IMG/VR virus record: IMGVR_UViG_3300009183_000028
Coordinates: 1 to 36,423 of that record
From: a virus
DNA: 36,423 nt
Direction: 5' to 3' (one strand)
Shown: piece after piece, positions 1-36,423 of the stretch
How the letters are laid out: each line of letters begins with the position of its first letter
Position numbering within the stretch: position 1 is the stretch's first letter
Made by a program: the position numbers and the translations under genes
The notes under the pieces: model-generated
Told to the model about the DNA's origin: nothing
What the model saw: the letters and a program-made list of their open reading frames with translations, nothing else
Database searches by the model: none

Positions 1-216
1 ACCATGCGCGCACGTTATCCCGGCCGGTGCGCGGCCACTGGCGCGGCCATTAAACCCGGCGCGTTGATCTACTATGACCCGAAAAGCAAACGCGCCACGC
101 TGGCCCCGGTTTTCAATACGATAACCTTCATGGGCGAGCATGGACCGGCCACGTTTACGCGTAACGCGCGCGGCCGGTGCGAAGACTATCCATGTTGCGG
201 GTGTTGCACTATTTAA
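1..216 (+). CDS. Small Cys-rich early protein, 3' part of junction-spanning gene
   Basis: This is the remainder of a gene that starts at 36289 and crosses the circular junction. The whole product is about 75 aa. Position 1 falls inside codon 5, so the ATG at 4 is internal. The N-terminal part has a YPGRC motif followed by alternating Gly and hydrophobic residues, and the C-terminus has a Cys cluster (CEDYPCCGC). Together these resemble a degenerate zinc ribbon in which the first CxxC has become CxxT. It is part of the plus-strand early operon, just before the 40-aa gene at 228. Function unknown; a metal-binding or nucleic-acid-binding adaptor is a guess. Confidence 0.7.
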   Translation, partial: TMRARYPGRCAATGAAIKPGALIYYDPKSKRATLAPVFNTITFMGEHGPATFTRNARGRCEDYPCCGCCTI

Positions 217-227
217 AGGGAATCATC

Positions 228-350
228 ATGTTAGATACTTTTTTGGCCAACTTGAAAAAAGCCATTCGAGACAATGAAACCGTAACCATTGGTGGGGGCG
301 TATTTACGCCGGATGAGTTACGCGAAATTTTGAAGGCCATTGAACCATGA
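228..350 (+). CDS. Hypothetical 40-aa early protein
   Basis: Short acidic and helical product (starts MLDTFLANLKKAIRDN) in the early operon. It is preceded by a good ribosome site, AAAGGGA, about 8 nt before the ATG. The same context (AAAGG, then CATCATG) precedes the first two genes of the operon. Its stop overlaps the next start in an ATGA arrangement. No family recognised; function unknown. Confidence 0.6.
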   Translation: MLDTFLANLKKAIRDNETVTIGGGVFTPDELREILKAIEP

Positions 351-502
351 CCTACTACACCACCAAAGGGGCCGCGCAGGCCCTGGCCGATACCCTGGCC
401 ATGGAAGACGCCGACGCATGGCTTTATGAGGTCCACGCGAGCCCACGCGGGTTCTATGTGGCCGTTTTCGATTTTGATCACTTTTTTTTGGGGAATTTAT
501 GA
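347..502 (+). CDS. Hypothetical 51-aa early protein
   Basis: Starts inside the stop of the 40-aa gene (ATGA overlap), so translation is probably coupled. The N-terminal half is helical and Ala-rich (TKGAAQALADTLAMEDADAW). The C-terminal half alternates aromatic and polar residues as in beta strands (GFYVAVFDFDHFF). No family recognised. Its coding status rests on operon position and the overlapping start and stop. Confidence 0.55.
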   Translation: MTYYTTKGAAQALADTLAMEDADAWLYEVHASPRGFYVAVFDFDHFFLGNL

Positions 503-582
503 GAGACATTTTCGCAGCCTTGATTATCGCGGCCGCGCTCACTGTGTGCGCGCTGGCTTATTTTGACGTTTTAATTAAATGA
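499..582 (+). CDS. Tiny single-pass membrane peptide, 27 aa
   Basis: Encodes a 27-residue peptide with one hydrophobic stretch (about residues 5-21, AALIIAAALTVCALAYF) and a short charged N-terminus. It is probably an inner-membrane peptide. It overlaps the upstream stop in an ATGA arrangement and its own stop overlaps a possible downstream start. A superinfection-exclusion or host-takeover role is possible, but nothing in the sequence proves it. Confidence 0.45.
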   Translation: MRDIFAALIIAAALTVCALAYFDVLIK

Positions 583-593
583 AGGACAACACC

Positions 594-866
594 ATGCAAA
601 CGATCACATTAGGGAAAACCCGATACATCACCATGCGCGACGACATCATGGCGCACCACGCAAAATGCACCGGCAAGCATAAGCCGGTCAAGTCTAAGGG
701 GGCCATTAAGCGGTTTTATCCGCCCCATGGGGCCAGCATGACCACGGCCGAATACGTGGCCGCTTATGAGACCCTGAACAAGGGGCTAACCGCCTGGGGC
801 TGGCAGCCCTTGAGCACTACCGTTACCGTGGCCAGCGGAGAGGATGCATATTATGAGGATAATTAA
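594..866 (+). CDS. Hypothetical 90-aa early protein
   Basis: The product starts MQTITLGKTRY and contains a basic segment (HHAKCTGKHKPVKSKGAIKRF, about residues 21-41) and an acidic C-terminus. An in-frame ATG at 579 would add five residues. I prefer 594 because AAGGA at 582-586 lies 7 nt upstream of it, an ideal ribosome site. No family recognised. Confidence 0.65.
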   Translation: MQTITLGKTRYITMRDDIMAHHAKCTGKHKPVKSKGAIKRFYPPHGASMTTAEYVAAYETLNKGLTAWGWQPLSTTVTVASGEDAYYEDN

Positions 867-1008
867 TTTATTGTGGGGGCACCCTGGGGGGTCCAACCCC
901 CGGCCGTGGCAAGTGTGGCGCGGCGATTATCTGCAAGGGTGTTTCCGCACCCGGGCAGCGGCCCGGGCATTTGTGAAGGGGGGTGGCCATGTTGCACCCA
1001 ATATTTGA
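853..1008 (+). CDS. Hypothetical 51-aa basic early protein
   Basis: Overlaps the end of the 90-aa gene by 14 nt and the next gene by 20 nt, with GGAGAGG about 10 nt before the ATG. The product is Gly- and Arg-rich, with a middle part (VWRGDYLQGCFRTRAAARAF) that looks like a folded strand-helix segment rather than random translation. Function unknown. Inferred from frame, overlap and ribosome site. Confidence 0.5.
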   Translation: MRIINLLWGHPGGSNPRPWQVWRGDYLQGCFRTRAAARAFVKGGGHVAPNI

Positions 1009-1186
1009 ACGGGCCTTGGCACCCTATGCACCGCCGGCCGGGCCGGTTACGCTGGCCAGCGGCCGGGTGGTGGTCCACACACGCGAGCCCAACGGCGCGC
1101 AGCGCGCCACACCCACGCCGGGCGCCTACGCCATGACGCCGGCCGAATGGGCCGAATACAAAGGGGCGCGCGATGACGTTAACTAA
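989..1186 (+). CDS. Hypothetical 65-aa early protein
   Basis: Starts MLHPIFERALAPYAPPAGPV and ends in an acidic helix (MTPAEWAEYKGARDDVN). The ATG at 989 is preceded by AAGGGGGG. A GTG at 983 in the same frame is a less likely start. It overlaps the next gene by 14 nt. No family recognised. Confidence 0.6.
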   Translation: MLHPIFERALAPYAPPAGPVTLASGRVVVHTREPNGAQRATPTPGAYAMTPAEWAEYKGARDDVN

Positions 1187-1394
1187 TTTTTGCGAGACGC
1201 CGCGCACCATGGTGGAGATCGAAGCGGAGGGGTTCACGCGCGATCAAGTCTACGGGGCCGTCAAACGCGGCGAGCTGGTGAACCAAAACCGAAAAGACGC
1301 ATGGGGGCGCATCAAGCGGGGGGCGGGGCTTTTTACGGTGGCCTGCCCGGCCCCTGCGTATGATGCCGCGCCATTGGTGGCAGCATGGCGCTGA
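1173..1394 (+). CDS. Small helix-turn-helix-like protein, 73 aa
   Basis: The central part (EIEAEGFTRDQVYGAVKRGEL, then GRIKRGAGLFTV) has the layout of a compact winged-helix fold: a helix, a turn, a recognition helix, then a beta wing with GRI and GLF. That would suit a DNA-binding regulator acting late in the early operon. The assignment is by visual fold pattern only. It overlaps the upstream gene by 14 nt and is followed by a possible 19-aa peptide and the operon terminator. Confidence 0.55.
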   Translation: MTLTNFCETPRTMVEIEAEGFTRDQVYGAVKRGELVNQNRKDAWGRIKRGAGLFTVACPAPAYDAAPLVAAWR

Positions 1395-1444
1395 TGTGCG
1401 CGGTCATTTTGGCCGCTATACTTGCGCTGCTGCTGGACCTCTAG
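1385..1444 (+). CDS. Possible 19-aa hydrophobic peptide
   Basis: A 20-codon frame overlapping the end of the 73-aa gene encodes an almost fully hydrophobic peptide (MALMCAVILAAILALLLDL). It sits immediately before the terminator. A membrane peptide is plausible, but so short a frame could occur by chance. Confidence 0.3.
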   Translation: MALMCAVILAAILALLLDL

Positions 1445-1461
1445 CAGTTGCCAACCCTCAC

Positions 1462-1487
1462 AGGGCCCCTCGCAGGGCCCTTTTTTT
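1462..1487 (+). terminator. Intrinsic terminator of the early operon
   Basis: Perfect 7-bp stem AGGGCCC (1462-1468) with GGGCCCT (1475-1481), loop CTCGCA, followed by a run of seven T. It ends the plus-strand early transcripts where they meet the minus-strand replication operon, whose last stop codon is at 1486. Confidence 0.9.
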
Positions 1488-3756
1488 ATGTCGGTTCTAC
1501 CATGCGGCGCAAGTCGCTGCGCGAATACTCTCCCAACTCAGGGGCGCAGAAAACGTGCTTCTTCGTGTCATGGTCGCGTGACTTGATGCGGCCCATGTCC
1601 ACCCAGCCCGCCTCTTTGAATGCGTGCAGTAGTGCGGCCTGGACGACCTTGGTGCCCGTGGGGGCGATGCCTTGCAGCCGGTCACAAATGCCGTAGAACG
1701 GCCCGCCAACGACACCCCGGGAGAATTCACCCGAGCGCCGGCGCATGAGGTCAACCAAAAACGATTCTGCGCCGCTCATGCCATGCTCGACCATGATGGC
1801 CTTGGCCTCGGTCATCGGGGGCGGCGCGTTAGGGTTCCACGCGCTCACGTCCCGGGTGTGGAGGTAATGGGCCACGGCGGCAAACCCGTCCCGGTGCTGG
1901 TACCAGTTCCACAAGCTCACCGCCTGAGCCTCTGGCAGCTTGGCCGCGTCGGCCCATAGGACGAACCAGCGGCGATCCTCTGAGGGCAGCGAGATGGCCA
2001 CACGCTCATTGGAAAACGCAACGACAAACACGCGGTTGAGCGCATAGTAGGGGTGCAAGCCTTTGCGGTTGACCATGAGCAGCTCAGGGGGCGCGGCGAT
2101 GATGGGTTTTAACGTGTTCTCGAGCGCGCGGCGGTCCCGGGCCTCGGCCTGACGTAGCTCGGCGATTTCCATCACTTCGCACTCCAGCGCGTAGCCCCAC
2201 TGAGAGTTAAGATCTTCGTTTTTGACCAGCGAGCAGTTGTTTTTGGCCGGTCCACCGATGGCCCAAAAGAACGGGGCAAAGAGGGTATCTTTGCCCGATC
2301 CATGGTTGCCACCCAAAAGGATCGCATGGTTGATCTTATGGGTGGGAAATTGGACCTTGTGGGCCAAGGCGTTGAGCAAATGCTCGCGCTCGAAGCGCTC
2401 GGGCACCATGCGCTCGACGTGGGCGAGCCACGGGGACACGTCGCCAGCCTTGGGCTCCGGTCGGGCATCGCGCCAGCGGTTGCCGTAGACCAAACCATCG
2501 CGGGCGACTAGGACCGACTCGCCGGCAGCGTAGGTGATGCCAACCAGTGACTGAGCGCCTTTGGCCTGGCGGTTTTCATCGAATGATGTAGCGGCCTCGA
2601 TGCGGCGCTTGGTGTTGTGTATGGACTTGCAATCAATGTGGCGAAACAAGGCGTTAAACGTGCCGCGCGGTAATTCGCGCCGGTCTTGCATATCGAAAAA
2701 CGCATCATCGGTCTGGACGTAAGCAAACCGCACATACCAGTCGGCCTTTTCAACGCGGCCCAGCTCTTTGCGTTCCACCTCGGCGATGACGCGCGCGGCC
2801 TCGTCAGGGTAATCGGCAGTTGGCGCTAACTTTGAAAGGGCTGACTCCATGGCTTGGGTGAGCAGCTCTTCGCGCAGGCCGGGGTTGTGGGCCGGGCCAC
2901 CTTGGCCGGCCACCCACGTCAAAAAGGCGCGAGAGTCGAAGTCAACGCAATGCGAGTGCAGGCAGCAATAGGCGCGATTGGCGGGCATGTAGCGGCCCTC
3001 TGGGTTGCCGTCGGTATGCTCGGCACCATTGGGGCAGATGACCCCGGCCCAGCCCTCGCCATTGGGCTTGGACAGTAGCAGACCTTGGCCAGACAGCCAC
3101 GCCATGACGTCATCCGCGCCATCGTCTGAGATGCGGATCGGGCGCAAGGTGAGCGAGTCGGGTTCGACCGGCGTCACGTCCAAGGCGGTGCAGATGTCGC
3201 CTAGTGTGTACTCTCGGTCGGGATGAAACTCGACCAGGCGCGCGGCGAAATTGTCGCGGCCGGGTTTGAGATTGACGCTGCTAGGCAGTCGGAAGTTGCG
3301 CACCGGGTTGCAGGCACCGGGGTCGGTGTAACCCGCCTCGGCGATGGCCTTGATGGCCGCGCTGAACTCGGCCTTGGTCGGCTGATCGCTGAAGGCGTAG
3401 CCCCACTGGAATGAGCCGGGGGATGTCTCCATGACCCAAGTGGGCTCAAGCGGCGGGGTCTTGGACTTGGTGCCAATGTCGTCGAGCATCATCACCAAGA
3501 TGTACTCGCAGTTGGCAGCGGACGCTGACACGCGGCCGGTTTCAAACCGATCAACGATAAAGCTGGCCGTGTTGCCGTACCAGGCTTGATCCGCTTTGAT
3601 GCGCTTGGGGTCGGGCAGAAATGCCGGCCAGGTGCATTTGACCGCCCCATCGGCGTGGAGCTGTATCTCGCCGTCTTTTAACTGTGGTTTTTGCCTGACA
3701 ATCAGCGCTGTCTCGCCACTTGGGGCTAATTTTGTGATAAATTCCAGGAATTCCAA
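1486..3756 (-). CDS. Primase-helicase: RepB/PrimPol-like N-terminus fused to VirE/DUF5906-like P-loop helicase
   Basis: This 756-aa protein probably primes and unwinds DNA at the phage fork. The N-terminal ~200 residues carry the primase-polymerase signature of phage RepB-like primases: MMLDDIG (D92, D93) and RNFRLPSSVNLKPG (about 154-167). A Cys/His cluster at 241-270 (C241, H247, C264, C265, H267, H269, C270) may bind zinc. The C-terminal half is a superfamily 3/VirE-like helicase with a Walker A motif GGNHGSGKDT at 482-491. The start is TTG at 3756, chosen because AAGGAG lies 7 nt upstream; no ATG fits as well. It is the last gene of the leftward replication operon. The domain calls are by motif; the exact Pfam family is less sure. 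Confidence 0.85.
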   Translation of the reverse strand: MEFLEFITKLAPSGETALIVRQKPQLKDGEIQLHADGAVKCTWPAFLPDPKRIKADQAWYGNTASFIVDRFETGRVSASAANCEYILVMMLDDIGTKSKTPPLEPTWVMETSPGSFQWGYAFSDQPTKAEFSAAIKAIAEAGYTDPGACNPVRNFRLPSSVNLKPGRDNFAARLVEFHPDREYTLGDICTALDVTPVEPDSLTLRPIRISDDGADDVMAWLSGQGLLLSKPNGEGWAGVICPNGAEHTDGNPEGRYMPANRAYCCLHSHCVDFDSRAFLTWVAGQGGPAHNPGLREELLTQAMESALSKLAPTADYPDEAARVIAEVERKELGRVEKADWYVRFAYVQTDDAFFDMQDRRELPRGTFNALFRHIDCKSIHNTKRRIEAATSFDENRQAKGAQSLVGITYAAGESVLVARDGLVYGNRWRDARPEPKAGDVSPWLAHVERMVPERFEREHLLNALAHKVQFPTHKINHAILLGGNHGSGKDTLFAPFFWAIGGPAKNNCSLVKNEDLNSQWGYALECEVMEIAELRQAEARDRRALENTLKPIIAAPPELLMVNRKGLHPYYALNRVFVVAFSNERVAISLPSEDRRWFVLWADAAKLPEAQAVSLWNWYQHRDGFAAVAHYLHTRDVSAWNPNAPPPMTEAKAIMVEHGMSGAESFLVDLMRRRSGEFSRGVVGGPFYGICDRLQGIAPTGTKVVQAALLHAFKEAGWVDMGRIKSRDHDTKKHVFCAPELGEYSRSDLRRMVEPT

Positions 3757-3773
3757 CTTGTTTCTCCTTTAAG

Positions 3774-3797
3774 AGCCCGCCTGCCAGCGGGCTTTTT
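3774..3797 (+). terminator. Hairpin with plus-strand T-run between polymerase and primase genes
   Basis: Stem AGCCCGC (3774-3780) with GCGGGCT (3787-3793), loop CTGCCA, followed by TTTTT in the plus direction. For the minus-strand operon it lies in the 39-nt gap between the polymerase stop and primase start, and there it lacks a T-run. It could block antisense read-through from the early operon, or act as an mRNA-processing or stability hairpin for the replication transcript. Confidence 0.5.
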
Positions 3798-5706
3798 ATT
3801 TGCCGTATACCGACATGATCGCCACCTCTGCGTCAAGGGGCAAGCCCTTGGCCCACTCGGGCGGCGTACACATCACCTCTTTCAATCGCACGGCCATTTC
3901 TTCTGGCCGGTCGGTCTCTAGCACCACCTCGTCATGGACGTGGAGCACCACGTCATCAAGCTGGCGCAGCGTATGGCGCAGCAAGTCATTGGCGGTGGCT
4001 TGGGTGATATTCTCACACGCTAGACCCTTCCAAAGCCTTGCACGCGGCCATTCTTTTGCGTCTGCTGCTGGTTTCCAAGCGGCCTTGGCGTAGGTCACAC
4101 CATCGGCGTCCAGCTTGGCAAACGGGTAGCACAGCACCCGCGCGGAGGGCAGAGCGTACCAGAGATGTTGGCCGTCGAACATATAGGTGACCCGGCCCGC
4201 GCTGAACTCAAAACCTTTGTTTCTCATTGCTCGGGTGTAGGCTTCTTCTAAAGCCGACCAATAAGGTACAGACCAAGGATTAGCACGACGCCAGCCATCA
4301 ACCATTCGCTTGGCCTCAAACTCGGTGAGCTGCACGCCATAGGCGCGGCCCATGGCTGCGAAAGCACCCACGCCACCGGCAAAGCCGCAGGCGAGCTCTT
4401 GCACCTTGCCGATCTGGCGCTGATCCTTGGTGACATCGGCCACGGCCACGCCGAAGGTGGCAGCAGCGTTGACCTTGTACACGTCCTCGCCCTTGGCAAA
4501 GATGGCCAGCTTATCGTCCCCACGGCCTGAGAGCCACGGGTTGGCGCGGGCCTCTATCGCCGCCCAGTCAGCCACGACCAAATGCTTACCCGGCGCAGGC
4601 ACAAGCGCGGGTCTGAGCATTCCTTTGAGGACGTCGGTGACCCGCTTGCCATATCTTGGGACGATGGCGTGCCCTCTGACCATAGCGTTGCGTACGGCTG
4701 CGGGTTCTTCAGCGGTTTTACGGGTGAAATTGTGAACTTGGGCGCCGTAGCTAGAAGCACGGCCTGTAGCCGAGCCTCCAGCAAAGACAAACGCGCCTCG
4801 TACTCTCTGATCTTCCACATCGGCAAGCTGCGCGAGTCTGCTGAATTTCGCGACTGACGACGCCCATAGGTCGTCGGCGCACTGGATGACTTCTTGAACA
4901 TGGGGTGGGACATCCTCACAGTTTAATAAATTGGCCCTGACAGTCTTGTCAATGCTGTACTTCATCTCGCCGTCTTTGTAGGTTTCCATGAGCTTGAGGG
5001 CTTGCGGCCCCACACGCTCGATGACCCACTGGCGCATTTTGGGGGAGCGCACGCTAGTGATCGCGCCCTCGGTGACCTCGGCCACGATCTGCTCGATTTC
5101 GACCAACTCATCGCTGGCGTACTTGATAGCCGCTTTGCACAAGGGCACATCGACCAAGACGCCCCGGTCGTTGATGCGTTCGTTGATGTGGTAGTCGAGC
5201 AGTTCGTCCTCTGACAGCGGCCGCAGCGCCTTGCTGATCGAGCGCATGGCCCGCACGTCTTGTTCGCAGTAGGCGATCATCTCGGCCATCAGGGCCGGGT
5301 CGTCGCGGAATGGCGGGATGCATAGCAGGCGAATCAACTGCGAGCCGCGATGGTCTTTCTTCATGGACGCGCCGGCAAAGCGCCCCACGTCTTCAAGCGA
5401 ACCCGGCGCACAGTTGGCGCGGGCCTGGGTGGCGGTGCAGTAGAACTGCTCCAGATCAAAGTTGATCTGCAACACGTACCAGAAAATTAGGCGCTCAAAC
5501 GCGGCGTTGTGGGCGTAGATTACGCCTTTGTAATCTTTGATTTGTTCGGGGAAGGGCTGCGTGGGCACCCACGTCTGAACGTCCTCATCATCAAAAGCCC
5601 ACGACATGCACAGCACGTCGGTCGATGGGTCTTGAGCGTAGTTGTAAACGCCTGCGACTTTTAGGTCGCAGGCGCTACGGGTTTCAAAGTCAACCCAAAG
5701 AGTCAT
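3796..5706 (-). CDS. Family A DNA polymerase with 3'-5' exonuclease domain
   Basis: The replicative polymerase, 636 aa. The N-terminus is a DnaQ-like exonuclease: Exo I WVDFET (D6, E8), Exo II around NAAFERLIFW and Exo III YCEQDVRAM. The C-terminal half has family A motif A (VVADWAAIEARANPWLSG), motif B (RQIGKVQELACGFAGGVGAF) and motif C (LHVHDEVVLE). There is no 5'-3' exonuclease domain. This form belongs to the widespread phage module DUF2800-DUF2815-PolA-VirE. Its start overlaps the DUF2815 stop by one base (TGATG), implying coupled translation. Confidence 0.95.
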   Translation of the reverse strand: MTLWVDFETRSACDLKVAGVYNYAQDPSTDVLCMSWAFDDEDVQTWVPTQPFPEQIKDYKGVIYAHNAAFERLIFWYVLQINFDLEQFYCTATQARANCAPGSLEDVGRFAGASMKKDHRGSQLIRLLCIPPFRDDPALMAEMIAYCEQDVRAMRSISKALRPLSEDELLDYHINERINDRGVLVDVPLCKAAIKYASDELVEIEQIVAEVTEGAITSVRSPKMRQWVIERVGPQALKLMETYKDGEMKYSIDKTVRANLLNCEDVPPHVQEVIQCADDLWASSVAKFSRLAQLADVEDQRVRGAFVFAGGSATGRASSYGAQVHNFTRKTAEEPAAVRNAMVRGHAIVPRYGKRVTDVLKGMLRPALVPAPGKHLVVADWAAIEARANPWLSGRGDDKLAIFAKGEDVYKVNAAATFGVAVADVTKDQRQIGKVQELACGFAGGVGAFAAMGRAYGVQLTEFEAKRMVDGWRRANPWSVPYWSALEEAYTRAMRNKGFEFSAGRVTYMFDGQHLWYALPSARVLCYPFAKLDADGVTYAKAAWKPAADAKEWPRARLWKGLACENITQATANDLLRHTLRQLDDVVLHVHDEVVLETDRPEEMAVRLKEVMCTPPEWAKGLPLDAEVAIMSVYGK

Positions 5707-6335
5707 CAGGCAGACCGACGACGACGGCCAGCGGGGGCAGTCGCTTCAACGGCAACTTCGGGCTCACCGTCCATACTGACCCATTCGACAACCTCAAACA
5801 CCGGGGTGAAGATTTTGCCGTAGCTCTTGTGGGCGTAGTGATCCTTTTTGAGGCGCACAATCGCCACTGGCTTGGCTTGGTCCTTTTCGACCTGTTCAGC
5901 CAATAGCACAGCCAAGGTCTGCACAGCGCGTTTGCCGCCCACTGACGTGGTGGTGTACCGCGCTTCCATGCCCTTGTCGTCGCCGCTGACACACTTGAGG
6001 CTCATGCCCACTTGTGTCTCCCAACCTTTTTTAGCGCCGGGGGGCGCTTCATCAAGCTCGGGCAACGGTTGAGACACCGACGCCATCTTCTCGGCCAGCA
6101 CTTCACCATCGCCCCATGCGATGAAGCCGTGGACAAAGCTGAAAGGATTGATGGCCCAGGTGGAGTCGTCTTCCACTTCGGTCTGATCGGCACCGAAGAC
6201 CCAGTGGCCAGTCTTGTCCATTTTCAGGATGACTGTGCCGGCTGGGCCCACGTCTGCTTGGATCGCGCGCAAAGCGGTTGAGAGGGTGGAGACTGCGGGC
6301 AAGCCCGCCTGAGAGAACGCTACTAAATTGGACAT
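5706..6335 (-). CDS. DUF2815-like protein, probable single-stranded DNA-binding protein
   Basis: This 209-aa protein begins with an extended N-terminus followed by a beta-rich core (strands near WETQVGMSLKCV, ARYTTTSVGGKRAVQTLAVLLAEQV, VAIVRLKKDHYAHKSYGKIFTPVFEVVEWV). That suits an OB-fold ssDNA-binding protein. Position between a DUF2800-like nuclease and PolA is the standard location of DUF2815 in phage replication modules. The tail ends in basic residues (AGRRRRSA), unlike the acidic tails of bacterial SSB. The ssDNA-binding role is inferred from context and family. Confidence 0.75.
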   Translation of the reverse strand: MSNLVAFSQAGLPAVSTLSTALRAIQADVGPAGTVILKMDKTGHWVFGADQTEVEDDSTWAINPFSFVHGFIAWGDGEVLAEKMASVSQPLPELDEAPPGAKKGWETQVGMSLKCVSGDDKGMEARYTTTSVGGKRAVQTLAVLLAEQVEKDQAKPVAIVRLKKDHYAHKSYGKIFTPVFEVVEWVSMDGEPEVAVEATAPAGRRRRSA

Positions 6336-6344
6336 TTCTGTTCC

Positions 6345-7472
6345 TTATTGAAGTTTAGAAAGGGCAGCAGTCAACTGCTTCCCGATTTGAACCACCGCCG
6401 GCCTGGGATCACTCTCAGACGCGATGGTGGTACCCGAAGAGACGGCGACGACCAGATCATCGGGCAGGGCTTGCTTGCGCTTTTTGAGCGCCTTCTCAGC
6501 CTTGGCCGGTGAAATGATAGAAGTCTCCATCACCTCAGATTCTGTGAGACCAAACGCAAACAGGGCGACTTTGGCCTTGTCTTCATCAGTCCACTGTCTG
6601 ATGGCACGCTTGGCCACCAACTTGTAATCAGGCAGTTTAGCACCGCTGTCCAGCATCTGAAGGGCCAACGCGCGCAGATCCGAAATCCACTGCTCCAGCA
6701 TGTCGGCGTTCTTCAGATACGCGCTGATCTGGGGCGCGTCCAGGCTCTCAATAGACGTCTTCAAAGCCCGGTCAACAGCGCCGGTCATCTGTGGGCAGAT
6801 GGGCTTGGCTGCGCACCAGCGGCAGTGGTCGCCGATCTTGAGTTCAGCGTCGGGCTGCTGCGCCAGCTTGACGGCCTGCACCAACTGCAACTCAAACTCA
6901 GCAATGCGCTTTGGCGTGGTCACCCAGCGCTTGACTTGGGGCGGCTGCACGATCACGCACTCGATCTCATCGACGCCATCAAACGCCCACTTGGCGGCCT
7001 CAGTGCGCATGGATGCAGCGGCGTAGAACATCAACTGCGGATTTTCCACCACGTCAACCATAACACCGTCACCGAATTTCCAGTCAAGTACAACAGCGCG
7101 ATTGCCCACCCGGCCAATAAGGTCAGTACTGCCAAATACGCCGGGAAGTAGATCACCAAAGCCAACACGTGTTTCAGCTTCAATTTCCATCTCCTTGGTC
7201 GGGTCGATCTCATCGAGCGCGGCCATTGCAACTTTCAGCTTGTTGTCAATCAGCTCTTGCGTCAGCACTTGGTCTTGGTACTTGGTGCCCAAGTAATGCT
7301 CGGGCGGGTTGTCGCTCATCACGATGTCGGCGATGACGTTGTGCAACAGCGTGCCCTCATCGGCGTATTTGTTGCTGGGCTGGGGCGGCATCTTTTGCAC
7401 CAAGGCCACTGAGCCTGGGCAGTTGATGACGCGCTTGGCGGTCGAGCCGCCGACGATGTTACTGTGTTTCAT
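6345..7472 (-). CDS. DUF2800-like PD-(D/E)XK nuclease with Fe-S cysteine cluster
   Basis: This 375-aa protein resembles RecB/Cas4-type nucleases. It has H44 in a helix (TLLHNVIAD), D117 in GVFGSTDLIG, D130-x-K132 in VVLDWKFG, and QLMFYAAA at 146-153, the order expected for the nuclease core. C18 (INCPGS) plus C217, C220 and C226 (CRWCAAKPIC) match the split cysteine set that holds a 4Fe-4S cluster in AddB/Cas4-like enzymes. It may process replication or recombination intermediates. The start overlaps the upstream 104-aa gene in an ATGA arrangement. Confidence 0.85.
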   Translation of the reverse strand: MKHSNIVGGSTAKRVINCPGSVALVQKMPPQPSNKYADEGTLLHNVIADIVMSDNPPEHYLGTKYQDQVLTQELIDNKLKVAMAALDEIDPTKEMEIEAETRVGFGDLLPGVFGSTDLIGRVGNRAVVLDWKFGDGVMVDVVENPQLMFYAAASMRTEAAKWAFDGVDEIECVIVQPPQVKRWVTTPKRIAEFELQLVQAVKLAQQPDAELKIGDHCRWCAAKPICPQMTGAVDRALKTSIESLDAPQISAYLKNADMLEQWISDLRALALQMLDSGAKLPDYKLVAKRAIRQWTDEDKAKVALFAFGLTESEVMETSIISPAKAEKALKKRKQALPDDLVVAVSSGTTIASESDPRPAVVQIGKQLTAALSKLQ

Positions 7473-7783
7473 ACTTTACCCCCCGCTCTTTTAGCAACTC
7501 TTTCCATTGCATCGCCGTAACTCATGCCCAATGCTTTTTCAATCAGCGCCAATGAATCGTCAATAATCTTGTCAAAAGTACCAGGCTCTACTTCTTTGAT
7601 GACATTCAATGTCATCTTAGCGTCTTCCAATGCTTCAACGTCAGCGCTGTTGGCGCTATACAGCAGATCAATGTCTGCTTGAATAGGGGGCTTGGGCGGC
7701 TGTATCCGGTCAAACATTTGTTTTCCAAGGCTGTAAAAATCTTTGTTTTTACCAGTGCTGTTGTCTTTAGTTTTGCGTTGCAT
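7469..7783 (-). CDS. Hypothetical 104-aa protein of the replication operon
   Basis: Soluble, mostly helical product with a basic N-terminus (MQRKTKDNSTGKNKD) and Pro-rich linker (IQPPKPPIQADIDLL), then an acidic helical region. It overlaps the nuclease gene by 4 nt and the 53-aa gene by 17 nt, so it is clearly part of the operon. No family recognised. Gene order suggests an accessory replication or recombination factor. Confidence 0.7.
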   Translation of the reverse strand: MQRKTKDNSTGKNKDFYSLGKQMFDRIQPPKPPIQADIDLLYSANSADVEALEDAKMTLNVIKEVEPGTFDKIIDDSLALIEKALGMSYGDAMERVAKRAGGKV

Positions 7784-7928
7784 CTTGTGTTTCCTCTTTA
7801 GTGAATTTGATTTCGCCGTTGTAGCTGTAGGTTCTGATCTCTACTGTGTTGAAGGCGTCTGGGAATTTGGCTTGCGCCCATTCCAACAGAATTTGCTCTG
7901 CTTCTTTGGTGGTGATTTTCAGTTCCAT
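7767..7928 (-). CDS. Hypothetical 53-aa protein, first gene of the replication operon
   Basis: Starts MELKITTKEAEQILLEWAQAKF, with an amphipathic helix followed by beta-like residues (TVEIRTYSYNGEIKFTKEE). A very good ribosome site, AAGGAG, lies 7 nt before the ATG. It is the promoter-proximal gene of the leftward operon. The compact strand-helix-strand look could fit a small regulator, but no family is recognised. Confidence 0.65.
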   Translation of the reverse strand: MELKITTKEAEQILLEWAQAKFPDAFNTVEIRTYSYNGEIKFTKEETQDATQN

Positions 7929-7997
7929 GTGGACTCTCCTTTAGTTGATGAGCCTTGACTATAGCATAAAAAATAAAAGTGTGCTAAACTTTTTGAC
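7929..7997. promoter_or_regulatory. Divergent promoter region between the two replication operons
   Basis: AT-rich 69-bp gap between divergent genes. Minus strand: TTAGCA (7982-7987), 18-nt spacer, TATAGT (7958-7963), a moderate sigma70 promoter for the leftward genes. Plus strand: an extended -10, TG-C-TAAACT (7982-7990), would place the transcript start at about 7996-7998, the ATG of the VRR-NUC gene. The two candidates overlap, so the operons may compete. All assignments are by eye. Confidence 0.45.
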
Positions 7998-8300
7998 ATG
8001 CTTGAAAAAGAAATCGAAAAATACTTCTGTTGGACTGTGGAGCGCATGGGTGGCAAGACGTGGAAGTTCACGTCACCGGGGCGCAAAGGCGTGGCTGACA
8101 GGATCGCTTGTTTGCCTGATGGCACTACATGGTTTGTGGAGTTGAAGACCAAGGGTGGCAGGCTGAGTGAGTTGCAGAAAATTTTTATGTCGGATATGGC
8201 GTTGCTGAATCAGCGCTATGCGTGTTTATGGACTAAGGAGCAGGTGAACGAATGGATTACAAAACAAAACGAATTGACAAACAAACAGCCAAAGCAGTAA
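7998..8300 (+). CDS. VRR-NUC domain nuclease, 100 aa
   Basis: A stand-alone VRR-NUC, the PD-(D/E)XK nuclease family found in phage replication modules next to SNF2 helicases. Visible motifs are GVADRI (D34), the E-x-K pair in FVELKTKGG (E48, K50) and Q60 in SELQ, the normal catalytic layout. The family acts as a structure-specific, Holliday-junction-type nuclease. No ribosome site precedes the ATG (aaactttttgac), so the mRNA may be leaderless. It overlaps the Mom-like gene by 49 nt. Confidence 0.9.
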   Translation: MLEKEIEKYFCWTVERMGGKTWKFTSPGRKGVADRIACLPDGTTWFVELKTKGGRLSELQKIFMSDMALLNQRYACLWTKEQVNEWITKQNELTNKQPKQ

Positions 8301-8908
8301 TAGAAGCAATGCATTACAGAAAAACACTTGGTGTATTTTGGGAAGCGTTTGGCTTGTACGAAGACGACAAATTGATGGGCGTTGTTTGCTACGGTCAGCC
8401 TTCTGCGCCTATACAAAAACACGCGTTTGCAAATCGTGATTTTAGATTGTATGAACTTACGCGTTTGGTCATAGATGGCGGCAACAAAAATTGCGCGTCT
8501 ATGCTCATAGCCGACTCGCTAAAGTTGTTGAATGAACAACCGTCTGCTGTGATCAGTTACGCAGACAGCGCGTTAGGGCATGTCGGCATTGTTTACCAAG
8601 CGTCTAATTGGTTGTACACGGGCGCAACAACATCGCACGATAAGTTATACATGGTCGATGGAAAGGCGTTGCACCCTATGACGTTGCGCGATCAGTTTGG
8701 CGTTACCAATCCGACGGTGTGGGCCAAAGAAAACAACATCATTACGGTCAAGCCATCGCCTAAACACCGTTATTTTTATTTCAACGGCAACAAACGCCAA
8801 CGCAAGCACATGCTTTCTAAACTGGCGTATCCCTTGGTAAACGAATACCCCAAAGCGCCTAAGACGTATTACACAGTTGTAGGGAAGTGTAATGACGCTA
8901 TCGCTTAG
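8252..8908 (+). CDS. Mom-like DNA adenine modification enzyme (GNAT-like)
   Basis: This 218-aa protein resembles phage Mu Mom, which converts adenine to N6-carbamoylmethyl-adenine and protects phage DNA from restriction. Shared landmarks in order: H21-Y22 (MHYRKTLGVF), a strand ending in CYGQP (46-50), YELTRLVI with R71, ASMLIADSLKLL (82-93), SYAD with D105, and GHVGIVYQASNWLYTG with Y115 (109-124). These parallel the HY, Arg, Asp and Tyr residues considered important in Mom. Start at 8252 has AAGGAG 11 nt upstream. It lies between VRR-NUC and an SNF2 helicase, with a 17-nt overlap into the helicase gene. The family is fairly secure; the chemistry in this phage is inferred. Confidence 0.8.
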   Translation: MDYKTKRIDKQTAKAVIEAMHYRKTLGVFWEAFGLYEDDKLMGVVCYGQPSAPIQKHAFANRDFRLYELTRLVIDGGNKNCASMLIADSLKLLNEQPSAVISYADSALGHVGIVYQASNWLYTGATTSHDKLYMVDGKALHPMTLRDQFGVTNPTVWAKENNIITVKPSPKHRYFYFNGNKRQRKHMLSKLAYPLVNEYPKAPKTYYTVVGKCNDAIA

Positions 8909-10247
8909 ACCCTACCAAGAAGAAGCCGCTGACTTCTTGTTTGAGCACGACCGCGCCATGGTGCTGGCCCCGGTGGGTGCTGGCAAGACAGCGATCACGC
9001 TGACGGCCATGGACGCCATGATCAAAGACGGCCACGTCAAGCGCTGGTTGGTGGTTGCGCCCAAGCGCGTCTGTACCGACGTGTGGCCCATCGAAGCCGC
9101 CAAGTGGAGCAAGCACTTGAAGCTGGCCATTGCGGTGGGCACACCCAAGCAGCGCAACGATGCGTTCAACAGCGATGCCAACGTCATCGTCATCAACTAC
9201 GACAACTTGCAGTGGTTGGCCGATGTGTGTGGTGTAACAGGCGATAACTTGCTTGTAGACGGATTGGTGTTTGATGAGCTCACCAAACTGAAGAACCCAT
9301 CAGGCGCACGCTTCAAAGCGTTTGACAAGATCATCAAAGACGTGCGCATTCGCTGGGGCTTGACCGGGTCGTTTACCAGCAACGGCTTGGAGGACGTGTT
9401 CGGCCAGTGCAAGATCATTGACCTGAGTCTGCTGGGCCGCTCCAAAGGCGCGTTCATGCAGCAGTACTTCGTGCTGATCAACAAGGAGTTTGGCGAGTGG
9501 GCGCCACGGGTTGGCTCGCTGGCCAAGGTCATGGACAAGATCAAGCCGGCGACGTTTGTATTGGAGCCAGGCGAATACAAGGACAAGCTGCCCCCGCTCA
9601 ATGTGGTCGAGGTGCGCTGCGACCTGAGCGACCGCAAGCCGTATGAAAAGATGAAGGCCGACTTCGTGGTGGAGTTCCCCGACGCCAAGGCCATTGCGGC
9701 CAACGGGGGTGTCGTGACCGGCAAGCTGCAACAAATGGCCAGCGGGTTTGTGTACGACACGCGAAAGCAAGCCTCCGAAACACCCGGTAGATTCATTGTC
9801 ACACAGACGCCGGTGTGGTTTAGCCCACACAAATTTGACCGCTTGGAGGAATTGCTTGATGAGAACCAGCACGCAAATACCATCATTGTTTACCAGTACC
9901 AAGAAGAGCTCGCCGAGCTCAAGCGCCGCTTCAACCCCACGACTCTTGATGACGACCGAGCCATCGAGCGATGGAATGCTGGACAAGTCAGGCTACTGGC
10001 CGTCCATCCAAAATCAGCCGGTCACGGGCTCAACCTACAGAACGGCGGGTGTCACATGGTGTTTCTGTCATTGCCGTGGAGTCTGGAGTTATACGAACAA
10101 ACAATTGGTCGTTTGCACCGCTCGGGGCAAGCGCACGCTGTGTGGTGCTACGTGATGCTGACCAACAAAACGGTTGACGAGAAAATTTTTGTCGCCTTGC
10201 ATGACAAGCGGGCGGTGTCGGATATTGCCATGGAAGAACTGAAATGA
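8892..10247 (+). CDS. SNF2/DEAD-type superfamily 2 helicase
   Basis: This 451-aa protein has the SF2 motifs: Q-like region RPYQEEA (6-12), Walker A APVGAGKTA (26-34), motif Ia VVAPKRV, Walker B VFDELTK (D128-E129), motif III GLTGSFTSN (about 156-164) and, near the C-terminus, AGHGLNLQNG and QTIGRLHRSGQ (motifs V and VI). This is the compact HepA/SNF2-like helicase that accompanies VRR-NUC and PolA in many phages. It probably remodels forks or recombination intermediates. Its stop overlaps the next start (ATGA). Confidence 0.95.
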   Translation: MTLSLRPYQEEAADFLFEHDRAMVLAPVGAGKTAITLTAMDAMIKDGHVKRWLVVAPKRVCTDVWPIEAAKWSKHLKLAIAVGTPKQRNDAFNSDANVIVINYDNLQWLADVCGVTGDNLLVDGLVFDELTKLKNPSGARFKAFDKIIKDVRIRWGLTGSFTSNGLEDVFGQCKIIDLSLLGRSKGAFMQQYFVLINKEFGEWAPRVGSLAKVMDKIKPATFVLEPGEYKDKLPPLNVVEVRCDLSDRKPYEKMKADFVVEFPDAKAIAANGGVVTGKLQQMASGFVYDTRKQASETPGRFIVTQTPVWFSPHKFDRLEELLDENQHANTIIVYQYQEELAELKRRFNPTTLDDDRAIERWNAGQVRLLAVHPKSAGHGLNLQNGGCHMVFLSLPWSLELYEQTIGRLHRSGQAHAVWCYVMLTNKTVDEKIFVALHDKRAVSDIAMEELK

Positions 10248-10414
10248 AACGACTAGAAGCCTTAAGGAAAGCGCAACTCAAAGCGGCGCGATCCATACTG
10301 AAAATTCACCGCAAGGACTTTAACGCTGCCGAGCGGACGTTACAGCACACACTTGACTTGATAGCTAAACTGGAGGAAAAAATTGGAAATCACTTGGCGA
10401 AAACTGAACGCTGA
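10244..10414 (+). CDS. Hypothetical 56-aa coiled-coil protein
   Basis: A basic, highly helical product (MKRLEALRKAQLKAARSILK), probably a coiled coil along its full length. It starts within the helicase stop (ATGA) and overlaps the next gene by 32 nt. Function unknown; it is the first of eight small genes that follow the helicase. Confidence 0.6.
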   Translation: MKRLEALRKAQLKAARSILKIHRKDFNAAERTLQHTLDLIAKLEEKIGNHLAKTER

Positions 10415-10574
10415 ACTCAAGACTTTGGATGAAGCCAAGGTGCTTGAGATGCTGCTGGCCGAACGACGGTCAGCCAAACGAGTGTCTGTGCTGGAGCGAC
10501 TGCACCAGCGTTACACGGCCTTGCGGGCATCCCGCGAGCGGATTGAAATCTTACAGGAGGCAAGACGACCATGA
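10383..10574 (+). CDS. Hypothetical 63-aa helical protein (TTG start)
   Basis: The reading frame opens with TTG at 10383, supported by GGAGG six nt upstream and by lack of a suitable ATG. The product (starts MEITWRKLNAEL) is rich in Leu, Glu and Arg and should form an antiparallel helical hairpin. It overlaps both neighbours. No family recognised. Confidence 0.65.
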   Translation: MEITWRKLNAELKTLDEAKVLEMLLAERRSAKRVSVLERLHQRYTALRASRERIEILQEARRP

Positions 10575-10765
10575 GCGATTGGACACCACCCCCCGGCACC
10601 AAGGTCACCCGACCATGGATAAATGTAGACCACCCACGTTACAAGTGGACGACAGGCGCTGACGTGCAGGCGACTTGGCGCAAGCAAGGCTGGGTAGCAC
10701 CCAGCGCGAGCCTGCCCCCGCCCCCGCCTGAGAAGGTGATTGAGCCCTTGCGCCGGGTGAGGTAA
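10571..10765 (+). CDS. Hypothetical 64-aa Pro-rich protein
   Basis: Starts MSDWTPPPGTKVTRPWINV and has a Pro run (LPPPPPEKV) before a basic C-terminus. An ideal ribosome site (AGGAGG, about 10 nt upstream) and a 4-nt overlap with the previous stop support it. No family recognised. Confidence 0.65.
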   Translation: MSDWTPPPGTKVTRPWINVDHPRYKWTTGADVQATWRKQGWVAPSASLPPPPPEKVIEPLRRVR

Positions 10766-10768
10766 GCC

Positions 10769-10927
10769 ATGCCCAGACCAAAAAGTGAAATAACCGACGT
10801 GACCAAGACCGTCAGCGCCCGGTTGATCCCGGCCCATTACGTCGAGTGGAAGCGCTTGGGCGGCATCAAGTGGCTGCGCCAGCAGCTCTCGCAAAGCCTT
10901 AAGGAGCAACGCGATGCCCGCATTTGA
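10769..10927 (+). CDS. Hypothetical 52-aa basic protein, possible ribbon-helix-helix
   Basis: The product (starts MPRPKSEITD) has a short strand segment TVSARLIPAHYVEWKRL followed by a helix GGIKWLRQQLSQSLKEQ. This order resembles a short ribbon-helix-helix DNA-binding protein, as in Arc/CopG-type regulators. The fold call is visual only. It overlaps the next gene by 14 nt. Confidence 0.55.
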   Translation: MPRPKSEITDVTKTVSARLIPAHYVEWKRLGGIKWLRQQLSQSLKEQRDARI

Positions 10928-11063
10928 CACATGGAGCCAAGAGAACCTGGCCAAGTTTGCTGCTGAAGCCTACGCCAAGATGCAAGAGCAAGACGACCGC
11001 ATCCAGCACTTGCAAAACGATTTGAAAGATGCCATCAACGCATACCGGGAGTTACTGAAATGA
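10914..11063 (+). CDS. Hypothetical 49-aa coiled-coil protein
   Basis: Starts MPAFDTWSQENLAKFA and continues as one predicted amphipathic helix with heptad-like spacing (MQEQDDRIQHLQNDLKDAINAY). Preceded by AAGGAG (in taaggagcaacgcgatg), which fixes the start at 10914. It ends in a stop overlapping the next ATG. Function unknown. Confidence 0.6.
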   Translation: MPAFDTWSQENLAKFAAEAYAKMQEQDDRIQHLQNDLKDAINAYRELLK

Positions 11064-11215
11064 AAGACCCACAGGACTGCACTTACCCACAAGAGGCGCT
11101 GTGTTTGCACGAATGCAAACAGGCTTGCCAGAAGCGCTCTGGCTGGCGCAAGAAACAAATTGACGATGCCGAAGAAGAGGCGTGGAAAGAACTGGAGAAG
11201 AAAAATGGACAGTGA
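11060..11215 (+). CDS. Hypothetical 51-aa Cys-rich protein
   Basis: Four cysteines (CTYPQEALCLHECKQACQK, residues 7-23) in the N-terminal half could bind one zinc ion or form disulfides. The C-terminus is a charged helix. ATGA overlap with the preceding gene supports translation. No family recognised. Confidence 0.6.
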   Translation: MKDPQDCTYPQEALCLHECKQACQKRSGWRKKQIDDAEEEAWKELEKKNGQ

Positions 11216-11411
11216 TCAGAAATTTATTGGTGGCATGGTTACGTTGCTGTTGATGGTGCTAATCGTGTGCGCAACCCTGACGGGTTACAACAAGCTCGAC
11301 AAGTGGGACAGGGCCGTCACCAACGGCGCTGATCCTATGGTGACCACTTGCGCCTTGTACCAAGACACCAACTTGGCCATTTGCACAATCTTGGCACAGG
11401 GGCGCAAATGA
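11205..11411 (+). CDS. Small single-pass membrane protein, 68 aa
   Basis: One strong transmembrane helix (about residues 10-27, GMVTLLLMVLIVCATLTG) with a short charged N-terminus and a soluble domain holding two cysteines. ATG at 11205 is preferred over an in-frame TTG at 11160 because GGAG lies about 8 nt upstream of it. Membrane protein of unknown role in the middle operon. Confidence 0.6.
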   Translation: MDSDQKFIGGMVTLLLMVLIVCATLTGYNKLDKWDRAVTNGADPMVTTCALYQDTNLAICTILAQGRK

Positions 11412-11755
11412 CACACGAAAAATTATTTAAGCTGGCGCTTGAGGCGCTGGAGGCACACGCAGATATTGGCATCAAGTCAGATAAAGCCATCACCGCACTT
11501 AAAGAACGATTGGCACAGCCAGAGCAAGAGCAACAAATTGAAACTCTAAAACGCTGTTTGTTTCAGATGCAAGAGGCGGCAAAAGATTTGGTTGAACAAG
11601 CAAAATCTTTGCCCCCACCACAGCGCACATGGGTAGGGCTGATGCGTGGCGTTCGTGTTGAAGGCGACGCTGTAGTCATAAGAGTCCATGGCGGTAACGA
11701 TGAAGCACGAGCGTTGTGCGGCGAACTTATCAACGAGATGGAGAAGAACACATGA
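11408..11755 (+). CDS. Hypothetical 115-aa protein
   Basis: Starts MTHEKLFKLALEALEAHADI, overlapping the previous stop (ATGA). The first two thirds are helical with a central coiled coil (EQEQQIETLKRCLFQMQEAAKDLVEQ). The C-terminal part (RGVRVEGDAVVIRVHGGNDEARALCGELI) looks like a small beta-alpha unit. An in-frame start further upstream, inside the membrane-protein gene, is less likely. Function unknown. Confidence 0.65.
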   Translation: MTHEKLFKLALEALEAHADIGIKSDKAITALKERLAQPEQEQQIETLKRCLFQMQEAAKDLVEQAKSLPPPQRTWVGLMRGVRVEGDAVVIRVHGGNDEARALCGELINEMEKNT

Positions 11756-11847
11756 TCGGGCTATTCCTAATCCTGTGTCTGGGCGCGGCCATCACGATCA
11801 TGGCTGGGTGGCTATTCGTTCAGATTCTGCTATGGACTGAGGAATAG
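11752..11847 (+). CDS. Tiny membrane peptide, 31 aa
   Basis: A 31-residue peptide made mostly of one transmembrane helix (MIGLFLILCLGAAITIMAGW). It starts inside the previous stop (ATGA) and runs 18 nt into the convergent endolysin gene. As the last gene of the plus-strand operon it could be a second holin-like peptide, but this is a guess. Confidence 0.45.
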   Translation: MIGLFLILCLGAAITIMAGWLFVQILLWTEE

Positions 11848-12309
11848 CGCCCGTTCATCTTGCCGGCGTTTGACAAGACCCGGCAAGACTTTGCCCCCTG
11901 CCATACAGTATTTTAAGAATTCCTCACCAGCGCCCGCTTTATCGCCGCGAAGCAGCTTTTGACGAAGCGTTGAACGCTGGAGTGTTCCCAAACCGACGTT
12001 GAAACTAAAACTAACAAGGCCGTCAAACATGCCTTGTGAAAGAACGACAGGGCAAAAAGAAAGCACGCCGCGTTCAAAGCGCTGCAAGTCGAATTTAAGG
12101 ATTGCATCTACTTCATCCTTTGAAAAAGCCCGGTTGTCTTGCGGGCGCAAGGCGAACCCATCACGCTGGTCTATGGGTAGCTTGCCCTGTTCGGGGTACA
12201 AAACGTGGCCCACGCCGACAGTCCAAAGCCGCGCTGGGCATCGGTACGGTTTGTACCTGATGCCTTCGTGGTGGCAAATGACCTTGATGGCCTGTTGACT
12301 GACGTTCAT
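11830..12309 (-). CDS. Endolysin, GH24 lysozyme (muramidase)
   Basis: A 159-aa T4/P22-type lysozyme that cleaves the MurNAc-GlcNAc bond of peptidoglycan. The catalytic region reads HHEGIRYKPYRCPARLWTVG and then VGH. E15 is the acid and T30 corresponds to the T4 Thr26 position. Position 24, the T4 Asp20 equivalent, is Cys, a replacement already known in the E-8aa-D/C-5aa-T triad of phage lysozymes. No signal peptide or SAR segment is seen, so it should need the holin. It overlaps the upstream holin-like gene by 4 nt. Confidence 0.93.
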   Translation of the reverse strand: MNVSQQAIKVICHHEGIRYKPYRCPARLWTVGVGHVLYPEQGKLPIDQRDGFALRPQDNRAFSKDEVDAILKFDLQRFERGVLSFCPVVLSQGMFDGLVSFSFNVGLGTLQRSTLRQKLLRGDKAGAGEEFLKYCMAGGKVLPGLVKRRQDERALFLSP

Positions 12310-12809
12310 TTTTTAAATGCTTGGCCACCAAACCAAAACGATACGATGCACGACCAGATGATCTGGGTTTCATCGTCCCAAAGCTGGTCCAGCGCCACGA
12401 CAAAATCCACGCCCGTGTGCCATGCGTAGTAGAAGCCAAACACCTCAACAAACATGAACATTAGGAACATGCCGTAAGTGATGACGCTACGGGTAGCCGC
12501 TCTCATGTTGATGACCCAAGTGCTGGCCCCTTGACCCAAGGCTATGTCGTGCGCATAGAGCGCCTGGCGCTCCTGCATGGCCGTCTGGGCGTTGGTCACA
12601 TCTGCGTTGATCTGAATCTGCTCGGTCTGGATGTGTTCTATGCGCTCTTGCGCTTCTAGGCCAGCCTTTTTGAGGGTCAGTTCCCGCTCGGTTTGCATGG
12701 CGGCAAGGGCAAGCTCATGCTTCTTGTCGGCGTGGTCTTGGAAAAGCTCAAGGATTTTTGGGAGTCCCCCCATCAGGAAACTGATGAGGCTCGAGAACAG
12801 GGTTAGCAT
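12306..12809 (-). CDS. Holin-like membrane protein with coiled-coil, 168 aa
   Basis: The product starts MLTLFSSLISFLMGGLPKIL (amphipathic or membrane-associated N-terminus). A long helical stretch follows (about residues 20-95), then a hydrophobic segment (ITYGMFLMFMFVEVFGFYYA) and a second at the C-terminus (IIWSCIVSFWFGG). Three membrane-associated segments next to an endolysin suggest a holin of the GTA/3-TM type. I chose ATG 12809 over a start 35 codons earlier because GGAAG precedes it. The holin role is inferred from position. Confidence 0.65.
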   Translation of the reverse strand: MLTLFSSLISFLMGGLPKILELFQDHADKKHELALAAMQTERELTLKKAGLEAQERIEHIQTEQIQINADVTNAQTAMQERQALYAHDIALGQGASTWVINMRAATRSVITYGMFLMFMFVEVFGFYYAWHTGVDFVVALDQLWDDETQIIWSCIVSFWFGGQAFKK

Positions 12810-12975
12810 TTTTCTTCCTTTCGTCTTCAAGTTGTTTACGCAAGCGCTCCATGCGCTCGATCTGGGCTTTGCTTTCTTTTTGCGTGGCCAACGTGTCGTA
12901 GTAGATGCTGCCAATTAAGGGAAGCATCAACAGAAACACCAAGACCATGGCAATCAGCGCGATTAAAAACCCCAT
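12748..12975 (-). CDS. Probable inner-membrane spanin-like protein, 75 aa
   Basis: An N-terminal transmembrane segment (MGFLIALIAMVLVFLLMLPL) is followed by a charged coiled coil (ATQKESKAQIERMERLRKQLEDERKKN) and a Pro-containing tail. This is the layout of an i-spanin. The start at 12975 (GGAAGG just upstream) is preferred over a longer frame from 13098. It overlaps the holin-like gene by 62 nt, and embedded genes are common for spanins. I did not find a separate lipobox o-spanin. Confidence 0.5.
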   Translation of the reverse strand: MGFLIALIAMVLVFLLMLPLIGSIYYDTLATQKESKAQIERMERLRKQLEDERKKNANPVLEPHQFPDGGTPKNP

Positions 12976-13655
12976 CTTACCTTCCGATCCAATATCAGTA
13001 GGCTGAAGAACAGGGTCAGATAAAGCAGAAACGCTATACAGACTACGGCGTAAATAGCTTTGTCCTGTATCGCGCTTATTACCCTTCTGCGTTGCCATGC
13101 AACTTCCCGTTCACGCGCTTCTTGCGCCAGCCGCGCTTGCTCTTGTTCCTCAATAATCTGCATCCGCATTTTATTGACCCGTGTGTATAAGTTGCCCAGT
13201 TCTGGCGGGCTTTGATACACCATGATCTCACGAATTTCTTTCGCCAGCTTTTCAAACTGTGTTTTGGCCAGCTCCCGGTTTAGCGCCGCCTCCATGATAT
13301 TTTGACTTGGGTCATAAACAGTTTTAGACTTTTCTTCTTCTTCACGAATGTGGTCTGCAAGCTGCTGCTGAACCTTGAAGAACTGGCCAAGATTCGACGC
13401 CAGGTCAGCCACAACCGCATGTTCATCCCAAACTGGGGCGTCATCCTTTTTCGGCTTGGGCGCAGTTGCGGCGGCGGGTTTCTTTCGTTTGAAGAATCCA
13501 AAAAAACCTCCGACTTCTTCTGCTATTGCTTGGACTTCTTTGGCCGTCTTTTTAGCCTCGGCGACGGTCCCCTTAACTTCTTTGTAAAGGTCGCACCCTT
13601 TGCGAATTGCCGCCACGCATGAATTTGCTAACGCCAGCAGAGTTAGCGGGTCCAC
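12963..13655 (-). CDS. Hypothetical membrane-anchored 230-aa protein
   Basis: Starts MDPLTLLALANSCVAAIRKG. A helical N-terminal third includes a Gly-Phe stretch (EEVGGFFGFFKRKKP), followed by a Lys-Pro linker, long coiled coils (about residues 85-190) and one C-terminal transmembrane helix (AIYAVVCIAFLLYLTLFFSLLIL). It sits between the ejection genes and the lysis cassette. It could belong to either: a lysis accessory factor or a virion protein. No family recognised. Confidence 0.65.
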   Translation of the reverse strand: MDPLTLLALANSCVAAIRKGCDLYKEVKGTVAEAKKTAKEVQAIAEEVGGFFGFFKRKKPAAATAPKPKKDDAPVWDEHAVVADLASNLGQFFKVQQQLADHIREEEEKSKTVYDPSQNIMEAALNRELAKTQFEKLAKEIREIMVYQSPPELGNLYTRVNKMRMQIIEEQEQARLAQEAREREVAWQRRRVISAIQDKAIYAVVCIAFLLYLTLFFSLLILDRKVRWGF

Positions 13656-13656
13656 C

Positions 13657-13881
13657 TCACTTGTCAGCCTTGTTGTCGAGCTTGTCGAAAATCTTGCCCA
13701 ACATGTCGCGGATGTCGCGGATGTCGGCTTTGTAGTCGTCTTTGCTTATGTAGTTATGCGGCATGTTGCGCACGTCGCCGTCCAGCCGGTCGATGGCGAT
13801 GTAGATGCGGTTGAGCGTCCACCCGCCGAAGAACCCGGCGGTGGCCACGGCGATGTTGAAGAGTACTTGGTAGTCCATCAT
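13657..13881 (-). CDS. Small membrane protein with coiled coil, 74 aa
   Basis: An N-terminal hydrophobic segment (VLFNIAVATAGFFGGWTLN) is followed by a charged helical tail (DDYKADIRDIRDMLGKIFDKLDNK). Such proteins occur at the ejection/lysis boundary in many podophages, and some are called holin-like. It overlaps the previous stop in an ATGA arrangement. Confidence 0.6.
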   Translation of the reverse strand: MMDYQVLFNIAVATAGFFGGWTLNRIYIAIDRLDGDVRNMPHNYISKDDYKADIRDIRDMLGKIFDKLDNKADK

Positions 13882-16649
13882 TTTTTCAACTTGTTTTTGC
13901 TTTTTGGCGCAAGTTTGTTGGTCGGCAACGGTATGGCCTCGTCCACACCAAACAGATAAGAACCATTCTTGTGCGCGGCGTCTATTTCTGCGGGCGTAGT
14001 TAGTTTGCGCATATTGGACATATTGCGCTCAATTGCAAGGACGTTAGTTTTTGGCGGCAGCTCACCAGCGTAAATTGACAATCCTTCGGTCAAGTACGTT
14101 TTAGCATCATTCAAATCCAACTTTCCCATGCCTTGATCTTGAATCTTGGCCAACACTTTGCGTTGCGCCTCTGTTGGCGGCACATAGTTTGATTTGTCTA
14201 CTGTTTTGGGTTGGAAAGTGGGCGCGGGCTTGGGCGGCGCTTGCAACCGCTCTTCCAGCGTATTGACCACGTTTGCGATCTGGTCGCGTTTTACAATGGC
14301 GTCTTGTTTGACTTGTGGGTTAGCAATTTGCTGGACGGCCTTGTCCAGCACTTGCACTTTGTCACGCGCTTTGGCCAATGTATCTGTTACCCATGCACGA
14401 TCCATCATCTTCTGGGCGATGGCCTTGTCGGTAAGTGACTTAAACCCTGGGGCCACTTCGGCCAGATCAACGCGGGCTTTGTCCCATGCAATCTTTTCGG
14501 TTGCGGTCAAATCGAACAGTTTGCCTTCAGTAACTTTTTTGGCTGCGTCATCCAACGCCGACAGCTTTTGGAATGTCTCAGGCGTTGCGCCTTTGATGCC
14601 TTGGCTGGCTTCGCGGTAGCGCCCGGTGATGGGGTCGAAGTCAAGGATGACTTCACCGGTAGCGGGTTTGCGAGGAACAGCAGCTTCAGCCGCCGCCTGT
14701 TGCGCTTCGGCCTGCCGACCTGTGCGCATGGACAACTCGCGTTCGCGCGCGCGCATAATGTCAAACGCGCCGGGCTGACCTTGCACAGGTACTTCGGGAG
14801 AATAACCCAACATGTTACGCGGCGTGTCAGACGGCATAAATGGCGCGGGGCTAAGTTCACCGCGAAAAGTTTTGGTTACCGGGTCATACACCACACGGCC
14901 TGGAGCTTGACCTTGGCCTTGCATGGTAAAGTTTGGCTGATAAGGTACCTGTCCCGGCGATACAACCGCTTGCGCAGGGTTAAACGGCACAACTTGGTTG
15001 GGGCCGTAGTTGATTTCAGCAGGCGTCAGCCCTGACGGAATGGGCCGATAGTCTGGCGGCATCGCCGTAGACTTTTGAAACCCTGGCTTGGCCATGCTAC
15101 GTGCGGCCATTCCAGCCCCAATATTGCCCGCCGCCGCGCCTACCCCACCGCCAATAATTGCACCAGGCAAACCACCTATAGAACCGATAAGCGCGCCCGC
15201 AGTACCGCCCGCGCTGGACCGGGTAAGTTTTTCTCTAAATGTTGGCTCGCGAACTACGCCGCCTTGCAAATTTTCGGGAAAGTTGGCCGCAGCGTTTGCA
15301 ATCTTTGCGGCATTTCCCGACAAAGGTTTGCCTTCAGCGGCCATTTTTGCCAGCGCTTGCGGGTCAACCACGCCGGTGGCCAAGTTGGTGGCGCGGCGGT
15401 AATCATAGATTCGTGCGGCCAATGAACGCGCGTTTTGAAATTCAGTCAACAGTCGAGGGTCGGTAATGCTGTTCTCAACCGCTTTCTCCAACGCATTTGC
15501 TATGCCCATGCTTGCGTCCGCGCGGGCTATTGCTTCGGGTGACGGCGGGTTGATACCGGCTGATTGTTGGTTGTAGATTGCTTGCGCATCTCGGCGACGC
15601 TGGCGAATGCTGTCCACAATGATTTTGCCATCCGCGCCAGCTTGGAGTTGCTGTTTAGCTGCGTCCAAGAATGTATTGACGGCATTAGCTTGGCCCATGT
15701 CGCCAATGGTGGGCGCGACACGCAAGTTGTCAAGATCGTCCAATACCGCAGCGTTGGCGGTTACGCGAGGAATTGCTCTGACCTTGTCGTACGGCACACT
15801 GATTGTCGGCGCTTCCAACGCTGTATCAAACGCTTTTGCATCGAGTTTCATGGTTTCTGGCAAGCCCATGTCTTCTCTAGCCCGCGCGGCAATCTTAGGT
15901 AGATTGAGCTTGGATAAATTGCTGTCCAGCGCCGTTGACCCCACCGCAGCAGCACGCATACGATTGGCAGCGCTGGGATTGGACAGCGACGGGTTTAACG
16001 ACAAACCCATGTCAAACGCATCTTTGGCTGCGTCAATGCGCGGGGCGTTCATTTCGCTCTCACGCACACGTTCAGTTTGGATGCGTTGTTGGCGTGCCTC
16101 TATTGGTGCTTTGACCATGGGCGCAGCAGCGCGGGCGCCCGCGCTAATCCCCCGGGACAAGTCACCCAGCACATTGAGTGGAACGCCTTGCAAACCAGTG
16201 CTGGCCAAAGCGTTGCCGATTGCTTCAGTTTGCGCCTGTGCCGTTGGGCTAAGTGCGGGTTGAAAGAATTGCTGAACTTGGCGGGCTTGGGCTTCGCCAA
16301 TGCGAACGCCTTCTTTTGTGCCGTATTTGCCGCTGGTCAGCGCGCCAAGTACTTCGGCCCCCGCAACGATGGGCGCTGTGATTGCACCAGTGGTAAGCCC
16401 CACGGCTGTTTCCACAGGTGCAAACACCTTTTCTCTGAGGGACGCAGGCCCACGTTCTGGTGCTGCGGTTGAAACAGGCACATCATAAGTGTTGCCTGGA
16501 ATCAGATCGGCAGCAGTGCCCGTTTTGCGCGGCGCGGGAATGCCACCACGCATTTGTCGAATGGCATCAGCAAATGCTTGGGCGTCTGCGGCATTGCCTG
16601 CAGCGTCCGCTTTGACCAACGCCGCGCTGAGTTCTTCGAGTGTGGCCAT
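13878..16649 (-). CDS. Large internal virion / DNA-ejection protein, 923 aa
   Basis: Begins MATLEELSAALVKADAAGNA, an N-terminal helical motif common in podophage ejection proteins. Most of the chain is helical and Ala/Gln-rich. A Gly-rich stretch at about residues 478-516 (GALIGSIGGLPGAIIGGGVG) is a glycine zipper that could insert into the host membrane. It follows two other ejection-type genes, matching the place of P22 gp16/gp20. No lytic transglycosylase motif is visible. The function is inferred from order and composition. Confidence 0.75.
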   Translation of the reverse strand: MATLEELSAALVKADAAGNAADAQAFADAIRQMRGGIPAPRKTGTAADLIPGNTYDVPVSTAAPERGPASLREKVFAPVETAVGLTTGAITAPIVAGAEVLGALTSGKYGTKEGVRIGEAQARQVQQFFQPALSPTAQAQTEAIGNALASTGLQGVPLNVLGDLSRGISAGARAAAPMVKAPIEARQQRIQTERVRESEMNAPRIDAAKDAFDMGLSLNPSLSNPSAANRMRAAAVGSTALDSNLSKLNLPKIAARAREDMGLPETMKLDAKAFDTALEAPTISVPYDKVRAIPRVTANAAVLDDLDNLRVAPTIGDMGQANAVNTFLDAAKQQLQAGADGKIIVDSIRQRRRDAQAIYNQQSAGINPPSPEAIARADASMGIANALEKAVENSITDPRLLTEFQNARSLAARIYDYRRATNLATGVVDPQALAKMAAEGKPLSGNAAKIANAAANFPENLQGGVVREPTFREKLTRSSAGGTAGALIGSIGGLPGAIIGGGVGAAAGNIGAGMAARSMAKPGFQKSTAMPPDYRPIPSGLTPAEINYGPNQVVPFNPAQAVVSPGQVPYQPNFTMQGQGQAPGRVVYDPVTKTFRGELSPAPFMPSDTPRNMLGYSPEVPVQGQPGAFDIMRARERELSMRTGRQAEAQQAAAEAAVPRKPATGEVILDFDPITGRYREASQGIKGATPETFQKLSALDDAAKKVTEGKLFDLTATEKIAWDKARVDLAEVAPGFKSLTDKAIAQKMMDRAWVTDTLAKARDKVQVLDKAVQQIANPQVKQDAIVKRDQIANVVNTLEERLQAPPKPAPTFQPKTVDKSNYVPPTEAQRKVLAKIQDQGMGKLDLNDAKTYLTEGLSIYAGELPPKTNVLAIERNMSNMRKLTTPAEIDAAHKNGSYLFGVDEAIPLPTNKLAPKSKNKLKK

Positions 16650-16651
16650 AG

Positions 16652-18067
16652 TTATCTCGATTTATATTTTTCAAGAAGGGCATCAATGCTCGGCGTTGCG
16701 GCAGGCGTTTGGGTACTTGGCGCAGTCTGCTTGTACTTATACGTTTCGTCAAACGCTTCTTGCATGGACTGTGATGTAAAGCCGGCTTGGCCTTTTAATC
16801 TGCGCAGCGCGTCCTCTAGATCGGTCTTTGATTGAGTCCGATCCAAAGAGGCTTTTAAGTTCTCAAACCTGTCGCCTTCGCGGTTGGACACGTTACCCAC
16901 GCCAGCGCCAGTTTTAGATGCCGCGCGAAGTTCAGTAAGACCTTGCACAAACGCCAAGTTTTTCAGCTGCTCAAGATCGGCGTTTGCTTTGCGCGCGGCG
17001 TCAGTCAGCGCTGGTGTGCGGCCATATACCACGCCAGTTATGCCATCAAGCCCTTCGGGATTGGCAAGTATGCGATCAACAGTCTCACCAATAACCGACA
17101 TGGTGTTGTTAATAGTCTTAACCGATTGCCGCGCTTGTGGCAGCACTGCTTCGCGTTTTTGAATGTCTTTTGGCGACAGACCTTCTATTGCAGTTGCGGG
17201 TGTCATGCCCATGGCTTGCTCGCGAGACACGTATTTGACCTTTCCGCTTTCATCAACCACCGCAACCGGCGGTGAAGGTTGAACAGGTGTGCGGCCCGCC
17301 GTTGCCATTTCGCGTTTGAAGTCAAACAACGAGCCTCTATACCCTTGAGCTTTGGCGTATTCGTAACGCTTAATTTCGGGATCAGTAGATTCAACCGATG
17401 GCACGACAACTGATTTGTCGCGAGGATTGACTAAGCCCACGCCGGTGACATTGTGGTACACAGGTTCTTTAGATGCCAACGCAATTTCCGCATCCAAAGC
17501 GCGGGCCATCTCAGGCTTATTCATAGCTATAAATGCTTTGCGTTGGGCAAGCAAAGTTTCTAAATTTAACCCGCCAGGCGCGGCGGCAGGCGCGGCCATA
17601 GGCGCAGCGGCAGGGGCCGCAAGTCGATTGGCAACAGGCTCAGGGGCCATACCAAACGTGCCCGAACCCAGCGCGCCAGCTTGCATGGGCGCGGTCAGCG
17701 CGTTGGCAACCGGTGCGGCGGCGGGAGCCGCAGCGGGGGGCTGGCCCATACCCATAATCTTTGCAACTTGATCGCGCTCGTCTAATTTCTGACGCAGACC
17801 AATACCAAACTCAACAAACTTGGGATTGCCTGATTTGAGGTAAGCATCGGCAATTTGATTTAAATCAGCTGGGCCACCATGCTCCACGGCCTTGGCTTGA
17901 ATTTGTCGAAGCGTTGCTTCATCGCGGCGCATCTGCGCAATCTGCATCTGCGCAACTTGGTTTTGATTCTGCGCGCTTTCAAGCTGCGCCATCTGGCCGT
18001 ACTGCGCCAGTTGGTTGGGGATTTCAAGAGGCCGAACGCCCAGTGCGATAGAAGGATCAAGTGCCAT
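16652..18067 (-). CDS. DNA-ejection protein, 471 aa
   Basis: Helical N-terminus (QMAQLESAQNQNQVAQMQIAQM is part of a long Gln-rich coiled coil), an Ala/Pro linker near residues 110-170, and a mostly helical C-terminus. This composition and its place between the other two ejection-type proteins suggest an internal head protein released with the DNA. Ribosome site AAGGAACG lies before the ATG. Confidence 0.7.
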   Translation of the reverse strand: MALDPSIALGVRPLEIPNQLAQYGQMAQLESAQNQNQVAQMQIAQMRRDEATLRQIQAKAVEHGGPADLNQIADAYLKSGNPKFVEFGIGLRQKLDERDQVAKIMGMGQPPAAAPAAAPVANALTAPMQAGALGSGTFGMAPEPVANRLAAPAAAPMAAPAAAPGGLNLETLLAQRKAFIAMNKPEMARALDAEIALASKEPVYHNVTGVGLVNPRDKSVVVPSVESTDPEIKRYEYAKAQGYRGSLFDFKREMATAGRTPVQPSPPVAVVDESGKVKYVSREQAMGMTPATAIEGLSPKDIQKREAVLPQARQSVKTINNTMSVIGETVDRILANPEGLDGITGVVYGRTPALTDAARKANADLEQLKNLAFVQGLTELRAASKTGAGVGNVSNREGDRFENLKASLDRTQSKTDLEDALRRLKGQAGFTSQSMQEAFDETYKYKQTAPSTQTPAATPSIDALLEKYKSR

Positions 18068-18076
18068 GTTCGTTCC

Positions 18077-19522
18077 TTATGAGTAGGCAGACTTAGCCGC
18101 CGCAGTGCGCGCGTTATACGCGGCTAACAAGTCTTGTTGACCAGAATAATTCAAATAATTATTTACGCCGCTCGTCAAAGCGTTAGCAGTCCCCACCGTG
18201 CCAGCCGCGTTAGCCGCGCCTGCTGACGTGAGGTTATTCGCCGCGCCTGCGCCATAAGTTCCCGCAGCAGCCGCTTGATTGGCCGCAGCCGCTTGACCAG
18301 AACCTGTCAAACTAAACAATGGAGCCAACTGGTTGGCACGGTTGGTCTGGTAACGGTTGTAGGCGTTTTGGTATTCCTGACTGCCCATTTGCTGGCCGTA
18401 GCTTGTCAGCGCTTTGCCCGTGCCGCCAGACAGCAAACCGCCGCGAGCGGCTGCGGAACGCTCCAACGCCTTTTGACCTTCAGACAATCTAAAAGCGTAG
18501 CCAGGGTCTTGACCGGCCAAGAAGTCCGCGCTGGTAAAGTCCTTGGTGTACTTGCCGTAATCTGCGCCTGCGGTGCCGCCTGGCAAGCCAAGGTAGGTCA
18601 GCAGTTGGTTTTGAGCGCCTACGCCTGCGGCAGTGAACGGCGCCAAGTCAGCGCGTTGCGTTGCGTACTGTTGGGCAAGCAACTGATTGGCTTGAGCCGC
18701 AGCGTCTGCTTGCGTTTTGGCCGCTTGCTGGGCCGCGTTAGCGCCGATCAAAGAACTGCCGACTATCGCTGCGGGCATCATCCAGCTAGGTGTAGCGGCG
18801 GCGGCGCCAGCAGCGGGAAGGGTAGCGCCTGCACCAGCAGCAGTAGCTGCGTCAATACCGGCTTGCGCTTGTGCTGCGCCCGCAGCCGTACCAGCTCCAG
18901 CAAGATCGGTCCCAACATTGGCCGCACCAGTTGCCCCAGCAGCGTCTATAGCTGCCTGCGCTTGAGCCGCGCCTGCCGCAGCAGCACCCGCACCGGCGGC
19001 TCCTGCGCCAGTGCCAGCAGCACCTGTAACGCCGGCAGCGTCTATGGCCGCTTGAGCTTGCGCGGCCCCCGCCGCTGTACCCGCTCCAGCACCGCCAGCA
19101 GCAAGCGCATTAGCACCGTAAATGGTTCCAGCAAGAATCGCCGCATCTCGCCCGCCAGTGTTCCAAAACTGGCCAACTGATTGCGATGGGCTGGCGACAA
19201 AATTGCTTACCGTATTGGATACGGTGCCTAACGGGTTGTTTATAAAATCACTTGCCCATCCGTTACTGGCGGCAGCGGGTTGTTCTCTGTATTGAAGCGT
19301 ATATCCAGCGTCTTCATACGCCTTTAACTGTTGGCGTAGTTCTGGCGTCAGTTGCATTCCATACGGCAAACCAATAACGTTACTTTGGCCGGATTCACCA
19401 ACAACAAAACCTTCAGGCAAAGGCGCGGCGTTTTTGTTTACGCCAAGCGCTTTTTGAAATGCAGTTTCTTTTCCTGAAGCAATGGTTGTTTTTAGATTTT
19501 CTACCGCTGTTCTAAAATCCAT
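18077..19522 (-). CDS. DNA transfer protein (P22 gp7/p32-like ejection protein), 481 aa
   Basis: The C-terminal half (KTQADAAAQANQLLAQQYAT, then DLAPFTAAG, GQDPGYAFRLSEGQKALERS and GSQEYQNAYNRYQTNR) matches the pattern of phage DNA-transfer proteins annotated p32. These are ejected ahead of the genome. The middle (about residues 141-240) is almost entirely Ala, Gly and Thr with three near-repeats. A Gly/Ala hydrophobic stretch (ILAGTIYGANALAAGG) may be membrane-active. GGAG lies 7 nt before the ATG. Confidence 0.82.
   Translation of the reverse strand: MDFRTAVENLKTTIASGKETAFQKALGVNKNAAPLPEGFVVGESGQSNVIGLPYGMQLTPELRQQLKAYEDAGYTLQYREQPAAASNGWASDFINNPLGTVSNTVSNFVASPSQSVGQFWNTGGRDAAILAGTIYGANALAAGGAGAGTAAGAAQAQAAIDAAGVTGAAGTGAGAAGAGAAAAGAAQAQAAIDAAGATGAANVGTDLAGAGTAAGAAQAQAGIDAATAAGAGATLPAAGAAAATPSWMMPAAIVGSSLIGANAAQQAAKTQADAAAQANQLLAQQYATQRADLAPFTAAGVGAQNQLLTYLGLPGGTAGADYGKYTKDFTSADFLAGQDPGYAFRLSEGQKALERSAAARGGLLSGGTGKALTSYGQQMGSQEYQNAYNRYQTNRANQLAPLFSLTGSGQAAAANQAAAAGTYGAGAANNLTSAGAANAAGTVGTANALTSGVNNYLNYSGQQDLLAAYNARTAAAKSAYS
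18833..19072 (-). repeat. Tandem Ala/Gly-rich repeat inside the DNA transfer protein gene
   Basis: Three near-identical units, each containing GAAQAQAxIDAA, spaced about 32 residues apart (roughly residues 151, 183 and 214 of the protein). The underlying DNA repeats about every 95-96 bases. It is a candidate hot spot for length variation by slippage or recombination. Confidence 0.8.
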
Positions 19523-19523
19523 A

Positions 19524-19592
19524 TCAAATCTCCAGTACCAAAAGAACCTGCAAACACTTGCAAGTCACGTTAAAGTTATCTTTGAACATCAT
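19524..19592 (-). CDS. Possible 22-aa ORF between fibre and DNA transfer genes
   Basis: A tiny frame (MMFKDNFNVTCKCLQVLLVLEI) with GAGG just upstream fills the 75-nt gap between two structural genes. It may only serve translational coupling. Low support. Confidence 0.2.
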   Translation of the reverse strand: MMFKDNFNVTCKCLQVLLVLEI

Positions 19593-19597
19593 ATGCC

Positions 19598-21547
19598 TCA
19601 CTCCAATAACAGGCAGTTGTTGGCCGCAGCCTGCATGATAATCCAATTGGTGCCGTCTGACACAAGTGTGGCCCAATCTCCAGTAGACGCGGCAAGGATG
19701 GCCGTAGCGGCTGCGCCGCCTGCCAAAGCCACCACATTGCTCGACGCTGACACCAAAGTCTGCGCCTGATAATTCTTAAAGGTCAGTTCCCGACCGGTAT
19801 TGGTTGACGCTGTTGGCAAGGTCACCGTACAAGTTGATCCCGACTTGTTGTTGATAAACCAAGTTTCACCCGCGCCAACTGTGAAATCGGCGGTTTTGGT
19901 GATGGGCGCGGATGCGGTGCTGGCCGTGGACGCCAACGTACCGGCTGAAAAGGACAGGCCAGACCCAACAGTCACGTTGCTGAACCCGCCCGAGCCATTG
20001 CCGTACAGAATGGACGTGCCGCTGGTCGCCGGGGCGTAGTCGGTCCCAGACGTGGCCGCTGAGATGGCCGTGCCATTGCCTTTAAGCAGGCCGGTGATTG
20101 AAGTCGATATGGTGATGGCAGGCGTGGTGGTAGCGGTCGCTACCGTGCCCGCAAAGCCATTCGCAGACACCACAGACACGCTTGTAACCGTGCCGGTGTA
20201 GGCAGGGGCTGCCCAAGTGGGAGCGCCGCTTGTGGTGGCCGTTAAGATCTGTCCTGTGGTGCCTGCGGCGGTGGCCACGGGGGCTGCGCCAGCTCCACCG
20301 CCATAAACAACGCCATACTGGGTCAAAGCCGCAGATGATGCCCAAGCTGTGCCGCTGGAAAAGTAAGGAATGCCGCCGCTAGTTCCCGCCACCGTCAACG
20401 CCAAGGTTCCGCTGGTTGTGATGGGCGAGCCGCCAACCGAGATCAAACCGCCGGTAAATGACTGGGCAACGCTGGTGACCGAGCCAGAACCTTTGTTGTT
20501 GAAGGTTGTCCAATCGGTTGAAGTCAAATAGCCATTGGTCGTGCCGTTGGCCGCTGCCATTGAAATGGCTGGGGTTAAACCGCCAGATGACACTACAGGC
20601 GCGGTGCCGGTGACCGAGGTGACATAGCTCAGTGAGGGGATGTCGCCAGCGACTAATGCCCTAAAGGTGGGCGTTGCCGCCGCGCCAGTTGTCGGACCGG
20701 CAAGCACATAGTTGGCTGTTTGAGTCGCCCAAGTGGCCGTCAACGTGCCCGAGCTGGTGACTGGCGAGTTGGTGACGGTGAACTGGGCCGGTAATGACAA
20801 ACCCACCGAGGTTACCGTGCCAGTAGTTGGCGTGGCCCATGTCGGGACGCCTGCGCCTGCGCTGGTCAAAACCTGGCCAGATGTGCCCGCAGCCGTAAAA
20901 GCGTAGGCCGTGCCCGAACCGTAAGCTACGGCGCCAGCGGTGGGCGTAGCGGTTGCATTGGTGCCGCCATTGGCGATAGACAGCGTGCCACTGACATGCG
21001 TGGTCAGGCCAATTTTGCCCCAAGACGGCGCGGTTGACACGCCGCCAGAGATCAAAGCGTTGCCGGTAGCCACGTCGGCCAGCTTGGCCAAAGTGGTCGT
21101 GGTGTTGGCGTACAACAAGTCGCCCACTGCATAGCTGGCGTAGCCCGTGCCGCCATTGGCCGCAATCAGCGTCCCGGCCAAAGTTATCGCGCCCGTGGTC
21201 GGTGTGGACGGAGTAAAGCCGGTAGTCCCGGCTGAAAAACTAGATAACCCGGAGCTGGTGATTTCAATGTGCCCAGCCGTATTGGTAATCGTAACCCCGC
21301 CGCCGGCGGTTAATGTGCTGAGTGAATATCCAGTGCCATTACCAATCAACAGTTGACCATTGGTCGGTATGTTGCCTGTGCCTGTGCCGCCGTTGGCAAC
21401 TGGCGTGATGCCAAGTCCAGACCCGGTTAGCGCGTAGATATTGTTGAACCACCGAAACCATTGTTGCGACACCAAGCCCGTGCGCTCGTCAATAAGCGGC
21501 ACCCGAGGCGCTGGTATCTGGCTAGTGTTGGGGGTTGTGGTTGCCAT
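19598..21547 (-). CDS. Tail fibre with GGTG-type repeats, 649 aa
   Basis: An N-terminal segment (PRVPLIDERTGLVSQQWFRWF) typical of podophage fibres anchored to the tail hub is followed by many Gly/Thr/Ser beta repeats with the signature ANGGTG, at intervals of about 60-80 residues, and VTSVxxSFTGG-like units. The C-terminus is a short beta domain, not an S74 chaperone. It probably forms a thin trimeric fibre for host binding. Residues about 139-196 are nearly identical to a segment of the second fibre at 27607. Confidence 0.85.
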   Translation of the reverse strand: MATTTPNTSQIPAPRVPLIDERTGLVSQQWFRWFNNIYALTGSGLGITPVANGGTGTGNIPTNGQLLIGNGTGYSLSTLTAGGGVTITNTAGHIEITSSGLSSFSAGTTGFTPSTPTTGAITLAGTLIAANGGTGYASYAVGDLLYANTTTTLAKLADVATGNALISGGVSTAPSWGKIGLTTHVSGTLSIANGGTNATATPTAGAVAYGSGTAYAFTAAGTSGQVLTSAGAGVPTWATPTTGTVTSVGLSLPAQFTVTNSPVTSSGTLTATWATQTANYVLAGPTTGAAATPTFRALVAGDIPSLSYVTSVTGTAPVVSSGGLTPAISMAAANGTTNGYLTSTDWTTFNNKGSGSVTSVAQSFTGGLISVGGSPITTSGTLALTVAGTSGGIPYFSSGTAWASSAALTQYGVVYGGGAGAAPVATAAGTTGQILTATTSGAPTWAAPAYTGTVTSVSVVSANGFAGTVATATTTPAITISTSITGLLKGNGTAISAATSGTDYAPATSGTSILYGNGSGGFSNVTVGSGLSFSAGTLASTASTASAPITKTADFTVGAGETWFINNKSGSTCTVTLPTASTNTGRELTFKNYQAQTLVSASSNVVALAGGAAATAILAASTGDWATLVSDGTNWIIMQAAANNCLLLE

Positions 21548-21549
21548 TG

Positions 21550-23082
21550 TTAGGCATTGGTCGGGCTCATAATCAACTCAGCGCCCATAATAATGACTTT
21601 TACGGGTTCTGTACCCGAAATTTCATAGACCCGGTCACGCAGCTTGAGCGTCATGCCCAGACGACGCCAAAACACCCGGCGATAGTATTCGCCGATTCGG
21701 CCCATGAACGCCCAGTGTTCATTTGACCAAGTGTGACCGCCGTCATCAGACCAACGCAACATGACTTGAGGATCGGTAGCAATGCCTTCTACAACATCAG
21801 CAACTAAGTTATCGTCGTTTTCAGTCATCAAAAACTTATCGTTTTCGGTGACTATGTAAAGAATGGCGTTGATCGGCAGGCTTGTACCAACCAAACCAAC
21901 GCCTGACTCGCAATCAAGTTGCAGACTGTGGTGGGCCGTGCGTTTAAGATTGTTTGTGCCGGTTGGCAATGCCCGCCATGACCGCAGCCACTTTTGAGTG
22001 TCGCCGTTGTCGCTGTAAACATTCAAGTCAAAAGCGTAGATGTTGCCATTCTCATAGTCGCCAATGATGATTTTGTTGTTGTACGCCATCTGGCAGTTGC
22101 CGCGATGACGAATGAAGTTGCCGTTGTCCCAGCCTGCACGCTCATGCCAGGCTTGCGTGGCCACGTCGTACACCCAAGTGGCGTTGGCCGTGGGAAAGAC
22201 CAACACGTAAAATCCATGGCCATTTTGCTGGTATGTGTATCCAATAGCGTCGCTGATCGTGCTGTACTGGGAAATAGCGTATTCGATGGCGTGGGTGCTG
22301 ACACGGGTGCCTGTGTAGCCATTTGCCCGGTAGACAATGCCTTGGCCGCGAGCGTCTGCGCCTAACCAAAACACGCCGTTGTCGAGCTTGGCCACCGAGT
22401 AGGTAGCTGCGCAACCAATTTCGTTAAACGCGCCTTGAATGCGCTCCAAAGGGAATCCCGCGTTGCCCGAGTCGTACCAAACCTCAACCGAGTTAGTTCC
22501 GAACAGCCAGACTTCGCGGTGATCCACAATCATGCTGATCAAATTGTCTGGCGCGCCTTCGGCGCTGGCAAAATCCAGCGGGTCAACAGACTGACCGTCG
22601 TACAGGCTTGTGACCCATACTTTTTGACTGTTGGGCTCAATGAAGGTGAAATACCCGTCAATAAAACCAACGGTCAACGCTCCGGGGTAATCGGGGTCTG
22701 TGATCTGCGCAAACACATTGGTGTTGGCGTTGTAGATGTAGCCCGGCCCGTTGGCCGCGATGAACATCTGGATGCCGTTGTCAGCTATGCTGACCGGCCC
22801 CGTGTTTGCAATCGTACCCAACAGCGTTGTGGTGTAGTTGGGGGCCATCTTGTACAGTTTGCTGCCGCTGACCACGTACCCATACCCGCCAAACGTCCAC
22901 AAGCCCCGAATAGGGCCGGTGCCGATGGATGTCAGCAAACTCAAGCCTGGGCAGCGCTGCAAGTAAGCGGGCTCTTTACCGCCTTCTGGGACGACTTCTG
23001 GAAACAAATTGACCATGCGGTTGTCCGCAGCATTCACACTGCGGGCAACATACGCCGAGCCTAAGATCGGCGTTTTCATCAA
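21550..23082 (-). CDS. P22 gp10-like packaged DNA stabilization / tail-hub protein
   Basis: This 510-aa protein begins with the typical gp10 opening (PILGSAYVARSVNAADNRMVNLFPE) and has repeated beta-propeller-like strands (GLWTFGGYGYVVSGSKLYK, VWLFGTNSVEVWYDSGN, GVFWLGADARGQGIVYR). gp10 proteins close the portal vertex and bind gp4. It follows the gp4-like gene, with a 4-nt overlap, and precedes the fibre, as expected. Confidence 0.92.
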   Translation of the reverse strand: MMKTPILGSAYVARSVNAADNRMVNLFPEVVPEGGKEPAYLQRCPGLSLLTSIGTGPIRGLWTFGGYGYVVSGSKLYKMAPNYTTTLLGTIANTGPVSIADNGIQMFIAANGPGYIYNANTNVFAQITDPDYPGALTVGFIDGYFTFIEPNSQKVWVTSLYDGQSVDPLDFASAEGAPDNLISMIVDHREVWLFGTNSVEVWYDSGNAGFPLERIQGAFNEIGCAATYSVAKLDNGVFWLGADARGQGIVYRANGYTGTRVSTHAIEYAISQYSTISDAIGYTYQQNGHGFYVLVFPTANATWVYDVATQAWHERAGWDNGNFIRHRGNCQMAYNNKIIIGDYENGNIYAFDLNVYSDNGDTQKWLRSWRALPTGTNNLKRTAHHSLQLDCESGVGLVGTSLPINAILYIVTENDKFLMTENDDNLVADVVEGIATDPQVMLRWSDDGGHTWSNEHWAFMGRIGEYYRRVFWRRLGMTLKLRDRVYEISGTEPVKVIIMGAELIMSPTNA

Positions 23083-23795
23083 TAATTACCAGCGTAGATG
23101 TTGAAGCGCTGGCGGTTAGCCACGATGGCATACGGCATGGACATAATGTCATCAGGATTGTTGATGCGCTTCAAGTCACGTTTGCTGGTCATCGCAATGC
23201 GCTGCACTTGGGGGCTTGGTTCAACGCCAAACTCAGGCGCAAATTCCATGGCCAGGTTGTACGTGAAAGCACGCAGATACCCTGGCGGGAACAAAATGTT
23301 GGTCGCCAAATTGGCGGGGCGGTTTAGCTCTTCAACGCTGATAAAGTGCCATTCCAAGTCCCGTGTGGGCCGAGGATAGACGTACATATCAACATCAGGA
23401 TATGTCATGTTGATAAACAACACTTGCGGATACGTGGACGTTACCGTCTTAACGGCAATGCCATCGTACTGCTGTTGATTGATAAATTTGATGCCAAACG
23501 ACACGTTAGTGCCTGGATCGCGGTAGTAGGTGGCGTCGTCCAACAAAACGGGGCGCAAGCCAACAAAGTCACCGGTTGGGCCAAGGGTGCGGTTAATCTC
23601 ACCAGCAGGCCAAGTAAAAATTTGATCTTGAGTGCTAAAAACAGATAGACGCTCAGTGTTCCATGAGTCGATCATTTGATCAAGCGCCATCAAAGCGTCT
23701 TGCGACACCGACGCAGCGGGCGTCTCACCTTCGGCCAACACGCCAAGCAATCGCAGCGCCCGATTTATCTGTTCGCCAGCAGTGTAGGTGGCCAT
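23079..23795 (-). CDS. P22 gp4-like tail accessory / head-completion protein
   Basis: 238 aa, N-terminus YTAGEQINRALRLLGVLAEG, then MALDQMIDSWNTERLSVFS, the conserved start of gp4-like proteins, and VYPRPTRDLEWHF in the middle. This ring protein binds below the portal and accepts gp10. P22 gp4 also has muramidase activity; no clear catalytic signature is visible here. AAGGAG precedes the ATG. Confidence 0.88.
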   Translation of the reverse strand: MATYTAGEQINRALRLLGVLAEGETPAASVSQDALMALDQMIDSWNTERLSVFSTQDQIFTWPAGEINRTLGPTGDFVGLRPVLLDDATYYRDPGTNVSFGIKFINQQQYDGIAVKTVTSTYPQVLFINMTYPDVDMYVYPRPTRDLEWHFISVEELNRPANLATNILFPPGYLRAFTYNLAMEFAPEFGVEPSPQVQRIAMTSKRDLKRINNPDDIMSMPYAIVANRQRFNIYAGNY

Positions 23796-23797
23796 GT

Positions 23798-24004
23798 TTA
23801 CGCTCCTTGTTCGACCGCCTCAACAGTAGGACGGCCACGTCTACGTTTTACTTCCAGCTCGTTTACAACAGGAGCCGCCTCTTCAACAGCAGGCGTGTCA
23901 AGAGTATAGCGCGTCCAGCCATTTTTTTCATCGGCTTCCGCTTCAAGATCCATGGTCGCAACCTTTGCGCCGTGGACGGGATGAGACATGTAAATAACGG
24001 CCAT
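23798..24004 (-). CDS. Small protein with AT-hook-like C-terminus, 68 aa
   Basis: Starts MAVIYMSHPVHGAKVATMDL, with an acidic middle (EAEADEKNGW) and a basic KRRRGRPT segment (about residues 53-60). The RGRP core resembles an AT-hook for the DNA minor groove. It lies between head-decoration and gp4-like genes. No ribosome site is visible before either ATG (24004 or 23989), and the ATG directly follows a hairpin T-run. It may be a minor head protein; unknown. Confidence 0.65.
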   Translation of the reverse strand: MAVIYMSHPVHGAKVATMDLEAEADEKNGWTRYTLDTPAVEEAAPVVNELEVKRRRGRPTVEAVEQGA

Positions 24005-24030
24005 AAAAAGAAGGGGGTGATTAGCCCCCT
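24005..24030 (-). terminator. Intrinsic terminator-like hairpin
   Basis: Read on the minus strand: AGGGGG, loop CTAATCA, CCCCCT, then TCTTTTT. A strong stem with a T-rich tail between the 73-aa gene and the 68-aa gene. It likely cuts expression of tail genes relative to coat genes. Confidence 0.75.
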
Positions 24031-24037
24031 GGTTGGT

Positions 24038-24259
24038 TTAGGCAGTAATGCCAATGTTTTTCAGCGCAGTGCGAAGTGCGTTAATTGCAGTCGCCAGTTC
24101 AGTACCAGTAGCGGTATTGGTGACGGCTGTAATGGCGGCGGCTTGAACAATTGGCGTAGTGCCGTAAAAACCAGCGGTGCCGCCGGTTTTACCTATGATC
24201 GCGCCGTCAAGCTGTGGGTCTTCGTATGCAACGCCAACTGGTTTGGTGTTTGTAGGCAT
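24038..24259 (-). CDS. Small head-associated protein, 73 aa
   Basis: The product (EDPQLDGAIIGKTGGTAGFYGTTPI, residues about 13-37, then helical) belongs by pattern to a small protein common downstream of phage coat genes, with the GFYG(T)TP motif. It is probably a virion decoration or head-fibre-related component, but the role is not proven. Ribosome site AAGGAA lies 6 nt before the ATG. Confidence 0.7.
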   Translation of the reverse strand: MPTNTKPVGVAYEDPQLDGAIIGKTGGTAGFYGTTPIVQAAAITAVTNTATGTELATAINALRTALKNIGITA

Positions 24260-24276
24260 GATGTTTCCTTAAAGAC

Positions 24277-24292
24277 GGGGGCCGAAGCCCCC
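24277..24292 (-). terminator. Very stable UUCG hairpin between small head genes
   Basis: Read on the minus strand: GGGGGC-TTCG-GCCCCC, a C(UUCG)G tetraloop on a 6-bp GC stem followed by GTCTTTAAGG. The T-tract is weak, so it is more likely a partial terminator or an mRNA 3'-end stabiliser. Confidence 0.6.
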
Positions 24293-24299
24293 ATTAGGT

Positions 24300-24692
24300 T
24301 TAGGCCATACGGTACATAGTCCAAGCACCGTCGCCGGTCTTGCGTGCACGCCAGGCTGCTGAAGTCAGCGTTGCAGAAGTCACAGTACCAACCAAAGTCC
24401 AGCCAGTGCCTACTGCGATAGTGAGCGTGCCTGCACCAGTGTTGATAAAGTTAACCTCAAAAAAGCTGTTATTTTTAGCGCTGGAAACCAGCGCTTCAGT
24501 ATCAGCCACGGTAGGCAAAGTTATCGAAGCGGTTGCACCGCTGTAGATAATGATGCCGTTGGTCAATTCAGCAGCGGTCAAAGTGGCTGCGGCTGTTTTA
24601 GTGACCGGCGTAGATTGCACGCCAATGTTAACTTCGGAGGTATTGCCGTCACCAAGTTGGTAACCGCCTGCGCCATTGGGAAGAGTAGCCAT
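24300..24692 (-). CDS. Probable capsid decoration / head-fibre-like protein, 130 aa
   Basis: A beta-rich protein (ANGAGGYQLGDGN-like opening, then TITLPTVADTEAL and FFEVNFINTGAGTLTIAVGTGWTLVG). It resembles the trimeric, jelly-roll-like accessory proteins found downstream of coat genes. It lies between two UUCG hairpins, directly after the coat gene, so it should be highly expressed. Confidence 0.65.
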   Translation of the reverse strand: MATLPNGAGGYQLGDGNTSEVNIGVQSTPVTKTAAATLTAAELTNGIIIYSGATASITLPTVADTEALVSSAKNNSFFEVNFINTGAGTLTIAVGTGWTLVGTVTSATLTSAAWRARKTGDGAWTMYRMA

Positions 24693-24723
24693 GATAAATT
24701 TCCTTGAAAAAGATGTTACGAAG

Positions 24724-24740
24724 AAAGGGGCCGAAGCCCC
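24724..24740 (-). terminator. UUCG hairpin after the coat gene
   Basis: Minus strand: GGGGC-TTCG-GCCCC then TTTCTTC, 9 nt past the coat stop codon. This is a good intrinsic terminator candidate, perhaps leaky, setting a high coat-to-downstream ratio. Confidence 0.75.
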
Positions 24741-24748
24741 GTTTCAGA

Positions 24749-25948
24749 TCAACCCCACAGACGGCAAGCCATCTGAGGACGGATGGTGCTGTAGCCATAC
24801 AACACGTCGATACGGCAAGGCATACGGTCGTTGTTGATGTCGTACTGGCGAACCACACGCAAGCTGATGCCATTGTGAACGGCACGTGCAGCCATGTCTA
24901 CGCCCTGGGGCAGCAACAAGTCAGCGGTGGCGAACGTGATGGCGTCCTTGTGGTAGATCAAGTTCTGGGGGTACTGGGTGCTGGCCGTGCCGGTGAACAC
25001 AACAGCTTTGCTGTTGGCGGGCAAGGCAAGCATAGTAGCCAGAGCGTGGTTAGCCGAGTACATGGGGGCCACGGTCACGGTAGCGGTCGTGGTGCTGGTC
25101 GTTGATGCCAAAGCCACAAACTGGAACAGCGAGCCGGTGGACTCACGGGTTTGTGGGTTCACAGCGTAGCAGTCAGCAATGGTGAACACGTCGCCAACGG
25201 CAAGGGTTTCGCCAGAGCCAACAGTCAATGTCAGCGTGGAAGCGCCTTCAGAGGTCACGGCAGCACCAGTGGTGTTGCCAGTAGCCGCGCGGGTGCCGGT
25301 GGTGTGCTGCTTGATTGACTGAGACATGTTGACCTCGTCAAAGCCCAACACGCCCATACCCATCATGCCGTTCTTGAACTGCTTGCTGATGGTGTCGGTG
25401 GGGTTGAACAAACCCTTCATGCCTTCAACCAAACCAGCGTTAGCGGCGGGGTTGACGGTGGCATAACGGGGGCTCATCACAGCGGCGTTCTCGTTCAGCT
25501 TCTGCTGGGCTTGCAACAGCACCAAAGAAGTAGAAGGGGTAGAACCGGGAGTGCCCACAGAGTTACCAATGGTCTTGTATGCATTGGCAACGTCAGCGTC
25601 GATGGAGCTGGCCAACTGGCTGATACGAGGCTTCAACACACGCTCTGCGAAGTCATCCAACTGCATGGTCAATTCAGCGGAAGTGAAGTTCACGCCAATA
25701 TGCTTTTGGTTGTTCACAGTCAAAGTGGTGAACTGTTCGTTGTCGTCTTGCACTTGCAAGGCGGCACCGTCGGTCACCAAAGCGCGGTCGGGCAAGCGAA
25801 TGCGCAGGGTCGAACCAATCTTGGCACCTTCAACAGCAAAGCTGTCGTCGTACTGACGGTTCACGTTACGGGTCAACACAAGGTTGTTTTCGAGAATCTC
25901 AAGCGCTTTGCGCGTGATCATGTCGATGGTTAAGATACTGTTAGCCAT
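24749..25948 (-). CDS. Major capsid protein, P22 coat (gp5)-like
   Basis: 399 aa. N-terminus MANSILTIDMITRKALEILENNLVL followed by VNRQYDDSFAVEGAKIGSTLRIRLPD, the typical opening of P22-type HK97-fold coat proteins. A C-terminal RQYDINNDRMPCRIDVLYGY completes the fold. It follows the scaffold gene directly, as in P22. Ribosome site AAAGGA lies about 8 nt before the ATG. Confidence 0.95.
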   Translation of the reverse strand: MANSILTIDMITRKALEILENNLVLTRNVNRQYDDSFAVEGAKIGSTLRIRLPDRALVTDGAALQVQDDNEQFTTLTVNNQKHIGVNFTSAELTMQLDDFAERVLKPRISQLASSIDADVANAYKTIGNSVGTPGSTPSTSLVLLQAQQKLNENAAVMSPRYATVNPAANAGLVEGMKGLFNPTDTISKQFKNGMMGMGVLGFDEVNMSQSIKQHTTGTRAATGNTTGAAVTSEGASTLTLTVGSGETLAVGDVFTIADCYAVNPQTRESTGSLFQFVALASTTSTTTATVTVAPMYSANHALATMLALPANSKAVVFTGTASTQYPQNLIYHKDAITFATADLLLPQGVDMAARAVHNGISLRVVRQYDINNDRMPCRIDVLYGYSTIRPQMACRLWG

Positions 25949-25968
25949 GGAAAAAATCCTTTAAAAAA

Positions 25969-26754
25969 TTAGCGGTGTGCCTGTGCTTGCAACTTTTTAA
26001 CCTGTCTGGCTCTTTCAGCTTCAATCCACTGCGCGTCCGTCATGGTCTTGGTAGACCGTGGGTCCGTAGTGTCATAAGCTGGCGATCCACTGGATCGAGC
26101 TGTAACAGGTGAAATCGGCGCTGGCGCAGACGTGGTCTTTTTAACTGGGGGATCGTTGGCCATTTTGGCCTCAATCCGTCCAATTTCTTTGGCTTGTAAG
26201 ATAGGTGCAAGACGAGAGATTCGATCTGCTTCCTTGGGGTTTGCGCCGAGGTAGTACGCTACTTCGGGACCAACTTCCGAGGCTTGGATCGACTGAGCCA
26301 TCACGGTCGTGATTGAAAGTTTCGGGTTATACGCGACTTGTTCAAAGTCATCGTATTTAGTCCGAGCTTCTTCTTCCTTTTCGTGATAAGTCTCAAGAAT
26401 TTCAGATTGCTGCCTGGCTTGGTCACGCTGAGCGATCAATTCTTCGGCCTTTTTGTAAGCCAATGCGTCTGCATAGGCTTCGGGGCTTTCAAATTGCTCA
26501 ACCGGCGGGATGTGTGCTGGCGCTCTCAAAGTCTGCGCTTCCGCTTGCCTTTGAGTCTGCTCTCTTTCCCACTTACGCTGTTCTCTCGCAAGCCGCTTAC
26601 CGATGGCTGCATCCAGTTCTTCCTGAGTAAAAACTCGGGACTCTTTCTGCTCATCAGCGACTACCGGCGCATTTTCTACAGTCTCAGGAGTGGCCGTCAC
26701 TTCCGTTGCTGGCGCGGAGTCAACTTCCGCTAGGTTTTGGACTTCTTCAGTCAT
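25969..26754 (-). CDS. Scaffolding protein
   Basis: 261 aa. Acidic N-terminus, a long charged coiled coil (about residues 50-140, including KRLAREQRKWEREQTQRQAEA) and a basic C-terminus (QVKKLQAQAHR) that would bind the coat protein. Its position directly upstream of the coat gene and its composition are those of phage scaffolds. It would guide procapsid assembly and then exit. Confidence 0.88.
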   Translation of the reverse strand: MTEEVQNLAEVDSAPATEVTATPETVENAPVVADEQKESRVFTQEELDAAIGKRLAREQRKWEREQTQRQAEAQTLRAPAHIPPVEQFESPEAYADALAYKKAEELIAQRDQARQQSEILETYHEKEEEARTKYDDFEQVAYNPKLSITTVMAQSIQASEVGPEVAYYLGANPKEADRISRLAPILQAKEIGRIEAKMANDPPVKKTTSAPAPISPVTARSSGSPAYDTTDPRSTKTMTDAQWIEAERARQVKKLQAQAHR

Positions 26755-26798
26755 GTCAATGAATCCTAAGATTCCCCGGTGAGCCCCGCCGGTAAGGT

Positions 26799-27296
26799 TT
26801 ACTGCACAAACTCAACAATATCGTTTAAGGTCAATCCTGACAGAAAAGTGATCGTCGTTGAATTTGTTTCAATGTACTGTAGTGTAATGACTTTTTTCAA
26901 GCCATTAACAAAAACTTGCATGCTGTTGTTGCTGGTCGTGTAGTTCAAGCCCGTGAACACAGTTTGGCCAGAAGTTGCCGTTTGATATGATTGCGTCCCG
27001 CCCGAGCGGATCGCGGAAATATTGTCCATACTCCAGATTTGGACGTATGTGCTGTTTTGAAGAACGAATTTGTAGGCGTTGAAGTTGGTCAGCCACACCT
27101 CATTGGGCGGCCTGCCAGCGCTGTCAAGGATGATCGGGTTGGGGTTTGCGACTGATCCTGTGTTGCTGGTGTAGGTCGTGGCCGGCGTGGTTGTCCCAGC
27201 AGCGTATGAGTACAGCAGCCCACCCGTCAGTGGGTTGCCACTGTCGTCGAAAAACTGCGAGCCGGCACCGGCCAGGGGTGAAAGATTAACTGCCAT
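26799..27296 (-). CDS. Stand-alone head-binding-domain-like tailspike fragment, 165 aa
   Basis: The N-terminus (LAGAGSQFFDDSGNPLTGGL, YSYAAGTTTPATTYTSN) is the P22 tailspike-type head-binding domain, here followed only by about 65 residues of beta-rich sequence rather than a receptor-binding spike. It could be an adaptor that docks other appendages, or the relic of a full spike. It begins three nt after the stop of the 98-aa gene, so translation is probably coupled. Confidence 0.75.
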   Translation of the reverse strand: MAVNLSPLAGAGSQFFDDSGNPLTGGLLYSYAAGTTTPATTYTSNTGSVANPNPIILDSAGRPPNEVWLTNFNAYKFVLQNSTYVQIWSMDNISAIRSGGTQSYQTATSGQTVFTGLNYTTSNNSMQVFVNGLKKVITLQYIETNSTTITFLSGLTLNDIVEFVQ

Positions 27297-27299
27297 GTC

Positions 27300-27596
27300 T
27301 TAATTCCAAGGTACGCCAGTGGCGGTCACAGGGTTCTTTTGCAACTCAATCTGAGCATTTAAAGAGGACTCAACAGCGTCTTTATCCACACCGTTAGCCC
27401 AAATCCATCCTAAGACAGTTTCTTTGGTCAAGTCAGCATAGGGAATGGTTGCAGTGCCATCACTCCATGAACAAGTGCTGTAGACAGATGCAAAGTAATC
27501 CCCATCTGTTGCATTTGCTTGCCAATGTGCGGTAGTGACAAAACCATCTGAGGTTTGTCGGTCAAGTTGGGAGATAGTCCAATTAATTGTTGACAT
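27300..27596 (-). CDS. Small appendage-associated protein, 98 aa
   Basis: Starts MSTINWTISQLDRQTSDGFV, beta-rich in the first half (TAHWQANATDGDYFASVYSTCSW), helical in the second. Similar small proteins lie beside fibre genes in many environmental podophages and cyanophages. It may be a fibre accessory or virion protein. Exact function unknown. Confidence 0.65.
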   Translation of the reverse strand: MSTINWTISQLDRQTSDGFVTTAHWQANATDGDYFASVYSTCSWSDGTATIPYADLTKETVLGWIWANGVDKDAVESSLNAQIELQKNPVTATGVPWN

Positions 27597-27606
27597 GGTT
27601 TATTCC

Positions 27607-28836
27607 TTATGGGTGCGATGCTTTGTAAGCATCAAACTCTGCTTTAAGTTCTTGGATGGCTTTGACCAGCACAGGAATTAAATCTGCACGAACTGCCTTG
27701 TATGGTTCCTCACCTTCTGGTGCGGGGTCGCGAGATTCATCAATCAAGTCTGGAAATACAATTTCAAACTCTTGAGCAATAAAGCCACGGGCATTTTTAA
27801 TGTCTGCGCCCTTGCCTTCTTTCCAATCGTACAGGCGGGGTTTAAGCGCCATGATTTCTGAAAGCCCAACATTTAAGTCACGCACATTTTCTTTTAAACG
27901 GGCATCTGAAATTGAACTGATGACTGTGCTAACAGCCGAAATAGTTCCGTTAAAACCAACAGCAAACCTGTATGTTGATGTTCCCGTTGAATACATCTGA
28001 AAGCCATCAGCACTGCTTGTTGATGCGCTACTGACAACCCTAACGCCGCTACCAGTTGATGTATTAGCATCAATGCTTGTGCCAACAGCCAAGTTCAATG
28101 CCGTTTTCCCCACCAGCAAGTTACCGCTGGAGTCGATACGCAATGCTTCTGAAAAAGTCATCCCAGCAATAGTAGATGCCGCAGTCCCAACTGAAATACT
28201 GTAAAAAGGCAAATTACTTGCGCCCAAACTAGATAAAAACTGGAATCCTCGACCATTTGTTCCATCAACACGGGTTATTCCATATTGGTATGCGCCAGCA
28301 CCGTCACCAGCACTACAGTAAAAACCGCTTGGAACAGCGGGGAAAGCGGTCTGAGAAACCCGAAATGCTTGACTTGATGAACTTGTCGCGCCAACAACCA
28401 AATTCGTACCATCAAACACCAACGCACTACCCGTGGTCAGCGCACTTGAGCTTGAAGCATAAACAACGCCATTTGCAGTAAATGATGTGAGGTTTGTGCC
28501 GCCGTTGGCTGTGGGCAGTGTGCCTGACACATGGGTTGTAAGACCAATCTTGCCCCAACTGGGGGCAGTCGATACACCTCCAGAAATGAGCGCATTGCCT
28601 GTTGCTACGTCAGCAAGTTTTGACAACGCCGTGGTTGTTGATGCGTAAAGCAAATCCCCAACTGCGTAGGACGTTTGGCCCGTGCCGCCTTTAGCCGCAG
28701 TAATGGTGTCAAGACCTGGCGTCAAATTAGCAATAGACACCTTGACGGTCGAGCCGCTTTGGACAATTGGCAGAACTTCAGTGCCGGCAACCGGGGTAGT
28801 TGCCGCCGTTAGGTTGGAGATTTTTACGTTGGCCAT
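27607..28836 (-). CDS. Tail fibre with C-terminal S74 intramolecular chaperone, 409 aa
   Basis: The N-terminal part (KISNLTAATTPVAGTEVLPIV) is a common fibre-anchoring start. Gly/Ser/Thr beta repeats follow. The C-terminal ~100 residues are a Peptidase_S74 chaperone: S310-D311 in ISDARLKENV, then MALKPRLYDW and GFIAQEFEIVFPDLI. These domains fold the trimer and cut themselves off before the Ser. It may be the receptor-binding fibre. Residues 58-115 match the fibre at 19598. Confidence 0.9.
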   Translation of the reverse strand: MANVKISNLTAATTPVAGTEVLPIVQSGSTVKVSIANLTPGLDTITAAKGGTGQTSYAVGDLLYASTTTALSKLADVATGNALISGGVSTAPSWGKIGLTTHVSGTLPTANGGTNLTSFTANGVVYASSSSALTTGSALVFDGTNLVVGATSSSSQAFRVSQTAFPAVPSGFYCSAGDGAGAYQYGITRVDGTNGRGFQFLSSLGASNLPFYSISVGTAASTIAGMTFSEALRIDSSGNLLVGKTALNLAVGTSIDANTSTGSGVRVVSSASTSSADGFQMYSTGTSTYRFAVGFNGTISAVSTVISSISDARLKENVRDLNVGLSEIMALKPRLYDWKEGKGADIKNARGFIAQEFEIVFPDLIDESRDPAPEGEEPYKAVRADLIPVLVKAIQELKAEFDAYKASHP

Positions 28837-28839
28837 AAT

Positions 28840-29133
28840 TTACTCGTAGATGACGGTCATGGATATGTCGCCAGTAACGGCAACGTACAGACCCTTGCTA
28901 AACGCAATGCCGCCAATGTCGCCGCTGAACAACCGAACTGTGGCGTTTGTGGGGGTGAATTGGTGAATGATCTCAGGATCGGCTGTACTTGCTGTAGCCG
29001 AGTCATAGATGGTAACTCTAGGCACATTTGCAGCAGAGCTGATGAAAATGCCATGGATTTTGCCAAAGCCTATTTTGACCTGGAAGCTACCAGCGTCCGG
29101 GGCAATGTTGTTGAGTTGTGCGTATAGGGACAT
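28840..29133 (-). CDS. Small beta-rich virion-type protein, paralogue A, 97 aa
   Basis: Product includes KIGFGKIHGIFISSAANVPR, VTIYDSATASTADP, and ends TVIYE. It is clearly homologous to the adjacent 93-aa protein: GK(I/L)xGIF(I/V)S, YD(S/T)ATAST, LxSGDxGGIxFS(K/R)GL and IxYE are shared. A jelly-roll-like decoration or fibre-tip protein is plausible. No catalytic residues are evident. Confidence 0.75.
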   Translation of the reverse strand: MSLYAQLNNIAPDAGSFQVKIGFGKIHGIFISSAANVPRVTIYDSATASTADPEIIHQFTPTNATVRLFSGDIGGIAFSKGLYVAVTGDISMTVIYE

Positions 29134-29138
29134 GGCGG

Positions 29139-29420
29139 TTACTCGTAAAAGATGGTGCAGTTGACCGTTGTGCCGCCTTTGTCAATCCACAGCCCTCGGC
29201 TGAAATAAATGCCGCCATCATCGCCGCTCAATAGGTACATGGTGTTGGCCGCAGGCGTGAATACCGCAAGAATCACAGGGTCACCAGTGCTGGCCGTAGC
29301 GGTGTCGTACACGGTTAAGGTGGGCGAGCCCGCTGCGGTGCTTACAAAGATGCCTTTGAGCTTGCCACCCCCAACTTTGACTTGAGCGTCAGCGTTGTTG
29401 TTGTGGAAATAAAGAGCCAT
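29139..29420 (-). CDS. Small beta-rich virion-type protein, paralogue B, 93 aa
   Basis: Starts MALYFHNNNADAQVKVGGGK. Partner of the downstream paralogue, about half identical by eye, with only 5 nt between them: a tandem gene duplication. Probably both coat the capsid or form a hetero-oligomeric appendage. Function otherwise unknown. Confidence 0.75.
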   Translation of the reverse strand: MALYFHNNNADAQVKVGGGKLKGIFVSTAAGSPTLTVYDTATASTGDPVILAVFTPAANTMYLLSGDDGGIYFSRGLWIDKGGTTVNCTIFYE

Positions 29421-29429
29421 GGTGTGTCC

Positions 29430-29792
29430 TTATGCCAAAAAGCGGAGTTTGTACAAAGTTGTCAAATACAACTCAACAATGTTGTCAATGAGCTGCTGCA
29501 AAGATGAGTCGGATTTGTCACACACGTTGTAGCGTTCTTTTTCAATCTCATCCAATGAGTCTTGCAAGAATTCAATCACGTTGCTGGTCTTCTTGGCCGA
29601 ATGCAAAGTGATTGGCCCCATCAGGCCATGACGGCCTTGATAGGCTTCAGCAAATGCGTCTGCGTGGTCAATGATGTCGTCATAGAAAGCATTCAAGGCC
29701 ACATGCTTGGAATAGCTGCGGGTGTTCAAATGCACCGAATGGGTCACATCTCGGGCTAAGAACAACAATCCGACAAAATCACAGGCTTTCAT
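29430..29792 (-). CDS. DUF5856-like helical protein, 120 aa
   Basis: A mostly helical protein with LFLARDVTHSVHLNTRSYSK (residues 10-29), HVALNAFYDDIIDHADAFAE (30-49) and a third and fourth helix after GLMGP. His, Asp and Glu are spaced along the helices as in small ferritin/Dps-like four-helix bundles (H18, H22, H30, D39, D42, H43). This fits the phage DUF5856 family. Metal binding is a structural guess; the gene overlaps the portal gene by 4 nt. Confidence 0.75.
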   Translation of the reverse strand: MKACDFVGLLFLARDVTHSVHLNTRSYSKHVALNAFYDDIIDHADAFAEAYQGRHGLMGPITLHSAKKTSNVIEFLQDSLDEIEKERYNVCDKSDSSLQQLIDNIVELYLTTLYKLRFLA

Positions 29793-31963
29793 TGTGGCAT
29801 CCCTTGTGGTGGCATCATCTCAGGCATTATCTCATTTTGACCCCGGTTAGGCATCCCACCAGCAACGACGTCGCCAGTATCCATCGCCGCGTGTAAAGTG
29901 CCCATTACGATGTCATGTATCTGTTCAGGATTCATGCTGTTTTGAACCGTTGCAATACGCTTGGTTTCAGCCTCGTATGCCTTGACCTGGGCCTCAAAAT
30001 CCTTGCGTTCTTGCTCTTGCATTTCGATGGATTTACCCACGTTTTTAATCATCTGGTGCATCTGGTCCATCTCAGCGCCCATGGCCTGCATCTGCTGCTG
30101 GGCCGCTTGCAATGCCGGGCTTTCATCCGCATCGGACATAAACTTAGGATCAATTGTCTTGGCAAAACGCTTGGACATCTCTTGAGCGCCAGGCCAATCC
30201 ATGTTCTTGACGAACAGGTCACCGGCCACAGCCCACAATTGAGGATTGCCTTGCAACAGTTGTGCCATTGCCTCTAATGCCTCTTGACGTTTGGTCGCGT
30301 AGCCTGGGCCAGTGATTGCCACCACGTCGTACTTGCCGACGCCGGGGTTGTAGATTTTCTCGATCACGATGCCTTGCTGGTCCACGATCTTGTTGACCGG
30401 CTGCTGCTGGTCAGGGTTGATCTTGACCATTTTGGTTTCGCCATCTTCACCAATGATGCGGGCAATGCGCTGAGTGTCGTAAATCTTGGGGATCAAGTCC
30501 ACCAGTTGGCGGGCCACATGGCGCACACCGCGAGCTAGATTGTCTCCGTAGTGGTACGTGCCCACATCGCCTTCGCGCTGGCGAGCCAATATGGCTTTGC
30601 CGCTGCGCTCGTTGCTTCCCATGCCCAAACTGGCGTTGTATTGCCCTGTGGTGCTCTTGATGTCTTCAGAAGCGCCCGCCTTGGCTTGCAATAGGCCGCT
30701 GGAGGCCATCGGAGGCTGTGCCCGCTGGGGTAGTGGCAGAACGGCCCCTTGGCCGTCTGTAACGTCTGGATTGATCTCCAAATACGGCCAGTTTTGCGTG
30801 TTGGCCGTTTTCCATTTGTCTTCGTAGCCCTCAAACTGGCCACCGTAGCCAATAAATGGGGCTTTGGGCGCCAAGGCCAGCATCTCGGCCTCTTGGCTGA
30901 CCCAGTAGTTGTACATGCGTTGGGCGTCCTTGGCGTTGCGCACCAAACCCGACACGTACAAGCGACCATCAACCTCAAATTCGTTGCCCACGATGCGAAT
31001 CACGGGAATCCATTTGCCGGCCCACTCGCGTTCTTCAAGGATTTCGTACCCGTTGATCTTGCAGTATTTGACCTTGGGACGGTCAGATTCGCGTGACTTT
31101 TTAGGCTTGCCGTAGATGGCCCGCAATTGCTTGTCCTCGGGCGTACCTTGAAACGCCGTGGCGTTGCCAGGGTACAGGTTCAGTGTTGCGCGGTCGTAGT
31201 CAATGTAGTAGTAATCCGCAATGCGGATCGTGTCCTCATTGAGCCAATTGCTGATCGACTGATCGCCCACACCCAAAGATTGCAAAGTTGTAATGGGCGC
31301 AGCGTCTGGGTACATCCGCTCAAACTCGGCCTTGGTCACATCTTCCGTGACAAAGCACCACTTGGCGTCCGCTCCGGTCGGGTCTTGAATGGTTGGATCC
31401 ATGTAGACCGAAAAGGAGTTGCGCACACGGCCAATCTTGATGTCTTGGTCAAACGTGTTGTCGTCGCAATATTCGGTCAGCAGGCGAAGGTAACCTTCGC
31501 CGTAAGAAACTTGGTTTTCGCAGGCAGTGTCGTAAGCCACATCGGCGTCGCTGATGTACTCAATGTGCCGAATCATGCCGTTGAAGATGTCGGCCACTTC
31601 CACGTCGGCGTTGTCGTCCACCGGGATGACTTTGGCCCCGGGCCGATTCTGGCGCTGGTCGTTGGTGACCTGGCGCACATGCTGGGGCAGCTTGTTGATC
31701 GTCAGACAGGGCCGGGCGTTGATTGTCTGCCCTTGCACCGCACCACGGGTGGCCAGCACGTCAGCGGGCCACTGCCAATGGTTGTCGGGTGAGCCTGCGT
31801 AAAAGCGCAGATCGTCGATCTCATCTTCGCGGGACTCCGAGAGCGCGGACACCGCCAAGTCCAGCCTGGCACGGGCTGTGGCCAAGATGTCAGACGCGCT
31901 CTTCTTGGGTTTACCGCCTTCGGCCACTGCGCCAGCAGCCGCAATGCCTGTGAAGTCTGCCAT
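29789..31963 (-). CDS. Portal protein, P22-like
   Basis: 724 aa, the length of P22-type portals. N-terminal DDLRFYAGSPDNHWQWP and TINKLPQHVRQVTNDQRQNRP match the conserved portal opening. A long C-terminal helical barrel (SPALQAAQQQMQAMGAEMDQ to EAETKRIATVQ) is Gln-rich. It forms the dodecameric DNA channel. Start at 31963 overlaps the upstream stop by one base. Confidence 0.95.
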   Translation of the reverse strand: MADFTGIAAAGAVAEGGKPKKSASDILATARARLDLAVSALSESREDEIDDLRFYAGSPDNHWQWPADVLATRGAVQGQTINARPCLTINKLPQHVRQVTNDQRQNRPGAKVIPVDDNADVEVADIFNGMIRHIEYISDADVAYDTACENQVSYGEGYLRLLTEYCDDNTFDQDIKIGRVRNSFSVYMDPTIQDPTGADAKWCFVTEDVTKAEFERMYPDAAPITTLQSLGVGDQSISNWLNEDTIRIADYYYIDYDRATLNLYPGNATAFQGTPEDKQLRAIYGKPKKSRESDRPKVKYCKINGYEILEEREWAGKWIPVIRIVGNEFEVDGRLYVSGLVRNAKDAQRMYNYWVSQEAEMLALAPKAPFIGYGGQFEGYEDKWKTANTQNWPYLEINPDVTDGQGAVLPLPQRAQPPMASSGLLQAKAGASEDIKSTTGQYNASLGMGSNERSGKAILARQREGDVGTYHYGDNLARGVRHVARQLVDLIPKIYDTQRIARIIGEDGETKMVKINPDQQQPVNKIVDQQGIVIEKIYNPGVGKYDVVAITGPGYATKRQEALEAMAQLLQGNPQLWAVAGDLFVKNMDWPGAQEMSKRFAKTIDPKFMSDADESPALQAAQQQMQAMGAEMDQMHQMIKNVGKSIEMQEQERKDFEAQVKAYEAETKRIATVQNSMNPEQIHDIVMGTLHAAMDTGDVVAGGMPNRGQNEIMPEMMPPQGMPQ

Positions 31964-32139
31964 TATTTGATCTTGTTAAGGACTTTGTCCACCGTTGCCT
32001 TGACATTGTTGCCCGATGGAATCGTGGCGTGGCAATTGGCAGTGGGTGAATAAGTTTCTTTGTTGCGTGCTGGCATACCAGCGCCCGACATTTTGGGCTC
32101 GCGGCTGTTCAGTTTAGCAATAGGGGCAAGGGTCTTCAT
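31963..32139 (-). CDS. Hypothetical 58-aa protein upstream of portal
   Basis: A small basic product (starts MKTLAPIAKLNSREPKMSGA, ends VKATVDKVLNKIK). The TAATG overlap with the portal and the ATGA overlap with the previous gene indicate a coupled cassette. No family recognised. Likely a minor virion or assembly factor given its location. Confidence 0.65.
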   Translation of the reverse strand: MKTLAPIAKLNSREPKMSGAGMPARNKETYSPTANCHATIPSGNNVKATVDKVLNKIK

Positions 32140-32273
32140 TTCTTTCCTTTCGGTGCTGCACGTTTGACTGCATACGCAATTGCCACGGCCTGCTTGACGG
32201 GCTTGCCCGCCTTGACCTCGGCCTTGACGTTTTTGCGGAATGCTTCGGGTGACTTTGACTTAACGAGTGGCAT
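32136..32273 (-). CDS. Small Lys-rich protein, 45 aa
   Basis: Product starts MPLVKSKSPEAFRKNVKAEV and continues with GKPVKQAVAIAYAVKR, a motif seen in small basic proteins near portal and terminase genes of many phages. It has 13 Lys or Arg in 45 residues and may bind DNA or RNA. ATGA overlap downstream and TAATG overlap upstream support translation. Confidence 0.65.
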   Translation of the reverse strand: MPLVKSKSPEAFRKNVKAEVKAGKPVKQAVAIAYAVKRAAPKGKK

Positions 32274-32422
32274 TATTTTTTCCTCGCAGTTTTGGCTGAC
32301 TCTTTGAAAGCCTTGGCAGTCGGCGCGCCAGGCGTGCCAGGTTTGCGCATCTTCTCTTTACTGCCTGCGGCAATTCGTTCTTGCTTGGCGTGGATGTTAG
32401 CGTAAAGTCCAGGCTTCTTCAT
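32273..32422 (-). CDS. Small Lys-rich protein, 49 aa
   Basis: Starts MKKPGLYANIHAKQERIAAG; the rest (SKEKMRKPGTPGAPTAKAFK) is basic and low-complexity. The first segment (GLYANIHAKQERIAAGS) is a recurring motif in short phage proteins near terminase genes. Together with the two genes below it forms a basic three-gene cassette between terminase and portal. Confidence 0.65.
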   Translation of the reverse strand: MKKPGLYANIHAKQERIAAGSKEKMRKPGTPGAPTAKAFKESAKTARKK

Positions 32423-33942
32423 GCGCCCATCCATCCTGTAGATACTGCGCTACCGTAGCTTCTAGCGGTGCGCTTGGGTTCAACATACTCACGATGTGCC
32501 ACTGGAAAAGCAAACGTGACGCAAATAGCGTCAGCAGCGTCGGGTGAGGCAAGACCGCGAGCTTTCATTTCTTTTTTGCTTTCCAAGAAGATTGTTCCCC
32601 GTGAATCAGGCTTCATCATAGGCGAAATCAAATCCGTCTTCAAGAACCTGTCGTTGGGGATGCTAGCAGATTTCAGCCATTCTCGCATATCTCCCCACAT
32701 CTGCGCACGCATATTACCGTACATGATCGGGTTTTTGGATTTATTTCCAAAGTTTATGCCCTTGACCTTGTACCGCTGCTCTTTTAATCGATCGACAATA
32801 CCCGCGCCCAGCCCGCCTTCGTCGATTACGACCAGCGCCGGCTTAAATTCTTCAATCGCCTCGATCACATACCCTACCTCCGTCATGGTGTCGTCGCCCC
32901 TGTGGCGCATGATCTTGACAATATCCCGCCCTTGCCTGACCGCGATCACCGTGGCGTCCGCTCCAAACCGCGCCGGGTCTACGCCGATCACGATCGGGGC
33001 GCTGGCGTCCTTGTACTTGGGCCGGGCCATGGCGTCGTCTACCACGTTTGACGAAATAAACTGGTCATCTCCCGCACTTGGGAACATGCCGTAGACCTCA
33101 ACGTGCGCTTGGCTTGAATCCGGCCCATATTCGTCAATGATTCGGTTGTAGACCGCCTTGTCGGTGCCCTCGACCGTCCTGGCATCCACAATTCGGGTGC
33201 GCCAGAACGCCCGTTTGCTGTTGAAAGCCTCGTAAAAGTATCCGGTGTTGCGCCGTGGGTTGGAAAACGCCAACCAGAAGCGGTTTGGCGTGTTTTCTGT
33301 GAAAAAGCCACCGGTCACCGCCCAGATGGAGTCGTCGATGCCGCTGGCTTCGTCAAAAACCACCAGCACACCGTCAAAGTTGTGCACACCAGCGTAGGCG
33401 TCGGGGTTCTCCGCTGACCACAACCTGCCTTCCACGCCCCAGTACCGGGTGCCCTTCTTCAAATCCCGCTCGACCAGCTCAGTCAGCCACTTGGCCGGCA
33501 TGACGCGGGTCGCTGACACCTCAAACCAATGGCTATTGATGGCCATTGCCAGCCATTTGGTGATCTCGGCCCATGTGATCGAGCGGAGCTGGGACTCGGA
33601 GTTGGCCGATATGATGGTCGTCGAGCCAATGCGCGTGGCCAGCATCCAGATCGTGATCCAACTCACTAGCGCCGACTTGCCAATACCCCGGCCAGATGAG
33701 ATGGCTTCTTGCAAGACATCAAAGTCAGCCTTGCCCTGATTCAGCTTGATGTGCTCGGCGATGTCCAGCAGCACCTCGCGCTGCCATTTGCGCGGGCCTT
33801 GGAAGTGTTCCAGTGGCGTGCCCTTGACGCCCCAAGGAAAAGCCAGCATCACAAACGCTAACGGGTTGTCCTTAATCTGCGGGCTCCACAGCCGGGCCAT
33901 CAGTTCTTGCTCATCTTCAGCGCTGTACTTGGTGCTCTGCAT
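32419..33942 (-). CDS. Terminase large subunit
   Basis: 507 aa, packaging motor ATPase and nuclease. Walker A SGRGIGKSA (83-91) and Walker B VVFDEAS (194-200). RNase-H-like nuclease acids are D322 in VIGVDPARFG, DE in VVIDEGG and D in SPDAADA. The arginine-type Walker A (RGIGKS) is standard. It overlaps the small subunit by 26 nt. P22-type phages usually package by headful. Confidence 0.95.
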   Translation of the reverse strand: MQSTKYSAEDEQELMARLWSPQIKDNPLAFVMLAFPWGVKGTPLEHFQGPRKWQREVLLDIAEHIKLNQGKADFDVLQEAISSGRGIGKSALVSWITIWMLATRIGSTTIISANSESQLRSITWAEITKWLAMAINSHWFEVSATRVMPAKWLTELVERDLKKGTRYWGVEGRLWSAENPDAYAGVHNFDGVLVVFDEASGIDDSIWAVTGGFFTENTPNRFWLAFSNPRRNTGYFYEAFNSKRAFWRTRIVDARTVEGTDKAVYNRIIDEYGPDSSQAHVEVYGMFPSAGDDQFISSNVVDDAMARPKYKDASAPIVIGVDPARFGADATVIAVRQGRDIVKIMRHRGDDTMTEVGYVIEAIEEFKPALVVIDEGGLGAGIVDRLKEQRYKVKGINFGNKSKNPIMYGNMRAQMWGDMREWLKSASIPNDRFLKTDLISPMMKPDSRGTIFLESKKEMKARGLASPDAADAICVTFAFPVAHREYVEPKRTARSYGSAVSTGWMGA

Positions 33943-34363
33943 GCGTGGGTAACTCTAGTTTAGGGCTTGGCTCATGGGCGATGACGTCGATGACCCTGGA
34001 CTCAGCGTCGCGCAGCGCCTGGGTGATTGAAATGCGCTGGTCAACATCAATAGTGATAGATTGCTTGGCCACCCAACCGTGGACGTTTTGCAGGATCGCC
34101 AACGCCGCCTTGGCGTCGCCTTGACGCGCGGCGGTGTGCAAACACTGAGACATCTCCATCTCAGCGTCTGCCTTGCCTTTAAGCGCTGCCATTTCCGCAA
34201 TGGGGTCAAGTTGCACCAATTGCCGGTACTCGGTAGGCAACAGGCCAGAAGCCAGCGCCAACGAGTCGCCCTTTAGCCCCAGCTTGGCAGCTTCGTAAAT
34301 GCGGTTCAAGCGCGCCTCAGTCGCTTCAACCTTGCGCGGTGCAAAAGGTAGGCTTTCAAACAT
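33917..34363 (-). CDS. Terminase small subunit
   Basis: 148 aa. An N-terminal helix-turn-helix-like segment (RLNRIYEAAKLGLKGDSLAL, then GLLPTEYRQL), a helical oligomerisation region (AEMAALKGKADAEMEMSQCLHTAARQ) and a flexible acidic C-terminus. It would recognise the packaging start site and load the large subunit. First gene of the late operon. Confidence 0.85.
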   Translation of the reverse strand: MFESLPFAPRKVEATEARLNRIYEAAKLGLKGDSLALASGLLPTEYRQLVQLDPIAEMAALKGKADAEMEMSQCLHTAARQGDAKAALAILQNVHGWVAKQSITIDVDQRISITQALRDAESRVIDVIAHEPSPKLELPTHAEHQVQR

Positions 34364-34380
34364 GTGCGGAGTTTAGGGCA

Positions 34381-34398
34381 TGTGGGCAATGTGGGCAA
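34381..34398 (-). repeat. Two tandem 9-mers TGTGGGCAA
   Basis: Exact tandem copies TGTGGGCAA at 34381-34389 and 34390-34398, immediately upstream of the terminase start. A similar TGTGGGCAG is at 34544-34552, followed by inverted GTGTCCACA at 34552-34560. They are the G variants of the perfect sites at 34623-34640. Confidence 0.85.
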
Positions 34399-34622
34399 AC
34401 ATTTTAAAAAATTTTGTTCACGGCCCCTCCGCTTCCGTGGCCTTTGGCCGCCGGCCCTACCCGGGGGGCCTCGCGCCAAAAGCAAACGGCCAGCAGCCGG
34501 TAACCTTACAATCCTTACAGTGTAGTACTTTGGTGGGGGGCAATGTGGGCAGTGTCCACATGACCCGGTGGCTCGCTGGCCATGACCATGTGACCATGTG
34601 GCCATGACCATGCGCGGGCATT

Positions 34623-34649
34623 TGTGGACAATGTGGACAATGTGGACAC
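34623..34649 (-). repeat. Three tandem DnaA-box-like 9-mers
   Basis: TGTGGACAA at 34623-34631 and 34632-34640 (exact), and TGTGGACAC at 34641-34649. The reverse complement, TTGTCCACA, is a known DnaA-box variant, consensus in high-GC actinobacteria and one base from the E. coli TTATCCACA. Strict 9-bp spacing is also typical of iterons for a phage initiator. Confidence 0.85.
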
Positions 34650-34704
34650 GTGTTTTCAGTCGCTGCCAAAATGGGGGGGGTGTGAGCATTCGTGGGTTTC
34701 ACAA

Positions 34705-34760
34705 CCTATTGTGTAACTACTTAGTATTACATATATTTTTTTTCATTGTTAACATCAAAA
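34705..34760. other. AT-rich core, possible DNA unwinding element
   Basis: Runs of A and T including an eight-T tract (34736-34743), between the left-pointing repeats and the right-pointing repeats. It is by far the most AT-rich part of the window. It could melt during initiation, and it also contains the candidate leftward promoter. Confidence 0.5.
34730..34758 (-). promoter_or_regulatory. Candidate late promoter upstream of terminase
   Basis: Minus strand: TTGATG (34758-34753), 17-nt spacer, TATATG (34735-34730); both hexamers match four of six consensus bases. If used, it gives a 5' leader of about 360 nt before the small terminase gene. No other good candidate was seen closer to it. Confidence 0.35.
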
Positions 34761-34765
34761 CACAC

Positions 34766-34870
34766 TGCCCACATTGTCCACAAATAGCTTTTTTCCTCTC
34801 AAAATCGGTCGATTCACGCATGCCCACACTTGTCCACGCAGTACCCACAAACGCGCCCACATTGTCCACA
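34766..34870 (+). repeat. Right-pointing DnaA-box-like 9-mers
   Basis: TTGTCCACA exactly at 34774-34782 and 34862-34870, and TTGTCCACG at 34830-34838. Each is preceded by a related nine-mer with a CCCACA end (34765-34773, 34820-34828 and 34853-34861). The orientation is opposite to the copies at 34623-34649, with the AT-rich core between the two sets. Confidence 0.85.
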
Positions 34871-34902
34871 ACGCATTAGGGTTTGTCCCTATAAAATAAT
34901 CC

Positions 34903-34931
34903 TTGACAAGTGCAAGGCAATGCCTTACATT
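34903..34931 (+). promoter_or_regulatory. Strong sigma70-like early promoter with internal palindrome
   Basis: TTGACA (34903-34908), exactly 17 nt, TACATT (34926-34931). The spacer contains the inverted repeat AAGGC-AAT-GCCTT (34914-34926), a possible operator for a repressor. It drives the plus-strand early operon, with the first ATG at 34989, about 50 nt past the expected start. Confidence 0.85.
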
Positions 34932-34988
34932 ACATCACCGGCGCGATTTTGCACCGGCAGCAAGTCCAATATTCGAAAGGTTTCCATC

Positions 34989-35162
34989 ATGTTATTTGCC
35001 CACATTTTCAACGCGCGCAAGGGTTCAGGTTTTAAATTTGTGATGTACATCACCGCCACGCCAGCGCTGCAAGGCCGACCGATTGAAACCGGTTATTTCT
35101 ATAGCAAAGTGGCCGCGAAGAAATACGCGGCCGCGAAAAACGCGAAGGCTTGGAACTATTAA
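34989..35162 (+). CDS. Hypothetical 57-aa early protein, first gene of the early operon
   Basis: Basic protein starting MLFAHIFNARKGSGFKFVMY, with the end rich in Lys/Ala (SKVAAKKYAAAKNAKAWNY). GAAAGG lies 8 nt before the ATG, in the same context as the next gene. As the promoter-proximal gene it should be made at once after infection. No family recognised; host takeover is only an inference from timing. Confidence 0.7.
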   Translation: MLFAHIFNARKGSGFKFVMYITATPALQGRPIETGYFYSKVAAKKYAAAKNAKAWNY

Positions 35163-35169
35163 ACAAACC

Positions 35170-35190
35170 CGGCCGGCGCGCAGCCGGCCG
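35170..35190 (+). terminator. GC-rich hairpin after the first early gene
   Basis: CGGCCGGC (35170-35177), loop GCGCA, GCCGGCCG (35183-35190), an 8-bp perfect stem followed only by TT. More likely an attenuator or RNA-stability element than a full terminator. Confidence 0.5.
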
Positions 35191-35221
35191 TTCATAAACT
35201 CAATTAATCGAAAGGTCCATC

Positions 35222-35980
35222 ATGTCAAAAATTCTAGGTTATATCGCTTACGAAGGCCCCAGCACAATCGACGGCGCGCCCATTGTCGTTATCGTTAATA
35301 AAATCCACACTGATTCAAAAAACGATAAGACCGGCGCGATTGTGCAAACCTTCATCATCCGGTCCGATATCGCGCCCATGGCCGCGTTGCAAACCGGCGC
35401 GGATTACGCCATCTGCGGCGATTGTGGCCACCGGCCATATCTCATTAAAACCGGCGAAAGCGAAGAACCGCCATGCTATGTGCAAGTAGGTAAGAGCGTG
35501 CAAAGCGTATTCCACGCATACAAACGCGGCCGGTACGTCAAAGCGGACCCGGCCACAATCGCGCGCGCGCTGGCCGGTAAGATTGTCCGCATCGGCACGT
35601 ATGGGGACCCTTTCGCTGCGCCGGTCCGCATGTGGACCCAAATAACCCGGTACGCTGCAGGCACGCGCGGTTATACCCACCAATGGGACCGCGCCGATTT
35701 TGACGTGCAAGCATGGGCGCCCCTAGTTATGGCCAGCGCGGACAATATTGATCAAGCGGCCAAGGCTAATTTGCTTGGCATGCGCGTTTTTCGGGTTTCC
35801 GTGGGTGTTGACGTGCAGCCAGGCGAAGCGGTTTGCCCGGCATCGGCCGAAGGCGGGCGCCGGTCCACATGCGCCAAATGCACATTGTGTTCGGGCACGT
35901 CAATTGCTGCGCGCGATATTGTGATCGCGGACCACGCGGCCGGCCACGCGCGCCGGGTTATCTCGATTGCCAATGCTTGA
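35222..35980 (+). CDS. DUF7227-like Cys-rich early protein, 252 aa
   Basis: The largest early protein. Cys clusters frame it: ICGDCGHRPY (C65, C68), CYVQVGKSVQ, and near the C-terminus VCPASAEGGRRSTCAKCTLC. The middle has RIGTYGDPFAAP and TRGYTHQW, and ASADNIDQAAKANLLGMRVFRV follows. This order matches a family found in many phages and predicted to bind zinc or an Fe-S cluster; its function is unknown. The start has GAAAGG upstream as for the first gene. Confidence 0.75.
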   Translation: MSKILGYIAYEGPSTIDGAPIVVIVNKIHTDSKNDKTGAIVQTFIIRSDIAPMAALQTGADYAICGDCGHRPYLIKTGESEEPPCYVQVGKSVQSVFHAYKRGRYVKADPATIARALAGKIVRIGTYGDPFAAPVRMWTQITRYAAGTRGYTHQWDRADFDVQAWAPLVMASADNIDQAAKANLLGMRVFRVSVGVDVQPGEAVCPASAEGGRRSTCAKCTLCSGTSIAARDIVIADHAAGHARRVISIANA

Positions 35981-35984
35981 CCTT

Positions 35985-36008
35985 ATGTGGACCCTTCGGG
36001 GTCCATAT
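35985..36008 (+). terminator. UUCG-tetraloop hairpin after the 252-aa gene
   Basis: TGGACCC (35988-35994), TTCG, GGGTCCA (35999-36005), closed by a C-G pair and extended to 10 bp by one G-U. No T-run follows, so a stabiliser or RNase-processing hairpin is more likely than a terminator. Confidence 0.5.
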
Positions 36009-36056
36009 CGGGGCGCGCATTGGTGCACGTCATCAACTAATTGAAAAGGGTAAAAC

Positions 36057-36299
36057 ATGAAAACACTAAAATTTAACGTTGGCGATCGCGTGGCATTTGC
36101 GCGCCACGTGGTCAAACGTTTGGGGCACGATAAACCCACGGCCGACGCGCGCGGCCACGTGGTGGCCATCGATGGGCCGGTGGTGGCCGTTGATTTTGCG
36201 GGCACGTGGACACCCCACGAAGACGGGTCGAACGTGCGCCACGTGCCCGGCGCGAACCTCACTAAGGTTATGGCCAATGGGGTGATATATGACCATTAA
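36057..36299 (+). CDS. Hypothetical 80-aa early protein, SH3-like beta-barrel candidate
   Basis: Starts MKTLKFNVGDRVAFARHVVK. The pattern VGDRVAF, GHVVAIDGPVVAVDFAGTW, RHVPGANLTKV resembles small SH3-like barrels common among phage early proteins. AAAAGGG precedes the ATG. Its stop overlaps the ATG of the junction-spanning gene by 11 nt. Confidence 0.65.
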   Translation: MKTLKFNVGDRVAFARHVVKRLGHDKPTADARGHVVAIDGPVVAVDFAGTWTPHEDGSNVRHVPGANLTKVMANGVIYDH

Positions 36300-36423
36300 A
36301 ACCATGCGCGCACGTTATCCCGGCCGGTGCGCGGCCACTGGCGCGGCCATTAAACCCGGCGCGTTGATCTACTATGACCCGAAAAGCAAACGCGCCACGC
36401 TGGCCCCGGTTTTCAATACGATA
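36289..36423 (+). CDS. 5' part of the junction-spanning small Cys-rich gene
   Basis: Begins at ATG 36289 (GGGG about 6 nt upstream) and continues across the circular junction as the feature at 1-216; together 75 aa. Bases 36301-36423 are the duplicated end of the assembly, so the gene exists once per genome. Confidence 0.8.
   Translation, partial: MTIKTMRARYPGRCAATGAAIKPGALIYYDPKSKRATLAPVFNTI
36301..36423 (+). repeat. Terminal overlap identical to bases 1-123
   Basis: All 123 bases match the window start exactly. The overlap lies inside a coding gene and has no packaging-site features, so it most simply marks circular closure of the assembly rather than a biological terminal repeat. Unit length 36,300 bp. 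Confidence 0.95.

Follow-up and report, generated by a model that had tools for sequence, protein, structure and literature searches.

In the 36,423-base stretch of viral DNA that was analysed here as a whole (hereafter called the window), a gene of the Mom family lies between a VRR-NUC-like nuclease gene and an SNF2-family helicase-like gene, at a junction that in related phages is either empty or filled with changing cargo. By its sequence, the enzyme belongs to an already known family and the novelty lies in its genomic address: the comparison of related phages suggests an exchange slot for DNA-modification genes at the VRR-NUC/SNF2 junction, of which no description was found in the literature searched (which is not proof of absence). 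We consider it probable that this Mom protein is an anti-restriction, DNA-modifying enzyme that is carried as an exchangeable cassette in the VRR-NUC/SNF2 slot.

According to this model, a small and apparently promoterless cassette would have entered the operon where the VRR-NUC-like and SNF2 genes overlap, and there it would borrow the ribosome-binding-like site of SNF2 and supply new bases for the SNF2 start region, so that the operon, with which Mom would be expressed, stays translatable. Mom, by means of its predicted GNAT fold, would add an acetamido (carbamoylmethyl) or related group to the N6 of adenine in the double-stranded phage DNA, and the modified adenines would stop cutting by those host restriction enzymes whose sites contain adenine. 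The freshwater lineage to which the window belongs would swap modification genes of unrelated chemistry, presumably selected by shifting restriction in its hosts.

Results

An intact Mom-family gene in a replication module

The Mom reading frame (Table 1) starts with ATG and has no internal stops. It matches the Mom profile PF25680 at 130.7 bits (E 7.2e-38; model positions 2-201 of 202 aligned), far above the cut-off of 27.1 bits, PHROG 1384 ('Mom-like DNA modification protein') at 160 bits (E 1.2e-46) and the sequence of Mu Mom in PDB entry 8bv8 at E 6.5e-11. These matches confirm the Mom-like identity proposed in the initial annotation. The motifs on which that proposal was based are present as described there, namely H21-Y22, ELTRLVI (68-74), SYAD (102-105) and GIVYQASN (112-119). 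Mom-like genes are common, with matches at E 1e-3 in 276 of 50,697 phage records, every one of which is less than 60% identical.

Table 1. Positions of the Mom gene, its borders and related features in the window.
Feature	Positions	Strand	Basis or remark
Second slot, nucleotidyltransferase/PolA junction	5706..5706		empty in the window
VRR-NUC-like nuclease gene, left border of the slot	7998..8300	+	phrog_93 endonuclease, E 1.9e-25
AAGGAG, ribosome-binding-like site	8235..8240	+	reading of the sequence, 11 nt before the Mom ATG; putative function
Left breakpoint	8238..8251		identity drops from 9-10/10 to 4-7/10 versus four empty-slot loci
Mom-family DNA modification gene, slot cargo	8252..8908	+	218 aa; PF25680, phrog_1384, predicted fold
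SNF2-family helicase-like ATPase gene, right border of the slot	8892..10247	+	PF00176, phrog_62
Right breakpoint zone	8892..8931		first bases of SNF2 best match other Mom-bearing phages

A structure model made from 47 sequences (mean pLDDT 89.4, pTM 0.82) has Mu Mom as its best PDB match (8bv8_A, Z 19.0, rmsd 3.9 over 174 residues, 24% identity), with a GNAT enzyme as runner-up at Z 12.2, and Foldseek gave an E-value of ~9e-12 for 8bv8 and of 4e-5 for the next match. The predicted fold is thus of the Mom/GNAT type that had been anticipated. Conservation was read from two alignments. The first, alignment A2, joins the window protein with 46 relatives that were hand-picked from 3 + 80 loci, thinning near-copies and short matches (L009 repeats L002, and L081 was removed for a stop codon); the second has eight rows and includes Mu Mom. 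All 47 rows of A2 share H21, Y22, E68, R71, N80, S102 and Y115, and at position 105 there is a D in 43 rows and an E in four, while H21, Y22, R71, S83, D105 and Y115 are invariant in all eight rows of the other alignment, so that the residues singled out beforehand (H21, Y22, R71, D105 and Y115) are conserved, with the D-to-E variation mentioned. H21, R71, D105 and Y115 align to H48, R101, D139 and Y149 of Mu Mom (231-residue numbering), which we take to be its essential residues. A serine absent from that earlier list, S83, is invariant in both alignments and aligns with S124 of Mu Mom (241-residue numbering), the very residue named in the title of 8bv8, 'inactive mutant S124A'.

Among the four Mom copies that occupy this slot dN/dS is 0.03-0.06 (dN 0.048 and dS 1.45 between the window and L002), indicating that the protein is strongly constrained. 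The G+C content of the gene is 45.1%, compared to 56.3% for SNF2 and 54.9% for the window, and at third positions 50.5% versus 73.8%.

The gene shares 49 nt with the end of the VRR-NUC-like gene and 17 nt with the start of SNF2, and the overlaps reported in the initial annotation are therefore real. PF08774 (VRR_NUC) matches the left neighbour at E 0.0013 and 19.2 bits, under its cut-off of 23.8; the right neighbour matches PF00176 at E 9.4e-13 (48.3 bits) and phrog_62 at E 8.6e-127. Primase-like, PolA, nucleotidyltransferase-like and exonuclease genes are located nearby on the opposite strand, and because of this gene content the label 'replication module' is a fair one. In L002, an HNH/homing-endonuclease-like ORF is situated immediately 3' of SNF2 (L002:3993-4469, +).

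Besides PolA, primase-like and exonuclease proteins, the window encodes a portal, a terminase and an endolysin. Relatives of its SNF2 protein at 66-69% sit on contigs of two metagenome-assembled genomes, one assigned to Betaproteobacteria and one to Rhodoferax, which hints at a freshwater betaproteobacterium as host. The portal is 42% identical to that of Rhodoferax phage P26218; its closest match, at 80% identity, is the portal of DSL-LC05, an uncultivated phage from Dishui Lake for which, in the accessible part of the source, a new family was proposed and, contrary to the betaproteobacterial hint, a host among the Enterobacterales was predicted (PMC10611076).

The VRR-NUC/SNF2 junction is empty or variably filled

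Relatives of the slot were collected with four queries, namely three SNF2 sequences (window, L002 and L240) and the PolA of the window; the resulting loci are similarity-search matches, the best 80 per scan, and not a random sample. Both flanks were present in 288 of the 327 loci (39 were without one or both), and removal of 72 exact duplicates left 216 distinct junctions, 113 of which are empty and 103 filled among the matches listed. Insert lengths split into two clear groups, and in many relatives VRR-NUC and SNF2 overlap directly with no gene in between.

Among the matches listed, predicted DNA-modification genes were present in 49 of the 103 filled slots and in 49 of the 59 slots of at least 450 nt. 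With family names assigned from representatives, the cargo comprises Mom in four slots (the window, L002, L003 and L004, among the matches listed), cytosine-5 methyltransferase-like genes in 27 (11 of type A, 10 of type B and 6 of type C), a PHROG 757 methyltransferase in 16 and a DpdA-like transglycosylase with a queuosine-precursor-type transporter in two. The other 54 of the 103 filled slots, again among the matches listed, are without a recognised modification gene and hold small or unknown ORFs only (44), DUF3310-like (7), DUF6378 (MazG-like; 2) or HNH (1) genes. Recurring small ORFs of 55-158 aa fill slots such as those of L095, L105 and L113, and the small slot ORFs are candidate anti-defence proteins.

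In L190 and L297 the slot carries a phrog_887 queuine/DpdA-like transglycosylase (the two copies share 82% identity), followed by a Vut_1/queuosine-precursor-type transporter, together a putative 7-deazaguanine DNA modification cassette. The name 'DpdA-like' rests on phrog_887 and the adjoining transporter, as searches with the protein gave no Pfam or NCBIfam matches and no convincing PDB sequence match; moreover, phages with DpdA alone are not always modified, according to the available portion of PMC6884629. The PHROG 757 protein likewise had no Pfam or NCBIfam matches, and its low-confidence model (pLDDT 66.4), with chains of DNMT1 as best matches (E 1e-4), is in line with a cytosine-5-like fold and with nothing further.

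Outside the slots of these loci (1.97 Mb), slot-derived queries found cytosine-5 type A in one, type C in three, Mom in three, HNH in seven and DUF3310-like in three flank pieces, and those for cytosine-5 type B, PHROG 757 and DpdA gave no matches, a comparison that is biased because its queries came from slots. A check of whole records is less biased, though not unbiased, since the choice of PF00145 and PHROG 757 followed their detection in slots. For this check, 50 records with a length of 32 kb or more were hand-picked by length and searched whole (at least one further record, L410 with 32,048 bases, also qualifies and was left out). PF00145 was found in seven of the 50, six times in the VRR-NUC/SNF2 slot (G020, G022, G024, G027, G035 and G047) and in G005 (locus L103) in the second slot described below. 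PHROG 757 matched eight records, two of them weakly through the cytosine-5 methyltransferases of G027 and G035, which were set aside; in five of the remaining six it resides in the VRR-NUC/SNF2 slot and in G034 about 7 kb away. Mom was matched in two of the 50, once above the cut-off and then in the second slot, and neither match lies in the VRR-NUC/SNF2 slot. PF01555, a family not met in slots, was found in none of the 50. In all, 11 of the 14 strong matches are located in the VRR-NUC/SNF2 slot (P ~7e-17, assuming that this slot makes up 2% of the genome) and two more in the second slot. In G019 (locus L214), a sub-cut-off Mom fragment of 24 bits lies at 5532-5777 (-), just upstream of VRR-NUC; it is possibly a Mom remnant, and the slot of that record carries a small ORF.

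Slot content turns over rapidly and the Mom cassette has moved between lineages

Slot class differs in 53 of the 121 pairs with at least 97% identical SNF2. On the SNF2 tree (FastTree; 191 of the 216 proteins, those of at least 380 aa, with the first 8 residues left out; good support on 48 of the 183 branches), no fewer than 72 changes are required to explain the eight slot states, where the possible minimum is 7 and the shuffled mean is 86.3, none of 200 shuffles being as low, which means that slot content is somewhat clustered yet often replaced. Mom presence alone needs four changes. The nearest SNF2 relatives of the window have empty or small-ORF slots; those of L002 have slots that are empty or hold PHROG 757 or other cargo.

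Between the window and L002, nucleotide identity is 63.0% in VRR-NUC, 82.3% in Mom and 72.5% in SNF2, and among the phages with a slot Mom the proteins are 90-93% identical for Mom compared to 60-63% for VRR-NUC and 68-70% for SNF2. Conversely, L091, whose slot is empty, matches the window at 93.3% in VRR-NUC and 95.1% in SNF2. The four slot Moms form a single clade with a support of 100/100. Because Mom is more alike than its flanks, and because the near-identical flanks of L091 enclose nothing, the Mom cassette has, on these sequence comparisons, been passed between phage lineages; the identities, the SNF2 tree and the Mom clade all give Mom a history different from that of its flanks.

The borders of the cassette are given in Table 1. 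Identity to the empty-slot lineage resumes from about 8932, and the four Mom cassettes enter SNF2 via nearly identical bases, whereas two empty-slot phages have a different start region. The AAGGAG motif lies within the shared left flank. As matching bases precede SNF2 in two empty-slot phages, the Mom cassette seems to take over a ribosome-binding-like site that in its empty-slot relatives precedes SNF2.

Search for com-like control and for an own promoter

No com-like zinc-finger ORF precedes Mom among the seven window ORFs (30-130 aa) that fit a loose pattern, and a hidden com was rejected, as six of these are antisense to or within larger ORFs and the seventh is 3' of SNF2; the earlier remark that no com-like activator is evident therefore holds for the window. 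This seventh, a 77-aa Cys-rich ORF (10429-10662, +), is by eye not com-like and may be a shadow frame. A start-site hairpin of the Mu type was not seen at the Mom start, where RNA folds gave z-scores of -0.35 and +1.59, a weak test since the corresponding region of Mu itself scores only -0.33. As to a promoter of the cassette's own, promoter-like sites in 7400-12500 are no commoner than chance (2 versus 3.3 expected, an uninformative result); one is directly upstream of VRR-NUC, and the interval from VRR-NUC to Mom has none.

A second slot at the nucleotidyltransferase/PolA junction

The VRR-NUC/SNF2 junction is not the sole variable site. Inserts of at least 100 nt were counted in 113 of 241 VRR-NUC/SNF2, 1 of 210 exonuclease/nucleotidyltransferase, 76 of 185 nucleotidyltransferase/PolA and 10 of 73 PolA/primase junctions, counts that retain some copies; four junctions of structural genes gave no rows, since the loci do not extend that far. 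Since inserts are frequent at the nucleotidyltransferase/PolA junction, we regard it as a second slot. An oriented recount gave 158 distinct junctions of this kind instead of 185, and 27 instead of 31 inserts of at least 450 nt. These 27 comprise Mom (3), cytosine-5 type C (3) and type A (1), PHROG 757 (1), Dam (1), HNH-like (6) and PAPS-reductase-like (11) cargo and one unassigned ORF. PAPS-reductase-like genes, e.g. that of L118, are the commonest large cargo here (11 of 27), with PF01507 found in the one that was scanned.

The second-slot Moms, beside PolA in L093 (=L169), L136 and L197, form a clade separate from the Moms of the first slot, which makes two or more independent arrivals of Mom in this phage group probable. 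A modification gene is present in the second slot of nine loci, and none of the seven whose first slot could be classified carries one there as well, an outcome expected by chance about 1 in 6 times given 49 carriers among 216 overall. A broader reading, to which we give an even chance, is that the two junctions act as an exchange port within the replication region, usually with one modification gene per genome and with the chemistry switched by one recombination, and that they share a pool of cassettes with Mom, several cytosine-5 methyltransferase types, PHROG 757, Dam and the DpdA-like protein plus transporter.

Discussion

Alternative readings of the Mom gene

The initial annotation took the location of Mom among replication genes to imply modification at replication time. 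That Mom is made early, together with SNF2 and VRR-NUC, and modifies the DNA during copying is a possibility that we hold only tentatively: it would fit the overlapping same-strand genes amid replication genes, the ribosome-binding-like site and the start RNA fold that is not unusually stable, but the slot already explains the position. Because the junction is often empty in relatives and also accepts unrelated cargo, the neighbourhood of Mom points to an insertion slot and not to a dedicated replication-coupled function, and the position does not support the implication.

It is unlikely that the Mom fold serves here to transfer a different acyl group or acts on another nucleic-acid target, such as another base or tRNA. 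To our knowledge the Mom family is wide and has hardly been tested beyond Mu, and identity to Mu Mom is only 24% over the structural alignment. Against this stand the conservation of the residues presumed essential in Mu, together with S124, and the fact that much of the replacement cargo of the slot is also predicted to modify DNA.

Less probable still is a weapon resembling a restriction-modification system, in which Mom would mark self DNA and VRR-NUC and SNF2 would attack unmarked DNA of host or competitor. The overlap of the three genes could be read in this way, as could the many other modification genes among the slot cargo, and a jumbo-phage Mom fused to a restriction-endonuclease-fold domain has been proposed as such a pair in the part of PMC7824862 available to us. 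VRR-NUC and SNF2 occur, however, without cargo, and the nuclease thus without a modification gene, at 113 of the 216 distinct junctions (this concerns the junction, and the genome may hold one elsewhere), and 54 further junctions are filled without a recognised modification gene. Moreover, among 50 Mom-bearing records SNF2 was found in just 6 and VRR-NUC in 7 (5 and 5 over the cut-offs), so Mom seldom accompanies them, although these figures are lower bounds because the records are 50 of the 80 loci of one search and many are short fragments. In view of the empty slots, and of Moms elsewhere that are mostly without these genes, we rejected Mom as an obligate partner of VRR-NUC and SNF2, and an obligate restriction partnership is unlikely.

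Finally, that Mom is a random passenger without a selected function in the phage is highly improbable, since its G+C content below that of its neighbours and the mere four slot copies among the matches listed are outweighed by strong purifying selection (dN/dS 0.03-0.06), conserved residues and the presence of one Mom clade across diverged SNF2 backgrounds.

What the exchangeable cassette would offer

Most descriptions of DNA modification in phages deal with a single phage. A slot at a constant place that is either empty or holds an adenine-modifying Mom, a cytosine methyltransferase or an enzyme predicted to exchange guanine amounts to a natural experiment in close relatives, and its comparison would let restriction pressure, the cost of modification and the rate of exchange be measured. 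The 44 slots with small or unknown ORFs are moreover a simple place to seek new modification or anti-defence genes.

Comparison with known systems

The window protein resembles Mu Mom (8bv8; PF25680; PHROG 1384) in its predicted fold, its similar length and its set of conserved residues, and in Mu too the preceding gene overlaps the start of mom. It differs in sequence (29% identity), in the window being without a com gene that could be found, and in its location, which is a slot between nuclease-like and SNF2 genes and not the right end of the genome as in Mu. The Mom-like proteins of Listeria, Vibrio, Proteus, Mycobacterium, ICP1 and other phages belong to the same family, all with less than 60% identity, and the Mom contexts in Polaribacter phage P12002L, Acinetobacter phage JeffCo and Bacillus phage Riggi show no gene annotated as VRR-NUC or SNF2 (4 kb per side where available). 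The word Mom does not occur in the searched text of PMC5512222 and PMC8670742.

The cargo of L190 and L297 in the same slot resembles DpdA-type 7-deazaguanine modification, which, as far as the accessible text of PMC6884629 goes, proceeds by guanine exchange, a chemistry different from that expected for the window Mom and performed by an unrelated protein. As in the Mom-nuclease fusions of jumbo phages, Mom adjoins a nuclease in the window; those fusions are, in the part of PMC7824862 at hand, one polypeptide, whereas the window has separate genes. In almost all of the relatives that were examined, this nuclease gene has no Mom with it.

Phage genomes contain variable cargo sites with fixed flanks, changing cargo and empty versions, and the VRR-NUC/SNF2 slot conforms to this general pattern. 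It stands apart from such sites in that nearly half of the filled sites hold predicted modification genes, with at least three chemistries, and in that two sites appear to draw on the same pool.
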